From NCBI RefSeq assembly GCF_010020825.1, contig NZ_JAACJE010000001.1:2356001-2420000 (forward strand): DNA of 64,000 bases, written 5' to 3'. Source of the stretch: Acidovorax sp. 210-6. Its GTDB lineage: Bacteria > Pseudomonadota > Gammaproteobacteria > Burkholderiales > Burkholderiaceae_C. The translations under genes and the position numbers were made by a program. The notes under the pieces are model-generated. The model saw nothing but the letters and a program-made list of their open reading frames with translations, was not told the DNA's origin and ran no database searches. Positions 1-64,000 of this stretch are shown one piece after another. Numbering within the stretch: position 1 is the first letter of the stretch; each line of letters begins with the position of its first letter.

Positions 1-1139
1 CCGACGCCCTGCGCGCCGCGGCCCCTCGCGTGCCACTGTATGCCAGCCTGCGCGCCCTGCTGGCGCACTACCGCACGTTGGCCGACCATCCGGCCTGGGC
101 CACGCCCCTGCCGCCACTTCCTGGCAAGCGCAAGCTCGAACCCGGCCAGCCCTGGGCCGGCCTGCCGCAGCTCACCCAACGACTCGTGGCACTGGGCGAC
201 TTGCCGGAAGGCACGCAGCCCACACCCACCTACGACACCGCGCTGCAAGAAGGCGTCAAGGCTTTCCAGCAGCGCCACGCGCTGGCGGCCGATGGCGTGG
301 TGGGCCGGGGCACGCTGGCCCAGATGGAGGTGGCGCCCGCCCAGCGCGCGCGGCAGATCACGCTGGCCATGGAACACCTGCGCTGGACACCGCTGCAACT
401 GGCGCCCCGCATGATCGTGGTCAACGTGCCGGAATTCGTGCTGCGCGCCTATGAGGTGCGCGACGGCACCGTCTCCGTGGCCCTGACCATGAACGTGATC
501 GTCGGCAAGTCCGTGAAGACCCACACCCCCCTGTTCGACGAGCCCATGCGCTTCATCGAGTTCAGCCCCTACTGGAACGTGCCCCCGTCGATCGCCCGCG
601 AAGAGACCGTACCCCGCCTGCGCCGTGACAGCGCCTACTTCACGCAGCAGGGTTTCGAGTTCGTCAACGGCAGCGGCCAGGCCGTCACCGACCTCTCGCA
701 AGACCATCTGAACGCCGTGATGCAGGGAACGATGCGCCTGCGCCAGCGGCCCGGTCCGCGCAATGCGTTGGGAGACATCAAGTTCGTGTTCCCGAACCAC
801 AGCAACATTTACCTGCACCACACGCCGAGCACCCAGCTCTTTGCGCGCGAGCGGCGCGACTTCAGCCACGGCTGCATCCGTGTGGAAGACCCCGTGGCCC
901 TGGCCCGCTTCGTGCTGCAGGACGACCCGGCCTGGACGCCCGAGCGCATCCGCGAGGCCATGGGCCAGGGGAAATCGCACACCATACGCCTGCCCCAGCC
1001 CATACCGGTGGTGCTGGCCTACAGCACTACCATCGTCAAGAACGGCAGGCCCCATTTCTTTGCCGACATCTACGGCCACGACCAGTTGCTCGACCAGACC
1101 CTGCGCCGCAACGCCCAGGCACGGCGCCAGGCCCGCTGA
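1..1139 (+). CDS. L,D-transpeptidase (YcbB/LdtD-like), 5' end outside window
   Basis: Periplasmic enzyme that makes 3-3 (mDAP-mDAP) cross-links in peptidoglycan. The frame is open to the left edge, so the N-terminal part is missing; the in-frame GTG at 30 is probably internal because YcbB-type proteins are usually 500-600 residues. Visible are a peptidoglycan-binding domain (the stretch around YDTALQEGVKAFQQRH) and a YkuD catalytic domain ending in SHGCIRVEDP, with the catalytic Cys codon at 872-874 and an upstream His in YLHHTP. It is followed after 16 bp by a MepK-like peptidase, the same pairing as ycbB-ycbK in Escherichia coli. Family call is firm; the exact paralogue is inferred. Confidence 0.9.
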   Translation, partial: DALRAAAPRVPLYASLRALLAHYRTLADHPAWATPLPPLPGKRKLEPGQPWAGLPQLTQRLVALGDLPEGTQPTPTYDTALQEGVKAFQQRHALAADGVVGRGTLAQMEVAPAQRARQITLAMEHLRWTPLQLAPRMIVVNVPEFVLRAYEVRDGTVSVALTMNVIVGKSVKTHTPLFDEPMRFIEFSPYWNVPPSIAREETVPRLRRDSAYFTQQGFEFVNGSGQAVTDLSQDHLNAVMQGTMRLRQRPGPRNALGDIKFVFPNHSNIYLHHTPSTQLFARERRDFSHGCIRVEDPVALARFVLQDDPAWTPERIREAMGQGKSHTIRLPQPIPVVLAYSTTIVKNGRPHFFADIYGHDQLLDQTLRRNAQARRQAR

Positions 1140-1155
1140 ACGATACTTGGACCCC

Positions 1156-1713
1156 ATGACCCCACCGCAGCCCTCCCCACGCCGCCGCTTTCTGGGCCAC
1201 TGCGCCCAGTGGCTGGCGGCGGGCACGGCCCTGCCGCTGGCCACCCCTTCGCTGGCCGCCCTGCCCGGTGCGCGCCATCTGGCGCTGGACCATACGCACA
1301 CCCGCGAGCAGATTGCGCTGGTGTACGCCCTGGGCGACACCTTTCTCACGCCAGCGCTGGCCAGCCTCAACCACTTCCTGCGCGACCACTACAGCGGCGA
1401 GGTGGGCCCGATGGACCCGCAGCTCTTCGACCTGCTGCACCGGGTACAGCAAGCGCTGGGGACACAACAGCCCTTCGAGGTGATTTCCGGCTACCGCAGC
1501 CCCGGCACCAATGCCACGCTGCGCAGCACCCGCGAGGGCGGCGTGGCCAAGCACAGCCTGCACATGGACGGCAAGGCCATCGACGTGCGCTTGCCCGGCG
1601 TGCCGCTGGCCGATCTGCGCGATGCCGCGCGCTCACTGCGCGGCGGCGGCGTGGGCTTTTATCCGCGCGAGCAGTTCGTGCACATCGACACCGGCCGCGT
1701 GCGCCACTGGTAA
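1156..1713 (+). CDS. DUF882 / M15A peptidase (YcbK/MepK-like)
   Basis: Probable periplasmic murein endopeptidase of 185 residues; E. coli MepK cleaves the 3-3 cross-links made by L,D-transpeptidases. The N terminus RRRFLGH followed by a hydrophobic stretch looks like a Tat signal. Metal-site motifs of the M15 fold are visible: SGYRSPGTN, KHSLHMDGKAIDVR (His and Asp ligands) and FVHIDTGRVRHW at the C terminus. The ATG at 1156 follows the transpeptidase stop by 16 bp, so the two are probably one transcript and a make/cut pair. The signal peptide and length fit the family. Confidence 0.88.
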   Translation: MTPPQPSPRRRFLGHCAQWLAAGTALPLATPSLAALPGARHLALDHTHTREQIALVYALGDTFLTPALASLNHFLRDHYSGEVGPMDPQLFDLLHRVQQALGTQQPFEVISGYRSPGTNATLRSTREGGVAKHSLHMDGKAIDVRLPGVPLADLRDAARSLRGGGVGFYPREQFVHIDTGRVRHW

Positions 1714-1752
1714 CCCGGCCCGCACAGCGCCACAGCGCCACAGGGCCTGGGC

Positions 1753-2442
1753 TCAGTGGCGCTTGTGCTTCTTGTGCGGCGCCTTCACCGCGGCCACAGC
1801 GGGTGCACCCTTGTCCTTGCCTTTGCTGCCCAGGCGCGACTCCTTGCCCTGCATGAGCCGGATGATGTTCTCCTTGTGGCGCCAGACCAGCAATGCGGCC
1901 ATCACCACGATGGCGCCGGTGACGGGGCGTTCCGCATTCCACAGCAGGCCCGAGGCCAGCACATACACCACCGGCGACAGCACCGCCGCCGACAGCGAGG
2001 CCAACGACGAATAGCGCGACATGGCCGCCACGGCCAGCCACAACAGGCCCAGCACCAGCCCCAGCCAGCCGCTGATGCCCACCAGCACGCCCAGCGCCGT
2101 GGCCACGCCCTTGCCGCCCTCGAAGCGGAAGAACACCGGCCACAGGTGGCCCAGGAAGGCCGCCAGACCGACCAGGGCCAGCGTGAAGTCCCCCAGCCCC
2201 CAGGGCTCGCCAAACCAGCGCACCAGCACCACAGGCAGCCAGCCCTTGACGGCATCAAGCAGCAGTGTGACCACCGCCGCCGCCTTGCTGCCCGAGCGCA
2301 GCACATTGGTGGCGCCAGGGTTCTTGCTGCCGTAGGTGCGCGGATCGTTCAGCCCCATGGCGCGGGAGACGATGACGGCAAACGACAGCGAACCCAGCAG
2401 GTAGGCTGCCAGCACGGCGAGTACGGAATAGACAACGGACAC
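1753..2442 (-). CDS. plsY: Glycerol-3-phosphate acyltransferase PlsY
   Basis: Inner-membrane enzyme that acylates glycerol-3-phosphate from acyl-phosphate, the first committed step of phospholipid synthesis (partner PlsX is not in the window). The 229-residue protein has the expected hydrophobic segments and the three PlsY motifs: GSLSFAVIVSR, KNPGATN with DAVKGW, and GHLWPVFFRFEGGKGVAT. I chose the GTG at 2442-2440 because an AGGAG-type ribosome site lies just upstream and the protein then begins directly with the first membrane helix. The C-terminal tail after the last helix is unusually basic (Lys/His-rich, ending HKKHKRH) and longer than in many homologues. Confidence 0.93.
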   Translation of the reverse strand: MSVVYSVLAVLAAYLLGSLSFAVIVSRAMGLNDPRTYGSKNPGATNVLRSGSKAAAVVTLLLDAVKGWLPVVLVRWFGEPWGLGDFTLALVGLAAFLGHLWPVFFRFEGGKGVATALGVLVGISGWLGLVLGLLWLAVAAMSRYSSLASLSAAVLSPVVYVLASGLLWNAERPVTGAIVVMAALLVWRHKENIIRLMQGKESRLGSKGKDKGAPAVAAVKAPHKKHKRH

Positions 2443-2531
2443 GAAACACTCTCCTGAATTCAGCGACGCGCCGCGAGGCTGCGGTACGGTGCGGGCGCCA
2501 TTCTGCCAGCCCGGCGTGGCACCCAGCCCGG

Positions 2532-3035
2532 TCAATCCACCAGCGCGCACTGCACGGGCGTGGCACCCAGCAGGCGCACGCAGGCCTGCGGGTCCATCTG
2601 CACCAGGTAGCCCCGGCGCCCGCCGTTGATGGCGATGCGCGGCAGTTGCAGGATGCTTTCCTCGATATACACCGGCATGTCGCGCCGCGTGCCGAACGGC
2701 GAGGTGCCGCCCACCAGGTAACCACTGTGGCGCTGGGCCACCTCGGGCGTGCAGGGCTCGACCGACTTGGCGCCGATCTGGCGCGCCAGGTTCTTGGTGG
2801 AGACCTTGCGGTCGCCGTGCATGAGCACGATCAGCGGCTTGGCGTCCTGGTCCTGCATCACCAGGGTCTTGACCACATGGTGCTCGTCCAGGCCGAGCTG
2901 GCGCGCGGATTCGGCCGTTCCGCCGTGCTCCACGTAATCGTAGGGATGGCCGGTGAACGCCACCTTGTGGGCCTTGAGCATCTGCGTGGCCGGGGTTTCG
3001 CTCACATGCGCGGTTTTGCCTTCTTTTTTGGCCAT
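2532..3035 (-). CDS. ybaK: Cys-tRNA(Pro)/Cys-tRNA(Cys) deacylase YbaK
   Basis: Trans-editing enzyme of the YbaK/ProX fold that removes cysteine wrongly attached to tRNA(Pro). The 167-residue protein matches the usual length. It shows the YbaK signatures: HVVKTLV, DRKVSTKNLARQIG and the GGTSPFGTRR loop near residue 110. It reads in the same direction as plsY with an 89-bp gap, and a dispersed palindromic repeat lies just upstream of its start. Confidence 0.92.
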   Translation of the reverse strand: MAKKEGKTAHVSETPATQMLKAHKVAFTGHPYDYVEHGGTAESARQLGLDEHHVVKTLVMQDQDAKPLIVLMHGDRKVSTKNLARQIGAKSVEPCTPEVAQRHSGYLVGGTSPFGTRRDMPVYIEESILQLPRIAINGGRRGYLVQMDPQACVRLLGATPVQCALVD

Positions 3036-3037
3036 GT

Positions 3038-3096
3038 TTACTATTGTTTTGATAGCTGTTCGCGCTTTACCAATAAGCGCTTGAGGCCCATTTTGC
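3038..3096 (+). repeat. Dispersed double-palindrome repeat, copy A (intergenic)
   Basis: First arm pair CTAT (3041-3044) / ATAG (3052-3055), second arm pair GCGCTT (3062-3067) / AAGCGC (3075-3080) with a 7-nt loop, then a GGCC at 3085-3088 and a T-rich end. It lies between ybaK and the aldo/keto reductase. It shares layout and sequence with the copies listed at 5225, 8277, 17855, 30135, 35927, 41804 and 45371. Confidence 0.8.
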
Positions 3097-3105
3097 CATC
3101 AACCC

Positions 3106-4167
3106 TCAAAGCGCCGGGTCGCCCAGCTCCCAGCGGATGGCGTCAATCTGCGCCAGCAGCTCGGGCGACAGTGGCGTGCCCCAGGCATCCAGGTCCTCGT
3201 CGAGCTGCGCAAGCGAAGTCACGCCGATGATGGTGCTGGCCACCTGCCACTTGGTGTAGCAGAACGCCAGCGCCATGCGCGTGGGCGTGAGGCCGTGCTC
3301 GCGCGCGAGCTGGTTGTAGCGGCGCGCCGCCTGCAGCGCCTCGGGCCGGCCCCAGCGCTGCTTGCGCACCGATTCGTAGCGCGCCATGCGTGCGCCCTCG
3401 GGCGCACCGGGGCCAGTGGTGCCGCTGGCGTCGAACTTGCCCGTCAGCAGGCCGAAGGCCAGCGGCGAATAGGCCAGCAGCGACACGCCGAGGCGGTGGC
3501 AGGTTTCATCCAGCGCGTTCTCGTACGTGCGGTTGAGCAGGCAGTACGGGTTCTGCACCGAGGCCACGCGCGGCAGGCCATGCTGCTCGGCCAGGCGCAC
3601 AAATTCATGCACGCCGTAGGGTGTTTCGTTCGACAGGCCGATGGCACGCACCTTGCCCGCCTTGACCAGGCCCGCCAGCGCGTCGAGCTGCTCGTGGATG
3701 GGCGTCTGCGAAGTTTCCTTGGACGGGTCGTAGTAGCGCGTGCCGAAGGCGGGCACATGGCGCTCGGGCCAGTGGATCTGGTAGAGGTCGATCACGTCGG
3801 TTTGCAGGCGGCGCAGGCTGCCCTCGCACGAGGCCACGATGTCGGCCGCCGTCATGCCTTTGCCCTCCCGGATCCACGGCATGCCGCGCGAGGGGCCAGC
3901 CACCTTGGTGGCCAGCACCACCTTCTGCCGCTGGCCGGGGTGCTGCGCGAACCAGCGGCCCAGGATGGTTTCGGTGGCGCCAAACGTCTCGGCACGCGCG
4001 GGCACGGAATACATCTCGGCCGTGTCGAGGAAATTCACGCCGCGCCCGCAAGCGCGGTCGAGTATGGCAAACGCATCCGGCTCGGCCACCTGCTCGCCAA
4101 AGGTCATGGTGCCCAGGCAGATGGGGGAAACGTTCAGGCCACTGTGGCCCAGGGAGACATTCTTCAT
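3106..4167 (-). CDS. Aldo/keto reductase, Tas-like
   Basis: NAD(P)H-dependent oxidoreductase with a TIM-barrel fold, 353 residues. The AKR catalytic tetrad can be placed: Asp and Tyr in NFLDTAEMY, Lys in KVVLATKVAG and His in DLYQIHWPER; the C-terminal GVTSLAQLDEDL region binds the cofactor. The length and the LGHSGLNVSPICLGTMTFGEQ start resemble E. coli Tas. The natural substrate cannot be read from sequence. It is divergent from the alpha/beta hydrolase gene, with 130 bp between the starts that should hold both promoters. Confidence 0.88.
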   Translation of the reverse strand: MKNVSLGHSGLNVSPICLGTMTFGEQVAEPDAFAILDRACGRGVNFLDTAEMYSVPARAETFGATETILGRWFAQHPGQRQKVVLATKVAGPSRGMPWIREGKGMTAADIVASCEGSLRRLQTDVIDLYQIHWPERHVPAFGTRYYDPSKETSQTPIHEQLDALAGLVKAGKVRAIGLSNETPYGVHEFVRLAEQHGLPRVASVQNPYCLLNRTYENALDETCHRLGVSLLAYSPLAFGLLTGKFDASGTTGPGAPEGARMARYESVRKQRWGRPEALQAARRYNQLAREHGLTPTRMALAFCYTKWQVASTIIGVTSLAQLDEDLDAWGTPLSPELLAQIDAIRWELGDPAL

Positions 4168-4297
4168 AGGGGCGTAGGCAAAGAGCGAGATCGGGCCAGT
4201 TTACGGGGCATCGGCGGCGCCTGCAGCGTCACGCGTGCGACAACCCACCGGGACCAGGCAGATATACACAAAGCATTTGCTTGGTAATAATCCACCC

Positions 4298-5221
4298 ATG
4301 TACCAGGAACTCCAACCCGCGCGCAGCGAATTCGTCCCCATCCGCCAACTGAACTACCACGTGCGCCTGTGGGGCCCTGCCACCTCGGACCTGCCGCCGC
4401 TGGTGCTGGTGCATGGGTGGATGGACGTGTCGGCGTCGTACCAGTTCGTGGTCGATGCGTTCTCGCAGGCCTTTGCTCAGGGCCGCCGCATCATCGCGCC
4501 CGACTGGCGCGGCTTTGGGCTCACGGCACCGCCCGTGCCCACGGACCACTATTTCTTCCCCGACTACCTGGCCGACCTGGACCAGTTGCTGGACCATTAC
4601 GCACCGGGCACGCCGGTCGATCTGGTGGGCCACAGCATGGGCGGCAACGTGGCCATGTTCTATGCCGGTGCACGGCCCGCACGCGTGCGCCGCCTGGTCA
4701 ACCTGGAGGGCTTTGGCATGCCCGCCAGCAAACCCACCAAGGCCCCCAAGCGCCACGCCGAGTGGATGGACGAGCTCAAGGCCCTGCAGCGCGGCGAGAT
4801 GGCCCTGAAAACCTACGACAGCGCCGACGGCGTGGCCCGCCGCCTGATGAAGACCAACCCGCGCCTGCCCCAGGACAAGGCCCAGTGGCTGGCCCGGCAC
4901 TGGGCGCGCCCCAATGCTCAGGGGCAGTGGGAAATCCTGGGCGATGCCGCACACAAGATCACCAACGCCATGCTGTTTCGCCTGGAAGAGGCCCTGGCGC
5001 TGTACGCCGCCATCACCGCGCCCACGCTCAGTATCGAGGCCAGCGACGACAGCCTGGGCCTGTGGTGGAAGGGCCGCTACACGCTGGAGGAATACCACCA
5101 GCGCCTGCAAAGCGTGCCCGACTGCCGCATCGCGCGCGTCGAAGACGCAGGCCACATGCTGCACCACGACCAACCGCAGGCCGTGGCCGCATTGATCGAG
5201 GGTTTTCTGCAATCCAAGTAA
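4298..5221 (+). CDS. Alpha/beta-fold hydrolase
   Basis: Serine hydrolase of 307 residues with no visible signal peptide, so probably cytoplasmic. The nucleophile elbow GHSMGG, the oxyanion region LVHGWMD, a likely acid in EASDDSLG and the catalytic His in DAGHMLHHDQP are all present. The substrate is unknown; related proteins are annotated as esterases or epoxide-hydrolase-like enzymes. I placed the start at the ATG at 4298, where homology-like sequence begins, rather than at an upstream in-frame ATG at 4235 that would add 21 residues without family features. Confidence 0.85.
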   Translation: MYQELQPARSEFVPIRQLNYHVRLWGPATSDLPPLVLVHGWMDVSASYQFVVDAFSQAFAQGRRIIAPDWRGFGLTAPPVPTDHYFFPDYLADLDQLLDHYAPGTPVDLVGHSMGGNVAMFYAGARPARVRRLVNLEGFGMPASKPTKAPKRHAEWMDELKALQRGEMALKTYDSADGVARRLMKTNPRLPQDKAQWLARHWARPNAQGQWEILGDAAHKITNAMLFRLEEALALYAAITAPTLSIEASDDSLGLWWKGRYTLEEYHQRLQSVPDCRIARVEDAGHMLHHDQPQAVAALIEGFLQSK

Positions 5222-5224
5222 AAA

Positions 5225-5276
5225 AGGCCTCTAGCGCCCTTAGATAGGGCGCTAGTAGCTATATTTTTGATAGCAT
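5225..5276 (-). repeat. Dispersed double-palindrome repeat, copy B (intergenic)
   Basis: The best-formed copy, in reverse orientation. The outer GGCC is at 5227-5230. A perfect 10-bp stem CTAGCGCCCT (5231-5240) / AGGGCGCTAG (5246-5255) has a 5-nt loop. It is followed by GCTAT (5258-5262) / ATAGC (5270-5274) with a 7-nt loop. It begins directly after the hydrolase stop codon and could also act as a transcription or mRNA-end structure. Confidence 0.85.
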
Positions 5277-5372
5277 CATTCACCCAGAGCGTGCCTGCGC
5301 GCACTGCAAGCCCAGGAGCGGCCCGCGCATGAGAAAATCGCGGGTTATTCAGAACACTCAGGATTGCACACC

Positions 5373-6477
5373 ATGGAAGCAGAACGCATCAACCAGATCG
5401 GCAACACCCTCCAGGACTTGGCCACGCGCACGGCCGAGTTACGGAGGTATCTTTGACTTCGATGCCAAATTTGAACGCCTGCGCACGGTAAACGCCTCGC
5501 TCGAAGACCCCTCGGTCTGGAACGACCCCAAGAAAGCCCAGGAGCTGGGCAAGGAGCAGAAGTCGCTCAACGGCGTCGTGCTCACGCTCGACAAGCTCAC
5601 ACGCGAGCTGGCCGACAACGCAGAACTGTTCGAGATGAGCAAGGAAGAAGGCGACGACGCGGGCCTGCAGACCATCGAGGCCGAGGCCGAGAAACTGCGC
5701 CCGCTGGTGGAGGAGCTGGAATTCCGCCGCATGTTCAGCAACGAGGCCGACCCGCTCAACTGCTTTGTGGACATCCAGGCCGGCGCTGGCGGCACCGAGG
5801 CCTGCGACTGGGCCAGCATGCTGCTGCGCCAGTACCTCAAGTACGCCGAGCGCAAGGGCTTCAAGGCCACGGTGGAAGAAGAAACCCCCGGCGATGTGGC
5901 CGGCATCAAGAGCGCCACCATCAAGATCGAGGGCGAGTACGCCTACGGCCTGCTGCGCACCGAAACCGGCGTGCACCGCCTGGTGCGCAAGAGCCCGTTC
6001 GACAGCTCGGGGGGGCGCCACACCTCGTTTGCCTCGCTGTTCGTCTATCCGGAGATCGACGACTCCATCGAGATCAACATCAACCCCGCCGACGTGCGCA
6101 CCGACACCTACCGCGCATCGGGCGCGGGCGGTCAGCACATCAACAAGACCGACTCGGCCGTGCGCCTGACGCACATGCCCACCGGCATCGTGGTGCAGTG
6201 CCAGGACGGCCGCAGCCAGCACAGCAACCGTGACGTGGCCTGGCAACGCCTGCGCAGCCGCCTGTACGACTACGAGCTGCGCAAGCGCCAGGAAGAGCAG
6301 CAAAAGCTCGAAGACACCAAGACCGATGTGGGCTGGGGCCACCAGATCCGCAGCTACGTGCTGGACAACAGCCGCATCAAGGATCTGCGCACCAACGTCG
6401 AGATTTCCGCCACGCAAAAGGTGCTGGACGGTGACCTCGACGCCTTCATCGAAGCCTCGCTCAAGCAAGGCGTATAA
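5373..6477 (+). CDS. prfB: Peptide chain release factor 2 (programmed +1 frameshift)
   Basis: RF2 recognises UGA and UAA stop codons and triggers peptide release. The gene is read as two pieces: 5373-5453 gives 27 codons and ends at an in-frame TGA (5454-5456). A +1 shift at CTT TGA C continues from 5455 to the stop at 6477, giving 367 residues, the normal RF2 length. The stop-codon-reading SPF tripeptide is at about residues 207-209 and the catalytic GGQ at about 252-254 ([10 protein letters not shown]). The ATG at 5373 fits because it makes the frame-0 leader expected for RF2 autoregulation. Next downstream is pepN after an 11-bp gap. Confidence 0.97.
5438..5457 (+). promoter_or_regulatory. 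prfB: prfB programmed +1 frameshift site
   Basis: The local sequence holds an internal Shine-Dalgarno-like CGGAGG (5442-5447), then TAT, the slippery CTT (5451-5453) and TGA followed by C. This is the classical RF2 autoregulation signal: low RF2 makes the ribosome pause at the poor UGAC stop and slip +1. The SD-like core is CGGAGG here rather than the AGGGGG of E. coli. Confidence 0.95.
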
Positions 6478-6488
6478 GAAAGCAACCC

Positions 6489-9215
6489 ATGCCACACCTG
6501 CGTGACGGGCAGGCGGCCCCTGCCGCCATCTTCCGTGCCGACTACCAGGCGCCCGCCTGGTGGATCGACAGCGTGGAACTCACCTTCGACCTGGACCCGG
6601 CCAAGACCCGCGTGCTCAACCGCATGCGCGTGCGCCGCAACGCTGCCGTGCCCGCGCAGCCCCTGCGCCTGGACGGCGAGGACCTGAACCTGGCCCGTGT
6701 GCTGGTGGGTGGTGCAGGCACCAGCTTCAAGATGGAAGGCCAGCAGCTTGTGCTGGAAAACCTTCCCGAAGGCACCGAGCCGGTGGAGCTGGAGATCTTC
6801 ACCACCTGCGCCCCCGAGAAGAACACCCAGCTCTCGGGCCTGTACGTGAGCCAGGGCGCCTTCTTCACGCAGTGCGAGGCCGAGGGCTTCCGCCGCATCA
6901 CCTACTTCCTGGATCGGCCCGACGTCATGGCCAGCTTCACCGTGCTGCTGCGCGCCGACAAGGCCGCGTACCCGGTGCTGCTGTCCAACGGCAACCTGGT
7001 CGAGCAGGGCGAGCTGGACGGCGGGCGCCACTTCGCCAAATGGGTTGATCCGCACAAGAAGCCCTGCTACCTGTTCGCCCTGGTGGCGGGCACGCTGGTG
7101 GCGCGCCAGCAGCGCATCGTCTCGCGTTCGGGCCAGGAGCATTTGCTGGAGGTGTATGTGCGCCCCGGCGACCTGGGCAAGACCGAACACGCCATGAACT
7201 CGCTCATGGCCAGCGTGGCCTGGGACGAGGCGCGCTTTGGCCTGCCGCTGGATCTGGAGCGCTTCATGATCGTCGCCACCAGCGACTTCAACATGGGCGC
7301 GATGGAGAACAAAGGCCTCAACATCTTCAACACCAAGTACGTGCTGGCCAGCGAAGCCACGGCCACCGATGCCGACTTCGCCCACATCGAAAGCGTGGTG
7401 GGGCACGAGTACTTCCACAACTGGACGGGCAACCGCGTCACCTGCCGCGACTGGTTCCAGCTCAGCCTGAAGGAAGGCCTGACCGTCTTCCGCGACCAGG
7501 AATTCAGCATGGATCTGGCGGGCAGCCCCTCGGCGCGCGCCGTCAAGCGCATCGAGGACGTGCGCGTGCTGCGCACCACGCAGTTCCCCGAAGACGCCGG
7601 CCCCATGGCCCACCCGGTGCGGCCCGACAGCTACATCGAGATCAACAACTTCTACACCGTCACCATCTACGAAAAGGGTGCCGAGGTGGTGCGCATGCAG
7701 CACAACCTGGTGGGCCGTGAGGGCTTCGCGCGGGGCATGAAGCTCTACTTCGAGCGCCACGACGGCCAGGCCGTGACCTGTGACGATTTCGCCCAGGCCA
7801 TTGCAGACGCCAACCCTGGGTCTGAGCTGGCCCAGCGGCTGGAGCAGTTCAAGCGCTGGTACAGCCAGGCCGGCACGCCGCATGTGCGCGCCACGGGCCA
7901 GTACGACGCCGCAGAGCGCCGCTACACCCTCACCCTCACGCAAAGCTGCGCGCCCACGCCGGGCCAGCCCAGCAAGGCGCCCTTCGTCATCCCGGTGGAG
8001 CTGGGCCTGCTCACGCAGGACGGACGCGCCCTGCCCCTGCAACTCGATGGCGAAGCCGCCCCCGGCACTACCACGCGCACCGTGGTGCTGGCCGATGAGA
8101 GCCTGCAGCTCACCTTCGTGAATGTGGACAGCGCCCCCGTGCCCTCGCTGCTGCGGGCTTTTAGCGCCCCGGTGGTGCTGGACTGCGACTACAGCGATGC
8201 CGCGCTGCTGACCCTGCTGGCGCACGACAGCGACGCCTTCAACCGCTGGGAAGCGGGCCAGCGCCTGGCACTGCGCATTGCTATCAAAACAATAGCTGAT
8301 AGCGCAATACAGACGGGCGCTGAAGGCCAAATTGATCAAAACATTCTGCCCGACAACTTCGTTCAGGCCATGCGCGGCGTGCTGCGCCACCCTGGGCTGG
8401 ATGCTGCGTTCAAGGAGCTGGCGCTCACCCTGCCCTCGGAAACCTACATCGCCGAGCAGCTGGATGTGATCGATCCGCAGCGCGTGCACGCCGTACGCGA
8501 GGCCATGCGCCTGCAACTGGCCCTGGCGCTGCAGGACGACTGGCAGTGGGCCTACGAGCAACACCAGCAGACGGGCGCCTACCGGCCCGACGCGGTCTCT
8601 GCCGGACGCCGCGCCCTCGCAGGCATGGCCTTGTCCATGCTGTGCCTGGCCGCGCGCACCACGGGCGACCAGGTCTGGCCCGGCAAGACCTACCAGCGCT
8701 TCAAGACCGCAGGCAACATGACCGACCGCTTCAACGCCCTGGCCGCCCTGGTGGGCAGTGGCAACGCGCTGGCGGCACCGGCGCTGGAGCGCTTCCACGC
8801 ACTCTTCAAGCACGAACCGCTGGTCATCGACAAGTGGTTTGCACTGCAGGCCGGCAGCCCCGACCGCGGCGGCAACGTGCTGCCCACGGTGCGCCAGCTC
8901 ATGCAGCATGCGGACTTCAGCCTCAAGAACCCCAACCGCGCGCGCAGCCTGATCTTCAGCTACTGCAGCGCCAACCCTGGCGCCTTCCACCGCCGGGATG
9001 CAGCGGGCTACGTGTTCTGGAGCGAGCGCGTGATCGAGCTCGATGCCATCAACCCGCAGGTCGCAGCACGCCTGGCCCGCGCCATGGACCGCTGGAAGAA
9101 ACTGGCTGAACCCTGGCGCACCGCCGCCCGTGAAGCCATCGCCCGCGTGGCCGCACGCGAACACCTGAGCAATGATGTGCGCGAGGTCGTCACCCGCGCA
9201 CTGGCCGACGAATAA
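6489..9215 (+). CDS. pepN: Aminopeptidase N (M1 family)
   Basis: Zinc metallopeptidase that removes N-terminal residues from peptides in the cytoplasm. It has 908 residues, a little above the usual 870-890. The substrate-binding GAMEN is at about 270-274 and the zinc motif HEYFH at about 306-310, with the third ligand Glu near 329 in [15 protein letters not shown]. The C-terminal helical DUF3458 region follows. Residues about 597-613 are encoded by a copy of the dispersed palindromic repeat, which adds an [10 protein letters not shown] segment without breaking the frame and partly explains the extra length. The ATG at 6489 follows prfB by 11 bp. Confidence 0.96.
8277..8328 (+). repeat. Dispersed double-palindrome repeat, copy C (inside pepN)
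   Basis: GCTAT (8280-8284) / ATAGC (8292-8296) with a 7-nt loop, AGCGC (8301-8305) / GCGCT (8317-8321), then GGCC at 8325-8328. It is read through in the pepN frame as [10 protein letters not shown] followed by IQTGAEG. The A-rich loop and ATAGC core stand out against the GC-rich codons around it. Confidence 0.85.
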
Positions 9216-9226
9216 GGAGAACCCGT

Positions 9227-10234
9227 ATGGCAAAACGCATCAGCCTCACCCGCTACCTGGTGGAACAGCAGCGCGTGGCAGGCCACATCCCCTCTGAACT
9301 GCGCCTGCTGCTCGAAGTGGTGGCCCGCGCCTGCAAGAGCATCAGCCAGGCCGTCAACAAAGGCGCCCTGGGCGGCGTGCTCGGCAGCGCCGACAGCGAG
9401 AACGTGCAGGGCGAGATGCAGAAGAAGCTCGACATCATCGCCAACGAGGTGCTGATCGAGGCCAACGAATGGGGAGGCCACCTGGCCGCCATGGCCAGCG
9501 AGGAAATGGAAGGCATCTACGTGGTGCCCAACCGCTATCCCAAGGGCGAATACCTGCTGCTGTTCGATCCCCTCGACGGTTCATCCAACATCGATGTGAA
9601 CGTGAGCATCGGCACCATCTTCAGCGTGCTCAAGATGCCGGAAGACGACCGCGGCGTGGACGAAGGCGACTTCCTGCAGCCCGGCAGCCACCAGGTGGCC
9701 GCGGGCTACTGCGTCTATGGCCCGCAGACCACGCTGGTGCTCACCGTGGGCGACGGCGTGGCCATGTTCACGCTCGACCGCGAGCAGGGTTCGTTCGTGC
9801 TGACCCAGGAGAACGTGCGCATTCCCGAAGACACCAAGGAATTCGCGATCAACATGAGCAACATGCGCCACTGGGACGAGCCCGTGCGCCGCTACATCGA
9901 CGAATGCCTGCAGGGCAAGGAAGGGCCACGCGGCAAGGACTTCAACATGCGCTGGATCGCCAGCATGGTGGCCGATGTGCACCGCATCATGACGCGCGGC
10001 GGCATCTTCATGTACCCCTGGGACAAACGCGAACCCAACAAGCCCGGCAAGCTGCGCCTGCTGTACGAAGCCAACCCCATGGGCTGGCTCGTCGAGCAAG
10101 CCGGCGGAGCCGCCACCAACGGCCGCCAGCGCATCCTCGACATCCAGCCCACCCAGTTGCATGAACGCGTCAGCGTGATCCTCGGCTCAAAAAATGAGGT
10201 CGAGCGCGTGACAAGCTACCATTCCACGCTATAA
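9227..10234 (+). CDS. fbp: Fructose-1,6-bisphosphatase class I
   Basis: Hydrolyses fructose-1,6-bisphosphate to fructose-6-phosphate in gluconeogenesis. The 335-residue cytoplasmic enzyme shows the metal and phosphate site [13 protein letters not shown] and the GGIFMYPWD motif typical of class I. An AAGGAG ribosome site sits 6 bases before the ATG, 11 bp after pepN. The TAA stop (10232-10234) lies inside the -10 box of the following tRNA gene. Confidence 0.97.
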
Positions 10235-10235
10235 T
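10208..10235 (+). promoter_or_regulatory. Sigma70-type promoter of tRNA-Thr inside the fbp 3' end
   Basis: The -35 hexamer GTGACA (10208-10213) and a perfect -10 TATAAT (10230-10235) are separated by 16 bp. The tRNA begins 12 bases after the -10 box, a normal initiation distance. The fbp stop codon TAA is bases 3-5 of the -10 box. Confidence 0.75.
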
Positions 10236-10246
10236 TTCAGGCTTAC

Positions 10247-10322
10247 GCCGGTGTAGCTCAGTCGGTAGAGCAGCTCATTCGTAATGAGAAGGTCGGGTGT
10301 TCGATTCATCTCTCCGGCACCA
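10247..10322 (+). tRNA. tRNA-Thr (anticodon CGT)
   Basis: A 76-nt cloverleaf: acceptor GCCGGTG pairing with CTCCGGC, D-loop with AGTCGGTAGA, anticodon loop TTCGTAA with anticodon CGT (reads ACG), T-loop TTCGATT, and an encoded CCA end at 10320-10322. There is one T:T mismatch in the acceptor stem (position 6 with 67). Confidence 0.95.
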
Positions 10323-10333
10323 AGTCAGTAAAG

Positions 10334-10371
10334 AAAACCCCGCTATCTATTCGATAGCGGGGTTTTTTCTT
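10334..10371 (+). terminator. Intrinsic terminator after tRNA-Thr
   Basis: Hairpin CCCCGCTATC / GATAGCGGGG (stem 10338-10347 with 10353-10362) flanked by an A-run on the left and six T on the right. It is a strong factor-independent terminator for the tRNA transcript. Confidence 0.92.
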
Positions 10372-10402
10372 TGGCCACGCAATGTCGTCACACTGACAAG
10401 CC

Positions 10403-10436
10403 AAAAAAAAAGCCCCGGCCTGTGAAGGTCGGGGCT
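10403..10436 (-). terminator. Intrinsic terminator of the Ala/Pro-rich lipoprotein gene
   Basis: A 10-bp stem AGCCCCGGCC / GGTCGGGGCT (10411-10420 with 10427-10436, one G:T) followed on the minus strand by eight T (A-run 10403-10410). It lies about 55 bases past the stop of the minus-strand gene at 10490. Confidence 0.88.
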
Positions 10437-10489
10437 GGAGTGTCATCGGCACACACCCGTCGGGGCATGTGCCAAACACTCGTCTGTGC

Positions 10490-10732
10490 TTACTTGGCGG
10501 CTTCGGAAGCTGCTGCGGGAGCAGCCGGTGCTGCCTCGGATGCTGCAGGAGCGGCGGCAGGTGCAGAAGCTGCTTCTGCAGCAGCGGAAGCGGCCTCGAC
10601 GGCAGGAGCGGCCGGTGCTGCAGGAGCGGCAGCAGGTGCGGGCGCGGGAGCAGGTGCCGGCTCTTCCTTCTTGCCACAGGCAGCCAGGGCGGCAGCAGCG
10701 ATCAGGGAAGCGATGACGAGGGACTTGTTCAT
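10490..10732 (-). CDS. Small Ala/Pro-rich lipoprotein, function unknown
   Basis: An 80-residue protein starting MNKSLVIASLIAAAALAAC, a clear lipoprotein signal with lipobox LAAC, so the mature protein is lipid-anchored in the envelope from the Cys near residue 19. The rest is GKKEE followed by an almost pure Ala/Pro/Glu/Ser tail with repeated APA and EAASA units, probably extended and disordered. No enzymatic domain is visible. It has its own terminator downstream and a 240-bp upstream gap, so it looks monocistronic. It may be a spacer or small envelope lipoprotein; no function can be assigned. Confidence 0.82.
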   Translation of the reverse strand: MNKSLVIASLIAAAALAACGKKEEPAPAPAPAPAAAPAAPAAPAVEAASAAAEAASAPAAAPAASEAAPAAPAAASEAAK

Positions 10733-10972
10733 TTCAGGTTTTCCTTGAGGAGGGTCAAAAAAACGAAGATCAGGTATTTCGACTGATTTCAGCCAAAATT
10801 TGCTTTGGCAGTACGTTGATACAGGCCAAAGCGCTATCAAAAAATCAGCTGGCGATTGTATTGCGAATTCGTCAATAGTGAAAAACACCAATCCGCATAC
10901 ACCCTGGGCTGCATTGCCTATAACTGACGGGGGCCTGACATGGTTGACATGATTTCCACACAAACCACGGAC

Positions 10973-11497
10973 TCACAGCCCCAGGGTGGTCGCCGGAAAT
11001 CCCGGAGCGCTCTTGCTGCGCACCCACTCCCCCAACACCTCTTGCAACAGCACCCGGCGCGAGGGCTCTGTTCCCGTCACACCCGCACAGCGGTCAGGGT
11101 CCAGACGATGAAGAACCCACTGCGGGGACCAGATGGCACTGGGAATGTCCAAAGGGTCGGCCGCTGGGCAGGCGCGGCAAGTCAGGATGTGGTCCCAGGT
11201 GGTACGCCATCGCACCAACCGGGCGTGGCGTCGAATCACCTCGTTGTAGTTGCAGGCCAGAAAGGTGAGGCGTCTGCCGCCACGGGCCCACTCCTGCAGC
11301 GATTCGATCACCGCACGCTCACCCAGCGGCCAGTCATGAAAATCGGCATCGCTCAGGATGATCTCGCGCCAACCCTCACGGGCAGCAGTTGCCAGCGCAT
11401 CGCGCACCAACTGCTGAAAGGCCTCGCGCCCACTGAAACGCCCCTCCGGGAGCATCTGTACTGCGTTGCTTTGAGGGGGCTGCGGATCGATGGTCAT
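10973..11497 (-). CDS. Conserved hypothetical protein
   Basis: I do not recognise a named family. The 174-residue protein has no signal peptide or membrane segment. It contains a Trp/Arg-rich middle (WPLGERAVIESLQEWARGGRR) and a region around LVRWRTTWDHILTCRACPAADP with two Cys. The fold appears globular and mixed alpha/beta. I chose the ATG at 11497 because a GGAG site precedes it by 7-8 bases; an ATG at 11524 would add nine residues. It is divergent from the SlyD-like gene, with 44 bp between the starts, so the promoters must overlap. Confidence 0.72.
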   Translation of the reverse strand: MTIDPQPPQSNAVQMLPEGRFSGREAFQQLVRDALATAAREGWREIILSDADFHDWPLGERAVIESLQEWARGGRRLTFLACNYNEVIRRHARLVRWRTTWDHILTCRACPAADPLDIPSAIWSPQWVLHRLDPDRCAGVTGTEPSRRVLLQEVLGEWVRSKSAPGFPATTLGL

Positions 11498-11541
11498 GGT
11501 GCACTCCGGGCATGGATGGGCCAAACTGCGACAATTCTCGT

Positions 11542-12066
11542 ATGGAAATCAAACATCAATGTGTAGTGGCGCTGACTTGGGTGCTCAAGGACACCCTCGG
11601 CGAAGAGTTGGACGTACTCGACGATCCGGTTGAGTTTCTGGTGGGTGGCAACGATCTGCTCGCGCGCATCGAGGAAGCACTGCAGGGCCACCGCGTGGGC
11701 GATACGCTGGCACTGCACCTGGAGCCGGAGGATGCGTTTGGCGACTACCAGGATCAGCTGCTGTTTCTGGAGCCGCGCTCACTGTTTCCGGACAGCCTTG
11801 AAGAAGGCATGACCATTGAGGGCCACGCCCTGCCTGCGGGCTGCAATGCCGATGCGCCGCGCGATGTGCTGTACACCGTCAGCGAAATCTACCCCGAGCA
11901 CGTGGTACTCGACGGAAACCATCCTCTGGCGGGCATCGCCCTGCGCCTCCAACTGAAAGTGTGTGCCATACGGGAAGCCACGGTGGATGAAGTCGGGCGC
12001 GGCACCGCAGGTACCGGGTTCTTTCGCGTACAGCCTCAGGCACCGGGCAGCGCATCACTGCACTGA
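11542..12066 (+). CDS. FKBP-type peptidyl-prolyl isomerase, SlyD-like
   Basis: Cytoplasmic isomerase/chaperone of 174 residues. The FKBP part begins at VALTWVLKDTLGEELD, is interrupted by an insert-in-flap region (about residues 70-120) and resumes with ATVDEVGRG, the SlyD layout. The metal-binding His/Cys-rich C-terminal tail of E. coli SlyD is absent. The ATG at 11542 is used; it converges with the glycine-zipper gene at 12106. Confidence 0.85.
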   Translation: MEIKHQCVVALTWVLKDTLGEELDVLDDPVEFLVGGNDLLARIEEALQGHRVGDTLALHLEPEDAFGDYQDQLLFLEPRSLFPDSLEEGMTIEGHALPAGCNADAPRDVLYTVSEIYPEHVVLDGNHPLAGIALRLQLKVCAIREATVDEVGRGTAGTGFFRVQPQAPGSASLH

Positions 12067-12105
12067 ACCAGACCACGGGCAATCCAGCACCGGTCTGGCC
12101 CCGGC

Positions 12106-12606
12106 TCAATAGCGCGATATCTGGCCATTGACCATGCGCACGGGATCGCCCACGCGCAAGTCGCCGACGGAAGGCACGTCATACACCCGTTGCCCACCAC
12201 GGTCGAGCCGGATGGTGATGCGGTAGGCCCCCTGGGCAGACTGATTGCGCTCTTCAATGGCGTTGCCAGCCACCGCCCCGCCCACCACGCCCACGGCCGT
12301 GGCAGCGGCGCGGCCACTGCCCTTGCCGATCTGGTTGCCAATCAGGCCACCGACCACGGCACCAATGACGGCGCCAGCCCCGGTGGACTGCCCCTGGTGA
12401 TAGCCCTGCAGCCACTGAATGTGGGTGACACGCCCATACTCCGTAGCGGCTGGTGCATGCGCAGGGTAACCGCCTTGATAGGTCCCTTGAGGGTAAGCCT
12501 GCGGGGCCGGGCGCTGGTGCGCACAAGCAGACAAGAGCCCGGCCGCGACAGCTGCGCAGACAAGCGCGCTGGCGCGCGCACGCCGATGGTTGTGGGGTTG
12601 ATTCAA
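12106..12606 (-). CDS. Glycine-zipper 2TM-domain outer-membrane lipoprotein
   Basis: A 166-residue lipoprotein. An N-terminal basic, hydrophobic signal ends in lipobox LLSAC, and a Tyr/Pro/Gln-rich stretch follows. The glycine-zipper pair is GAGAVIGAVVGGLIGNQIGKGSGRAAATAVGVVGGAVAGNAIEE (given here by its limits, residues about 90-130), then a C-terminal SlyB-like domain with RITIRLDRGG. The start is a TTG at 12606-12604, chosen because AGGAGG lies 5 bases upstream and no ATG in frame fits the signal peptide. The family is linked to envelope integrity; the exact role is unknown. Confidence 0.85.
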   Translation of the reverse strand: MNQPHNHRRARASALVCAAVAAGLLSACAHQRPAPQAYPQGTYQGGYPAHAPAATEYGRVTHIQWLQGYHQGQSTGAGAVIGAVVGGLIGNQIGKGSGRAAATAVGVVGGAVAGNAIEERNQSAQGAYRITIRLDRGGQRVYDVPSVGDLRVGDPVRMVNGQISRY

Positions 12607-12748
12607 GCGAACCTCCTGGTGAAAGAATGGACTGTCAATACAGCCATTGAACGCCTGTCCAGCCATACCCCACTGCCGGGCGACAGCCGGACTGCCCGTA
12701 AGAAGCCGCCCCACCCCGCCGTACGAACCGTCCTACAGGCGCCGATGT

Positions 12749-13198
12749 TCAACGCGAACCGGTGGAGCCGTAGCCCCCCTCGCCACGCGCGCTGGATTGG
12801 GAAAACTCGCTGACCACGTTGAACTGGGCCTGGACCACCGGCACGATGACCATTTGCGCCAGGCGCTCCATGGGCTCGATGGTGAAGGCCTGGTCGCTGC
12901 GGTTCCAGGCGCTGACCATGAGCTGCCCCTGGTAATCACTGTCGATCAGACCCACCAGATTGCCCAGCACAATGCCATGTTTGTGGCCCAGGCCAGAGCG
13001 CGGCAGGAGCAACGCCGCGTAGCCCGGGTCGCACAGGTGGATGGCAATGCCGGTGGGCACCAACTGCCATGCGTTGGGCTGCAGCGTGAGTGGAGCATCC
13101 AGGCAGGCCCGCAAATCCAGGCCCGCACTTCCCGGTGTGGCATACGCTGGCAATTGATCCGCCATGCGCGGATCCAGTATCTTGACGTCAATCTTCAC
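12749..13198 (-). CDS. dut: dUTP diphosphatase
   Basis: Hydrolyses dUTP to dUMP, keeping uracil out of DNA and feeding dTMP synthesis. The 149-residue trimeric-type protein contains the five dUTPase motifs: [26 protein letters not shown], the [14 protein letters not shown] region and the C-terminal GEGGYGSTG loop. The start is a GTG at 13198-13196, overlapping the TGA of the upstream membrane-protein gene (GTGA), with AGGA upstream, so translation is coupled. Confidence 0.95.
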
Positions 13199-13692
13199 TT
13201 GCGTTTTCCTGCGTTCTTTTGCTGCGCCAGATCGGCCAGCTGTTTCTTGAGTTGCGCTAGGCCTTGGTCTGCGTTCGCAACCCCTGGCAGCGTCAGGACG
13301 GTGCGCACCATGCTCGCCACCCGGCCCAGGCCCCACCATACGAAGGCCGTGGCAAACAGCCCCCACCAGGAGCCCTGTTCCAGCACGAAGAGCATCAGCA
13401 CCTGCACCACCACCGACAGCAGCAGCACACCGCGCACCGCACGCACGACTCGGGACAAAGGCTCCCACACCGAGTACGGTCCGGGCGCCACAGCCTTGCC
13501 CGGCACAGCACCCACGGCCTCCGTACGCTTGCCCGGCCCAGCCTTGGGATTTGGCCGCGTGGCCGGACTGGAAGCCTGCAGCAAACGCCCTGCGGACTGA
13601 GCACCAGGCACTGCACCGCTGAGCCGCTCCACATAGGCAGCAAAGTCGCCGTGGGGCGGGGTATCCCATTCGGGCTTGGGTGCTATGGACAT
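13195..13692 (-). CDS. Hypothetical membrane protein between coaBC and dut
   Basis: A 165-residue protein, function not recognised. The N-terminal 75 residues are polar and Pro/Ala-rich. Two hydrophobic segments follow ([17 protein letters not shown] and [15 protein letters not shown], about residues 85-120), and the C terminus ([16 protein letters not shown]) could form a short coiled coil. It lies 30 bp after coaBC and overlaps dut by four bases, so the three form one transcript. In E. coli coaBC (dfp) and dut are adjacent without such a gene. Confidence 0.78.
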
Positions 13693-13722
13693 GGTCTGCC
13701 TCCTGTCGAACCCACAAGGGGC

Positions 13723-14934
13723 TCAGGGCAATCGTTGGGCAATCTCCGCAACCAACTGGCGCGCCAGCGTGCGCTTACTGGCATGGGGCAATTCGCGGTG
13801 CCCCGTAGCATCGACCAGCAGCAGCGCATTGTCGTCCTGACCAAACGTCGCCGGGCCGATGTTGCCCACCAGCAGCGGCACGCGTTTGCGTTCGCGCTTG
13901 GCGCTGGCGTGCGCGAGCAGGTCGTGGCTCTCGGCCGCGAAACCGACGCAGAACAGGCTGCCGCTTTGGGCGCGCGGCGACTGCGCCACCGTGGCCAGGA
14001 TGTCCGGGTTCTCGACGAAGCCCAGCACGGGGGTCTGTCCCGAGCCATCCTTTTTGATCTTCTGCTCGGCCTGCGTGGCCGGGCGCCAATCAGCCACCGC
14101 CGCGGTCGCTATGAAAACAGTAGCTGACTGCGCCCGTGGCTCGGTCGCCGCAAGCATTTCCTGTGCAGAACGCACATTCACGCGCTGCACACCGCGCGGC
14201 GTGGGCAGGTGCACGGGGCCCGCCACCAGCGTGACCTCGGCGCCAGCCTCGCGGGCCGCGCGGGCGATGGCAAAGCCCATCTTGCCGCTCGAATGGTTGG
14301 TGATGCCGCGCACCGGGTCGATGGCCTCGAACGTGGGCCCCGCCGTGACCAGCACCTTCTGCCCCGCCAGCAACTTGGGCGTGAAAAAGGCGATCACCTC
14401 CTCCAGCAGCTCCGCCGGTTCGAGCATGCGGCCGTCGCCGGTCTCGCCGCAGGCCTGGTCGCCGTTGCCCACGGCCAGCACCGTGGCGCCGTCCTGCGCC
14501 ACCTGGGCCAGGTTGCGCTGCGTGGCCGGGTGCGCCCACATCTCGCGGTTCATGGCCGGCGCCAGCAGCAACGGCACGCGCTCCTGCGGGCGCGCCAGGC
14601 ACAGCAGGCTCAGCAGCTCGTCGGCCCGACCCTGGGCCAGGCGGGCGATGAAGTCCGCGCTGCACGGCGCGATCAGAATGGCATCGGCCTCGCGCGAGAG
14701 GTTGATGTGCGGCATGTTGTTGGCCTCGCGCGCATCCCACTGCGAGCCGTACACGGGCCGGTTCGACAGCGCCTGCATGGTCACGGGCGTGATGAACTGG
14801 GCGGCCGCCTCGGTCATCACCACCTGCACGGTGGCCCCCTCCTTGATGAGGGCACGGCACAGCTCCGCCGATTTGTAACAGGCTACGCCTCCACTGAGGC
14901 CCAGGACGATGTGTTTGCCGGCAAGCTCTTTCAT
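13723..14934 (-). CDS. coaBC: Bifunctional phosphopantothenoylcysteine decarboxylase/synthetase
   Basis: Two steps of coenzyme A synthesis: cysteine ligation to 4'-phosphopantothenate (CoaB, C-terminal) and decarboxylation (CoaC, N-terminal, flavin-dependent). The CoaC half shows [11 protein letters not shown], the active-site His in MPHINL and APAMNREMW. The CoaB half shows [25 protein letters not shown] and [11 protein letters not shown] used the ATG at 14934, which starts 403 residues in a family-like way. Residues about 268-277 ([10 protein letters not shown]) are encoded by a decayed copy of the dispersed repeat. It is divergent from pyrG. Confidence 0.95.
14105..14134 (+). repeat. Partial/decayed dispersed repeat, copy D (inside coaBC)
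   Basis: GCTATGAAAACAGTAGCTGA (14108-14127) then CTGCGC matches the pepN copy at 22 of 26 positions by direct comparison, but the second palindrome and the GGCC end are not recognisable. Read in the coaBC frame on the minus strand it gives [10 protein letters not shown]. Confidence 0.6.
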
Positions 14935-15002
14935 GGGCCGCAATTTAGCAGACAGAACCCCCATTCAAGGCACGCGGACGATGGCAGGACGGGGCCGCCA
15001 TC

Positions 15003-15008
15003 TATAAT
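15003..15008 (+). promoter_or_regulatory. Likely -10 box of the pyrG operon
   Basis: A perfect TATAAT 27 bases before the pyrG ATG, in the 101-bp gap shared with divergent coaBC. No good -35 hexamer is visible at the right distance. Confidence 0.4.
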
Positions 15009-15029
15009 CCCAATTTCCCACCACCTTAA

Positions 15030-16691
<1,662 letters not shown>

Positions 16692-16702
16692 AGGAACGCA
16701 CC

Positions 16703-17560
16703 ATGCAACTCTGCGGATTCGACGTCGGCCTCGACCAGCGCTTCTTCCTGATCGCTGGCACCTGCTCCATCGAAAGCCTGCAGATGTCGCTGGACGTCGC
16801 GGGCCAGCTCAAGGAGACCTGCACGGCGCTGGGCATTCCGCTGATCTACAAGGGCTCGTTCGACAAGGCCAACCGCTCGTCCGGCACCAGCCAGCGCGGC
16901 GTGGGGCTGGACGCAGGCCTGAAGATCCTCGATGAAGTGCGCCGCCAACTGCAGCTGCCCATCCTGACCGATGTGCACGAAGCCGCCCAGGTGGCCGAGG
17001 TGGCCAGCGTGGTGGACGTGCTGCAGACGCCGGCCTTCCTGTGCCGCCAGACCGACTTCATCCGCGCCGTGGCACAGTCCGGCAAGCCGGTGAACATCAA
17101 GAAGGGCCAGTTCCTCGCGCCCTGGGACATGAAGAACGTCATCGACAAGGCCCGCGCCGCCGCGCGCGAAGTGGGCCTGTCGGAAGACCGCTTCCTCGCC
17201 TGCGAGCGCGGCGTGAGCTTCGGCTACAACAACCTCGTCGCCGACATGACCAGCCTGGCCGAGATGCGCAACTCCGGCGCGCCCGTGGTGTTCGACGTGA
17301 CCCATTCGGTGCAAAAGCCCGGCGGCCTGGGTGCCGTGAGTGGCGGCGCGCGCGAGATGGTGCCGGTGCTGGCCCGTGCCGGCGTGGCCGTCGGCGTGGC
17401 GGGCCTGTTCATGGAAACACACCCCAAGCCCGCCGAGGCCTGGTCGGATGGGCCCAACGCGGTGCCGCTCAAGCACATGCGGGCCTTGCTCGAAACCCTG
17501 GTGGCGCTCGACGACGTCACCAAAAAGAACGGTTTTCTCGAAAACAACTTTGGAGCCTGA
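16703..17560 (+). CDS. kdsA: 3-deoxy-8-phosphooctulonate synthase (KDO8P synthase)
   Basis: Condenses arabinose-5-phosphate with phosphoenolpyruvate to KDO-8-phosphate for lipopolysaccharide core synthesis. The 285-residue protein has the expected family motifs: [40 protein letters not shown]-like ([12 protein letters not shown]) and DVTHSVQ. It starts 12 bp after pyrG with AAGGA just upstream. Confidence 0.97.
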
Positions 17561-17564
17561 GAAC

Positions 17565-17854
17565 ATGCCCAGTGGCTACGTCATCGCCAACGTGCGCGTC
17601 ACCAACCCCGCGCAGTACGAGGAATACAAGAAATGGTCCACCGCGGCCTTCCAGGCCCACAACGCCGAGATCTGCGTGCGCGGTGGCCAGGTCGAGGTGA
17701 TGGAAGGCGACTGGACGCCCGAGCGCCTGGTGATCGCCAAGTTCCCCAGCTTCGAGGCGGCCAAGGCCTTCTACCATTCGCCCGAGTACGGCAAGGCCCG
17801 CGCCGCGCGCGAGGGTGCCGCCATCATGCGCCTGGTCTGCGTCGAAGGCCTTTG

Positions 17855-17855
<1 letters not shown>
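17565..17855 (+). CDS. DUF1330 family protein
   Basis: A 96-residue single-domain protein of the dimeric alpha/beta-barrel (ferredoxin-like) fold. Typical features are the N-terminal GYVIANVRVTNPAQYEEY, a central GGQVEVMEGDW and FPSFEAAKAFYHSPEY. The biochemical role of the family is unknown. It is 5 bp after kdsA and precedes eno in the same direction, so it is co-transcribed with core metabolism genes. Confidence 0.88.
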
Positions 17856-19226
<1,371 letters not shown>

Positions 19227-19246
19227 GCGCGCTGTAGCGCTGTCCC

Positions 19247-19525
19247 ATGGGCACACGATTGCTGCCATTGGTGCTGCTGGCCTTGCTGGTAGCCGTACAC
19301 GCCCAGCTCTGGCTGGGCCGTGGCAGCCTTCCGCGCGTCCAGGAAATGCAGCGCCAGATCGACGCCCAAAAGGCCGCCAATGCCCAGGCCAGCCAGGCCA
19401 ACGAGCGCCTGGCCTCTGAGGTGCAGGACCTCAAGGAGGGCCTGGACATGGTCGAGGAAAAAGCCCGCAGCGAGCTGGGCATGGTCAAGCAGGGAGAGGT
19501 GTACGTACAGTACACACAGAAATAA
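19247..19525 (+). CDS. ftsB: Cell division protein FtsB
   Basis: A small bitopic division protein of 92 residues that works with FtsL and FtsQ at the septum. One N-terminal membrane segment (LLPLVLLALLVAVHAQLWL) is followed by a coiled coil (about residues 28-75) and a short conserved tail with LGMVKQGEVYVQY. Its place directly after eno is typical. Confidence 0.93.
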   Translation: MGTRLLPLVLLALLVAVHAQLWLGRGSLPRVQEMQRQIDAQKAANAQASQANERLASEVQDLKEGLDMVEEKARSELGMVKQGEVYVQYTQK

Positions 19526-19529
19526 GGGT

Positions 19530-19655
19530 ATCCCCCTGGGGCGCTTCGCGCCTTGCGCCTTCTCCCGAATGGCTGCGCCATTCGGGAAGAGGTACGCCAC
19601 CAGCGCGGCGGGGGGCCCTTGCGCGGTGGCTGCTGGCCTGACCGCGCCCGCTTCA
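19530..19655. repeat. Multi-hairpin intergenic repeat (second family)
   Basis: The gap between convergent ftsB and hslO holds several nested inverted repeats. One is GGCGC/GCGCC near 19540-19555. A perfect 10-bp stem CCCGAATGGC (19564-19573) / GCCATTCGGG (19577-19586) has a 3-nt loop. GCCACC (19596-19601) pairs with GGTGGC (19625-19630). The layout resembles a long extragenic repeat I recall from Acidovorax-like genomes. It probably also terminates transcription from both sides. No gene is seen here. Confidence 0.65.
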
Positions 19656-19686
19656 CACAAGTCGGGCTGAACCTCGGTGTCAGTGG

Positions 19687-20688
19687 TCAGTGCAGCGTGG
19701 GAGAGGCCGGAGAATCCGACGGCTGCGCCACGGGCGCTGCCGTGAACAGGCTGGCAGCATCCACAGCGTCAAAGCGGTATTGCTGACCGCAGTATTCGCA
19801 ACCCACTTCAATATGGCCTTGCTCGGCCACGATGCCTTCGGCTTCGGCCTGGCCCAGGCCCTGGAGCATGCGGCCCACGCGCTCGCGTGAGCAGGTGCAC
19901 GCAAAGCGTGGGCCTTGCGCGCCCTGCAGGGGCTCGAAGCGCACCAGTTTTTCTTCCCAGAACAGCCGACGCAGGATGGTGTCGGCATCGAGCGTGAGGA
20001 GTTCCTCGCGCGTCAGGCTCGCGGCCAGGTGCGCAATCCGGTTGTAGTCCTCGTTGCGACCGATCTGGTCTTCGTTCTCGCTGTGGCTGAATGAGCCCGC
20101 CAGGTTGCCCTCGCCCTTGACCGGCATGCGCTGGATCAGCAGACCTGCGGCCACCTTGTCGTCGGCCGCCAGCACCAGCACGGTATCGAGCTGCTCGGAC
20201 TGCAGCATGTAGTGCTGCAGCACGTCGGACAGGCGCTCAAGCTTTTCGTGCTGGTCGCCGTGCAGCGGCACCACGCCTTGGTAAGGCTGCTGGCCCGGCA
20301 GGCGGTCTTTGGGATCCAGCGTGATGGCGCAGCGCCCGCCGCCATGCAGGTTGACCATCTGGCTCAGGCGCGCATCCTCGGGCACCTCACCCAGCACCGT
20401 GGCCGTGGCACGCAGGCTCAGGTCGGGCTGCACCTCGGCCACCGCCAACTTGATCGGGCCGTCGCCAAACACCTGCAACACCAAAGCACCATTGAACTTG
20501 ATGTTGGCCTCCATCAGCACGGCAGCAGCGGCCATTTCTCCCAGCAGCGCACGCACCGGCTCCGGGTACGGCCCAGTGGCCGTGTTGCCCGCGCGGCGTG
20601 CCAGGATCTCGCTCCAGGCATCGGTCAGGCGCACCAGCATGCCGCGCACGGGCAGGCCGTCGAAAAGAAACTTATGTAGTTCAGACAC
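19687..20688 (-). CDS. hslO: Redox-regulated chaperone Hsp33
   Basis: Holding chaperone activated by oxidation and unfolding in the cytoplasm. The 333-residue protein shows the N-terminal substrate domain (FLFDGLPVRG start) and the C-terminal zinc redox switch with CxC (FACTCSRE) and CxxC (GCEYCGQQYRFD). The start is a GTG at 20688-20686; I see no better upstream alternative. It is downstream of the gamma-carbonic anhydrase gene, in the same direction, 19 bp apart. Confidence 0.95.
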   Translation of the reverse strand: MSELHKFLFDGLPVRGMLVRLTDAWSEILARRAGNTATGPYPEPVRALLGEMAAAAVLMEANIKFNGALVLQVFGDGPIKLAVAEVQPDLSLRATATVLGEVPEDARLSQMVNLHGGGRCAITLDPKDRLPGQQPYQGVVPLHGDQHEKLERLSDVLQHYMLQSEQLDTVLVLAADDKVAAGLLIQRMPVKGEGNLAGSFSHSENEDQIGRNEDYNRIAHLAASLTREELLTLDADTILRRLFWEEKLVRFEPLQGAQGPRFACTCSRERVGRMLQGLGQAEAEGIVAEQGHIEVGCEYCGQQYRFDAVDAASLFTAAPVAQPSDSPASPTLH

Positions 20689-20707
20689 GAAGGGGTTCCA
20701 GAAAGGT

Positions 20708-21232
20708 TCAGCCGATCTTGCGCAGGCCGCTCTTGAAGCGGCGGGCGTTCTCGATGTAATGCAGCGCGCTCAGGCGCAGGCCCTCCATCTGCTCGGGCGT
20801 CAGTTGGCGCACCACCTTGGCAGGGCTGCCGATGATCATGGAGCCGTCGGGAAATTCCTTGCCCTCGGTCACCAGCGCACCAGCACCCACCAGGCAGTTC
20901 TTGCCGATCTTGGCACCATTGAGAATGACGGCACCAATGCCGATGAGCGATTCATCGCCGATGGTGCAGCCATGCAGCATGACCTGGTGGCCCACGGTCA
21001 CGCGCTCGCCCACCACCAGGGGCTTGCCGTAGTCGGCGTGCAGCACACTGGCGTCCTGGATGTTGGAGCCCGCGCCGATGGTGATGCTCTCGGTATCCCC
21101 GCGCACCACGGTGCCAAACCACACGCTGGCGTCCTCGCCCAGCACCACCCGGCCCATGACCTGGGCGCTGTCCGCCACCCAGCTACTGGCAGCCATCTGG
21201 GGCGCCACACCGTCGAGTTCGTAGATTGCCAT
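20708..21232 (-). CDS. Gamma-carbonic anhydrase family protein
   Basis: Left-handed beta-helix protein of 174 residues with repeated hexapeptide turns (for example [20 protein letters not shown]). The putative metal-binding His residues are in [18 protein letters not shown]. The family (YrdA/CaiE/CamH-like) is a trimer and some members hydrate CO2; activity here is not proved. I used the ATG at 21232, which starts MAIYELDG as in relatives, not an in-frame ATG 15 codons upstream. Confidence 0.9.
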
Positions 21233-21438
21233 GTCCAGCACTCCCAAGCTGCCCTTGGTTACACAAAGCCCTGCCAACGGGCTTGGCAGCAGGGCCTAGA
21301 ATTGTAAGGATCACGCGCAACCCCGGCTGCGGGCAGGTTATGCAGGGCACTTTCTCGGCGACAGTCCCTTGGTGCCCACCATCTTTACAATCTGCGCCCT
21401 CCCGCACGCATCGCACCTCCCTCTTGGAAAGCCTTTTC

Positions 21439-22707
21439 ATGTCAAGCACCCCAGTTCCCGCCGGTCAAGCGACCACCTCGCAGGACGCCAGCCTGACATC
21501 CGTGGCGCTGATCGCGCGCCAGGCGATCGTGAACTCCCAGCACGTCGTCATCGGCTACGAGCTGTTCAACCGTTCGCGCTCAGGCCAGGCCCACACCGCC
21601 GCCAGCGATGTGGCGCTGGTGTTCACGGCCCTGTCGCACGCTGGTTCGGATGAGCTGGTCGGCAAGAAGCTCATCTTCGTCAATTGCACCCACGAGAGTC
21701 TGACCGGCGGCCACCTGGAGTTGGTCGACCCCGAGAAGGTGGTACTCGAAATCTCCCCGCTGGGCCATGCGGCCTCCGAGGAAGTGGCTGCGCGACTGCC
21801 CATCCTGCAAGGCCTGCGCGACCGCGGATTCCACCTGGCGTTCAACCATACGGTGCTGCAGTCGCCCTATGCAGCCTGGCTGCCCTTGGCCGACTACATC
21901 AAGTTCGATCTGTCGGTGCTGGCCCAGGACCAGCTGGCCGTACTCCTCAACTATGCCAACCGCCGCAGCCAAGCGGAGCTGATTGCCGAAAAGATCGAGA
22001 ACGCGCAACAGTACGACTTTGCATCCAGCCAGGGCGTGCAGATGTTTCAGGGCTATTGGTTTGCGCGCCCTTCCCTGGTGCAGACCAAGCTGGTGGCGCC
22101 GTCACAGGCGGCCATTCTGGAACTCATCAATCTGGTGCGCAAACAGGCCAGCACGGACGAGATCGAAGAAGTGCTCAAAAAGGACGCCGGCCTGGCCTTC
22201 AACCTCATGCGTCTCATCAACTCTGCAGGTTTGGGCATCTCGCGTGAGATCACTTCGTTCCGCCAGGCCGTCATGCTGCTGGGCCTGAAAAAGCTGTTCC
22301 GCTGGGCCGCATTGCTGCTGACGGCCTCGCGCGCCAACGGCACGCCATCGTCTGTGGGGCAGACCGCCGTCGTGCGCGGCCGCCTGATGGAGCTGCTGGC
22401 CCTGGAAACCGTCTCCCAGGAAGAGGCCGACGAGGCCTTTGTGGTTGGTATCTTTTCGCTGCTGGACGTCATGCTTCGCATGCCCATGGAAGAAGCGCTC
22501 GCTCTGTTGAGCGTTCCGGAAGCAGTGCGCGCCGCATTGCTGCACCGGGAGGGCTTTCTGGGCGATCTGCTCAAGCTGGCCGAGGCCTGTGAGTCCAGCG
22601 ATGACGACGCCTTCCACCATGCCGCCAGCACCTTGCACCTGAGCAGCGCACAGATCAATGGCGCCCACCTCCAAGCCCTGGCCTGGGCCGACCATGTGAC
22701 CGACTGA
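21439..22707 (+). CDS. EAL-HDOD signalling protein, tandem copy 1
   Basis: A 422-residue cytoplasmic regulator. The EAL-like domain (residues about 20-210) starts IARQAIVNSQHVVIGYELFNRS, so the usual EAL triplet reads ELF and most catalytic acidic residues are missing; c-di-GMP hydrolysis is unlikely. The HDOD domain (about 220-400) has LINLVRKQASTDEIEEVLKKD and LGLKKLFRWAALLL. Relatives such as CdgJ affect motility and c-di-GMP signalling without enzyme activity. An almost full-length paralogue follows 38 bp downstream. Confidence 0.9.
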   Translation: MSSTPVPAGQATTSQDASLTSVALIARQAIVNSQHVVIGYELFNRSRSGQAHTAASDVALVFTALSHAGSDELVGKKLIFVNCTHESLTGGHLELVDPEKVVLEISPLGHAASEEVAARLPILQGLRDRGFHLAFNHTVLQSPYAAWLPLADYIKFDLSVLAQDQLAVLLNYANRRSQAELIAEKIENAQQYDFASSQGVQMFQGYWFARPSLVQTKLVAPSQAAILELINLVRKQASTDEIEEVLKKDAGLAFNLMRLINSAGLGISREITSFRQAVMLLGLKKLFRWAALLLTASRANGTPSSVGQTAVVRGRLMELLALETVSQEEADEAFVVGIFSLLDVMLRMPMEEALALLSVPEAVRAALLHREGFLGDLLKLAEACESSDDDAFHHAASTLHLSSAQINGAHLQALAWADHVTD

Positions 22708-22745
22708 AGCGCCTAGAATTGAAGGGTTCCATCGACCCAAGCACC

Positions 22746-24017
22746 ATGTCCAGCACCCAAGAAGAATCCCCCTCCACGCCAGAGCTGCCGCCGGAAGACG
22801 GACTGGCCGCACTGATCGCCCGCCAGGCCATCGTGGATGAACACCGTGCCGTCTTTGGCTACGAGCTGTTTGACCGCACCACGGCGCTGGATTCGCACAC
22901 CGCCGCCAGCGATGCCGCACTGCTGTTCAACGCCTTGTCGCATGGCGGCGCAGAGGCCTTGGTGGGCAAGAAGCTGGTGTTCATCAACTGCACCCACGAA
23001 AGCCTGGCCAGCGGCCACCTGGAACTGGTGCATCCGGACAAGGTGGTGCTGGAGATTCCCCCGCTGCCGGACGGTGCCACCCCCGAAGACATCGAAGCCT
23101 GCGTGGTCCAGTTCGAGGCCTTGAACAAGCGCGGGTTCAAGCTGGCGTTCAACCAGAATGTGCTGCGCAAAGCGTATGCGTGCTGGTTGCCGCGCGCCGC
23201 TTACATCAAGCTGGACATGAAGGCCTTCAAGCCCGAGCTGGCGGCTCCCCTGGTCAAATTTGCCAGCACCAACAGCCAGGCCAAACTGGTGGCCGAAAAG
23301 GTGGAAACGGCCGAGCAGTACCAGCTCATGGCAGACCTGGGTGTCAAGCTGTTCCAGGGCTTCTGGTTTGCGCAGCCCTCGCTGGTGCAGACCAAAACGC
23401 TGCGGCCATCGCAGGCCATCATCATCCAGTTGATCAACCTGATCCGCAAACAGGCCAGCTCTTCCGAAATCGAGGATCTGCTCAAAAAGGATCCGACACT
23501 CTCGTTCAACCTGCTGCGCTTCATCAATTCCTCGGGCTTTGGTCTGCAGTGCGAAATCACCTCCTTCAAACATGCGGTGATGATCCTGGGCCTCAAAAAG
23601 CTGTTCCGCTGGGCAGCCCTGCTGCTGACCACCTCGCGCAACAGCGGATCGGCACCGGCCATAGGCACCACGGCGGTGGTGCGCGGGCGCCTGATGGAAC
23701 TGCTGGCGACCGAACTGCTGTCCCCCGAGGAATGCGACAACGCCTTTGTGGTCGGTGTGTTTTCGCTGCTCGACGCCATGCTGGGCATACCGCTGGACAA
23801 AGCCCTGGAATCCGTGGCGCTGCCCCAGCCCGTGATCGATGCCTTGCTGCACAACTCGGGCGTGTACGCCCCCTTCCTGGCATTGACCAAAGCCTGTGAG
23901 AGTGGCGACGAAGCCGCCTTTGCCCACAACACCGAGCTGCTGCACCTCTCCGGCCGCCAGGTCAACATGGCCCACCTGGAAGCGCTGGCCTGGGCCGACA
24001 GCCTGGAAGCCGCGTAA
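22746..24017 (+). CDS. EAL-HDOD signalling protein, tandem copy 2
   Basis: A 423-residue paralogue of the preceding gene, more than half identical by eye, with the same order of a degenerate EAL domain (GYELFDRT) and an HDOD domain (LINLIRKQASSSEIEDLLKKD, LGLKKLFRWAALLL). The N terminus (SSTQEESPSTPELPPEDG) differs. I used the ATG at 22746. Tandem duplication with both copies intact suggests paired or diverged signalling functions, or hetero-oligomers. Confidence 0.9.
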   Translation: MSSTQEESPSTPELPPEDGLAALIARQAIVDEHRAVFGYELFDRTTALDSHTAASDAALLFNALSHGGAEALVGKKLVFINCTHESLASGHLELVHPDKVVLEIPPLPDGATPEDIEACVVQFEALNKRGFKLAFNQNVLRKAYACWLPRAAYIKLDMKAFKPELAAPLVKFASTNSQAKLVAEKVETAEQYQLMADLGVKLFQGFWFAQPSLVQTKTLRPSQAIIIQLINLIRKQASSSEIEDLLKKDPTLSFNLLRFINSSGFGLQCEITSFKHAVMILGLKKLFRWAALLLTTSRNSGSAPAIGTTAVVRGRLMELLATELLSPEECDNAFVVGVFSLLDAMLGIPLDKALESVALPQPVIDALLHNSGVYAPFLALTKACESGDEAAFAHNTELLHLSGRQVNMAHLEALAWADSLEAA

Positions 24018-24028
24018 TCACTGCACAC

Positions 24029-24955
24029 TCACCCGCGTGGGTGGTGCTGCGCGTGCAACTGGCGCAGGCGCTCACGCGCCACATGGGTATAGATGGTGGT
24101 GGTGGAAATATCCGCATGCCCCAACAGCAACTGCACCACGCGCAGATCAGCCCCATGGTTGAGCAAATGGGTGGCAAAGGCATGGCGCAGCGTGTGGGGT
24201 GACAGCGGTGCGGTAATGCCCGCCAAGCCCGCGTACTTCTTGACCAGCATCCAGAACATCACGCGTGTCATGCCCGCCCCACGGGCAGTCACAAACAGGT
24301 CGTCAGTTTGCTGCCCGGCCAGTATGGCCGATCGCGCCTCCTGCAGATAGCGCTCCAGCCACTGGCGCGCCACCTCGCCAAAGGGCACCAGGCGCTCCTT
24401 GCTGCCCTTGCCCAGCACGCGCAGCACACCCTCGTTCATGCCCAGGTGCCAGGTCTTGAGCGCCACCAACTCCGACACCCGCAGTCCACTGGCGTACATC
24501 AGTTCCAGCATGGCACGGTCACGCAGGCCCAAGGGCGTGCCCACATCGGGCGCAGCCAGCAGGGCCTCCACCTGCGCTTGCGACAGCGTCTTGGGCACAC
24601 GCAAGGGCTGGCGCGCTGCCTGCAAGCGCAGCGTAGGGTCTTGCGCCACAAGGCGCTCGCGCAGCGCCCAGCCAAAAAATCGCTTGAACACCGTGAGCCG
24701 CCGGTTGGCCGTGGTGGCCCGGGTCTGCGCATGGCGATAGGCAAAGTACGCCTGCAAATCGGTCTCCTGCACCTGCAGCAGGCCCTTGCCGTGCGGTGCC
24801 AGCCAGCGCACGAGCGCGATCAGGTCACGCCGGTAGGCATCCAACGTATTGCGTGCCAGGCCCTCTTCGAGCCACAGCGCATCGGCAAAGGCGTCGATCT
24901 GCGATCCGTCGGGAATGCCAGAAAGGGCGGAGTCAGCGTGGGGCGTGGGCGGCAT
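24029..24955 (-). CDS. xerD: Site-specific tyrosine recombinase XerD
   Basis: With XerC, resolves chromosome dimers at dif during division. The 308-residue protein has an N-terminal SAM-like core-binding domain and the full catalytic set: Arg159 (SGLRVSEL), Lys183 (GKGSKERL), His254 and Arg257 (PHTLRHAFATH), His280 (LLGHADIST) and Tyr289 (TIYTHV). It converges with the EAL-HDOD pair. No attachment site or cargo is nearby, so it is the housekeeping recombinase rather than a phage integrase. Confidence 0.93.
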   Translation of the reverse strand: MPPTPHADSALSGIPDGSQIDAFADALWLEEGLARNTLDAYRRDLIALVRWLAPHGKGLLQVQETDLQAYFAYRHAQTRATTANRRLTVFKRFFGWALRERLVAQDPTLRLQAARQPLRVPKTLSQAQVEALLAAPDVGTPLGLRDRAMLELMYASGLRVSELVALKTWHLGMNEGVLRVLGKGSKERLVPFGEVARQWLERYLQEARSAILAGQQTDDLFVTARGAGMTRVMFWMLVKKYAGLAGITAPLSPHTLRHAFATHLLNHGADLRVVQLLLGHADISTTTIYTHVARERLRQLHAQHHPRG

Positions 24956-25012
24956 ACAAAAGCAAGTTGCGCTATTCTGCCTTTTTTCACTCAACAGACA
25001 GGAGACAAAACA

Positions 25013-25972
25013 ATGCGCTGGATTCAGAAAATCAGCTTGTGTCTGGGACTGGGGGCCGTCGCCATGGCCTCGGTGACCCACGCCCAACAACAGCAGTTTG
25101 TCAACGTGCTCACGGGCGGCCAAAGCGGCGTGTACTACCCGCTCGGGGTAGCACTGTCGCAGGTGTATGCCAAGTCCATTCCCAATGCACGCGCCACTGC
25201 GCAGGTGACCAAGGCTTCGGCCGAGAACCTCAATCTGCTGCAGGCCGGGCGCGGTGAGCTGGCCTTCACCCTGGGCGATGCACTGTCCGATGCCTGGAAG
25301 GGCGACGCCGAGGCCGGTTTCCCCAAAAAGCTGGACAAGTTGCGGGGCCTTTCCGCCACCTACAACAACTACATCCAGATCGTGGCCAATGCCGACGCAG
25401 GCATCAAGACGCTGGCCGATCTCAAGGGCAAGCGCATTTCGGTGGGCGCGGCCAAGTCGGGCACAGAACTCAACGCGCGCGCCATTTTCAAGGCCGCCGG
25501 CATGAGCTACGCCGATCTGGCCAAGGTGGAATACCTGCCCTTTGGCGAGTCGGTGGAACTGATCAAGAACCGCCAGCTTGACGCCACGCTGCAGTCGGCG
25601 GGCCTGGGCGTGGCCTCCATCCGTGACCTGGCCACAGCCGTCAAGATCGTGGTGGTTCCGGTACCTGCCGATGTGGTGGCCAAGGTGGGTGATGCGGCCT
25701 ACCAAGGCGCGGTGATTCCAGCCAATACCTACACGGGCCAGACGCAGGACGTACCCACGGCCGCCATTCCCAACTTTCTGGTGACGCACAGTGGTGTCTC
25801 CGACGAGCTGGCCTACCAGATGGCCAAGCAGATGTACGAGAACCTGGACACACTGCACGCCGCCCACAATGCCGCGAAGGCCATTGCACGCGACAACGCC
25901 ATCAAGGGCATGCCCGTGCCGTTGCACCCAGGTGCGGAGCGCTATTACAAGGAAGTGGGGCTGATCAAGTAA
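25013..25972 (+). CDS. TAXI family TRAP transporter solute-binding protein
   Basis: Periplasmic binding protein of 319 residues that delivers a small acid to the TRAP permease. An N-terminal signal peptide (MRWIQKISLCLGLGAVAMAS to THAQ) is cleaved near residue 24. The mature part shows the TAXI motifs LTGGQSGVYYPLG, TKASAENLNLLQAG and KGKRISVGAAKSGTE. AGGAG precedes the ATG by 7-8 bases. The ligand is unknown; TAXI proteins have been linked to glutamate, 2-oxoglutarate and other dicarboxylates. Confidence 0.93.
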   Translation: MRWIQKISLCLGLGAVAMASVTHAQQQQFVNVLTGGQSGVYYPLGVALSQVYAKSIPNARATAQVTKASAENLNLLQAGRGELAFTLGDALSDAWKGDAEAGFPKKLDKLRGLSATYNNYIQIVANADAGIKTLADLKGKRISVGAAKSGTELNARAIFKAAGMSYADLAKVEYLPFGESVELIKNRQLDATLQSAGLGVASIRDLATAVKIVVVPVPADVVAKVGDAAYQGAVIPANTYTGQTQDVPTAAIPNFLVTHSGVSDELAYQMAKQMYENLDTLHAAHNAAKAIARDNAIKGMPVPLHPGAERYYKEVGLIK

Positions 25973-25991
25973 GCAACCCCAGCGAGCCCCT

Positions 25992-26050
25992 CCCCCCGGC
26001 GCATCCCCCTGCCGGGGGGCTCCCATGGAAACGGCCCTGTCAGAGCCGTT
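25992..26050 (+). promoter_or_regulatory. Two hairpins between the TAXI and TRAP genes
   Basis: A perfect 9-bp GC stem CCCCCCGGC (25992-26000) / GCCGGGGGG (26011-26019) is followed by AACGGC (26030-26035) / GCCGTT (26045-26050) with a weak T-rich end. They may attenuate read-through so that the binding protein is made in excess over the permease; this is inferred from the layout. Confidence 0.55.
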
Positions 26051-26076
26051 CTTTGTCTTGACTTCAAGAGACGCCG

Positions 26077-28122
26077 ATGACCGCTGCGCCCCCAACGCAA
26101 CCCGACAGCCATGGCTCCCCACTGCGCGGTGCGCTGTTCGGGGTGGCCATCCTTTTTTCAAGCTATCAGCTCTGGATGGCAGCCTTCCATCCGCTGTCCA
26201 GCCAGGTGATCCGTGCCATCCATGTGGGCTTTGTGCTGCTCATGGTATTTGCGCTGTCGCCCCCCTTCAAAAACGCATCGCCCACCCTGGCACGCTGGGG
26301 CCGGATCCTGGGCTGGGTGCTGGGGATCACAGGCTTTGTTTTCAGCCTGTACCACTGGGTGTACGAGGCCAACCTGACGCAGCGCGCAGGTGAGCTCATC
26401 CCCATGGACTGGGTCGTTGGCGTAACGCTGGTGCTCCTGGTCTTCGAGGCCGCGCGCCGCGCCATGGGCTGGGGGCTGCCGCTGATCTGCGCGACGTTCC
26501 TGCTGTATGCGTTGTTCGGCCAACACCTGCCGGGCATGCTGGCACACAGGGGCTTTGGCATCGACCAGATCGTGAGCACGTTGGCCTTTGGCACCGAAGG
26601 CATCTACGGCACGCCCACGTATGTGTCATCCAGCTACATCTTCCTGTTCATCCTGTTCGGTGCCTTTCTGGAACAGGCGGGCATGATCCGCCTGTTCAAC
26701 GACTTTGCGCTGGGCACCGTGGGCCACACGCGCGGCGGCCCGGCCAAGGTGTCGGTGATTTCATCGGCGCTGATGGGCACCATCAACGGCTCGGGCGTGG
26801 CCAACGTGGTCACCACCGGCCAGTTCACCATTCCGCTGATGAAGCGCTTTGGTTACAGCCCCGCGTTTGCGGGCGGCGTGGAAGCCACAGCGAGCATGGG
26901 CGGGCAGATCATGCCGCCGGTGATGGGCGCCGTCGCATTCATCATGGCAGAAACGATCAATGTGCCCTATGTGGACATCGTCAAGGCCGCCGTCATCCCA
27001 GCCATTCTGTACTTCTTCACCGCCTTCTGGATGGTGCACCTGGAAGCTGGGCGCAAGGGCCTGATGGGCCTGCCCAAGGACGAATGCCCCAACCCCTGGA
27101 CGGCCGTGCGCGAGCGCTGGTACCTGCTGCTGCCGCTGGCCGGGCTGGTGGCGCTGCTGTTCTCCGGCTACACGCCCATGTTCTCGGGCACGGTGGGGCT
27201 GGCGCTCACGGTGGTGTTGATCTTTGGCGCGGCCGTCATCAGCGGGGTCAAGGGTCTCACGCTGCGTGGCTTGTTCTGGGTGCTGCTGGGCCTGGCCTGT
27301 GGGGGGTTCTTTCACTTTGGCGTGGGCACCTTCATGGTGGTCGTCGCGTTGCTGGTGGCATTGACCTACATCCGCCGCACCGGGCAGGATGCCCGCCAAC
27401 TGGCCGTGACCGCCCTGGCCGACGGCGCCCGCCACGCGCTGCCCGTGGCCATTGCCTGCGCGCTGGTGGGGGTGATCATCGGTGTCATCAACCTCACCGG
27501 CGTGGCGGCCGAACTGGGCGGGCGCATCATCGCGGTGGGCGAGAAAAGCCTGTTCCTGGCGCTGTTCCTGACCATGGTCACCTGCCTGGTGCTGGGCATG
27601 GGCATTCCCACCATTCCCAACTACATCATCACCAGCTCGCTCGCCGCGCCGGTGCTGCTGCAACTGGGCGTGCCGCTGATCGTCTCGCACATGTTTGTCT
27701 TCTACTTCGGCATCATGGCCGACCTGACGCCGCCTGTGGCCCTGGCAGCCTTTGCCGCGGCGCCCATCGCACGCGAGTCCGGGCTCAAGATCGGGCTGCA
27801 GGCGGTGCGCATCGCCATTGCGGGCTTCATCGTTCCCTACATGGCCGTGTACAGCCCTGCACTCATGCTGCAGGGCGGCGACTGGCTGGCCACCGCCTGG
27901 GTGGTGTTCAAGGCGCTGGTGGCCATCGGCATGTGGGGCGCGGGTGCCATCGGCTTCCTGCTGGGGCCGCTGAACTGGCTGGAGCGCTGTGTGGCCATCG
28001 GTTCGGCCAGCTTCCTGGTGGTAGCCGTGCCGCTGACGGACGAAATCGGTCTGGCGGCGGTCTCCCTGTTCCTGGTCTGGCATGTCTGGCGCAAGCGCCA
28101 GCGGGCCGCGCAGCCGGCCTGA
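26077..28122 (+). CDS. TRAP transporter 4TM/12TM fused permease
   Basis: Inner-membrane symporter subunit of 681 residues in which the small (DctQ-like) and large (DctM-like) subunits are fused, as usual with TAXI systems. Many hydrophobic segments are visible. DctM signatures include GGPAKVSVISSALMGTINGSG and ATASMGGQIMPPVMGAVAFIMAE in two inverted halves. It lies between its binding protein and a DUF1850 gene, forming a complete TAXI-TRAP cassette. Confidence 0.95.
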   Translation: MTAAPPTQPDSHGSPLRGALFGVAILFSSYQLWMAAFHPLSSQVIRAIHVGFVLLMVFALSPPFKNASPTLARWGRILGWVLGITGFVFSLYHWVYEANLTQRAGELIPMDWVVGVTLVLLVFEAARRAMGWGLPLICATFLLYALFGQHLPGMLAHRGFGIDQIVSTLAFGTEGIYGTPTYVSSSYIFLFILFGAFLEQAGMIRLFNDFALGTVGHTRGGPAKVSVISSALMGTINGSGVANVVTTGQFTIPLMKRFGYSPAFAGGVEATASMGGQIMPPVMGAVAFIMAETINVPYVDIVKAAVIPAILYFFTAFWMVHLEAGRKGLMGLPKDECPNPWTAVRERWYLLLPLAGLVALLFSGYTPMFSGTVGLALTVVLIFGAAVISGVKGLTLRGLFWVLLGLACGGFFHFGVGTFMVVVALLVALTYIRRTGQDARQLAVTALADGARHALPVAIACALVGVIIGVINLTGVAAELGGRIIAVGEKSLFLALFLTMVTCLVLGMGIPTIPNYIITSSLAAPVLLQLGVPLIVSHMFVFYFGIMADLTPPVALAAFAAAPIARESGLKIGLQAVRIAIAGFIVPYMAVYSPALMLQGGDWLATAWVVFKALVAIGMWGAGAIGFLLGPLNWLERCVAIGSASFLVVAVPLTDEIGLAAVSLFLVWHVWRKRQRAAQPA

Positions 28123-28130
28123 CACAGCAC

Positions 28131-28541
28131 ATGCCAGCCCTGGGCCTGTGCCTCGCACTTGCGGCATCTGCGGCAGCGCCGGTGTTCGTGCCCGGCACGC
28201 AGTTCACCCTGGCCTGGACGCATTCCATCGAAAAAGTGCGCTGGGAGGAGGACTACGCCGTACTACCCGCCCCTGCGCCCGGCGCGGCGCCGGTACTGCA
28301 GGCCACGGCGGCGCGTGTGCAAGGCTCGGCCGCAGGCATGGAGCCGCCGCCCGGCGCACGCCTGCGCGGCGGCTGGTACCACTACCACCCTGCGCAGACC
28401 ACCCACACCGAGCTGACCCTGACGCGCTCGGAGTTCACGGCCGACTACGAACTCTGCCCGCAAGGCGCCTGCCAGCCCCTGGGGTACTGGCTGACATCCG
28501 ACGGCCACACCACGCGCCTGTGGGCCTGCGCGGCCTCCTGA
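28131..28541 (+). CDS. DUF1850 domain protein of the TRAP cluster
   Basis: A 136-residue protein starting with a short hydrophobic segment (LGLCLALAASAAAP), probably a signal. DUF1850 features are FTLAWTHSIEKVRWEEDY and GGWYHYHP. The family is found almost only beside TAXI-type TRAP permeases, where its role is unknown. The ATG is 8 bp after the permease stop, so the two are co-transcribed. Confidence 0.88.
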   Translation: MPALGLCLALAASAAAPVFVPGTQFTLAWTHSIEKVRWEEDYAVLPAPAPGAAPVLQATAARVQGSAAGMEPPPGARLRGGWYHYHPAQTTHTELTLTRSEFTADYELCPQGACQPLGYWLTSDGHTTRLWACAAS

Positions 28542-28559
28542 CCACTCTCTGCCCACACC

Positions 28560-29465
28560 TTGAACTACGCCCAACTGCTGCTGCCGGACTTCAGCATCAT
28601 CCTTGCCGGTTACCTCATCTGCCGCTACACGGCGCTCAACCGCTCGGTGTGGCAGCCGGTGGAGAGCCTGGTGTACTTCCTGCTGTTCCCGGTGCTGCTG
28701 TTCCAGTCCATCGTCAAAAGCCCCATCCACCTGGGTGAGGCCTCGGGCCTGATGGCCGCCGGGCTGTTGTTGAGCCTGGGCGGCATTGCCCTGGCCTACG
28801 CCCTTCCCAGGCTGCCTGGCCTGCGCACGCACCTGGGCGCGCGCGAGCACGCAGCGGCTGCGCAGGTGGCCTTTCGCTTCAACTCCTTCATTGGCCTGGC
28901 GCTGGCCGAGCGTGTGGCGGGAAGCCAGGGGCTGCAGATGATTGCCGTGCTCATCGGCGTGTGCGTGCCGCTGCTCAACGTGGCCGCCGTGTGGCCCATG
29001 GCGCGCCAGGGCGAGCACCATTTTGTGCGCGAACTGCTGCGCAACCCCCTGATCCTGGCCACTGTGGCCGGCCTGGCCTGCAACCTGCTGGGGGTGCGGA
29101 TTCCCGGCTGGATGGAGCCCACCGTGCAGCGCGTGGGCGCGGCCTCGCTGGTGCTGGGCCTGATGGCCGCCGGGGCAGGCATGCAACTGGGCCAGTTGCA
29201 GCAGGCGCGCATGCTGTCGGCTGCGGTGCTGGGCATTCGCCACCTGCTGCTGCCGTTGCTGGCCTGGGCACTGGCGCGCGCGCTGGGGCTGGATACCACG
29301 CAGACTGCCGTACTGCTGGCCTTCTCGGCCCTGCCCACCGCGTCGAGCTGCTACGTGCTGGCCGCACGCATGGGCTACAACGGGCCGTATGTGGCGGGCC
29401 TGGTCACGCTGTCCACCCTGCTGGGACTGGCGAGCCTGCCGCTGGCGCTGGGGGTGCTGCGGTGA
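28560..29465 (+). CDS. AEC family transporter
   Basis: Inner-membrane carrier of 301 residues with about ten hydrophobic segments, of the auxin-efflux-carrier/malonate transporter superfamily. The start is a TTG at 28560; the protein then begins NYAQLLLPDFSIILAGYLICR, as in close relatives, and I see no alternative ATG. The substrate is unknown; malonate and other organic acids are known for the family. It follows DUF1850 by 18 bp and may belong to the same uptake operon. Confidence 0.87.
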   Translation: MNYAQLLLPDFSIILAGYLICRYTALNRSVWQPVESLVYFLLFPVLLFQSIVKSPIHLGEASGLMAAGLLLSLGGIALAYALPRLPGLRTHLGAREHAAAAQVAFRFNSFIGLALAERVAGSQGLQMIAVLIGVCVPLLNVAAVWPMARQGEHHFVRELLRNPLILATVAGLACNLLGVRIPGWMEPTVQRVGAASLVLGLMAAGAGMQLGQLQQARMLSAAVLGIRHLLLPLLAWALARALGLDTTQTAVLLAFSALPTASSCYVLAARMGYNGPYVAGLVTLSTLLGLASLPLALGVLR

Positions 29466-29485
29466 GCCATGCCGCACGGCCAGCA

Positions 29486-30133
29486 ATGGTGTCGCCGGGC
29501 CGACGCCGGGTCTGTGGCAGCCTGATGCTCCTTTCATTCCTGCCGCTGGCGGGCTGCGGCCGCAAGGCGCCGCGTGCGCAGGCCGTGCCGCGCGATGCCA
29601 CGGTGCTGGCGCTGGGCGACTCGCTGACCTCGGGCGTGGGCGCATCTGCCGACACGGCCTACCCGGCCGTGCTGCAGCGCCTGACCGGCTGGAAGGTGGT
29701 GAATGCTGGCGTACCGGGCGACACCTCCACACAGGCACTGGCGCGATTGCCCGGTCTGCTGCAGCAGCACCAGCCGGCGCTGGTGGTCGTCAGCATCGGC
29801 GGCAACGATTTTTTGCGCCGCCAGGGCGCCAGCACCACCCGCGCACAGGTGCGCCAGATCTGCGAGCTGGTCCGCGCCAGTGGGGCCCAGGTGCTGCTGG
29901 TGGCCGTGCCCGAGCTGTCCTTGCTGGCCGCCGCAGGCCGACTGAGCGACCACGCACTGTATGCAGACATCGCCGACGAACTGAAGATTCCGCTGCACCG
30001 CAAAGGCTGGTCTGCCGTGCTGGCCGATGCCCGCCTGCGGTCCGACCAGATCCATGCCAATGCGACAGGCTACGCAGAATTTGCGCAGGGTCTGGTGAAA
30101 ACGCTGCGGGACAGCGGCTTTCTCGTCCACTGA
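29486..30133 (+). CDS. GDSL-type esterase/lysophospholipase, TesA-like lipoprotein
   Basis: An SGNH hydrolase of 215 residues. The motifs are block I GDSLTSGVG (nucleophile Ser), block III GGNDFLRR and block V DQIHANATG (Asp-His). The N terminus carries a lipoprotein-type signal ending LPLAGC, so it is probably anchored in the envelope. A GTG at 29462 overlapping the AEC stop (GTGA) is an alternative start that would add eight residues and imply translational coupling. TesA relatives cleave acyl esters and thioesters. Confidence 0.87.
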   Translation: MVSPGRRRVCGSLMLLSFLPLAGCGRKAPRAQAVPRDATVLALGDSLTSGVGASADTAYPAVLQRLTGWKVVNAGVPGDTSTQALARLPGLLQQHQPALVVVSIGGNDFLRRQGASTTRAQVRQICELVRASGAQVLLVAVPELSLLAAAGRLSDHALYADIADELKIPLHRKGWSAVLADARLRSDQIHANATGYAEFAQGLVKTLRDSGFLVH

Positions 30134-30134
30134 T

Positions 30135-30189
30135 TTGCTATATTTTTGATAGCTTGCATCGCTTATAGATAAAGCGCTTGAAGCCATTT

Positions 30190-30200
<11 letters not shown>
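30135..30200 (+). repeat. Dispersed double-palindrome repeat, copy F (intergenic)
   Basis: GCTAT (30137-30141) / ATAGC (30149-30153) with a 7-nt loop, CGCTT (30160-30164) / AAGCG (30172-30176), then a T-rich end. It lies at the convergence of the GDSL esterase gene and queG and overlaps the last codons of queG. Confidence 0.8.
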
Positions 30201-31269
<1,069 letters not shown>

Positions 31270-31290
<21 letters not shown>

Positions 31291-31785
31291 CGCCCGATTG
31301 TAGAAAGCCCCCCCGCGCTGGCGACGCAACAAGCCACCTGGCACAGTGAGGACGATACGGCTGCGTTCGCGGGCCAGTTGGCCGCGCAGCCGCTGCTGGC
31401 CAACGCCTTCCTCACCCTGCACGGCGACCTGGGCGCGGGCAAGACCACGCTGGTACGCCACCTGCTGCGCGCGCTGGGCGTGCAGGGCCGCATCAAGAGC
31501 CCGACCTACGCCGTGGTCGAGCCGCACGAAGCGCCGGGCCTGAATATTTGGCACTTCGACTTCTACCGCTTCAACGACCCGCGCGAGTGGGAAGACGCCG
31601 GTTTTCGCGACGTGTTTGCCAGCCCCGGCCTCAAGCTGGCAGAATGGCCAGAAAAGGCCGCAGCGCTCATCCCTGCTGCGGATGTTGCTATCTTCATTGA
31701 AGCACTGGACGAAGAGGCGCGGCGCGTGACCCTGCACGCGCACACGCCCCTGGGCCAGCAACTGCTGCAAGGATTGCACCCATGA
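31270..31785 (+). CDS. tsaE: tRNA threonylcarbamoyladenosine synthesis ATPase TsaE
   Basis: P-loop ATPase of 171 residues needed by the TsaB-TsaD complex for the t6A modification of ANN-reading tRNAs. Walker A is GDLGAGKTT and a Walker B-like region is NIWHFDFYRF. The only sensible start is a TTG at 31270, preceded by GAGGAA at a good distance. The stop overlaps the amiC start (ATGA), the usual tsaE-amiC pairing. Confidence 0.93.
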
Positions 31786-33206
31786 CGCCTGCGCTGCACC
31801 ACCGCCATGCCACGCAAACCGCCGCTGCCCCCACGCGGCGTGCGCTGCTGCGGGCGGGCACCCTGGTGCTGTTGCTGGGCACGCAGCACATTGCACGCGG
31901 CGCCACCATCGTGGCCGTGCGTGTGTGGCCTGCGCCAGAGTACTCGCGCGTCACGCTCGAATCGGACCAGCCGCTGCGCGTGCGCAAGCACTTTGTGAGC
32001 GACCCGCCGCGCCTGGCGGTGGACATCGAAGGCATTGACCTGAGCCCCGAACTGCGCGAACTGGTGGCCAAGGTGCGGCCCGACGACCCCAACATCGCAG
32101 GCATCCGCGTGGGCCAGAACACCCCCAACGTGGTGCGCCTGGTGGTGGATCTGAAGCAGGCCGCGCAGCCCCAGGTCTTTTCGCTCGACCCCGTGGCCGC
32201 CTATGGCCACCGGCTGGTGTTCGACCTGTATCCCGAGAAAGCCATCGATCCGCTCGAAGCGCTGATTGCCGAGCGCCTGCGCGACATGGGCGCAGACACC
32301 CCACCACCCAAAGCCTCGTCCCCCACCGGGCACGCCCTGGCCCTTCCCTCCACTGCCGAGCTGACCGACCCGCTGGGCGATCTCATCGCCCGCACCGAAA
32401 CCGAGCGCAAGCCCCCAGCCCCCGCCATCGCCAGCGCACCGGCGGCACCGCCCCCCATCACCCCCCGGCCCACACCCCATACCGATCGCCTCATCATCAT
32501 TGCCCTGGACCCCGGCCACGGCGGTGAAGACCCCGGCGCCGTGGGCCCCAGCGGCACGCGCGAGAAGGACGTGGTGCTGAAGGTGGCCCACATGCTGCGC
32601 GAGCGCATCAACGCCACCACCGTGGGCGGCAACCCCATGCGGGCCTACCTCACACGCGACGGCGACTATTTCGTGCCCCTGGCCACCCGCGTGCAGAAAG
32701 CCCGGCGCGTGCAGGCCGACCTGTTCGTGAGCATCCACGCCGATGCCTTCACCAACCCCGATGCACGCGGTGCCAGCGTGTTTGCACTGAGCCAGGGCGC
32801 GGCCTCCAGTTCAGCGGCCCGCTGGCTGGCCAACAAGGAAAACCAGGCCGACCTGGTGGGTGGCCTCAACGTGCGCGCCAAGGACCGCGAGGTGCAACGT
32901 GCCCTGCTGGATATGAGCACCACGGCACAAATCAAGGACAGCCTGCAACTGGGCGGCGTGCTGCTGGGCGAAATCGGCAACGTGGGCAAGCTGCACAAGC
33001 CGCGCGTGGAACAGGCCGGCTTTGCCGTGCTCAAGGCGCCCGACATTCCCAGCGTTCTGGTGGAAACCGCCTTCATCAGCAACCCGCAGGAAGAAGCCAA
33101 GCTGCGCACCAGCGCCTACCAGGAGCAACTGGCCGACGCGCTGATGCGCGGCATCGTGCGCTACTTTGCCAAGAACCCACCGCTGGCACGCAGCCGCACG
33201 GTGTAA
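31782..33206 (+). CDS. amiC: N-acetylmuramoyl-L-alanine amidase (AmiC-like)
   Basis: Periplasmic amidase that splits daughter-cell septal peptidoglycan. The 474-residue protein has a signal with TRRALLRAG, probably Tat-type as in AmiC. An AMIN domain follows (about residues 40-150, starting ATIVAVRVWPAPEYSRVTLE), then a Pro-rich linker and an Amidase_3 domain (about 235-465). Zinc and catalytic residues are in LDPGHGGEDPGA, FVSIHADAF and LVETAFISNP. Translation is coupled to tsaE by a 4-base overlap. Confidence 0.95.
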   Translation: MTPALHHRHATQTAAAPTRRALLRAGTLVLLLGTQHIARGATIVAVRVWPAPEYSRVTLESDQPLRVRKHFVSDPPRLAVDIEGIDLSPELRELVAKVRPDDPNIAGIRVGQNTPNVVRLVVDLKQAAQPQVFSLDPVAAYGHRLVFDLYPEKAIDPLEALIAERLRDMGADTPPPKASSPTGHALALPSTAELTDPLGDLIARTETERKPPAPAIASAPAAPPPITPRPTPHTDRLIIIALDPGHGGEDPGAVGPSGTREKDVVLKVAHMLRERINATTVGGNPMRAYLTRDGDYFVPLATRVQKARRVQADLFVSIHADAFTNPDARGASVFALSQGAASSSAARWLANKENQADLVGGLNVRAKDREVQRALLDMSTTAQIKDSLQLGGVLLGEIGNVGKLHKPRVEQAGFAVLKAPDIPSVLVETAFISNPQEEAKLRTSAYQEQLADALMRGIVRYFAKNPPLARSRTV

Positions 33207-33238
33207 ATTCATCCTCCCGCCCCACAGGAAAACCTCCC

Positions 33239-34081
33239 ATGAAAGCCCTGCTGCGCCTGCTGCTGCCCCTGCTGACCCTTGCCCTGCTGTGCACCGCCGC
33301 CCGCGCCGAGCCCGACGCCAAGGGCAGCAAGGACCCCTCGGTCTTCACCCGCATGCAGGGGTTTCACATCAACCGCTACGACGAGCTGGCCTTTGGCAAG
33401 CACGACTTCCCCATCGCCCAAGGCAAGACCGAAACGGTGGAAGGCCGCTACTTCAAGGTCATCTACTACGCCAACAGCGGCATCACCCAGCCCAGCGGCC
33501 TGCAAATTACACGCAACTACGTCAACGCCGCCAAGGCCCTGGGCGGCAAGGCGGTGTACGAGTTCGAAGACGGCGGCACGCAGTACGCCGTGGTGCACAT
33601 TCCGCACAAGGACGCCGACATTTGGGCCGAAGTGTCCGGCGCCAACAACGGCATGTACCACGTGAACCTGATCGAGAAGCAGCGCATGGCCCAGGAAGTG
33701 CGCACCACCGCGCTGGTGCTGGGCAACGACATCAAGACCACCGGCCACGCCACGGTGTACGGCATTTACTTCGACACCGGCAAGGCCATCGTCAAGCCCG
33801 AATCCGACGCCGCCCTGGTGGAAATCGCCAAGATGCTCAAGGCAGACCCCACGCTCAAGCTCAACGTGGTGGGCCACACCGACAACGTGGGCGGCATGGA
33901 CAGCAACATGAAGCTCTCCATGGCGCGCGGCGAAGCCGTGGTGCAGGCCCTGGTGGCACGCTACGGCATTGCGGCCGACCGGCTCAAGGGCTATGGCGTA
34001 TCGTCGCTGGCCCCCGTGGCCAGCAATGACTCCGACGCAGGCCGCGCCAAGAACCGGCGGGTGGAACTGGTCAAGCAGTAA
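33239..34081 (+). CDS. OmpA-family protein with novel N-terminal domain
   Basis: A 280-residue envelope protein. A Sec signal peptide ends near TAARAE. The N-terminal half (residues about 30-160, including RMQGFHINRYDEL and a beta-rich stretch) resembles DUF4892-type modules. The C-terminal OmpA domain (about 165-280) binds peptidoglycan, shown by GHTDNVGGMDSN and the AKNRRVEL end. It probably links an outer-membrane or periplasmic module to the cell wall. It follows amiC by 32 bp with AGGA upstream. Confidence 0.85.
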   Translation: MKALLRLLLPLLTLALLCTAARAEPDAKGSKDPSVFTRMQGFHINRYDELAFGKHDFPIAQGKTETVEGRYFKVIYYANSGITQPSGLQITRNYVNAAKALGGKAVYEFEDGGTQYAVVHIPHKDADIWAEVSGANNGMYHVNLIEKQRMAQEVRTTALVLGNDIKTTGHATVYGIYFDTGKAIVKPESDAALVEIAKMLKADPTLKLNVVGHTDNVGGMDSNMKLSMARGEAVVQALVARYGIAADRLKGYGVSSLAPVASNDSDAGRAKNRRVELVKQ

Positions 34082-34120
34082 GCCACGGCGCGGGTGCTGC
34101 GCTCTGGCGCCACAGCAGCT

Positions 34121-34774
34121 TCAACCCGCTGCCACCTTGCCCTGCCGCCCCGCGCGCCAGGCGCCAAAAATGGCGATCAGGCCCGGCACGATGATCAGCG
34201 CCCAGATGATCTTGTCCAGGTGTTCGCGCACCCACGGCAGGTTGCCGAAGAAGTAACCTGCCGTGCAGATGCCCAGCACCCACAGCAGCGCGCCCCCCAC
34301 GTTGTAGGCCGTGAACTTGCTGCGCCCCATGGCGGCCACACCCGCCACAAAGGGCGCAAAGGTGCGGATGAACGGCATGAAACGCGCCAGCACGATGGTG
34401 ATGCCGCCGTAGCGCTCGTAAAAGTCGTGCGCCTGGTCGAAGGCACGGCGGTTGAACCAGCGCGAGTTCTCCCAGCCAAAAACCTTGGGGCCGAAGTAGC
34501 GGCCGATCGAGTAGTTGCACTGGTCCCCCAGAACGGCGGCCACCAACAGCACGGTGACGGCCAGCCCGTAGTCCATAAGCCCCGCGCCGCACAGCGCCCC
34601 CACGATGAACAGCAGCGAATCCCCCGGCAGGAAGGGCATGACGACCACGCCCGTTTCCACGAACACGATGATGAACAGCAGCGCATACACCCACACGCCA
34701 TAGGCGGCCACGAAGGCTTCGAGGTGTTTGTCCACATGCAGGATGAAGTCGATCAGGAAGGCAATGATTTCCAT
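34121..34774 (-). CDS. DedA family membrane protein
   Basis: A 217-residue polytopic inner-membrane protein. DedA members are lipid flippase/scramblase-like proteins, including undecaprenyl-phosphate translocases. The signatures are FVETGVVVMPFLPGDSLLF and LARFMPFIRTFAPFVAGVAAM, with a further glycine-rich segment. I used the ATG at 34774. It is divergent from mutL (59 bp between starts) and converges with the OmpA-family gene. Confidence 0.92.
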   Translation of the reverse strand: MEIIAFLIDFILHVDKHLEAFVAAYGVWVYALLFIIVFVETGVVVMPFLPGDSLLFIVGALCGAGLMDYGLAVTVLLVAAVLGDQCNYSIGRYFGPKVFGWENSRWFNRRAFDQAHDFYERYGGITIVLARFMPFIRTFAPFVAGVAAMGRSKFTAYNVGGALLWVLGICTAGYFFGNLPWVREHLDKIIWALIIVPGLIAIFGAWRAGRQGKVAAG

Positions 34775-34832
34775 GGGGCTCTCAGAGGATTGGGGCGCAT
34801 TATCCCCAGCCACGGCCCCTAGAATCCGGCAG

Positions 34833-36764
34833 GTGACCCAAACCCCTGCAAACCCTCCGGCGCGCCGCCCCATCCGCGACCTGCCCGACGAACTCATCAG
34901 CCAGATCGCTGCCGGCGAAGTGGTGGAGCGCCCCGCCTCGGTGGTGCGCGAACTGGTGGACAACGCGCTCGATTCCGGCGCCAGCCAGATCACCGTGCGC
35001 CTGCTCGCCGGCGGCGTGCGCCTGATCGCCGTGGAGGACGACGGCTGCGGCATCCCCCAGGCCGAGCTGCCGGTCGCCCTGCGCCGCCACGCCACCAGCA
35101 AGATCACCAACCTGCACGACCTGGAAACCGTGGCCACCATGGGCTTTCGGGGCGAGGCGCTGGCAGCCATTGCATCGGTGTCCGAAACCGCCCTGCTCTC
35201 GCGCCCTGCCGACCAGCCCCACGCCTATCTGCTGGACGCGCGCAGCGGCGAACTGCGTCCTGTGGCGCGCAGCAGCGGCACCACCGTGGAGGTGAAGGAG
35301 CTGTTCTTCAGCACCCCCGCGCGGCGCAAGTTCCTCAAGACCGACGCCACCGAGCTGGCCCACTGCGTGGAGGCCGTGCGCCGCCACGCGCTGGCGCGGC
35401 CCGATGTGGGCTTTGCCATCTGGCACGAGGGCAAGCTGGTGGAGCAGTGGCGCGCCACCTTCCTGCCCGGCCAGGGGGATGTGCAGGACGCCCTGGCCCG
35501 CCGCCTGGCCGACGTGCTGGGCGAGGACTTTGTGGCCCAGTCACTGCCCGTGCAGCACACCGAAGGCGCCATCACCGTGACCGGCCGCGCGGGCCTGCCC
35601 GACGCCGCACGCTCGCGCGCGGACCAGCAGTACTGCTATGTCAACGGCCGCTTCGTGCGCGACAAGGTGGTCACACACGCCGCACGCAGCGCCTACGAGG
35701 ACGTGCTGCACGGCCAGCGCCAGCCGGTGTATGCGCTCTACATCGAGATCGACCCGGCGCGCGTGGATGTGAACGTGCACCCCACCAAGATCGAGGTGCG
35801 CTTTCGCGACAGCCGCGAGGTGCACCAGGCCGTGCGCCACGCTGTGGAAAATGCCCTGGCCGCACCCCGTGCCCAGGCGCTGGCGGCGCCCGCCGAGGCG
35901 CCAGCGCAGCCTTCCACGGCCTCATTTTTAGAGCAAAAAGTGCCTGCAACGCCCATGTGGCAAGCGCAGGCAGCTATGAAATTTGATGATCGTCCAGGCC
36001 ACCGCGTGGCCGACCTCGGGGCGCTGTGGGGCACGCCCAGCCCCGCCAGCGCCAGCCCGGCCCTGGAACCGGCACCCTGGATGCCGGCGGCAGCGGCCCT
36101 GGCCACGCCCGAGCCGACCGAAGCGTCGGCCATGGTCTCTGAAACCGCCTTGCCCAGCGCCCCCGCCGCCGAGCAGCCCTGGCCCCTGGGCCGCGCACTG
36201 GCGCAATTGCACGGCGTGTACATCCTGGCCGAGAACGCCCACGGCATGGTGCTGGTGGACATGCACGCGGCGCACGAGCGCATCGTCTATGAACGGCTCA
36301 AGGCCCAGGCCGACACCGGCCAGCACATCGCCAGCCAGCCGCTGCTGATCCCCGCCACCTTCGCCGCCACGCCCGAAGAGGTGGCCACGGCCGAGGCCCA
36401 TGTCGACACCCTGCTGCACCTGGGCCTGGAGGTCTCGCCCTTCTCCCCGCGCACCCTGGCCGTGCGTGCCGTGCCTACCCAGCTCGCCCACGGCAACGCC
36501 GTGGAGCTGGCGCGCAGCGTGCTGGCCGACCTGGCCGCGCACGACGCCAGCACCGTGGTGCAGCGCGCCAAGAACGAAATCCTGGCCACCATGGCCTGCC
36601 ACGGCGCCGTGCGCGCCCACCGCAAGCTCACGTTGGACGAAATGAACGCCCTGCTGCGCCAGATGGAGGTGACCGAGCGCAGCGACCAGTGCAACCACGG
36701 CCGGCCCACCTGGCGCCAGCTCACGATGAAAGAGCTGGACGGGTTGTTTTTGCGTGGGAGATAG
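34833..36764 (+). CDS. mutL: DNA mismatch repair protein MutL
   Basis: ATP-driven mediator between MutS and downstream repair factors. The 643-residue protein shows the GHKL ATPase motifs: VERPASVVRELVDNALDSG, EDDGCGI and GFRGEALAAIASV. The C-terminal dimerisation domain starts near LGRALAQLHGVYILAENAHG and ends WRQLTMKELDGLF. The start is a GTG at 34833 with the family-like RPIRDLPDELISQIAAGEVVERP shortly after. The central linker (about 345-450) is low-complexity and contains a copy of the dispersed repeat at residues about 365-385. Confidence 0.95.
   Translation: MTQTPANPPARRPIRDLPDELISQIAAGEVVERPASVVRELVDNALDSGASQITVRLLAGGVRLIAVEDDGCGIPQAELPVALRRHATSKITNLHDLETVATMGFRGEALAAIASVSETALLSRPADQPHAYLLDARSGELRPVARSSGTTVEVKELFFSTPARRKFLKTDATELAHCVEAVRRHALARPDVGFAIWHEGKLVEQWRATFLPGQGDVQDALARRLADVLGEDFVAQSLPVQHTEGAITVTGRAGLPDAARSRADQQYCYVNGRFVRDKVVTHAARSAYEDVLHGQRQPVYALYIEIDPARVDVNVHPTKIEVRFRDSREVHQAVRHAVENALAAPRAQALAAPAEAPAQPSTASFLEQKVPATPMWQAQAAMKFDDRPGHRVADLGALWGTPSPASASPALEPAPWMPAAAALATPEPTEASAMVSETALPSAPAAEQPWPLGRALAQLHGVYILAENAHGMVLVDMHAAHERIVYERLKAQADTGQHIASQPLLIPATFAATPEEVATAEAHVDTLLHLGLEVSPFSPRTLAVRAVPTQLAHGNAVELARSVLADLAAHDASTVVQRAKNEILATMACHGAVRAHRKLTLDEMNALLRQMEVTERSDQCNHGRPTWRQLTMKELDGLFLRGR
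35927..35984 (-). repeat. Dispersed double-palindrome repeat, copy G (inside mutL linker)
   Basis: In reverse orientation the sequence contains ATAGC (complement of 35973-35977), GCCTGCGCTTGCC and GGCGTTGCAGGC, matching the consensus order. Read in the mutL frame it gives PATPMWQAQAAMKF. Loop and arm bases are partly degenerate. Confidence 0.7.
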
Positions 36765-36820
36765 CCAACTAGGATGCACTGGAGTGGCCAAGCAAACCCC
36801 ACGTGATTGGCTATTCAGGG

Positions 36821-37075
36821 TCAGACCAAGCAACTCCAGCCGAGGATCGCCAAGGCTATCCCGCTGAAGAAAACTATGGCTCCTTGGCGGCACATCTTTT
36901 TACCAGTGTCGTTGTAGCGAGAAGCTTCCAAAAACCACCATAACGTCCAACCATACGTCCTGTCCGATTCGGTGGATTCATGCATGTGCTTCAACGCGGC
37001 AATGCCCAACATGCAGCCGTAGAGACCCGCAACCACTGACGCGGCTATCAATAACAAGCAGATCGCACTGTGCAT
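36821..37075 (-). CDS. Small putative membrane protein
   Basis: An 84-residue protein with two hydrophobic segments (CLLLIAASVVAGLYGCMLGIAAL near the start and AIVFFSGIALAILGWSCLV at the end) around a polar, Trp-rich centre (SDRTYGWTLWWFLEASRY). No family recognised. The DNA is clearly less GC-rich than the flanking genes, which suggests recent acquisition. An 8-bp inverted repeat ATAGCCAA (36761-36768) / TTGGCTAT (36807-36814) lies just past its stop and overlaps the mutL stop. It may be a real accessory gene; confidence is moderate. Confidence 0.6.
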   Translation of the reverse strand: MHSAICLLLIAASVVAGLYGCMLGIAALKHMHESTESDRTYGWTLWWFLEASRYNDTGKKMCRQGAIVFFSGIALAILGWSCLV

Positions 37076-37110
37076 GAAGTGCAGTATGAATCATCCGGTA
37101 CCTGCATGAA

Positions 37111-37140
37111 TGCAAAGGCCCGCAGTCGCGGGCCTTTGCA
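37111..37140. terminator. Perfect 13-bp hairpin downstream of glpQ-like gene
   Basis: TGCAAAGGCCCGC (37111-37123) / GCGGGCCTTTGCA (37128-37140) with a 4-nt loop. It lies 23 bases past the glpQ-like stop on the minus strand, with short T stretches in the arms. It most likely ends that transcript and could work in both directions. Confidence 0.75.
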
Positions 37141-37162
37141 CATGCACCTCGCCGACGGCCTC

Positions 37163-38332
37163 TCAGTTATCCCGCGCCGCCTTGGCGTGGTCCGGGAAGT
37201 CGCTGAACACGCCGTCCACCCCCAGGTCGTAGAACAGCTTGTATTCGGCCTTAGGGTCGCCCTTGAAATCCGAGGCCAGGCGACGTGCCTCGCTGCGGAA
37301 GGTGTAGGCGTGCACGAACAGGCCGGCGGCGTGGGCGTTTTTCACCACGGCGGTGGGGGGCAGCATCACGCGGTCGCGCTCGTCGATCTTGCCGTCGCCG
37401 TTCAGGTCGTCGGGCTTGCCGTCGTTGTTGGCGTCCACCTGCTTCGAGGGGATCAGGTAGGGCTTCCAGGGGCCGATGCCGTCGGCGTAGGTCTTCACCT
37501 CCTTCAACCCCTCCGGCGTGAGCAGGCTGGCGAAGGTGCGCGGGTCGCCCGCCACGGCGAAGTCGTAGGGCTTGTCGTAGGGCGCCACGAGCGACATGCT
37601 GCCGTCGGGCTTCACGTCGTCGGCATCCACCAGTTGCACCAGGCGCACCTGCGTCTTGGTGCGCAGGTACTTGAGGTTGGACACCTCGAACGACTGCACG
37701 ATCACGGGCGAGGTCTTGCTGGTGTAGCCGTACTTGGCCAGCACGGCCAGCAGGCGGTTTTCGAGCTTGAGCCCCAGGTTCCCGTGGTAGGTGGGGTGCT
37801 TGGTTTCGGGGTACACACCCACGGTGCGACCCACGCGCGCGCCCTCGGTCTTGGCCAGGTCCAGCACTTCTTCGAGCGTGGGGATGGGGTACTTGCCGTT
37901 GTGGCTCTGGTCACGCTCGGCCAGCGGCTGAACGGCGCGCAGGGTCTTGATCTCTGCCAAGGTGAAGTCAGAAGCAAACCAGCCCTCCTCCTCGACGCCA
38001 TCAACCACCTTCTTGGTCTTGCGCGCGGCAAATTCGGGGCGCTGGGCCACGTCGGTGGTGCTTGTGATGTTGGGCTCGTGGCGGGCGATCAGCGCGCCGT
38101 CCTTGGTGGCGACCAGGTCGGGCTCGATGAAGTCGGCCCCCAGTTCAATCGCCTTTTTGTAGCCTTCCAGCGTGTGGTCTGGCAGGTAGCCGCTGGCACC
38201 ACGGTGGCCCAGCACCAGGGGCTTGTCGCCGGTGAGGGTGGGATACGCGTCGTCACCATCGCCGCCGCAGGCGGTCAGCAGCGCGATGGAGGCCAGCGCC
38301 AGCAGGCCGACCTTGGTATGGAATGGGGACAT
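37163..38332 (-). CDS. Glycerophosphodiester phosphodiesterase lipoprotein
   Basis: Hydrolyses glycerophosphodiesters to glycerol-3-phosphate and an alcohol; GlpQ-like, 389 residues. The signal ends with lipobox LLTAC, so it is envelope-anchored. GDPD-fold motifs are [13 protein letters not shown] and [18 protein letters not shown]. Near residues 310-335 there is a Ca-binding-like insert, [10 protein letters not shown] followed by [10 protein letters not shown], which resembles two EF-hand/dockerin loops and is not usual in GlpQ. I used the ATG at 38332. It is divergent from gdhA. Confidence 0.92.
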
Positions 38333-38443
38333 AGGGGGTTTTCCTCCGATCAAAATCGCCCACTCTGCCGCCGCCCCGTGACAGCGGCGTGACCCCGCGC
38401 CACCGCACCAAAACAGATCGCATACCCGTACCAACGCACATTT

Positions 38444-38518
38444 TTCGTGCATTCTTTGCACCGTATCAGGTATTCGTGCATAGCTTTGGTGCATTTTCCC
38501 ATGTTCTTTTGGCATAAT
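38444..38518 (+). promoter_or_regulatory. Repeated operator-like sites and -10 box upstream of gdhA
   Basis: A perfect palindrome GTGCA-TTCTT-TGCAC (38447-38461) lies within a direct repeat TTCGTGCAT that recurs at 38473. The second site has TGCA...TGCA again, 29 bp away. A -10-like CATAAT is at 38513-38518. The arrangement in the 239-bp gap between glpQ-like and gdhA suggests a dimeric regulator acting on gdhA; the regulator is not in the window. Confidence 0.45.
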
Positions 38519-38571
38519 TTCGTGCTGCGGTGCCGCATTGCCCGCGTTTTTCCACCCACATAGGCCCTGAT

Positions 38572-39915
38572 ATGAAGTACGAGTCCGTAGGCAGCTTCCT
38601 GGAGCAGGTAGCACAGCGCAACCCCGGCCAGCCTGAATTCCTCCAGGCGGTCACCGAAGTGATGGAGAGCCTGTGGCCCTTCATCGAAAAGCATCCGCGC
38701 TATGCCGATCACGGCCTGCTGGAGCGCCTGGTGGAGCCCGAGCGCATCGTCATGTTCCGCGTGTCCTGGGTGGACGACCACGGCACGGTGCAGGTCAACC
38801 GTGGCTACCGCATCCAGCACAGCATGGCCATCGGCCCCTACAAGGGCGGCTTGCGCTTCCACCCCTCGGTCAACCTGTCGGTGCTGAAGTTCCTGGCCTT
38901 CGAGCAGACCTTCAAGAACGCGCTGACCACGCTGCCCATGGGCGGCGGCAAGGGCGGCTCGGACTTCGACCCCAAGGGCAAGAGCCCTGCTGAAATCATG
39001 CGCTTCTGCCAGGCCTTCGCCAGCGAGCTGTTCCGCCACGTGGGCGCCGACACCGACGTGCCCGCGGGCGACATCGGCGTGGGCGGTCGTGAGGTGGGCT
39101 TCATCGCCGGCATGGTCAAGAAGCTCAGCAACCGCGCCGATTGCGTGTTCACCGGCAAGGGCCTGTCGTTCGGCGGCTCGCTGATCCGCCCCGAAGCCAC
39201 TGGCTACGGCACGGTCTATTTCGCTGACGAAATGCTCAAGACCCGCGGCCGCAGCTTTGACGGCCTGCGCGTGTCGGTCTCCGGCTCGGGCAACGTGGCG
39301 CAGTACGCCGTGGAAAAGGCCATGCAGCTGGGCGCCAAGGTCATCACCGTGTCGGATTCGAGCGGCACCATCATCGACGAGGACGGTTTCACCCCCGAGA
39401 AGCTGGCCGTCCTGATGGACGTGAAGAACCACCACTATGGCCGCGTGAGCGACTATGCCCAGCGCACCGGCGTGAAGTTCGAGGCCGGCGTGCGCCCCTG
39501 GCACGTCAAGGTGGACGTGGCCCTGCCCTGCGCCACGCAGAACGAACTGGACGAGAACGACGCCAAGACGCTCATCCAGAACGGCGTGCTGTGCGTGGCC
39601 GAAGGCGCCAACATGCCCTCGACCATCGAAGCCGCCAAGGCCTTCGAGGCCGCAGGCGTGCTGTATGCGCCCGGCAAGGCATCCAACGCCGGTGGCGTGG
39701 CCACCTCGGGCCTGGAAATGAGCCAGAACGCCATGCGCCTGAGCTGGACGGCTGAAGAAGTGGACAACCGCCTGCTGATGATCATGCAAGGCATCCATGC
39801 CGCCTGCCTGAAGTATGGCAAGCGTGCCGATGGCTCGGTCAGCTACATCGACGGTGCCAACGTGGCCGGTTTCGTGAAAGTGGCCGACGCCATGATCGCG
39901 CAGGGCGTGATCTGA
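38572..39915 (+). CDS. gdhA: NADP-specific glutamate dehydrogenase
   Basis: Reductive amination of 2-oxoglutarate to glutamate, the main ammonia-assimilation route at high ammonium. The 447-residue hexameric type has the substrate-site Lys region [45 protein letters not shown] and the Rossmann [10 protein letters not shown] hairpin with a TTCG loop and seven T follows the gene. Confidence 0.96.
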
Positions 39916-39937
39916 GCGTCCCGCACGCACCAACGGC

Positions 39938-39961
39938 AAAGGGGCTTCGGCCCCTTTTTTT
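39938..39961 (+). terminator. Intrinsic terminator of gdhA
   Basis: AAAGGGGC-TTCG-GCCCC followed by seven T (39955-39961). A classic UUCG-loop factor-independent terminator. Confidence 0.95.
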
Positions 39962-40003
39962 GCGCCCGGCTTGCGCGCCCGCATCTGGTACGCTCAAACG
40001 GAT

Positions 40004-41257
40004 ATGTCTGCCCGCTCCGATTCCGCCCCTCCCGCAGCCGCCCCGCCCGTGGCCGTGTCCCAGGGACTGGCCATCGTGGTGCTCGCGCTGCTGCTGTCCA
40101 TCCAGCCCGTCACCACCGATCTGTACCTGCCCGCCCTGCCCGCGCTCACGCGCGACCTGGGCGCCAGCGTGGCGACGGGGCAGCTCACGCTCAGCGCGCT
40201 GCTGCTGGCGTTTGGCTGCTCGCAACTGGTGTGGGGGCCGCTGTCCGACCGCTTTGGCCGCCGCCCAGTGCTGCTGGCGGGGCTGTGCATCTACACCGCT
40301 GCGTCCCTCGCCAGCGCCTTCGCGCCGTCCATGGCGCTGCTGATCGCCTGGCGCGCCGCGCAGGGCGCGGCCATGGGCGCGGTGGTGATGTGCGCGCGCG
40401 CCATCGTCCGCGACCTGTACACCCCGCTGGCCGGGGCACGCGCCATGTCCAAGGCGCTCACCGGCCTGGGCCTGGTGGCCTGCCTGTGCGCCCCACTGGG
40501 CGGGCTGCTGACGGTATGGCTGGGCTGGCGCGCGGCGCTGCTGGCGCTCACCGCCTACGCCGTGGCCACGCTGGCCCTGGTGGCGCTGCGCATGCCCGAG
40601 ACACTGGCCCGGCCCAACCCGCAGGCCCTGCAGCCCGGCATGCTGCTGCGCACCTGGGGCACCGTGCTTCGCCACCCCACGTTCTGGGCGTTCTCGCTGC
40701 TGACCACGGCGGCCTATGGCGGGCTGTTCACCTTCCTGGCGGCGTCCTCATTCGTGTTCATCGAGGTGCTGGGCCTGTCGCGCACGCAATACGGCTGGGT
40801 GCTGCTGTCCACCGCGCTGGCGTACTTTGTGGGCACCTTCGTTTGCCGCCGCCTGCTGGCACGCCACGGCCTGCGCCGCACGGTGGCACTGGCAGGTGGC
40901 CTGAGCCTGGGCGGCTGCACGTTGATGGCGCTGGTGGCCTGGATGGGCTGGCACCAGCCCTGGGCGTTGCTGGCGCCGTTCTACCTGTTCATGCTGGGGC
41001 ACGGCATCCACCAGCCCTGTGGGCAGACGGGCGCCGTGGGGCCGTTTCCGCAGGCGGCGGGCGTGGCCTCTGCACTCAATGGTTTCATGATGATGCTGGC
41101 CGCCTTTGCCATTGGCGGCTGGGTAGGTACGCACCTGGACGGCACGGTGTGGCCGCTGGTGCATGGGGTGTGGTTCTGGTCCGTGCTGCTGGCCGCCATC
41201 GCCTGGACATTGGTACAGAAATTTGGAGAACCGCGTGAGCCGCGTGAACCCCGTTGA
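40004..41257 (+). CDS. MFS drug-resistance transporter, Bcr/CflA-like
   Basis: Inner-membrane proton antiporter of 417 residues with 12 hydrophobic segments. The Bcr/CflA signs are [12 protein letters not shown] in the first helix and the MFS motif [17 protein letters not shown]. It probably exports a drug or metabolite; the substrate is not predictable. I used the ATG at 40004. The 3' end overlaps miaA by 23 bases. Confidence 0.9.
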
Positions 41258-42242
41258 TGCCCCGCAAGCCCTTGCCCTGGCAGGCCCCACGGCCTCGGGC
41301 AAGACCGCTGGGGCCCTGGCCCTGGCCGCCGTGATCGGCAAGCGCATGCCGGTGGAAATCATCAGCGTCGATTCCGCCCTGGTGTACCGGGGCATGGACA
41401 TCGGCACCGCCAAACCCACAGCGCAGGAACTGGCCTGCGTGCCCCACCACCTGATCGACATCCACGACCCGCTGCAGGCCTACAGCGCCGCCGAGTTCGT
41501 GCAGGACGCCACCCGGCTCATTGCCGAGATCCGCGCGCGCGGCGCGCTGCCACTGTTGGTGGGCGGCACCATGCTGTACTTCAAGGCGCTGCTGGACGGC
41601 ATCGACGACATGCCCGCTGCCGACCCCGCTGTGCGCGCCCAGCTCGAAGCCCAGGCCGCCGAGATCGGCTGGCCCGGCATGCACGCCGAGCTGGCGCGCG
41701 TGGACCCGGTCACCGCCGCCCGCCTGGCGCCCGGCGACAGCCAGCGCATCCAGCGCGCGCTGGAGGTGTGGCAGGTGTCGGGCCGCCCGCTGTCGAGCTT
41801 TCACACTATCAAAAAAATAGCTGACAGCGCAAGCCCCATAAGCGCTGGAGCCCTTTTTTCCTTGGAGCCCGACAACCGGGCCTGGCTGCATGAGCGCATC
41901 GCCCAGCGCTTTGACGCCATGCTGGCCTCGGGCTTTGTGGACGAGGTGCGTACCCTGCGCGCGCGCGGTGACCTGCACGCCGACCTGCCATCGATGCGCT
42001 GCGTGGGCTACCGCCAAGTGTGGGAGGAACTGGACTTTCAGGCCACGCGCCCCGAGGGCACACCATTGAACACCGCCCTGCTGCGCGAGCGCGGCATTGC
42101 CGCCACGCGGCAACTCGCCAAGCGCCAGATCACCTGGCTGCGCGGCATGCCCCAGCGCCACACCATCGCCTGCGACCGGCCCACCGCTGTGGCCGACCTG
42201 GTGCACGCCGTGCTGGCACGGCTGGATGGACGCACACCATGA
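41235..42242 (+). CDS. miaA: tRNA dimethylallyltransferase
   Basis: Adds the dimethylallyl group to A37 of UNN-reading tRNAs. The 335-residue enzyme has P-loop [47 protein letters not shown] and [14 protein letters not shown] near the C-terminal part. The start is a GTG at 41235 with GGAG 6-8 bases upstream; a second in-frame GTG lies at 41244. Residues about 190-208 ([10 protein letters not shown] and SAGALF) are encoded by a dispersed repeat copy, in frame. The ATGA overlap with the ABC ATPase gene follows. Confidence 0.94.
41804..41858 (+). repeat. Dispersed double-palindrome repeat, copy H (inside miaA)
   Basis: CTAT (41806-41809) / ATAG (41817-41820), AGCGC (41826-41830) / GCGCT (41842-41846), then GGAGCCC and a run of T (41853-41858). 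In the miaA frame it gives TIKKIADSA, the same frame and nearly the same peptide as in pepN. This is one of the clearest copies. Confidence 0.87.
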
Positions 42243-42889
42243 GCCTGCTGGTGGTGGACGGCCTGGCCAAGCGCTATGGCGAGGCCACGGTGTTCGAGAA
42301 CGTGCACCTCACCGTTGCGCCGGGTGAATTTGTCGCCATCGTGGGTGATTCGGGCGTGGGCAAGTCCACCCTGCTCAACTGCATGGCGGGGCTGGACCAC
42401 TGGGATGCCGGGCGCATCGTGCACGGAGGCACCGACCTGGGCTTGCTGGACGACGCCCAACGCGCCCTGTGGCGCCGTGCGCAGGTGGGCTTTGTGTTCC
42501 AGGCCTTTCACGTGCTGCCGCACCTGGACGTGGCGCAGAACGTGGCCCTGCCGCTGATGCTGCTGGGCCGCCCCGACGCCGCACGGGTGCAAGCCATGCT
42601 GGACGCCGTGGGCCTGCAGGGCCTGGGCCCACGGCTGCCGCAGCAGCTCAGCGGCGGGCAGTTGCAGCGCGTGGCCATCGCCCGCGCCCTGGTGCACCGA
42701 CCCGGCCTGCTGCTGGCCGACGAGCCCACCGGCAACCTCGACCCCACCACGGCGGCGCGCGCAATGGAGGTGCTGGTGGCGCAGACGCGCGAACAGGGCG
42801 CGGCGCTGGTGCTGGTCACCCACTCCGCCAGCGCCGCAGCACGCGCCGACCGGGTGCTGCACCTCACGGCCAGCGGCATCGTCGGCTGA
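42239..42889 (+). CDS. ABC transporter ATPase, LolD/MacB-like
   Basis: Cytoplasmic ATPase of 216 residues. Walker A is GDSGVGKST, the signature [10 protein letters not shown], Walker [13 protein letters not shown], and the switch His is in LVTHSA. It belongs to the MacB/LolD-type ATPases that work with FtsX-like permeases, here the gene at 43497. It is coupled to miaA by ATGA. A divergent hsp20 gene separates it from its likely partner. Confidence 0.9.
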
Positions 42890-42914
42890 CAGGCCGGAGC
42901 CGCGGCGCGACAGC

Positions 42915-43343
42915 TCACTCGATGTTGAGCCGCTGTGAGCTGTTGTTCAACTTCTTGGGCAGGGTGAGTGTGAGGATGCCGTTGTCGTACTTGGCCTTGG
43001 CCTGGGCGGCGTCGATGTCGGCGGGCAGCTGGAAGCTGCGGGCCACCGAACCGTAGTAGCGCTCGGAGCGCAGCACCTTCTCGCCCTCGGTCTTCTGGTC
43101 GAGCTGGCGCACCTCGGCGCGCAGGCTCACCACATTGCCTTCGACGGACACATGGATGTCTTCCTTGGGCACGCCTGGCACCTCGGCCTGCACGGTGTAG
43201 CCGCCCTCGGTTTCCTTCACGTCCACCTTGATCTGCGAGGGCGCAGGCAGGCTGTCGCCATGCAGCGGGCGCACGTAGAAGCCGGGCGCAATGTCCTTGA
43301 AAAAGTCATCGAACAGGCTGCCGCGCGATACGAGAGAGTTCAT
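42915..43343 (-). CDS. Small heat-shock protein (Hsp20)
   Basis: Alpha-crystallin-type holdase of 142 residues that binds unfolding proteins. The ACD core is YTVQAEVPGVPKEDIHVSVEGNVVSLRAE-like (given by its ends), with the typical ILTLTLPKK strand near the C terminus. A short N-terminal region SLFDDFFKDIAPGF precedes it. It lies on the opposite strand between an ABC ATPase and its FtsX permease, and a 150-bp gap upstream presumably holds its own heat-shock promoter. Confidence 0.93.
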   Translation of the reverse strand: MNSLVSRGSLFDDFFKDIAPGFYVRPLHGDSLPAPSQIKVDVKETEGGYTVQAEVPGVPKEDIHVSVEGNVVSLRAEVRQLDQKTEGEKVLRSERYYGSVARSFQLPADIDAAQAKAKYDNGILTLTLPKKLNNSSQRLNIE

Positions 43344-43496
43344 GGTCAAGCTCCTTGTCACTACAGGTTGGGAGGGTTTGCGAAGGGGCCGCTGGTGCAG
43401 CGGCTTCTGGTTTCCAGTGTGGGATCGGGGGTGCCTGTTTTCAAGGGCCAACCCCACGGACTGCACAGGGCACATTCCGCCCGCACAATGCGCCCC

Positions 43497-46085
43497 ATGT
43501 GGACCTTGCTGCGCACCTTCTCCTGGCAGGAACTGCGCCACCACCCCTGGCGCAGTGCGGCGGCCGTGGTGGCGGTGATGCTGGGCGTTGCGCTGGCGTT
43601 TGCCGTGCAGCTCATCAACAGCTCGGCGCTCGATGAATTTGCCCAGGCGGTGCGCAGCGTCAACGGCCAGCCCGACCTGGAGGTGCGCGCCATGCAGGGC
43701 GCGCTGGATGAGGCCCTGTACACCCCCTTGGCCACGCACCCCCAGGTGCGCCAGGCCAGCCCGGTGCTGGAGCTCACCGCCATGACGCGCAGCGCCAGCG
43801 GCGGCACCGCTACCCCGCTGCGCGTGCTGGGTGCCGACGCCCTGGTGCTGCCCGGCATGGCCCCCGCCCTCATGCCCCGGCCCTGGGATGGCAGCCAGCG
43901 GTTTGCGCTGTTCGAGCCCGCCACCGTGTTCCTCAACGCGGCGGCATTCCAGGCGCTGGGCCTGCCCACGCAGGCGGCACAGCCCGCCCCCACACTGGTG
44001 CTGCAGGCAGGCAGCCAGAGCCATGTGGTGCGCGTGGCTGGCAGCGTGGCAGCCGGCGGCAGCGCCCTGGCCGTGATGGACCTGGGCGCCGCGCAAGACC
44101 TGTTCGGGCGCGGCGGCGCGCTCAGCCGCATCGACCTGCGCCTGCAGCCCGGCACCGACCGCAGCGCCTTCGCGCAGGCGCTGCGCAGCCAGCCCTGGTG
44201 GCCCGCCCACGCCATGGCGGTGCAGCCGGGGGATGTCGCCGAGCGCATCAGCCTGCTGTCGCGCGCGTACCGCGTCAACCTCACGGTGCTGGCGCTGGTG
44301 GCCTTGTTCACAGGGGCGTTTCTGGTGTTTTCGGTGCTGGCGCTGAGCGTGGCACAGCGCGCGCCGCAGTTTGCGCTGCTGGCGGTGCTGGGTGCCACGC
44401 CAGGGCAGCGGCTGGCGCTGGTGCTGCTCGAATCGGGCCTGCTGGGGCTGGCGGGCAGCGTGGCAGGCATCGCCCTGGGCACGCTGCTGGCCCAGGCCGC
44501 GCTGCACCTGCTGGGCGGCGACCTGGGCGGAGGCTACTTTGCCGGTGTGCAGCCCGCGCTGCGCTGGAGCACCGCCACCGCCCTGCTGTACGGCAGCCTG
44601 GGCCTGGTGGCGGCGCTGGCGGGCGGCTGGTGGCCCGCACGCAACGCGCAAGCCCTGCCCCCAGCGCAAACCCTCAAGGGCCTGGGCCAGGCGGCCAGCG
44701 CCCCCAACCGGGCCACCGCTGGCCTGGCGCTGCTGGCCGCCGCTGCACTGCTGGCACTGGCCCCACCGATTGCGGGCGTGCCGATAGCAGCCTATGTGTC
44801 GGTGGGGCTGCTGCTGGTGGGTGGCATGGCGCTGCTGCCCTGGGCCGTGGCCCTGCTGCTGCGCTTGTTGCACCCGTTGGCGGCATCCCGCGCCTTGCCC
44901 CTGCTGGCACTGGAACGCGCGCGGCGCATGCGCGGCAGCGCCGCCATCGCCATTGGCGGCGTGGTGGCCAGCCTGAGCCTGGCCGTGGCGCTCACCGTGA
45001 TGGTGGCCAGCTTTCGCGGCTCGGTCATGCAATGGCTGGATGCCGTGCTGCCCGCGCCGCTGTACCTGCGCTCGTCGCTACAAGCTGCCGGGGGCGATGC
45101 CGCCCTGCTGCCCGCCACACTGGCGCAAGACGTCGCCCGCCTGAGCGGCGTGCAGCGTGTGGAGCCCCTGCGCGCCAGCCCGGTGCAACTGGATCCGGCA
45201 CGCCCCGCCCTCACGCTGCTGGCCCGCCCCCTGGGCAGCGACCCCGCCCAGCGCCTGCCGCTGGTGGACGCCGCGCTCCCCGTACCGCCGGGGCGCATGG
45301 GCATCTATATCAGCGAGGCGGTGGTGGATTTGTACGGCCTGCAGCCTGGCATGGACTGGCCTGCACTTTCAAGGTCTTTTAGGGCTCCAGGGCAAGATGG
45401 GCAAGCGCAAGACGCTCTCTTTTTCATAGCAGGCGTGTGGCGCGACTATGCCCGCCAAAGCGGCGCCGTGGCCCTGGACCTGGCCGACTACGAGCGCCTG
45501 ACCGGCGACGCCCGCCCCAGCGACCTGGCTCTGTGGCCCCAGCCGGGCGCCGACAGCGCCACGCTGCGCCAGGCCATCGAGGCGCTGTTGCCACCCGGCA
45601 CGGCGGACGGCGCGCCCCGGCTGGAGCTGGTGTCGGCCGACGCCATCCGCGCCCGCTCGCTGCGCATCTTCGACCGCAGCTTCGCCGTCACCTACTGGTT
45701 GCAGGCTGTGGCCATTGGCATAGGCCTCTTCGGCGTGGCGGCCAGCTTTGGCGCACAGGTGCTGGCGCGGCGCAAGGAATTCGGCCTGCTCGCCCACCTG
45801 GGCCTCACGCGCCGCCAGATTCTGGCCGTGGTCGCTGGCGAAGGCGCCGCCTGGACAGGAGTGGGCGCCGCCGCCGGCCTGCTGCTGGGCCTGGCCGTAT
45901 CGGTGGTGCTGGTGCATGTGGTCAACCCACAGAGCTTTCACTGGACCATGGATATGCGGGTACCGCTGGGGCGGCTGCTGGCGCTGTGCGCTGCCGTGGT
46001 GCTGGCGGGCACGGTGACGGCCTGGGTGGCCGGGCGGGCGGCTGCGGGGCGGGATGCGGTGTTGGCGGTGAAGGAGGATTGGTAG
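43497..46085 (+). CDS. FtsX-like ABC transporter permease
   Basis: Inner-membrane permease of 862 residues with two FtsX domains: four-helix units around LTVLALVALFTGAFLVFSVLAL and the last 130 residues, separated by large periplasmic regions, the DevC/MacB-like double-permease type. The ATG at 43497 gives MWTLLRTFSWQELRHHPW; an ATG three codons upstream (43488) is equally possible. A dispersed repeat copy forms residues about 625-645 in frame. Together with the ATPase at 42239 and the AttH protein at 47707 it forms a likely lipid or lipoprotein export system. Confidence 0.9.
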   Translation: MWTLLRTFSWQELRHHPWRSAAAVVAVMLGVALAFAVQLINSSALDEFAQAVRSVNGQPDLEVRAMQGALDEALYTPLATHPQVRQASPVLELTAMTRSASGGTATPLRVLGADALVLPGMAPALMPRPWDGSQRFALFEPATVFLNAAAFQALGLPTQAAQPAPTLVLQAGSQSHVVRVAGSVAAGGSALAVMDLGAAQDLFGRGGALSRIDLRLQPGTDRSAFAQALRSQPWWPAHAMAVQPGDVAERISLLSRAYRVNLTVLALVALFTGAFLVFSVLALSVAQRAPQFALLAVLGATPGQRLALVLLESGLLGLAGSVAGIALGTLLAQAALHLLGGDLGGGYFAGVQPALRWSTATALLYGSLGLVAALAGGWWPARNAQALPPAQTLKGLGQAASAPNRATAGLALLAAAALLALAPPIAGVPIAAYVSVGLLLVGGMALLPWAVALLLRLLHPLAASRALPLLALERARRMRGSAAIAIGGVVASLSLAVALTVMVASFRGSVMQWLDAVLPAPLYLRSSLQAAGGDAALLPATLAQDVARLSGVQRVEPLRASPVQLDPARPALTLLARPLGSDPAQRLPLVDAALPVPPGRMGIYISEAVVDLYGLQPGMDWPALSRSFRAPGQDGQAQDALFFIAGVWRDYARQSGAVALDLADYERLTGDARPSDLALWPQPGADSATLRQAIEALLPPGTADGAPRLELVSADAIRARSLRIFDRSFAVTYWLQAVAIGIGLFGVAASFGAQVLARRKEFGLLAHLGLTRRQILAVVAGEGAAWTGVGAAAGLLLGLAVSVVLVHVVNPQSFHWTMDMRVPLGRLLALCAAVVLAGTVTAWVAGRAAAGRDAVLAVKEDW
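45371..45430 (-). repeat. Dispersed double-palindrome repeat, copy I (inside FtsX-like permease)
   Basis: Reverse copy: GCTAT (complement of 45426-45430), GTCTTGCGCTTGCCC, GGGCAAG and GGAGCCCT in the consensus order. In the host frame it reads RAPGQDGQAQDALFFIA. The middle palindrome is imperfect. Confidence 0.72.
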
Positions 46086-46170
46086 GTCCAGACTGCCGGG
46101 GTCTTTCCGATTGACTGCTATTGACCAACCGGATAGCGTCCAACATTCATCAACAAAGAAAGGGTCAGCG

Positions 46171-46527
46171 ATGTACCTCCACCGTGCTCTCCTCTGTGCT
46201 GCACTGCTCGCGAGCAGCAGCTACGCTGCAGATACTTCTGTGTCCAAGGATGAATTCGAAAAGATCATTGCTGCTCCCTTCAAGGTCACCAACATCAAGA
46301 GTGGCCTGGTTGTTGAAATCCATTTGAAGGCTGACGGTTACGCCACTGCCAGTCAAGGCTACAACGACGTCGGTCCCTGGCGCCGCCAAGGCGATGCCGG
46401 GTACTGCGTGCGTTGGAACAAACGCAGGCTGGACGATCGCTGTGTCAGCTTTGTCAAGCAGGATGGCAAATACGCCGTCACAGAACCCAATGGCGAAGTT
46501 GCCTGGTGGCTGGAAAGCGCTCAGTAA
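46171..46527 (+). CDS. Small secreted hypothetical protein
   Basis: A 118-residue protein with a Sec signal peptide ([19 protein letters not shown]) and a mature domain of about 98 residues with two Cys (YCVRW, DRCVSF) that could form a disulfide. No family recognised with confidence. The gene and its flanks are noticeably less GC-rich than the neighbouring ABC permease, suggesting insertion. It starts 85 bp after the permease stop. Confidence 0.75.
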
Positions 46528-46601
46528 CGGCACCCACCACTCCATCCAGTCGCCGATCCGTGGTGGGTCAAGGACTGCGACGGGCTGCGACAATCTGGCG
46601 C

Positions 46602-47699
46602 ATGAAGCATCAGCCCCTCGCACCCTTTGCCCCATCTTCGGATGCGTGCACTTCTTCCCATTGGCTCCACGAAGCCATCGCCCGCATCGAAGCCGATTAC
46701 CAACGCAGCGCCGATACCCACCTGATCCCGCTGCGCCTGCCCGCCTTTGAGCACAGCGGCATCGACCTGTACCTCAAGGACGAATCCACCCACCCCACGG
46801 GCAGCCTCAAGCACCGGCTGGCGCGCTCGCTGTTCCTCTATGCGCTGTGCAACGGCTGGGTGCGCGAGGGCTCGACCATCGTCGAGGCATCAAGCGGCTC
46901 CACGGCAGTGAGCGAGGCCTATTTCGCGCGCCTGCTGGGCCTGCCGTTCGTGGCGGTGATGCCGCGCAGCACCTCGCCCGAGAAGGTGGCGCAGATCGAG
47001 TTCCACGGCGGGCGCTGCCATTTCGTGGACAGCGCGGGCGCGGTGTACGACGCCGCCCGAGAAGTGGCTGCGCAGACCGGCGGGCACTACATGGACCAGT
47101 TCACCTACGCTGAGCGCGCCACCGACTGGCGTGGCAACAACAACATTGCCGAGAGCATGTTCACGCAAATGCAGCGCGAGCGGCACCCCGTGCCGCGCTG
47201 GATTGTGGTGGGCGCGGGCACGGGGGGCACCAGCGCCACCATAGGTCGCTATGTGCGCTACCAGCGCCACGCCACGCAGGTGTGCGTGGCCGACCCGGCG
47301 GGCTCGGTGTTCAGCGCCTACCACCGCACGGGCGACGCCACGCTCACGGCGCCGGGTTCGCGCATCGAGGGCATTGGCCGCCCGCGCGTGGAGCCGAGCT
47401 TCATCCGCACGCTGGTGGACCGCATGGTCGAGGTGCCCGACGTGGAGTCGGTGGCCGCCATGCGCGCGCTGTCGCAACTGCTGGGGCGGCGCGTGGGGCC
47501 GTCCACGGGTACCAACTTTGTCGCCATGCTGGCGCTGGCGCACGAGATGCGCGCGCGCGGCGAGCGGGGCTCCATCCTGTCGCTGCTGTGTGATGCGGGC
47601 GAGCGCTACCTGCCCACCTACTGCGACGCGGGCTGGGTGGAGCGCAGTTTTGGCGACTGCACGGCGGCGCAGCAGAAGATCGACGCCTTGCTGACCTGA
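46602..47699 (+). CDS. PLP-dependent cysteine synthase/desulfhydrase family (Cds1-like)
   Basis: Fold-type II PLP enzyme of 365 residues. The PLP Lys is in [11 protein letters not shown], and the phosphate/substrate loop is [11 protein letters not shown]. The glycine loop VGAGTGGT supports PLP binding. Relatives include cysteine synthases and L-cysteine desulfhydrase Cds1, so it may make or break cysteine, or act on a related amino acid. It lies between the ABC permease and the AttH-like gene, which is unusual; a functional link is not shown. Confidence 0.88.
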
Positions 47700-47706
47700 A
47701 CCTGCC

Positions 47707-48825
47707 ATGCCCCCCACCCTGCCCCCCACCCTGCCCACCACGCCGCCCAGCCTGCGCCGCAGGACGCTGGCCCTGGGCTTGGGTGCGCTGGGGCTGTGGC
47801 CCGGCGCTGCGCCGGGCTTGAGCGCGCGACGGCTGGAGTTCCCGCGCGACCATGGCAGCCACCCCGAGTTGCGTACCGAGTGGTGGTACATGACCGGGCA
47901 CGCCCAGACGGCGGGGCGGCTGTGGGGGTTTCAGGTCACGTTTTTTCGCTCGCGGGTGGATGGCACGCAGGGCCTGCGCTCGGCATTTGCGGCCAAGCAG
48001 TTGCTGTTTGCGCACGCGGCCATCACCGATGTGACCCATGCCAAGCTGCACCACGACCAGCGCATTGCCCGCGCCTGGCCGGGCCTGGCCGAAGCCAGCG
48101 AGGCCGATACCGGGCTGCGGCTGCAAGGCTGGTCGCTCACCCGCAGCGCACTGGGCCAGGGCAGCCGTTACACGGCAAGGGTAGAGGGCGACACGCTGGG
48201 CCTGCACCTGGACTGCGACACCACCCAGCCTGTGTTGTTGCAGGGCCGCGAGGGCCTCTCGCGCAAGGGCCCCGAGGCAGTGCAGGCCAGCCACTACTAC
48301 AGCCAGCCCCAATTGGCCGTGCAGGGCGAGTTGGTGCTGGGCGGCCAGCGCTGGCGCATTGCCCCCGGCCAGGGCCGCGCCTGGCTGGACCACGAATGGA
48401 GCGAGGCCCTGATGCACCCCCAGGCCGTGGGCTGGGACTGGATCGGCATGAACCTGCACGACGGCGCGGCGCTCACGGCGTTTCGGCTGCGCCGGGCCGA
48501 TGGATCGGCGCTGTGGGCGGGCGGCTCCTGGCGGCCTGGTGGGGGTGCGGTGCAGGTGTTTGACGAAGGCAGCGTGGCCTTCACCGCGGTGCGGCACTGG
48601 ACCAGCCCGCACAGCGGCGCCCGCTACCCGGTGCAATGGAGGGTGGAGACGCCCGCCGGACGCTTTGAGGTGCGCGCGCTGGTGGACGACCAGGAGCTGG
48701 ACAGCAGTGCATCGACGGGCGCCATTTATTGGGAGGGCCTGTCGGATCTGCACGACGCCTCGGGCCAGTCGGTGGGTCGGGGGTACCTGGAGATGACGGG
48801 CTACGCCCGCGCATTGCGGTTGTAG
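47707..48825 (+). CDS. AttH/carotenoid 1,2-hydratase-like lipocalin-fold protein
   Basis: A 372-residue protein of the AttH/CrtC superfamily, with two lipocalin-like domains. Family marks are HPELRTEWWYMTGH and QPQLAVQGELVLGG, and the AWLDHEWSEALMHPQAVGWDW block. The N terminus (SLRRRTLALGLGALGLWPG) looks like a Tat signal. These proteins often accompany MacB/FtsX-type ABC transporters, as with the genes at 42239 and 43497, where they may bind lipophilic cargo. The first 17 residues show a PPTLPPTLPTTPP repeat. Confidence 0.88.
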   Translation: MPPTLPPTLPTTPPSLRRRTLALGLGALGLWPGAAPGLSARRLEFPRDHGSHPELRTEWWYMTGHAQTAGRLWGFQVTFFRSRVDGTQGLRSAFAAKQLLFAHAAITDVTHAKLHHDQRIARAWPGLAEASEADTGLRLQGWSLTRSALGQGSRYTARVEGDTLGLHLDCDTTQPVLLQGREGLSRKGPEAVQASHYYSQPQLAVQGELVLGGQRWRIAPGQGRAWLDHEWSEALMHPQAVGWDWIGMNLHDGAALTAFRLRRADGSALWAGGSWRPGGGAVQVFDEGSVAFTAVRHWTSPHSGARYPVQWRVETPAGRFEVRALVDDQELDSSASTGAIYWEGLSDLHDASGQSVGRGYLEMTGYARALRL

Positions 48826-48867
48826 GAAGCCTGCACCGACGGCCCGAGCGGCCTACACTGGAAGGCT

Positions 48868-50691
48868 ATGTCGTCTTCTCCGAACCCACGCGAGCTGCAG
48901 GGCAAGGCCCGCTCGCTCAGCGGCCTGCTGCCCTTTTTGCGCCCCTACCGCACGCGCATGCTGCTGGCCTTGGCTTTTTTGCTGCTGGCAGCGGCGGCCA
49001 CGCTGGCGTTTCCGCTGGCGCTGCGCACCCTGATCGACGGCAGCCTGGCCGCCAGCGACCGGGGCGCCCAGGCCATGGCCTTGCGCGGTAACTTTGGTCT
49101 GCTGTTTGCCGTGGCCGTGGCCTTGGGGCTGTTCACCTCGGTGCGCTTTTACCTGGTGAGCTGGCTGGGAGAGCGCGTGACCGCCGATCTGCGCAACGCC
49201 GTGTACGCCCATGTGCTGCGCCAGAGTCCTCAGTTTTTCGAGACCACGCAGACGGGCGAGGTGCTTTCACGCCTGACCACCGACACCACGCTGGTGCAGA
49301 CGGTGGTGGGCTCGTCACTGTCCATGGGCCTGCGCAATGCGGTGGTGGGTGGCGGGGCCGTCATCATGCTGGTGTGGACCAATCCACGCGTGATGGGCAT
49401 AGTCATGCTCATGCTGGTGGCGGTGGTATTGCCCGCGCTGTGGATTGGCAGGCGGGTGCGCAAGCTCTCGCGGGCCAGCCAGGACCGGGTGGCCGACTCC
49501 AGCGCCATTGCGGGCGAAATCCTGAATGCCACCCCGGTGGTGCAAAGCTACACCGCCGAGGACCGCGAAGCGCAGCGCTTCACCCAGGCCACACAACATG
49601 CCTTTGACACGGCGGAACGGCGCTCACGCACCCGCGCGATGCTGGTGGCGTTCATCATCATTGCCAATGCGGGGCTGCTGCTGTGGGGCCTGTACCGTGG
49701 CACCCAGGCGGTGCTGGCGGACCAGATGAGCGCGGGCCACCTGGGGCAAACGGTGGTGTACGTGATGCTGCTGGCCGGTGCCGCCGCCGTGCTGGGAGAG
49801 GTGTATGGCGACCTGCTGCGCGCCGCAGGGGCCACCGAGCGGCTCATGGAACTGCTGGCCACCCAGTCGCCCGTGCACGAACCGTCCCAGCCGCTGGCCT
49901 TGCCCGACACCGGGCGGGGGCTGGCGGTGCGGTTTGAGCATGTGGATTTCCACTACCCCTCACGCCCCACGCAGGCAGCGCTGCAGGGCTTCGATCTGGA
50001 ACTGCAGCCCGGCGAAACCGTGGCCCTGGTGGGCGCCAGCGGGGCGGGCAAGACGACGGTGTTCCAGTTGCTGCAGCGCTTTTACGATGTCGATGCTGTA
50101 CCGCCCCAAGCGCCCGAGGGCAGTGGCCGCATCTGCGTTGAGGGCATTGATCTGCGCCACCTCTCTCTGCAGGCGCTGCGTAGCCGCATCGGCACGGTGC
50201 CCCAGGACCCGGTGATCTTTTCAGCCAGTGCCATGGACAACATCCGTTACGGCCGCCCGGACGCGAGCGACGACGAGGTGGTGGCCGCAACACGTGCGGC
50301 GTTTGCACACGACTTTCTCAGCGCGCTGCCCGACGGCTACAACACCTTTCTGGGCGAGCGCGGCGTGCGCCTGTCGGGCGGCCAGCGCCAGCGCATCGCC
50401 ATTGCACGGGCATTGCTCAAGAACCCGCCATTGCTCTTGCTGGACGAGGCCACCAGCGCACTGGACGCCGAGAGCGAGCGCATGGTGCAGGCGGCGCTCG
50501 ACAGCGCGCTGCACAGCCACAAGGGCCAGCGCACGACGCTGGTCATTGCGCACCGCCTGTCCACCGTGCAGAACGCCGACCGGATCGTGGTGATGGAGCA
50601 CGGCCGGATCGTCGAACAAGGCACCCATGCCGAACTGCTGGCGCGCGGTGGAGTGTATGCGCGCCTGGCGGCGCTGCAGTTTGCGGCTTGA
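48868..50691 (+). CDS. ABC exporter, transmembrane-ATPase fusion
   Basis: A 607-residue half-transporter of the MsbA/LmrA type. Six transmembrane helices occupy residues about 15-330. The ATPase follows with Walker A GASGAGKTT, signature LSGGQRQR and Walker B LLLLDEATSALD, then the switch IAHRLST. It would act as a homodimer and flip lipids or export drugs; the substrate is not predictable. It follows the AttH-like gene by 42 bp. Confidence 0.93.
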   Translation: MSSSPNPRELQGKARSLSGLLPFLRPYRTRMLLALAFLLLAAAATLAFPLALRTLIDGSLAASDRGAQAMALRGNFGLLFAVAVALGLFTSVRFYLVSWLGERVTADLRNAVYAHVLRQSPQFFETTQTGEVLSRLTTDTTLVQTVVGSSLSMGLRNAVVGGGAVIMLVWTNPRVMGIVMLMLVAVVLPALWIGRRVRKLSRASQDRVADSSAIAGEILNATPVVQSYTAEDREAQRFTQATQHAFDTAERRSRTRAMLVAFIIIANAGLLLWGLYRGTQAVLADQMSAGHLGQTVVYVMLLAGAAAVLGEVYGDLLRAAGATERLMELLATQSPVHEPSQPLALPDTGRGLAVRFEHVDFHYPSRPTQAALQGFDLELQPGETVALVGASGAGKTTVFQLLQRFYDVDAVPPQAPEGSGRICVEGIDLRHLSLQALRSRIGTVPQDPVIFSASAMDNIRYGRPDASDDEVVAATRAAFAHDFLSALPDGYNTFLGERGVRLSGGQRQRIAIARALLKNPPLLLLDEATSALDAESERMVQAALDSALHSHKGQRTTLVIAHRLSTVQNADRIVVMEHGRIVEQGTHAELLARGGVYARLAALQFAA

Positions 50692-50719
50692 AAGGCCCCA
50701 GGGGCTGCTCGCCGCCCGC

Positions 50720-51193
50720 TCAGTGCAGCGTGTCGGTCGCCGTGGCAGGCAGCGCCAGCACGGGGATGCCCTCTTCCAGCAACTCCAGGGTCTGGGCCGG
50801 GCTGGCCTGGCCACGGATGGGCCGTTCGGGGCTGTCGCCACGGTGGATGCTGCGCGCTTCCTGGGCAAAGCGCTCGCCCACGTCCTCTGACTTCGCAACG
50901 ACCTGGCGTGCCCATTGCAGCCAAGCAGCCTGCACGCTGGCAGGCAGCCCGTCGGGCACATCGGAGGCATGGGGGGCTGGGGCGGACTCTTGCGGTGTCA
51001 CACCGGTGGGAGGACGCTCCTGCATCGCACTGCGCTGGATGCGGGGCGCACTCAAGGTCTTGCGGATCTGGCCATCCCCACAGACGGGGCACTGGAGCAA
51101 GCCGCGCACCAACTGCCCCTGAAAATCCTCTTCGTTGGCAAACCAGCCTTCAAAGGCATGGTCATGCGCACAACGCAAGTCCAGCACTTTCAT
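50720..51193 (-). CDS. DUF1178 family protein
   Basis: A 157-residue protein with a predicted N-terminal zinc ribbon (LRCAHDHAFEGWF and CPVCGDGQIRK) and a longer charged C-terminal part. Function unknown. In Burkholderiales it commonly closes the nuo operon region, as here, 24 bp after DUF2818. Confidence 0.88.
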   Translation of the reverse strand: MKVLDLRCAHDHAFEGWFANEEDFQGQLVRGLLQCPVCGDGQIRKTLSAPRIQRSAMQERPPTGVTPQESAPAPHASDVPDGLPASVQAAWLQWARQVVAKSEDVGERFAQEARSIHRGDSPERPIRGQASPAQTLELLEEGIPVLALPATATDTLH

Positions 51194-51217
51194 GGGTGTG
51201 TTGCCCCAAAGATGCGA

Positions 51218-51517
51218 TCAGCGCCTGCGAAGCAGGTAGCGGTACACGAAACCGGGAAATGCCAGCGTCAGGAAGAGTGCCGCCGTGATGGCAAAGAACT
51301 CCCAGCCCTGAGGGGCCACCTGCCCCACCCGTCCTTCCAGGACATAGGCCAGCCCGCCCACCGCGAAGTACAAGACCAGCAACTCGGCCAAACGCAGCCA
51401 CAGTGGCTTGCCGGACACGCGCACCGGGCCCAAGGCCAGGACGCGCTGATTGAAGAAAGGCAGATTGGCGGCCACGCAGGCCGCCACGATCACAATCCAG
51501 ATGAAGCTGTCTTGCAT
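51218..51517 (-). CDS. DUF2818 family membrane protein
   Basis: A 99-residue inner-membrane protein with three hydrophobic segments (IVIVAACVAANLPFF, LAELLVLYFAVGGLAYVL and FFAITAALFLTLAFPGFVYRYL). Function unknown. Its position 16 bp after nuoN, in the same direction, is conserved in betaproteobacteria and suggests a link to complex I. Confidence 0.88.
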   Translation of the reverse strand: MQDSFIWIVIVAACVAANLPFFNQRVLALGPVRVSGKPLWLRLAELLVLYFAVGGLAYVLEGRVGQVAPQGWEFFAITAALFLTLAFPGFVYRYLLRRR

Positions 51518-51533
51518 CTTCTGGCGGGCAAGC

Positions 51534-53027
51534 TCAGGAAGCCAGCGAACGCATGATGGCGTCTGCGCACAGCGACATCAGACCACCAGGCAAGATGCCC
51601 AGAATGAGCACCAGCGCACCGTTGAGCGTGAGAACCATCCGCACGTCCAGCGGCGCAGACACAGTGGTGGCGGTCAGTGGCTCATCAAAGTACATGACCT
51701 TGACCACACGCAGATAGTAGAAGGCGCCAATCAAGGACATCAGTACGGCAAACACGGCCATGGCGATATATGCCGTCTGGCCCGAGGCCAGCAGGGCCTG
51801 CAGGACCGCCAGCTTGGCATAGAAGCCCACCAGGGGCGGGATGCCGGCCAGCGAGAACAGGCACACCGCCAGCACGCCGGCATACAGCGGGCTGCGCCGG
51901 TTCAGGCCAGCCATGTCGGCAATCTCCTCGCTCTCGAAGCCCTCGCGCGCCAGCAACAGGATCACGCCGAAGGTGGCCAGCGTCGTCAGCACATAGGTGA
52001 CGATGTAGAACATCGACGCGGCATAGGCGGCTTCAGCCGTGGAAGCGTCCACGTGCCCACTGACGACACCCGACATCAGGCCCAGCAGCACGAAACCCAT
52101 TTGTGCAATGGTGGAGTAGGCCAGCATGCGCTTGAGATTGGTCTGTGCGATGGCCGCCAGGTTGCCCACCAGCAACGATCCAATGGCCAGCACCGCAAGC
52201 ATCTGTTGCCAATCCCGGGCCAGCGGCAGCAGGCCATCGACCAACAGACGAATCACGATGGCAAAGGCGGCGAACTTGGGCGCACCAGCAATCATCAGCG
52301 TAACGGCCGTGGGGGCGCCCTGGTACACGTCAGGTACCCACATATGGAACGGCACTGCACCCAGCTTGAACGCAAGCCCGGCCACGATGAAGACCACGCC
52401 AAACACCAGCACCTGGTGACGCAGCTGGCCAGAATCGATGGCCTTGAAGACTTCGCCGATATCCAGCGAACCCGTCGCACCGTACAACATGGACAGGCCA
52501 TACAGCAGGAAGCCGCTGGCCATGGCACCCAGCACAAAGTACTTCATGGCAGCCTCGGTGGCCACGGCATTGTCTCGGCGCATGCCCACCAGCGCATAGC
52601 CGGAGAGCGTGAGCAGCTCCAGACCCAGGTAAATAATCAGGAAGTTGTTGCCACCGATCATGATGAACATGCCCAGCAGCGAGAACATGGCCAGCACAAA
52701 CATCTCGCCACCGCGCAGCATGCTGCGATCGGCGGCATAGGGGCGGCTGTACACCAGGGTCACCATCATGGCCACCGTGGCAAAGCACTTGAGCCAGTTG
52801 CCCATGGCATCGCTCACCACCATGTTGCCAAAGCCGTAGAAGGTGTTGCCACTGCTGGCATACACGCCCTGCAGCACGGCCACCACCGCCAGTGTGAGCA
52901 TGCTCAGCACGTAGGTTGCCGTACGCTGCGGGCTCTTCACGCCCAGGTCCACCAGCGCGATCACGCAGGTCATGACCAGCAGAACGATCTCCGGGTAAAT
53001 CGCCAGCCAACTGATGTTGTCAATCAT
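51534..53027 (-). CDS. nuoN: NADH-quinone oxidoreductase subunit N
   Basis: Antiporter-like proton-pumping subunit of complex I, 497 residues, about 14 hydrophobic segments. The conserved Lys and Glu residues of the antiporter core lie in TLVYSRPYA and [16 protein letters not shown]. The next gene upstream in the operon is nuoM. Confidence 0.97.
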
Positions 53028-53051
53028 CTCGGGTCTCTCTGTTCGGTCAGG

Positions 53052-54527
53052 TCAGTTCAGCTTGCTCAAGGCCACATGGCGCAGCAGTTCAGCCACGGAT
53101 GCATCCATCACGTCCGTGAACGGGCGTGGGTACAGGCCCATGTACAGCACGGCAATGGCGAGCAGCGCCATGACGAAGAATTCACGGCTGCCGATGTCGA
53201 GCAAGGCTCGGACGTTGGCGTTGCTCACCGGGCCCAGGTACACGCGCTTGAACATCCACAGGCTGTAGGCAGCGCCCCAGATCAAGGCCGTGGCAGCGAG
53301 CAGGCCCACCCAGAAGTTGGCCTGCACGGCACCCAGGATCACCATCCACTCGCCCACGAAACCGGCCGTTCCCGGCAGGCCGCAGTTGGCCATGGTGAAC
53401 AACAACACGTAGGCAGAGAACTTGGGCATGGTGTTGACCACGCCACCGTAGGCAGCAATGTCACGCGAATGCACGCGGTCGTAGAGCACGCCGATGGAAA
53501 GGAACATGGCCGCCGAGACAAAGCCGTGCGCAATCATCTGCACGATGCCGCCGGACACACCCAGGCCGTTGAAGATGAAGAAGCCCAGCGTCACAAAACC
53601 CATGTGCGCCACCGACGAGTAGGCCACCAGCTTCTTCATGTCCTTCTGGACCATGGCGACCAGGCCCACGTAGATCACGGCGATGAGCGACAGGGCAATC
53701 ATCAGCCATGCCCATTCACGCGAGGCGTCGGGTGCAATGGGCAGCGAGAAGCGCAGGAAGCCGTAGGCACCCAGCTTCAGCATGATGGCCGCCAGCACCG
53801 CAGAACCACCTGTGGGCGCTTCGACGTGCACGTCGGGCAGCCACGTGTGCACAGGCCACATGGGCACCTTGACGGCAAAGGCCGCAAAGAAGGCAAAGAA
53901 CAGCAGCGTTTGCGCCGTGCGGCTCAGTGGCAGTTGGTGCCAGGTGGCAATGTCGAAACTGCCGCTGGACTGGTTGTACAGGTAGATCAACGCCACCAGC
54001 ATGAGCAGCGAGCCCAGCAAGGTGTAGAGGAAGAACTTGAAGGCGGCATAGATCTTGTTCGGCCCCCCCCAGATACCGATGATCAGGTACATGGGGATCA
54101 GGGTGGCCTCGAAGAACACGTAGAACAGCATGCCGTCGAGGGATGCGAACACACCGATCATCAGCCCCGACAGGATCAGGAAGGCGCCCATGTACTGGTA
54201 CACGCGCTCGGTGATGGATTCCCATGACGCAATCACCACGATCACCGTGATAAATGCCGTGAGCGGCACGAACCAGAACGAGATGCCATCCACACCAAGG
54301 TGGTAGTGGATATTGAAGCCCTCAATCCACACGGCCTTCTCGACGAACTGCATCGCCGCAGTGCCCAGCTTGAAGCCTTCATATAGCGGCAAGGTCACAG
54401 CAAACCCGATCAGAGCACCGATCAGGGCCAGCCAGCGGACAGCGCCCGCATGCTTGTCACTGCCAAAGGCCAGCAACAGCGCACCGAACGCGATAGGCGT
54501 CCAGATAGCAAGACTCAACAAACCCAT
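53052..54527 (-). CDS. nuoM: NADH-quinone oxidoreductase subunit M
   Basis: Antiporter-like proton-pumping subunit, 491 residues. The signature FAVKVPMWPVHTWLPDVHVEAPTGGS and multiple hydrophobic segments are present; the key Lys lies in the first of these. It is 13 bp after nuoL and 24 bp before nuoN. Confidence 0.97.
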   Translation of the reverse strand: MGLLSLAIWTPIAFGALLLAFGSDKHAGAVRWLALIGALIGFAVTLPLYEGFKLGTAAMQFVEKAVWIEGFNIHYHLGVDGISFWFVPLTAFITVIVVIASWESITERVYQYMGAFLILSGLMIGVFASLDGMLFYVFFEATLIPMYLIIGIWGGPNKIYAAFKFFLYTLLGSLLMLVALIYLYNQSSGSFDIATWHQLPLSRTAQTLLFFAFFAAFAVKVPMWPVHTWLPDVHVEAPTGGSAVLAAIMLKLGAYGFLRFSLPIAPDASREWAWLMIALSLIAVIYVGLVAMVQKDMKKLVAYSSVAHMGFVTLGFFIFNGLGVSGGIVQMIAHGFVSAAMFLSIGVLYDRVHSRDIAAYGGVVNTMPKFSAYVLLFTMANCGLPGTAGFVGEWMVILGAVQANFWVGLLAATALIWGAAYSLWMFKRVYLGPVSNANVRALLDIGSREFFVMALLAIAVLYMGLYPRPFTDVMDASVAELLRHVALSKLN

Positions 54528-54540
54528 TTTTGTTGTTCTC

Positions 54541-56577
54541 CTACTTGTTGAGCAAGACGAAGTACGTCATGAGCACGAAGATGCCCAGGATCATCACCAG
54601 CGCGTAGTGGAAGACGTAGCCCGTCTGCACCTTGCGCACCAGACCGGCAACCCAGCCCACGATCTTCCAGGAACCATTGACCAGCGTGCCGTCGATCACG
54701 GCCTGGTCGCCACCCTTCCAGAGCCCCACGCCCAGCGCACGGGCACCACGGGCAATCACGTTCTCGTTGAACCAGTCCATGTAGTACTTGTTTTCAAGCA
54801 ACGTGTGCAGCGGCTGGAACATGCGCTGGATAGCCGCAGGTAACGCTGGATTGACCATGTACATGTAGTACGAAGCAGCCACACCCGCGACCGCAAGCCA
54901 GAAAGGCAGCGTCTGCAGACCATGCAAGGCCATGGCCACCGGACCGTGGAAGATTTCTGCCAACTTGGCCATGGCCGGATGCCGCACCGCATCAACAAAG
55001 ATCACGTCCTTGAAGAAATCACCAAACAGCATGGGCTGGATGGTCATGTAGCCGATCACGACCGAGGGAATGGCCAACAGGACCAGTGGCACTGTCACCA
55101 CCCAGGGCGACTCATGCGGAGCATGGTGGTCATCATGGCCGTGGTGGCCATGGTCGTCATGGTGGTGCGCATCGGGGTTCTGGTCATAGCGCTCCTTGCC
55201 ATGGAAGACCAGGAAGTACATGCGGAACGAATAGAAGGCGGTGATGAACACACCTGCCAGCACCGCAAAGTGCGCAAACCCGGCCGCCGGCAACTGGCTG
55301 AAATGCACAGCCTCGATGATGCTGTCCTTGGAGTAAAAGCCCGAGAACAGCGGCGTACCGATCAGGGCCAGCGAACCCAGCAGCGAGGTGATCCAGGTGA
55401 TGGGCATGTATTTGCGCACCCCACCCATCCAACGGATGTCCTGGTTGTGGTGCATGCCCATGATCACCGAGCCAGCGCCCAGGAACAACAGCGCCTTGAA
55501 GAACGCGTGGGTCATCAGGTGGAACACTGCCACCGAGTAGGCCGACGCACCCAGAGCCACCGTCATGTAACCCAGCTGCGAGAGCGTGGAGTACGCCACC
55601 ACGCGCTTGATGTCGTTCTGGATGATGCCCAGAAAGCCCATGAACAACGCGGTGATGGAACCAATGACCAGGATGAAGTTCAGAGCAGCATCCGACAGCT
55701 CAAACAGCGGCGACATGCGCGCCACCATGAAGATGCCGGCCGTCACCATGGTGGCGGCGTGGATCAGCGCGGAAATGGGCGTGGGGCCTTCCATCGAATC
55801 GGGCAGCCAGACATGCAGCGGGAACTGCGCCGACTTGCCCATGGCGCCGATGAACAGGCAGATGCAGATCACGGTGATGAGCATGACGTCCTGGCCCATC
55901 ACGTACCAGGGGAACTCGATCGCCCCCAACTGCGTGGCCTTGGCAAAGACCTCGCCGTAGTTCAGCGTGCCAGTGTAGGCGGCAATCAAGCCGATGCCCA
56001 GGATGAAGCCGAAGTCACCCACACGGTTGACCAGAAAGGCCTTCATGTTGGCGAAGATGGCCGTGGGCTTGTTGAACCAGAAGCCGATCAGCAAATAGGA
56101 CACCAGGCCCACTGCCTCCCAACCGAAGAACAACTGCAGCAGGTTGTTGCTCATGACGAGCATGAGCATGGAGAAGGTGAACAGAGAGATGTAGGCAAAG
56201 AAGCGGTTGTAGCCTTCGTCCTCTTCCATGTAGCCGATGGTGTAGATGTGCACCATGAGCGACACGAAGGTGACCACGCACATCATCATGGCGGTAAGGC
56301 TGTCGATCAAAAAGCCCACCTCCATCTTGAGTCCGCCGACCACCATCCAGGTGTAGATGGTCTCGTTGAAACGCGCGCCATCCACGGCGACGCTCTTGAG
56401 CGTCATTGCCGACAGGATGAAGGCGACCAGCACCCCGAGGATGGTAAGACTGTGGCTCAGGCGGCGACCGATCCAGTTGCCGCCGAAGGTCGTGCCGAAG
56501 ATGCCCGCCAGCGCGGCGCCCACCAGTGGCGCGAGCGGAACGGCCAGGAGCGTTGAAGCAGAAAGGGTTTGACTCAT
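54541..56577 (-). CDS. nuoL: NADH-quinone oxidoreductase subunit L
   Basis: Largest antiporter-like subunit, 678 residues, with a C-terminal amphipathic lateral helix that couples the membrane arm. The MGKSAQFPLHVWLPDSMEGPTPISALIHAATMV region (given by its limits) holds the proton channel residues. A His-rich stretch with repeated HH/DD (HHHDDHGHHGHDDHH) at about residues 475-490 is an odd insert in the loop before the last helices. I used the ATG at 56577. Confidence 0.96.
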   Translation of the reverse strand: MSQTLSASTLLAVPLAPLVGAALAGIFGTTFGGNWIGRRLSHSLTILGVLVAFILSAMTLKSVAVDGARFNETIYTWMVVGGLKMEVGFLIDSLTAMMMCVVTFVSLMVHIYTIGYMEEDEGYNRFFAYISLFTFSMLMLVMSNNLLQLFFGWEAVGLVSYLLIGFWFNKPTAIFANMKAFLVNRVGDFGFILGIGLIAAYTGTLNYGEVFAKATQLGAIEFPWYVMGQDVMLITVICICLFIGAMGKSAQFPLHVWLPDSMEGPTPISALIHAATMVTAGIFMVARMSPLFELSDAALNFILVIGSITALFMGFLGIIQNDIKRVVAYSTLSQLGYMTVALGASAYSVAVFHLMTHAFFKALLFLGAGSVIMGMHHNQDIRWMGGVRKYMPITWITSLLGSLALIGTPLFSGFYSKDSIIEAVHFSQLPAAGFAHFAVLAGVFITAFYSFRMYFLVFHGKERYDQNPDAHHHDDHGHHGHDDHHAPHESPWVVTVPLVLLAIPSVVIGYMTIQPMLFGDFFKDVIFVDAVRHPAMAKLAEIFHGPVAMALHGLQTLPFWLAVAGVAASYYMYMVNPALPAAIQRMFQPLHTLLENKYYMDWFNENVIARGARALGVGLWKGGDQAVIDGTLVNGSWKIVGWVAGLVRKVQTGYVFHYALVMILGIFVLMTYFVLLNK

Positions 56578-56603
56578 TGTGGAGAACCTTGGCTTTCGGA
56601 GAC

Positions 56604-56912
56604 TCAACCCTGGAGGGTGTCGAGGGATTCCGCGTCGATGTTGGCCTTGTTGCGGAACAGCAGCACCAGGATGGCCAGACCAATGGCCGACTCAGCCGCC
56701 GCCACGGTCAGGATGAAGAACACGAACACCTGTCCGTGCATATCACCCAGGTAATGCGAGAAGGCTACGAAGTTCATGTTGACGGCCAACAGCATCAGTT
56801 CAATGGCCATCAGCAACACAATGAGGTTGCGGCGATTCATGAAAATGCCGACCACGGCCAGGGCGAACAGCATGGCGCCCAGCGTCAGAAAATGTCCCAG
56901 TGTGGGCGTCAT
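56604..56912 (-). CDS. nuoK: NADH-quinone oxidoreductase subunit K
   Basis: Small membrane subunit, 102 residues and three helices, with the conserved membrane Glu residues in [12 protein letters not shown] and [13 protein letters not shown]. It overlaps the nuoJ stop by ATGA. Confidence 0.96.
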
Positions 56913-57574
56913 GCTTTCTTCTCCTCGGCATTGGCGGCTGGCTCAGGTACCGGAGCCTGGCGTGTGGCAGCCATCTTGACGACCGTCAGACGGTCCGCGG
57001 CACGCACATGCACCTGCTGCGACGGATTGATGGTCTTGGTGTCTTTGCGGGTACGCAGGGTCAGGGCAATGGCAGCAATCATGGCCACCAAAAGGATGAC
57101 GGCAGCGATTTCCACCGGATAGAGGTACTTGGTGTACATCAGCTCACCCAGGGCCTTGGCATTGGAAACCACGACCGGTTGGCCCGCCGCATCCAGCACA
57201 GCGGCCACGGCCTTGGGCTCCTCCATGCCACGGAAGCCGCCCATGAGCACTGCCGCCATTTCCAGGGCAACGAGTGCACCAATGGTGGCGGCCAGCGGGA
57301 AATGCTTCCAGAAACCCTGGCGCATGCCCTCGACATCCACGTCAAGCATCATCACCACGAAGAGGAACAGCACCATCACCGCACCCAGGTACACCAGCAC
57401 CAGGGCAATGGCAAGAAACTCTGCCTTGAGCAGCAGCCACAGGCCTGAAGCCTGGGAAAAAGCCAGCATGAGGTGCAGCACCGCGTGCACCGGGTTGCGG
57501 GCGCTGATGACCCGGAAGGCTGCGTACAGCAGCACGAACGAGAACAGATAGAAAAAACCAGTCTTGGCGTCCAT
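56909..57574 (-). CDS. nuoJ: NADH-quinone oxidoreductase subunit J
   Basis: Membrane subunit with five helices, 221 residues. The pi-bulge region of helix 3 is in [20 protein letters not shown]. The C terminus is longer than needed for the helices and is Ala/Pro/Glu-rich ([12 protein letters not shown]). Confidence 0.95.
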
Positions 57575-57603
57575 GAATCGGTTCTTTGTAGTGGTCTGCC
57601 GCG

Positions 57604-58113
57604 TCAGCGGTACTGGGCGTCCGCAGCCTTGGCAGCAGCGATGTCGCCTTCGAAGCGGTCTCCCACGGCCAGCAGCATTTCCTTGGTGAAGTAAAGGTCG
57701 CCGCGCTTTTCGCCGTGGTATTCAAAGATGGAAGTCTCCACGATGGAGTCCACCGGGCAGCTTTCTTCGCAGAAACCGCAGAAGATGCACTTGGTCAGGT
57801 CGATGTCATAGCGCGTGGTGCGACGTGTGCCGTCCTCGCGCACATCCGACTCGATGGTGATGGCCATCGCGGGGCACACGGCCTCGCACAGCTTGCAGGC
57901 GATGCAACGCTCTTCGCCGTTTTCATAGCGGCGCAGGGCGTGCAACCCCCGAAAACGGGGCGACAGCGGTGTTTTTTCCTCAGGGTACTGGACGGTAACC
58001 TTGCGGCGCAGGGCGTAGCGCCCGGTCAGGGACATGCCCTTGACCAGCTCGACCAGCAGAAAGCTCTTGACGAAATCGCGGAGCGAAAAAGAAGCAGCAG
58101 CAACGGAAGCCAT
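57604..58113 (-). CDS. nuoI: NADH-quinone oxidoreductase subunit I
   Basis: Peripheral 2x4Fe-4S ferredoxin-like subunit of 169 residues that carries electrons to cluster N2. The two cluster motifs are [12 protein letters not shown] and [12 protein letters not shown]. It begins with an amphipathic region. Confidence 0.97.
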
Positions 58114-58128
58114 GGGTATGTCCCCGCC

Positions 58129-59205
58129 TTATTTCCAGATATTCCACGGCGAGAGCAACCAGCCCCCGACGATCAGCAGCCACACCAGGGTGACCGGAAT
58201 GAAGATCTTCCAGCCCAGACGCATGATCTGGTCATAGCGGAACCGGGGGAAGGTGGCCCGGATCCAGATGAACATGGAGATCATCACAAAGGTCTTGATG
58301 CCCAGCCAGATCCAGCCTGGGATGAAGTCCAGTGCAGCGACAGGAGCCTGCCAGCCACCAAAGAACATCAGCACGGCCAGAATCGACACCAGCCACATGC
58401 TGGCGTACTCGGCCAGGAAGAAGATGGCAAAGCCCATGCCCGAATACTCGACCATGTGACCGGCGACGATCTCGGCCTCGCCTTCCACCACGTCGAAGGG
58501 ATGGCGGTTGGTCTCCGCCACTGCCGAAATCATGTACACCACGCAGATGGGCAGCAGCGGCAGCCAGTTCCAGGACAGGAAGGACAGCCCCATGTTGGCA
58601 GCCATGCCACGCGTCTGGCTCAGCACAATCTCGGTCAGGTTCATGCTGCCCGTGACCATGATGACCACCAGGAAGCAGAAGCCCATGGCGATTTCATAGC
58701 TCACCATCTGGGCCGAAGCACGCAGCGCACCCAGGAAGGCGTACTTGGAGTTGGAGGCCCAACCTGCAATGATCACACCATAGACCTCGATCGAGGTGAT
58801 GGCCATCAACAGCAGCAGACCCGCATTGACGTTGGCCAGTGCCAGCTCAGGGCCGAAGGGGATGACCACCCAGGCCGCCAGAGCGGGCATGATGGCCATG
58901 ACGGGCCCGAGAATGAACAGGCCCTTGGAGGCTGCACTGGGCTGGATGATTTCCTTGGTCAGCAGCTTGAGCGCATCGGCAATGGGCTGCAGCAGACCGA
59001 ACGGGCCAACGCGGTTGGGGCCATGGCGCACCTGCATGAAGCCCAGAAGCTTGCGCTCCCACAGCGTGATGTAAGCCACGGCACCCATCAGGGGCAGAAG
59101 CACCACCACAATCTTGATGAGGTTCCAGATGACCGGCCAGGCCGCGCCCGTCCACCATCCCTGGGCCAGCAGATTGAGGCCGAAGTTGTAGATTGCATCG
59201 ATCAC
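58129..59205 (-). CDS. nuoH: NADH-quinone oxidoreductase subunit H
   Basis: Membrane subunit of 358 residues at the quinone site, with eight or nine helices. The signatures are [21 protein letters not shown] and [20 protein letters not shown]. The start is a GTG at 59205-59203 overlapping the nuoG stop (GTGA), so translation is coupled. Confidence 0.97.
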
Positions 59206-61343
59206 GCTGCTACTCCTTCACGGGCCAGGCGGGCATCGGTGGTCAATTGCAGAGAGGTCGCACGGCGCACCAGACCATCGAGCTGGTAGAGGGAGGCGAC
59301 CGCCGGAGCGGGAACATCCACCACTTGCACGGACTGGGGCATGTCGGCCACGGCATTGCTCAGCAGCTCTTGGGGAACATGGGATACCGAGCCGACAGCC
59401 GCACCGGTGGCGCGCCCCAGCACGTCTTGCGAAGTCTCGAAATCGAAACCCTGCAGACCCAGGAGATTGCCCAGCACACGCAGCACCTTCCAACCCGGGC
59501 GGGTCTCGCCCAGTGGACGAACCACAGCGTGGAAGCTTTGCAGACGCCCTTCGGCATTCACGAAGCTGCCCGATGTTTCGGTGAACGGTGCAATGGGCAA
59601 CAGCACATCGCTGAATTCGAGGTTGGTCTTGAAGGGACTCAGTGTCACCACCATTTCCACCTTGCCCAACGCAGCAACTGCCTGTGCACCAGCAGCACTG
59701 TCAAACTCCGGCTCGTTGTTCAACAGGAACAGACCCTTGAGCTTGCCTTGCAACATTTGCGCAGCGTCCATTCCGCCTTCGCCAGGCAATGCTTGCATCC
59801 ATTGTGCGCCCACCGTGTTGGCCGCCTCGGTCAGGTAGCCCACGGTGGCATCGGCCTGCTGTGCAATCCAACCGGCCAAGGCCAGCAGCTCGCTGGCCTG
59901 GGCATGGTGAGCGGCTGCATTACCGAGCAACACGGCCTTGTGTTCGCCGCGTAGCAGCGCCTGGGCGATGGCACGGGCTGTGGGCTCGTCGGCACGACCT
60001 TGCGCCACAGGTGCGCTCACATCCTTTTCCTGCGCCAAGGCAGCCGCGACGTCGGCCAATGCTTGCAGCCATGCACCATGATTGGCCACCAGGGTCTGTG
60101 CCACAGGCATGGCCCAGTCACGTACCGCGTTGTCGATGGACAGCACCGTGCAACCCTTGCGCGCCGCCTGGCGGATACGCTGGGCAAACAGCGGATGGTC
60201 CTTGCGCAGGTTCGAGCCCACGACCAGCACCGATTGCAGCTGCGACAGCGAGGACACCGATCGGCCCAGCCAGCGCACGCCTTGCGGCTTGCGCAGATCG
60301 GCATGGCGCAGGCGGTAATCCAGGTTGGGGCTGCCCAGGCCGCGCATCAGCGCGCCGGCAAGATACAACTCTTCGACCGTGCTGTGCGGGCTGACCAACG
60401 CACCCAGAGCACCGGCACCGTTTTCCTTGGTGATGCATTGCACACCATTGGCGATGTACTCCAGAGCGGTCTGCCAATCGACCTCGACCCACTGGCCACC
60501 CTGCTTGAGCATGGGCTTTGTCAGTCGCTCGGCACTGTCCAGGGCCTCGTAGGAAAAACGGTCACGGTCGGCAATCCAGCATTCGTTGACGTCGTCATTC
60601 TCGAACGGCAGCACGCGCATGACCTTGTGGTTTTTGACGTGCACGATCAGGTTGGCACCCGTGGAGTCGTGCGGGCTGACCGACTTGCGGCGCGACAACT
60701 CCCAGGTACGGGCGCTGTAGCGGAAGGGCTTGCTGGTGAGCGCGCCGACCGGACAGATGTCGATCATGTTGCCCGACAGCTCCGAGTCGATCGTGTCGTC
60801 CTTGACGGTGGTGATTTCGGCATGCTCGCCGCGATGCACCATGCCCAGTTCCATGACACCGGCAATTTCCTGACCGAAGCGCACACAACGGGTGCAATGG
60901 ATGCAGCGGGTCATTTCCTGCATGGAAATGAGCGGGCTCACATCCTTGGGCTTGACCACGCGCTTTTCTTCTTCATAGCGTGTGGACGAAGCACCGTAAC
61001 CCACCGCAAGGTCCTGCAGCTGACACTCACCACCTTGGTCGCAAATGGGGCAGTCCAGCGGGTGATTGATGAGCAGGAATTCCATGACCGACTTCTGGGC
61101 ATGGATGGCCTTGTCGCTCTTGGTGCGCACGATCATGCCTTGCGTCACGGGTGTGGCGCAGGCCGGCATGGGCTTGGGGGCTTTTTCAACCTCCACCAGG
61201 CACATGCGGCAGCTGGCGGCGATAGAAAGTTTCTTGTGGTAGCAGAAGTGCGGAATGTAGGTGCCCGCCTTTTCGGCCGCATGCATCACCATGCTGCCTT
61301 CGGCAACCTCCACCTTCTGCCCGTCCAGTTCGATTTCAACCAT
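59202..61343 (-). CDS. nuoG: NADH-quinone oxidoreductase subunit G
   Basis: Largest hydrophilic subunit, 713 residues, carrying three iron-sulfur clusters. The N-terminal 2Fe-2S motif lies in [17 protein letters not shown], the His-Cys3 4Fe-4S site in [14 protein letters not shown] and the third in [10 protein letters not shown]...CPVGAL. The molybdopterin-oxidoreductase-like remainder has the N7-position Cys replaced ([12 protein letters not shown]), so the extra N7 cluster of E. coli is absent. Confidence 0.96.
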
Positions 61344-61358
61344 ATGCTTTTCTCGCGA

Positions 61359-62714
61359 TCAGGCAGAAGTGGTGGCCTGAGGACTCGTGGTGCGGATCAT
61401 TGCCGCAAATTCGTGCCGGTAATGCTTGAGCATCGCACGCACCGGCATGGCCGCTGCATCACCCAGGGCGCAGATGGTGCGGCCCATGATGTTGCTGGCC
61501 ACGTTGTCGAGCAGGTCCATGTCGGCAGGACGCCCCTCACCACGGTGGATGCGGTCCACCAGGCGCCAGAGCCAGCCTGTGCCTTCACGGCAAGGCGTGC
61601 ACTGGCCACAGGACTCGTGCATGTAGAAGTACGACAGGCGCTTGAGCGACTCCACCATGCAGCGGCTGTCGTCCATGACGATTACAGCGCCCGAACCCAG
61701 CATGGAACCTGCCTTGGCGATGGAGTCATAGTCCATGGTGCACTCCATGATCACGGAGGCAGGCAGCACGGGCGAAGAAGAACCGCCAGGAATCACGGCC
61801 TTGAGTTGGCGCCCCTTGCGCACGCCACCGGCAAGTTCCAACAGCTTGGCAAACGGGGTGCCCAAGGGAATTTCGTAGTTGCCTGGACGCTCGACATCGC
61901 CGCTGACCGAGAAGATCTTGGTGCCACCGTTGTTGGGCTTGCCACAGGCCAAGTAGGCTGCGCCACCGTTGCGGATGATCCAGGGCACCGCAGCAAAGGT
62001 CTCGGTGTTGTTGATGGTGGTGGGCTTGCCATACAAACCGAAGCTGGCAGGGAATGGCGGCTTGAAGCGCGGCTGGCCCTTTTTGCCTTCCAGCGATTCG
62101 AGCAGAGCGGTTTCCTCGCCGCAGATGTAGGCACCGAAACCATGGTGGGCATGCAACTGGAAGCTGAAGTTGCTGCCCAGGATGTTGCTGCCCAGGTAGC
62201 CCGCTGCGCGCGCCTCTTCCAACGCCGCCTCAAAGCGCTCGTACACTTGGAAAATCTCGCCGTGGATGTAGTTGTAACCCACGCTGATGCCCATCGCAAA
62301 GCCGGCAATGATCATGCCTTCAATCACGATGTGGGGGTTGAACATCAGGATGTCGCGGTCCTTGCAGGTCCCCGGCTCTCCCTCGTCGGAGTTGCACACC
62401 AGGTACTTCTGACCCGGGAACTGGCGCGGCATGAAGCTCCACTTCAGCCCGGTGGGAAAACCAGCGCCCCCCCGACCGCGCAGGCCGGACTCCTTGACGG
62501 TGGCAATCACCTGATCCTGATTGAGGCCTTCGCCCCCATCCTTGCCCAGAATTTTCTTCAGTGCCTGGTAGCCACCGCGCGCCTCATAGTCCTGCAGACG
62601 CCAGTTGGAGCCATTCAGGCCAGCGTAAATTTGCGGATCAATGTGCCGATCGTGGAAGCAGGTTTCCACACCGGTGGCCTGAAACTGGGAGAGCACCTGT
62701 GCTGCCGTGGTCAT
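61359..62714 (-). CDS. nuoF: NADH-quinone oxidoreductase subunit F
   Basis: NADH-binding flavoprotein subunit, 451 residues. The NADH/FMN site is [13 protein letters not shown] and the 4Fe-4S Cys are in [12 protein letters not shown] with a further Cys in RTICALGD. The ATG at 62714 overlaps the nuoE stop (TAATG). Confidence 0.97.
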
Positions 62715-63202
62715 TATTTGCCCTCCGCAGTACGCAGGTTGTCGACCAACTGGTCGAGCTTTTCGCCACTCATGAAACTGCACATGCTGCGGTCATTGAC
62801 GAGCATGACGGGCGCATCGGCGCAGGCGCCCAGGCACTCGCACTCTTGCAGGGTGAACATGCCGTCGGCGGTGGTCTCGCCTGCCGCAATGCCGAGCTTG
62901 TGTTCCAGATGTTCCAGGGCCTTGCCACCATCGCGCAGCAGACAAGGCAGGTTGGTACAGACGTTGAGCTTGTACTTGCCCACCGGCTGCTGGTTGTACA
63001 TGTTGTAGAAGGTCGTCACTTCGTGGACGGCGATCTCGGGCATGCCCAGGTACTCGGCAATGCCCGCTTCGCTCTCCTGGCTCACATAGCCCTGCTCTTG
63101 CTGCACGATGGCCAGGCAGGCCATCACGGCAGACTGCTTCTGCTCTGCCGGGTACTTGGCCACTTCACGCGCAAAGCGCGCCTTGGTCGCTTCAGAAATC
63201 AT
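62714..63202 (-). CDS. nuoE: NADH-quinone oxidoreductase subunit E
   Basis: Thioredoxin-fold 2Fe-2S subunit of the NADH module, 162 residues. The cluster Cys lie in [10 protein letters not shown] and [13 protein letters not shown]. Overlaps nuoD by ATGA and nuoF by one base. Confidence 0.97.
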
Positions 63203-64000
63203 CGGTCAATCTCCCCGAACACGATATCCATGGTGCCGATGATGGCGATCACGTCGGCCAGCATGTGGCCGCGCGCCATTTCGTCCATGGTGGCCAGGTG
63301 TGCGAAACCGGGGGCGCGGATCTTCATGCGGTAAGGCTTGTTCGCACCGTCACTGACCAGATAAATACCAAACTCACCCTTGGGGTGCTCCACGGCAGCG
63401 TAAGCCTCGCCCTCGGGCACATGGAAACCTTCGGAGAACAGCTTGAAGTGGTGGATCAGGTCTTCCATGCCGAACTTCATGCGATCCCGTGCGGGTGGCG
63501 CCACCTTGTGGTTGTCGGTGATGACCGGACCGGGATTGGCACGCAGCCAGTCCACGCACTGCTTGATGATGCGGTTGGACTCGCGCATTTCCTGCACACG
63601 CACCAGGTAACGGTCGTAGCAGTCACCCGTCTTGCCCAGGGGGATGTCGAAATCGACACGGTCGTAAACCTCGTAGGGCTGGGTCTTGCGCAGGTCCCAG
63701 GCAATGCCGGAGCCGCGCAGCATGGGGCCGGTCATGCCCAGGTTCAGGGCGCGCTCGGGGGTGACCACGCCAATGCCCACGGTTCGCTGCTTCCAGATGC
63801 GGTTGTCGGTGAGCAGGGTTTCATACTCATCCACATAGCCGGGGAAGCGGCGGGTGAAATCCTCGATGAAGTCCAGCAGCGAACCCTGGCGGTTGGCGTT
63901 GCGCTCCTGCACTGCTTTGGCACTGCGGATACGGCTTTCCTGGTGCTGGGGCATGGAATCGGGAAGATCGCGGTACACGCCGCCCGGCCGGAAATACGCT
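63199..64000 (-). CDS. nuoD: NADH-quinone oxidoreductase subunit D, 5' end outside window
   Basis: The 49-kDa quinone-site subunit. The frame is open past the in-frame GTG at 63978 to the window edge ([13 protein letters not shown] is recognisable NuoD sequence), so the start lies beyond 64000. Visible family parts are [27 protein letters not shown] (given by its limits), [14 protein letters not shown]-like and [11 protein letters not shown]. It is the first gene seen of the operon; nuoA-C should follow beyond the edge. Confidence 0.97.

Follow-up and report, generated by a model that had tools for sequence, protein, structure and literature searches.

The locus described here raises the question of why Acidovorax sp. 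210-6 keeps two genes for EAL-HDOD proteins side by side, and whether the two do the same work. The window, by which we mean the whole analysed stretch of 64,000 nucleotides (contig NZ_JAACJE010000001.1, positions 2,356,001 to 2,420,000), holds these genes, hereafter copy A and copy B, in tandem on the same strand with 38 bp between them (Table 1). The first-pass annotation had described two full-length paralogues in a row, which was confirmed by the coordinates and by an A-B identity of 59% over 397 aligned positions (E = 2e-172, far outside chance). The gene order surrounding the pair is common to many genomes. The genome itself (4.2 Mb, completeness 100) carries, besides A and B, three further genes with a full HDOD domain at other loci, and one remote relative that matches HDOD.

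Table 1 Features of the A-B locus in the window and pocket residues of the two products (nucleotide positions for genes and boxes, residue numbers for pockets)
Feature	Position	Strand	Remarks
Copy A, EAL-HDOD gene	21439-22707	+	422 aa, ATG start
Copy B, EAL-HDOD gene	22746-24017	+	423 aa, ATG start; in-frame TTG at 22719 is a possible alternative
Gamma-carbonic-anhydrase-like gene	20708-21277	-	Named by sequence reading; upstream neighbour, conserved
XerC/XerD-type tyrosine recombinase gene	24029-25000	-	Named by sequence reading; 5' boundary approximate; conserved, downstream, convergent
Second CTAGAAT box upstream of A	21296-21302	+	Lies in a 22-nt direct repeat shared with the A-B spacer (82% identity)
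TACAAT box upstream of A	21386-21391	+	-10-like; probable promoter of A; window reads TTACAAT
CTAGAAT box in A-B spacer	22713-22719	+	-10-like; probable own promoter of B
Copy A pocket, kept residues	E41, R45, N82, E104, K155, E184, E187, Q204	+	DD of DDF loop replaced by N136-H137
Copy B pocket, kept residues	E40, R44, N81, E103, K155, E184, E187, Q204	+	DD of DDF loop replaced by N136-Q137

Both products match Pfam EAL in their N-terminal part, barely passing the cut-off of 31.3 (A 34.2 bits, B 31.5 bits), and Pfam HDOD in their C-terminal part, with 51.9 bits (A) and 47.7 bits (B) against a cut-off of 22.9. Of the 196 profile positions, the HDOD matches cover just 11-128 in A and 8-126 in B, and the three other HDOD genes of the same genome cover positions 1-196, 1-195, and 2-191 with 124-148 bits. 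The earlier description of the HDOD domains as intact thus holds insofar as both copies exceed the cut-off, but it was too strong for matches to part of the profile. No NCBIfam family scored above its cut-off for A or B, and a PDB sequence search with B as the only query returned weak HDOD and EAL matches (best E 0.0012).

The annotation also saw GYELF in place of the catalytic EAL context and took this as a sign of non-enzymatic function. We mapped the pocket residues by alignment with the EAL motifs, and the roles assumed for residues other than the metal ligands are general knowledge. The motif series in the window reads GYELFNR, N, E, N-H, K, E, Q in A and GYELFDR, N, E, N-Q, K, E, Q in B. 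GYELF is indeed present in both copies, but it was rejected as the defect, because its Glu and Arg are kept and ELL stands at the same position in ZpdA, an active EAL-HDOD phosphodiesterase of Vibrio cholerae (PMC12607878). The nearest outgroup proteins, four from other Burkholderiales families (L117-L120, 41-45% identity), read GYELLFR, N, E, DDF, K, E, Q, which is the full catalytic set. A and B both lack the Asp pair of this DDF loop, and both of these Asp coordinate the catalytic metals (M1 and M2) in solved EAL enzymes, as described in PMC5301497. This loss, rather than GYELF, argues against catalysis in A and B and supports the non-enzymatic reading.

The same pattern extends through the family. 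Residue frequencies were taken from 105 A rows and 107 B rows (effective numbers 36 and 40, percentages by weight). The Glu of EAL, the Asn, the Lys, the second Glu of AEKVE (E187), and the Gln are present in 100% of both copies, the third-motif Glu in 97% (A) and 94% (B), and the first Glu of AEKVE in 94% (A) and 100% (B). The Arg of ExxxR is found in 103/103 loci for each copy, and the Leu position of ExLxR is Phe in 98 of 103 A and Phe (93) or Tyr (10) in the 103 B, giving ExFxR; these two counts include repeated loci. At the loop, D1 is Asn in 81% of A and is divided between Asn (40%) and Asp (40%) in B, and D2 is His in 84% of A and Gln in 88% of B, with Asp at D2 in 0/105 A rows and 0/107 B rows. 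Across rows, D1 is occupied by N, D, S, G, T, or P and D2 by H, Q, S, or E, and the other pocket residues hardly vary.

Histidine is able to bind metal, and it is quite improbable, if conceivable, that A and B are still phosphodiesterases in which H137, Q137, or N/D136 replaces the Asp ligands, making a slow or metal-shifted enzyme; the Asp at D1 in part of B would fit, as would the His as a possible ligand. The architecture is also common to active ZpdA (PMC12607878) and to YuxH, deletion of which in B. velezensis raises c-di-GMP and lowers motility (PMC12029170), but the metal-coordinating role of both Asp in solved enzymes and the variability of D1 and D2 within an otherwise nearly fixed pocket stand against retained activity.

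Set beside the known classes of EAL proteins, A and B have the Glu of EAL, Asn, Glu, Lys, Glu, and Gln of a catalytic phosphodiesterase and lack both Asp of DDFGTG. They share the loss of that Asp pair with receptors of the FimX/LapD type and carry ExFxR where those have ExLxR, and they do not show the loss of most pocket residues that marks the YdiV type. FimX and LapD have other partner domains and are not known to carry HDOD. Their EAL domains are listed as degenerate c-di-GMP binders, with ExLxR as the receptor signature (PMC10333796); FimX lacks DDFGTG, as A and B do, is inactive, and appears among the crystal structures listed in PMC5301497 with c-di-GMP and no metal. Two features of the family count against a receptor reading, namely ExFxR instead of ExLxR and the Asp still found at D1 in 40% of B by weight.

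A rather unlikely reading is that A and B are protein-binding regulators that bind no nucleotide, like YdiV on FlhD4C2, and that their pocket is purely structural. YdiV is a degenerate EAL protein that works through protein binding and acts on motility, and its EAL is catalytically dead, as we take that of A and B to be (PMC3510510). The Phe or Tyr at the ExLxR Leu in nearly all A and B rows agrees with such a reading, as does a more distant single-copy class in which the EAL pocket motifs are lost and the HDOD half is kept (9/9 loci examined: L125, L169-L172, L174-L177). However, YdiV has lost 8/10 conserved residues and does not bind c-di-GMP, according to PMC3510510, whereas A and B keep E, N, K, E, Q, and R invariant, which pure maintenance of the fold does not predict. 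The kept pocket residues argue instead for ligand binding. We infer from these motifs that A and B are pseudo-phosphodiesterases with catalysis lost; at the sequence level the nucleotide pocket is retained in both, and binding is predicted.

The phylogeny that the annotation had proposed for dating the duplication was built from 84 rows under a mixture model and rooted on L117-L120. All A copies form one clade (support 100/99), and 30 B rows group together (96/94); other B-like lineages, and single-copy ones, attach near the base in a branching order that is not fixed. Both copies occur in Rhodoferax, Xylophilus, Ramlibacter, Curvibacter, Comamonas, Delftia, Acidovorax, and Simplicispira, so the tree indicates that the duplication is ancient and predates the split of these genera, including the Acidovorax/Comamonas/Rhodoferax radiation; some single-copy lineages possibly branched off earlier. 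A recent local duplication was rejected, since A and B are just 59% identical and each copy sits in its own clade through many genera. Within genomes, A-B identity peaks at 92.5% over 40 residues of the HDOD core in a sliding window, a value that has no between-genome baseline and on which no claim of gene conversion is based.

Twelve loci do not enter the family alignments, being repeat records of one gene, remote, or cut (L001, L002, L003, L025, L027, L035, L036, L037, L124, L140, L141, L142); among them, L025 is a valid pair that was left out without good reason. The second copy of L122 (232 aa, at a contig end) was left out as short, and the constraint and omega tests were run without L033, L034, and L182, which have long branches. 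As 15/103 loci repeat the pair of another locus, the raw residue counts, the A-A and B-B distances, and the box counts are inflated, and the 62-genome and clade tests described below are unaffected.

In a sample of 250 genomes from the GTDB family, a homologue scoring 319 bits or more was found in 71. Of these 71, 45 carry the tandem pair, a count made from rows at or above that score only. A lies upstream in 42/45 pairs, and the three exceptions all belong to genus g75. The pair has been broken in several ways. Only A is found in genus g41 (G171 and G065 by tree, G244 by its best match among the matches listed, G330 and G378 by genus and a similar score), and only B in several genera; G232 combines B at the locus with a divergent gene of the A clade at another site, and in genus g70 the forms are truncated or eroded. 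Acidovorax soli (L059) and a related MAG (RXF3, L047) retain copy A only as a frameshifted remnant spread over several frames, and a genome search of contigs of at least 3,000 bases found no other A in either. The annotation had named a pseudogene copy in sister strains as evidence against its reading, and these two genomes present that case in part, in addition to the several single-copy lineages; within the window's genus, both copies are full length with no stop in 22/25 genomes, and in the remaining three a contig end truncates one copy. The A pseudogenes and single-copy lineages indicate that the pair is dispensable in parts of the family.

The two copies differ in which domain is held more tightly. 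The median genome-pair difference over 100 loci, some of them repeated, is 0.218 (A-A) versus 0.289 (B-B) for EAL and 0.271 versus 0.172 for HDOD; this comparison left out pairs whose A copies are at least 93% identical, a filter on A alone. The constraint test proper used no such filter and was run on 62 dereplicated genomes on one tree. Tree length was 10.41 (A) and 13.04 (B) for EAL, an A/B ratio of 0.80, and 10.11 (A) and 7.63 (B) for HDOD, a ratio of 1.33. Parsimony steps per site, A versus B, were 6.31 versus 7.70 for EAL and 7.50 versus 4.38 for HDOD. In these 62 genomes the copy x domain interaction was reached by 0/20000 column permutations, and Wilcoxon tests over columns gave p = 0.015 (EAL) and 1e-10 (HDOD). 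The fast stretch of B's EAL spans residues ~82-180, around the DDF loop.

Groups by organism name, which are not clades, agree in the direction of the domain contrast, and four disjoint clades of the same tree, together 51/62 tips, allow a finer view. In the window's clade (Simplicispira, Giesbergeria, and neighbours; 21 tips), steps for A/B are 246/511 in EAL and 393/303 in HDOD (permutations 0/5000). The corresponding values are 134/164 and 158/92 in Acidovorax and Extensimonas (11 tips; 5/5000), 211/215 and 257/118 in Comamonas and Delftia (9 tips; 0/5000), and 222/248 and 306/166 in Diaphorobacter, Alicycliphilus, and others (10 tips; 0/5000). In all four clades the HDOD half is thus clearly better conserved in B; for the EAL half A is the more conserved copy, by a wide margin in the window's clade and weakly elsewhere.

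Both copies are under purifying selection. Omega was estimated for 39 genome pairs that use each distinct genome once, along paths that may share branches, and its medians are 0.108 (A-EAL), 0.124 (A-HDOD), 0.153 (B-EAL), and 0.086 (B-HDOD). HDOD omega is higher in A than in B in 28/39 pairs (p = 0.009), and EAL omega runs in the expected direction (A < B) in 25/39 (p = 0.11); the window's own pair, with L008, follows the expected direction for EAL and not for HDOD. It is highly improbable that A and B are redundant dosage copies in slow decay, with regions eroding at random: the A pseudogenes of Acidovorax soli and the related MAG, the repeated single-copy states, the eroded forms of g70, and the small EAL difference in 3/4 clades are what decay might leave, but median omega stays at 0.09-0.15 for both domains in A and in B, HDOD differs in one direction throughout the four clades, and the copies have been retained together over a long time.

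CTAGAAT occurs in the A-B spacer at 54/91 loci against a shuffled mean of 0.2 (repeats included; 46/81 without repeated spacers), and CTACAAT occurs upstream of A at 42/91 loci against a shuffled mean of 0.5 (repeats included; 40/81 without). CTAGAAT is found upstream of A at 8/91 loci. A scan of the window with a generic sigma-70 consensus gave no site. With CTAGAAT in the spacer and CTACAAT before A, the copies carry different -10-like boxes, and each probably has its own promoter behind its conserved box. The division of labour suggested by the annotation is supported by these distinct boxes together with the differing domain constraint, clear for HDOD and weaker for EAL.

The adjacency of A and B in 45/250 family genomes, with A upstream in nearly all, and the unequal constraint on their domains would also suit an obligate A-B heterodimer that takes its pocket from one subunit and its output module from the other. 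We regard such a dimer as very doubtful, because the separate promoter-like boxes speak against it and single-copy lineages of both kinds, A only in g41 and B only in several genera, weaken the case further.

A possible output is suggested by co-occurrence with flagellar genes. With PF00669 as the flagellin marker, flagellin was found in 205/250 family genomes, comprising 45/45 with the tandem pair and 160/205 others (Fisher 7e-5, a test that ignores descent). In a sample of 397 genomes that overlaps the 250, flagellin was present in 115/120 genomes with a close homologue among the matches listed and in 209/277 others. The five flagellin-negative exceptions among the 120 listed all belong to genus g41, which has kept only A. 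G094 has an EAL fragment alone at the locus and no flagellin; two genomes of the same genus, G188 and G259, possess flagellin along with a B-like gene whose EAL is eroded. Acidovorax soli and the RXF3 MAG have a broken A, an intact B, and no flagellin. FliG is absent from 8/8 of these flagellin-negative genomes and present in 6/6 flagellin-positive genomes checked, and other flagellin-negative genomes of the family lack a close homologue altogether.

A rule that B implies a flagellum (115/115 in the sample) was rejected, because Acidovorax soli and the related MAG keep B without flagellin or FliG; B is therefore not strictly tied to flagella, and the claim moves to the intact pair. In all three lineages found to have part of the pair and no flagellar genes, the pair is broken. 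Broken pairs are also found with flagella, in Comamonas composti, the B-only genera, and many single-copy lineages. A link between the intact pair and motility is accordingly a lead and not proof, an association confounded by descent, with only three informative events. It would agree with the motility roles of other HDOD proteins, since GsmR, SadB, and I2285 affect flagellar motility (PMC6543031, PMC9040570). These share the HDOD domain with A and B, but the accessible parts of the two papers do not mention an EAL domain for them, and SadB has a YbaK-like domain.

The reading that we favour, tentatively and at somewhat less than even confidence, is that A and B are non-catalytic EAL-HDOD regulators that keep the pocket, divide sensor and output duties between them, and are linked to motility. 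The ancestor would have been a single EAL-HDOD c-di-GMP phosphodiesterase that first lost both metal-binding Asp of the DDF loop and then, ahead of the Acidovorax/Comamonas/Rhodoferax radiation, underwent a tandem duplication. The two copies would now probably be receptors rather than enzymes, with the nucleotide pocket kept at the sequence level. Their duties would have diverged, with B's HDOD tightly held, A's EAL more tightly held (mainly in the window's clade), and separate promoters, such that A may sense c-di-GMP better and B may serve better as output module, with an output that may bear on flagellar motility. A stronger version, which we consider unlikely, is that these dead phosphodiesterases form one receptor split over two genes, in which A would be the EAL sensor with a drifting HDOD and B the HDOD output with a drifting EAL, making a c-di-GMP-gated flagellar switch that is dismantled upon loss of the flagellum.

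Among known systems, the Bacillus phosphodiesterase that shares the ZpdA architecture is presumably YuxH, which is a single gene. The shared architecture of that Bacillus enzyme and ZpdA is stated in PMC12607878. ZpdA (VC0515) resembles A and B in its N-terminal EAL with an ELx motif and its C-terminal HDOD; unlike them, it shows Mn2+-dependent enzyme activity and retains its metal residues (PMC12607878), whereas A and B have lost the DDF Asp pair and exist as two copies. YuxH-type proteins have the EAL-HDOD architecture in common with A and B and are treated as phosphodiesterases. We found no account of a tandem EAL-HDOD pair in Comamonadaceae in the open-access literature searched. To our knowledge, a sequence record of duplicate c-di-GMP proteins that split sensor and output duties is rare. 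The pair may also inform the role of the HDOD domain, which is not established according to PMC6543031. The A-B pair is present in many culturable genera, and its domain constraint would yield simple predictions on the change from enzyme to receptor.

The interval between the gamma-carbonic-anhydrase-like gene (gCA) and copy A, the upstream member of the EAL-HDOD pair, was about 1 kb in many relatives in the locus comparison, but merely 160-180 bp or so in the window (21278-21438) and in the homologous locus L037. An extra ORF lies between the two genes in several examined relatives (e.g. L038, L039, L044, L059), which from reading we take to resemble a DUF455 ferritin-fold protein. The TAXI-type receptor and fused TRAP genes also adjoin the pair in L072, L096, L102 and L115.

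Gene order is reversed in the tandem pairs of three genus g75 genomes (G262, G099, G191), with the B-like copy upstream. Two genus g83 genomes (L162 in G107, L165 in G266) show further local duplication: each has a cluster, spanning about 8 kb, of three relatives of the EAL-HDOD or HDOD type, in which the EAL pocket is strongly eroded.

Features of the downstream neighbourhood and of homologous loci
Feature	Position	Remark
TAXI-type solute receptor and large fused TRAP membrane protein	window, ~25000-28122	downstream of pair; identities by reading
EAL-only fragments, genus g70	L173:5216-5953; L183:7139-7753; L184:6344-6955	in gCA-XerC/D region
Copy B, shortened open frame	L106:4914-5996	Comamonas testosteroni SWCO2
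Homologue with dead EAL, HDOD kept	L136:6003-7193	another Burkholderiales family

Pocket motifs are eroded in two of the three g70 fragments, and both genomes concerned carry a B-like gene with an eroded EAL elsewhere (L151, L152). In L106, tblastn homology runs on to 6212, past the ORF end; the shortening reflects either a frameshift or an assembly error.

Nine family loci (L125, L169-L172, L174-L177) hold a more remote single-copy relative, which has lost the EAL pocket motifs but shares about 40% identity with copy B over the HDOD half; none of the nine lies at the locus between gCA and the XerC/D-type recombinase gene. The L136 homologue adjoins an XerC/D gene (53% identical), which hints that the location beside XerC/D predates the A-B pair.
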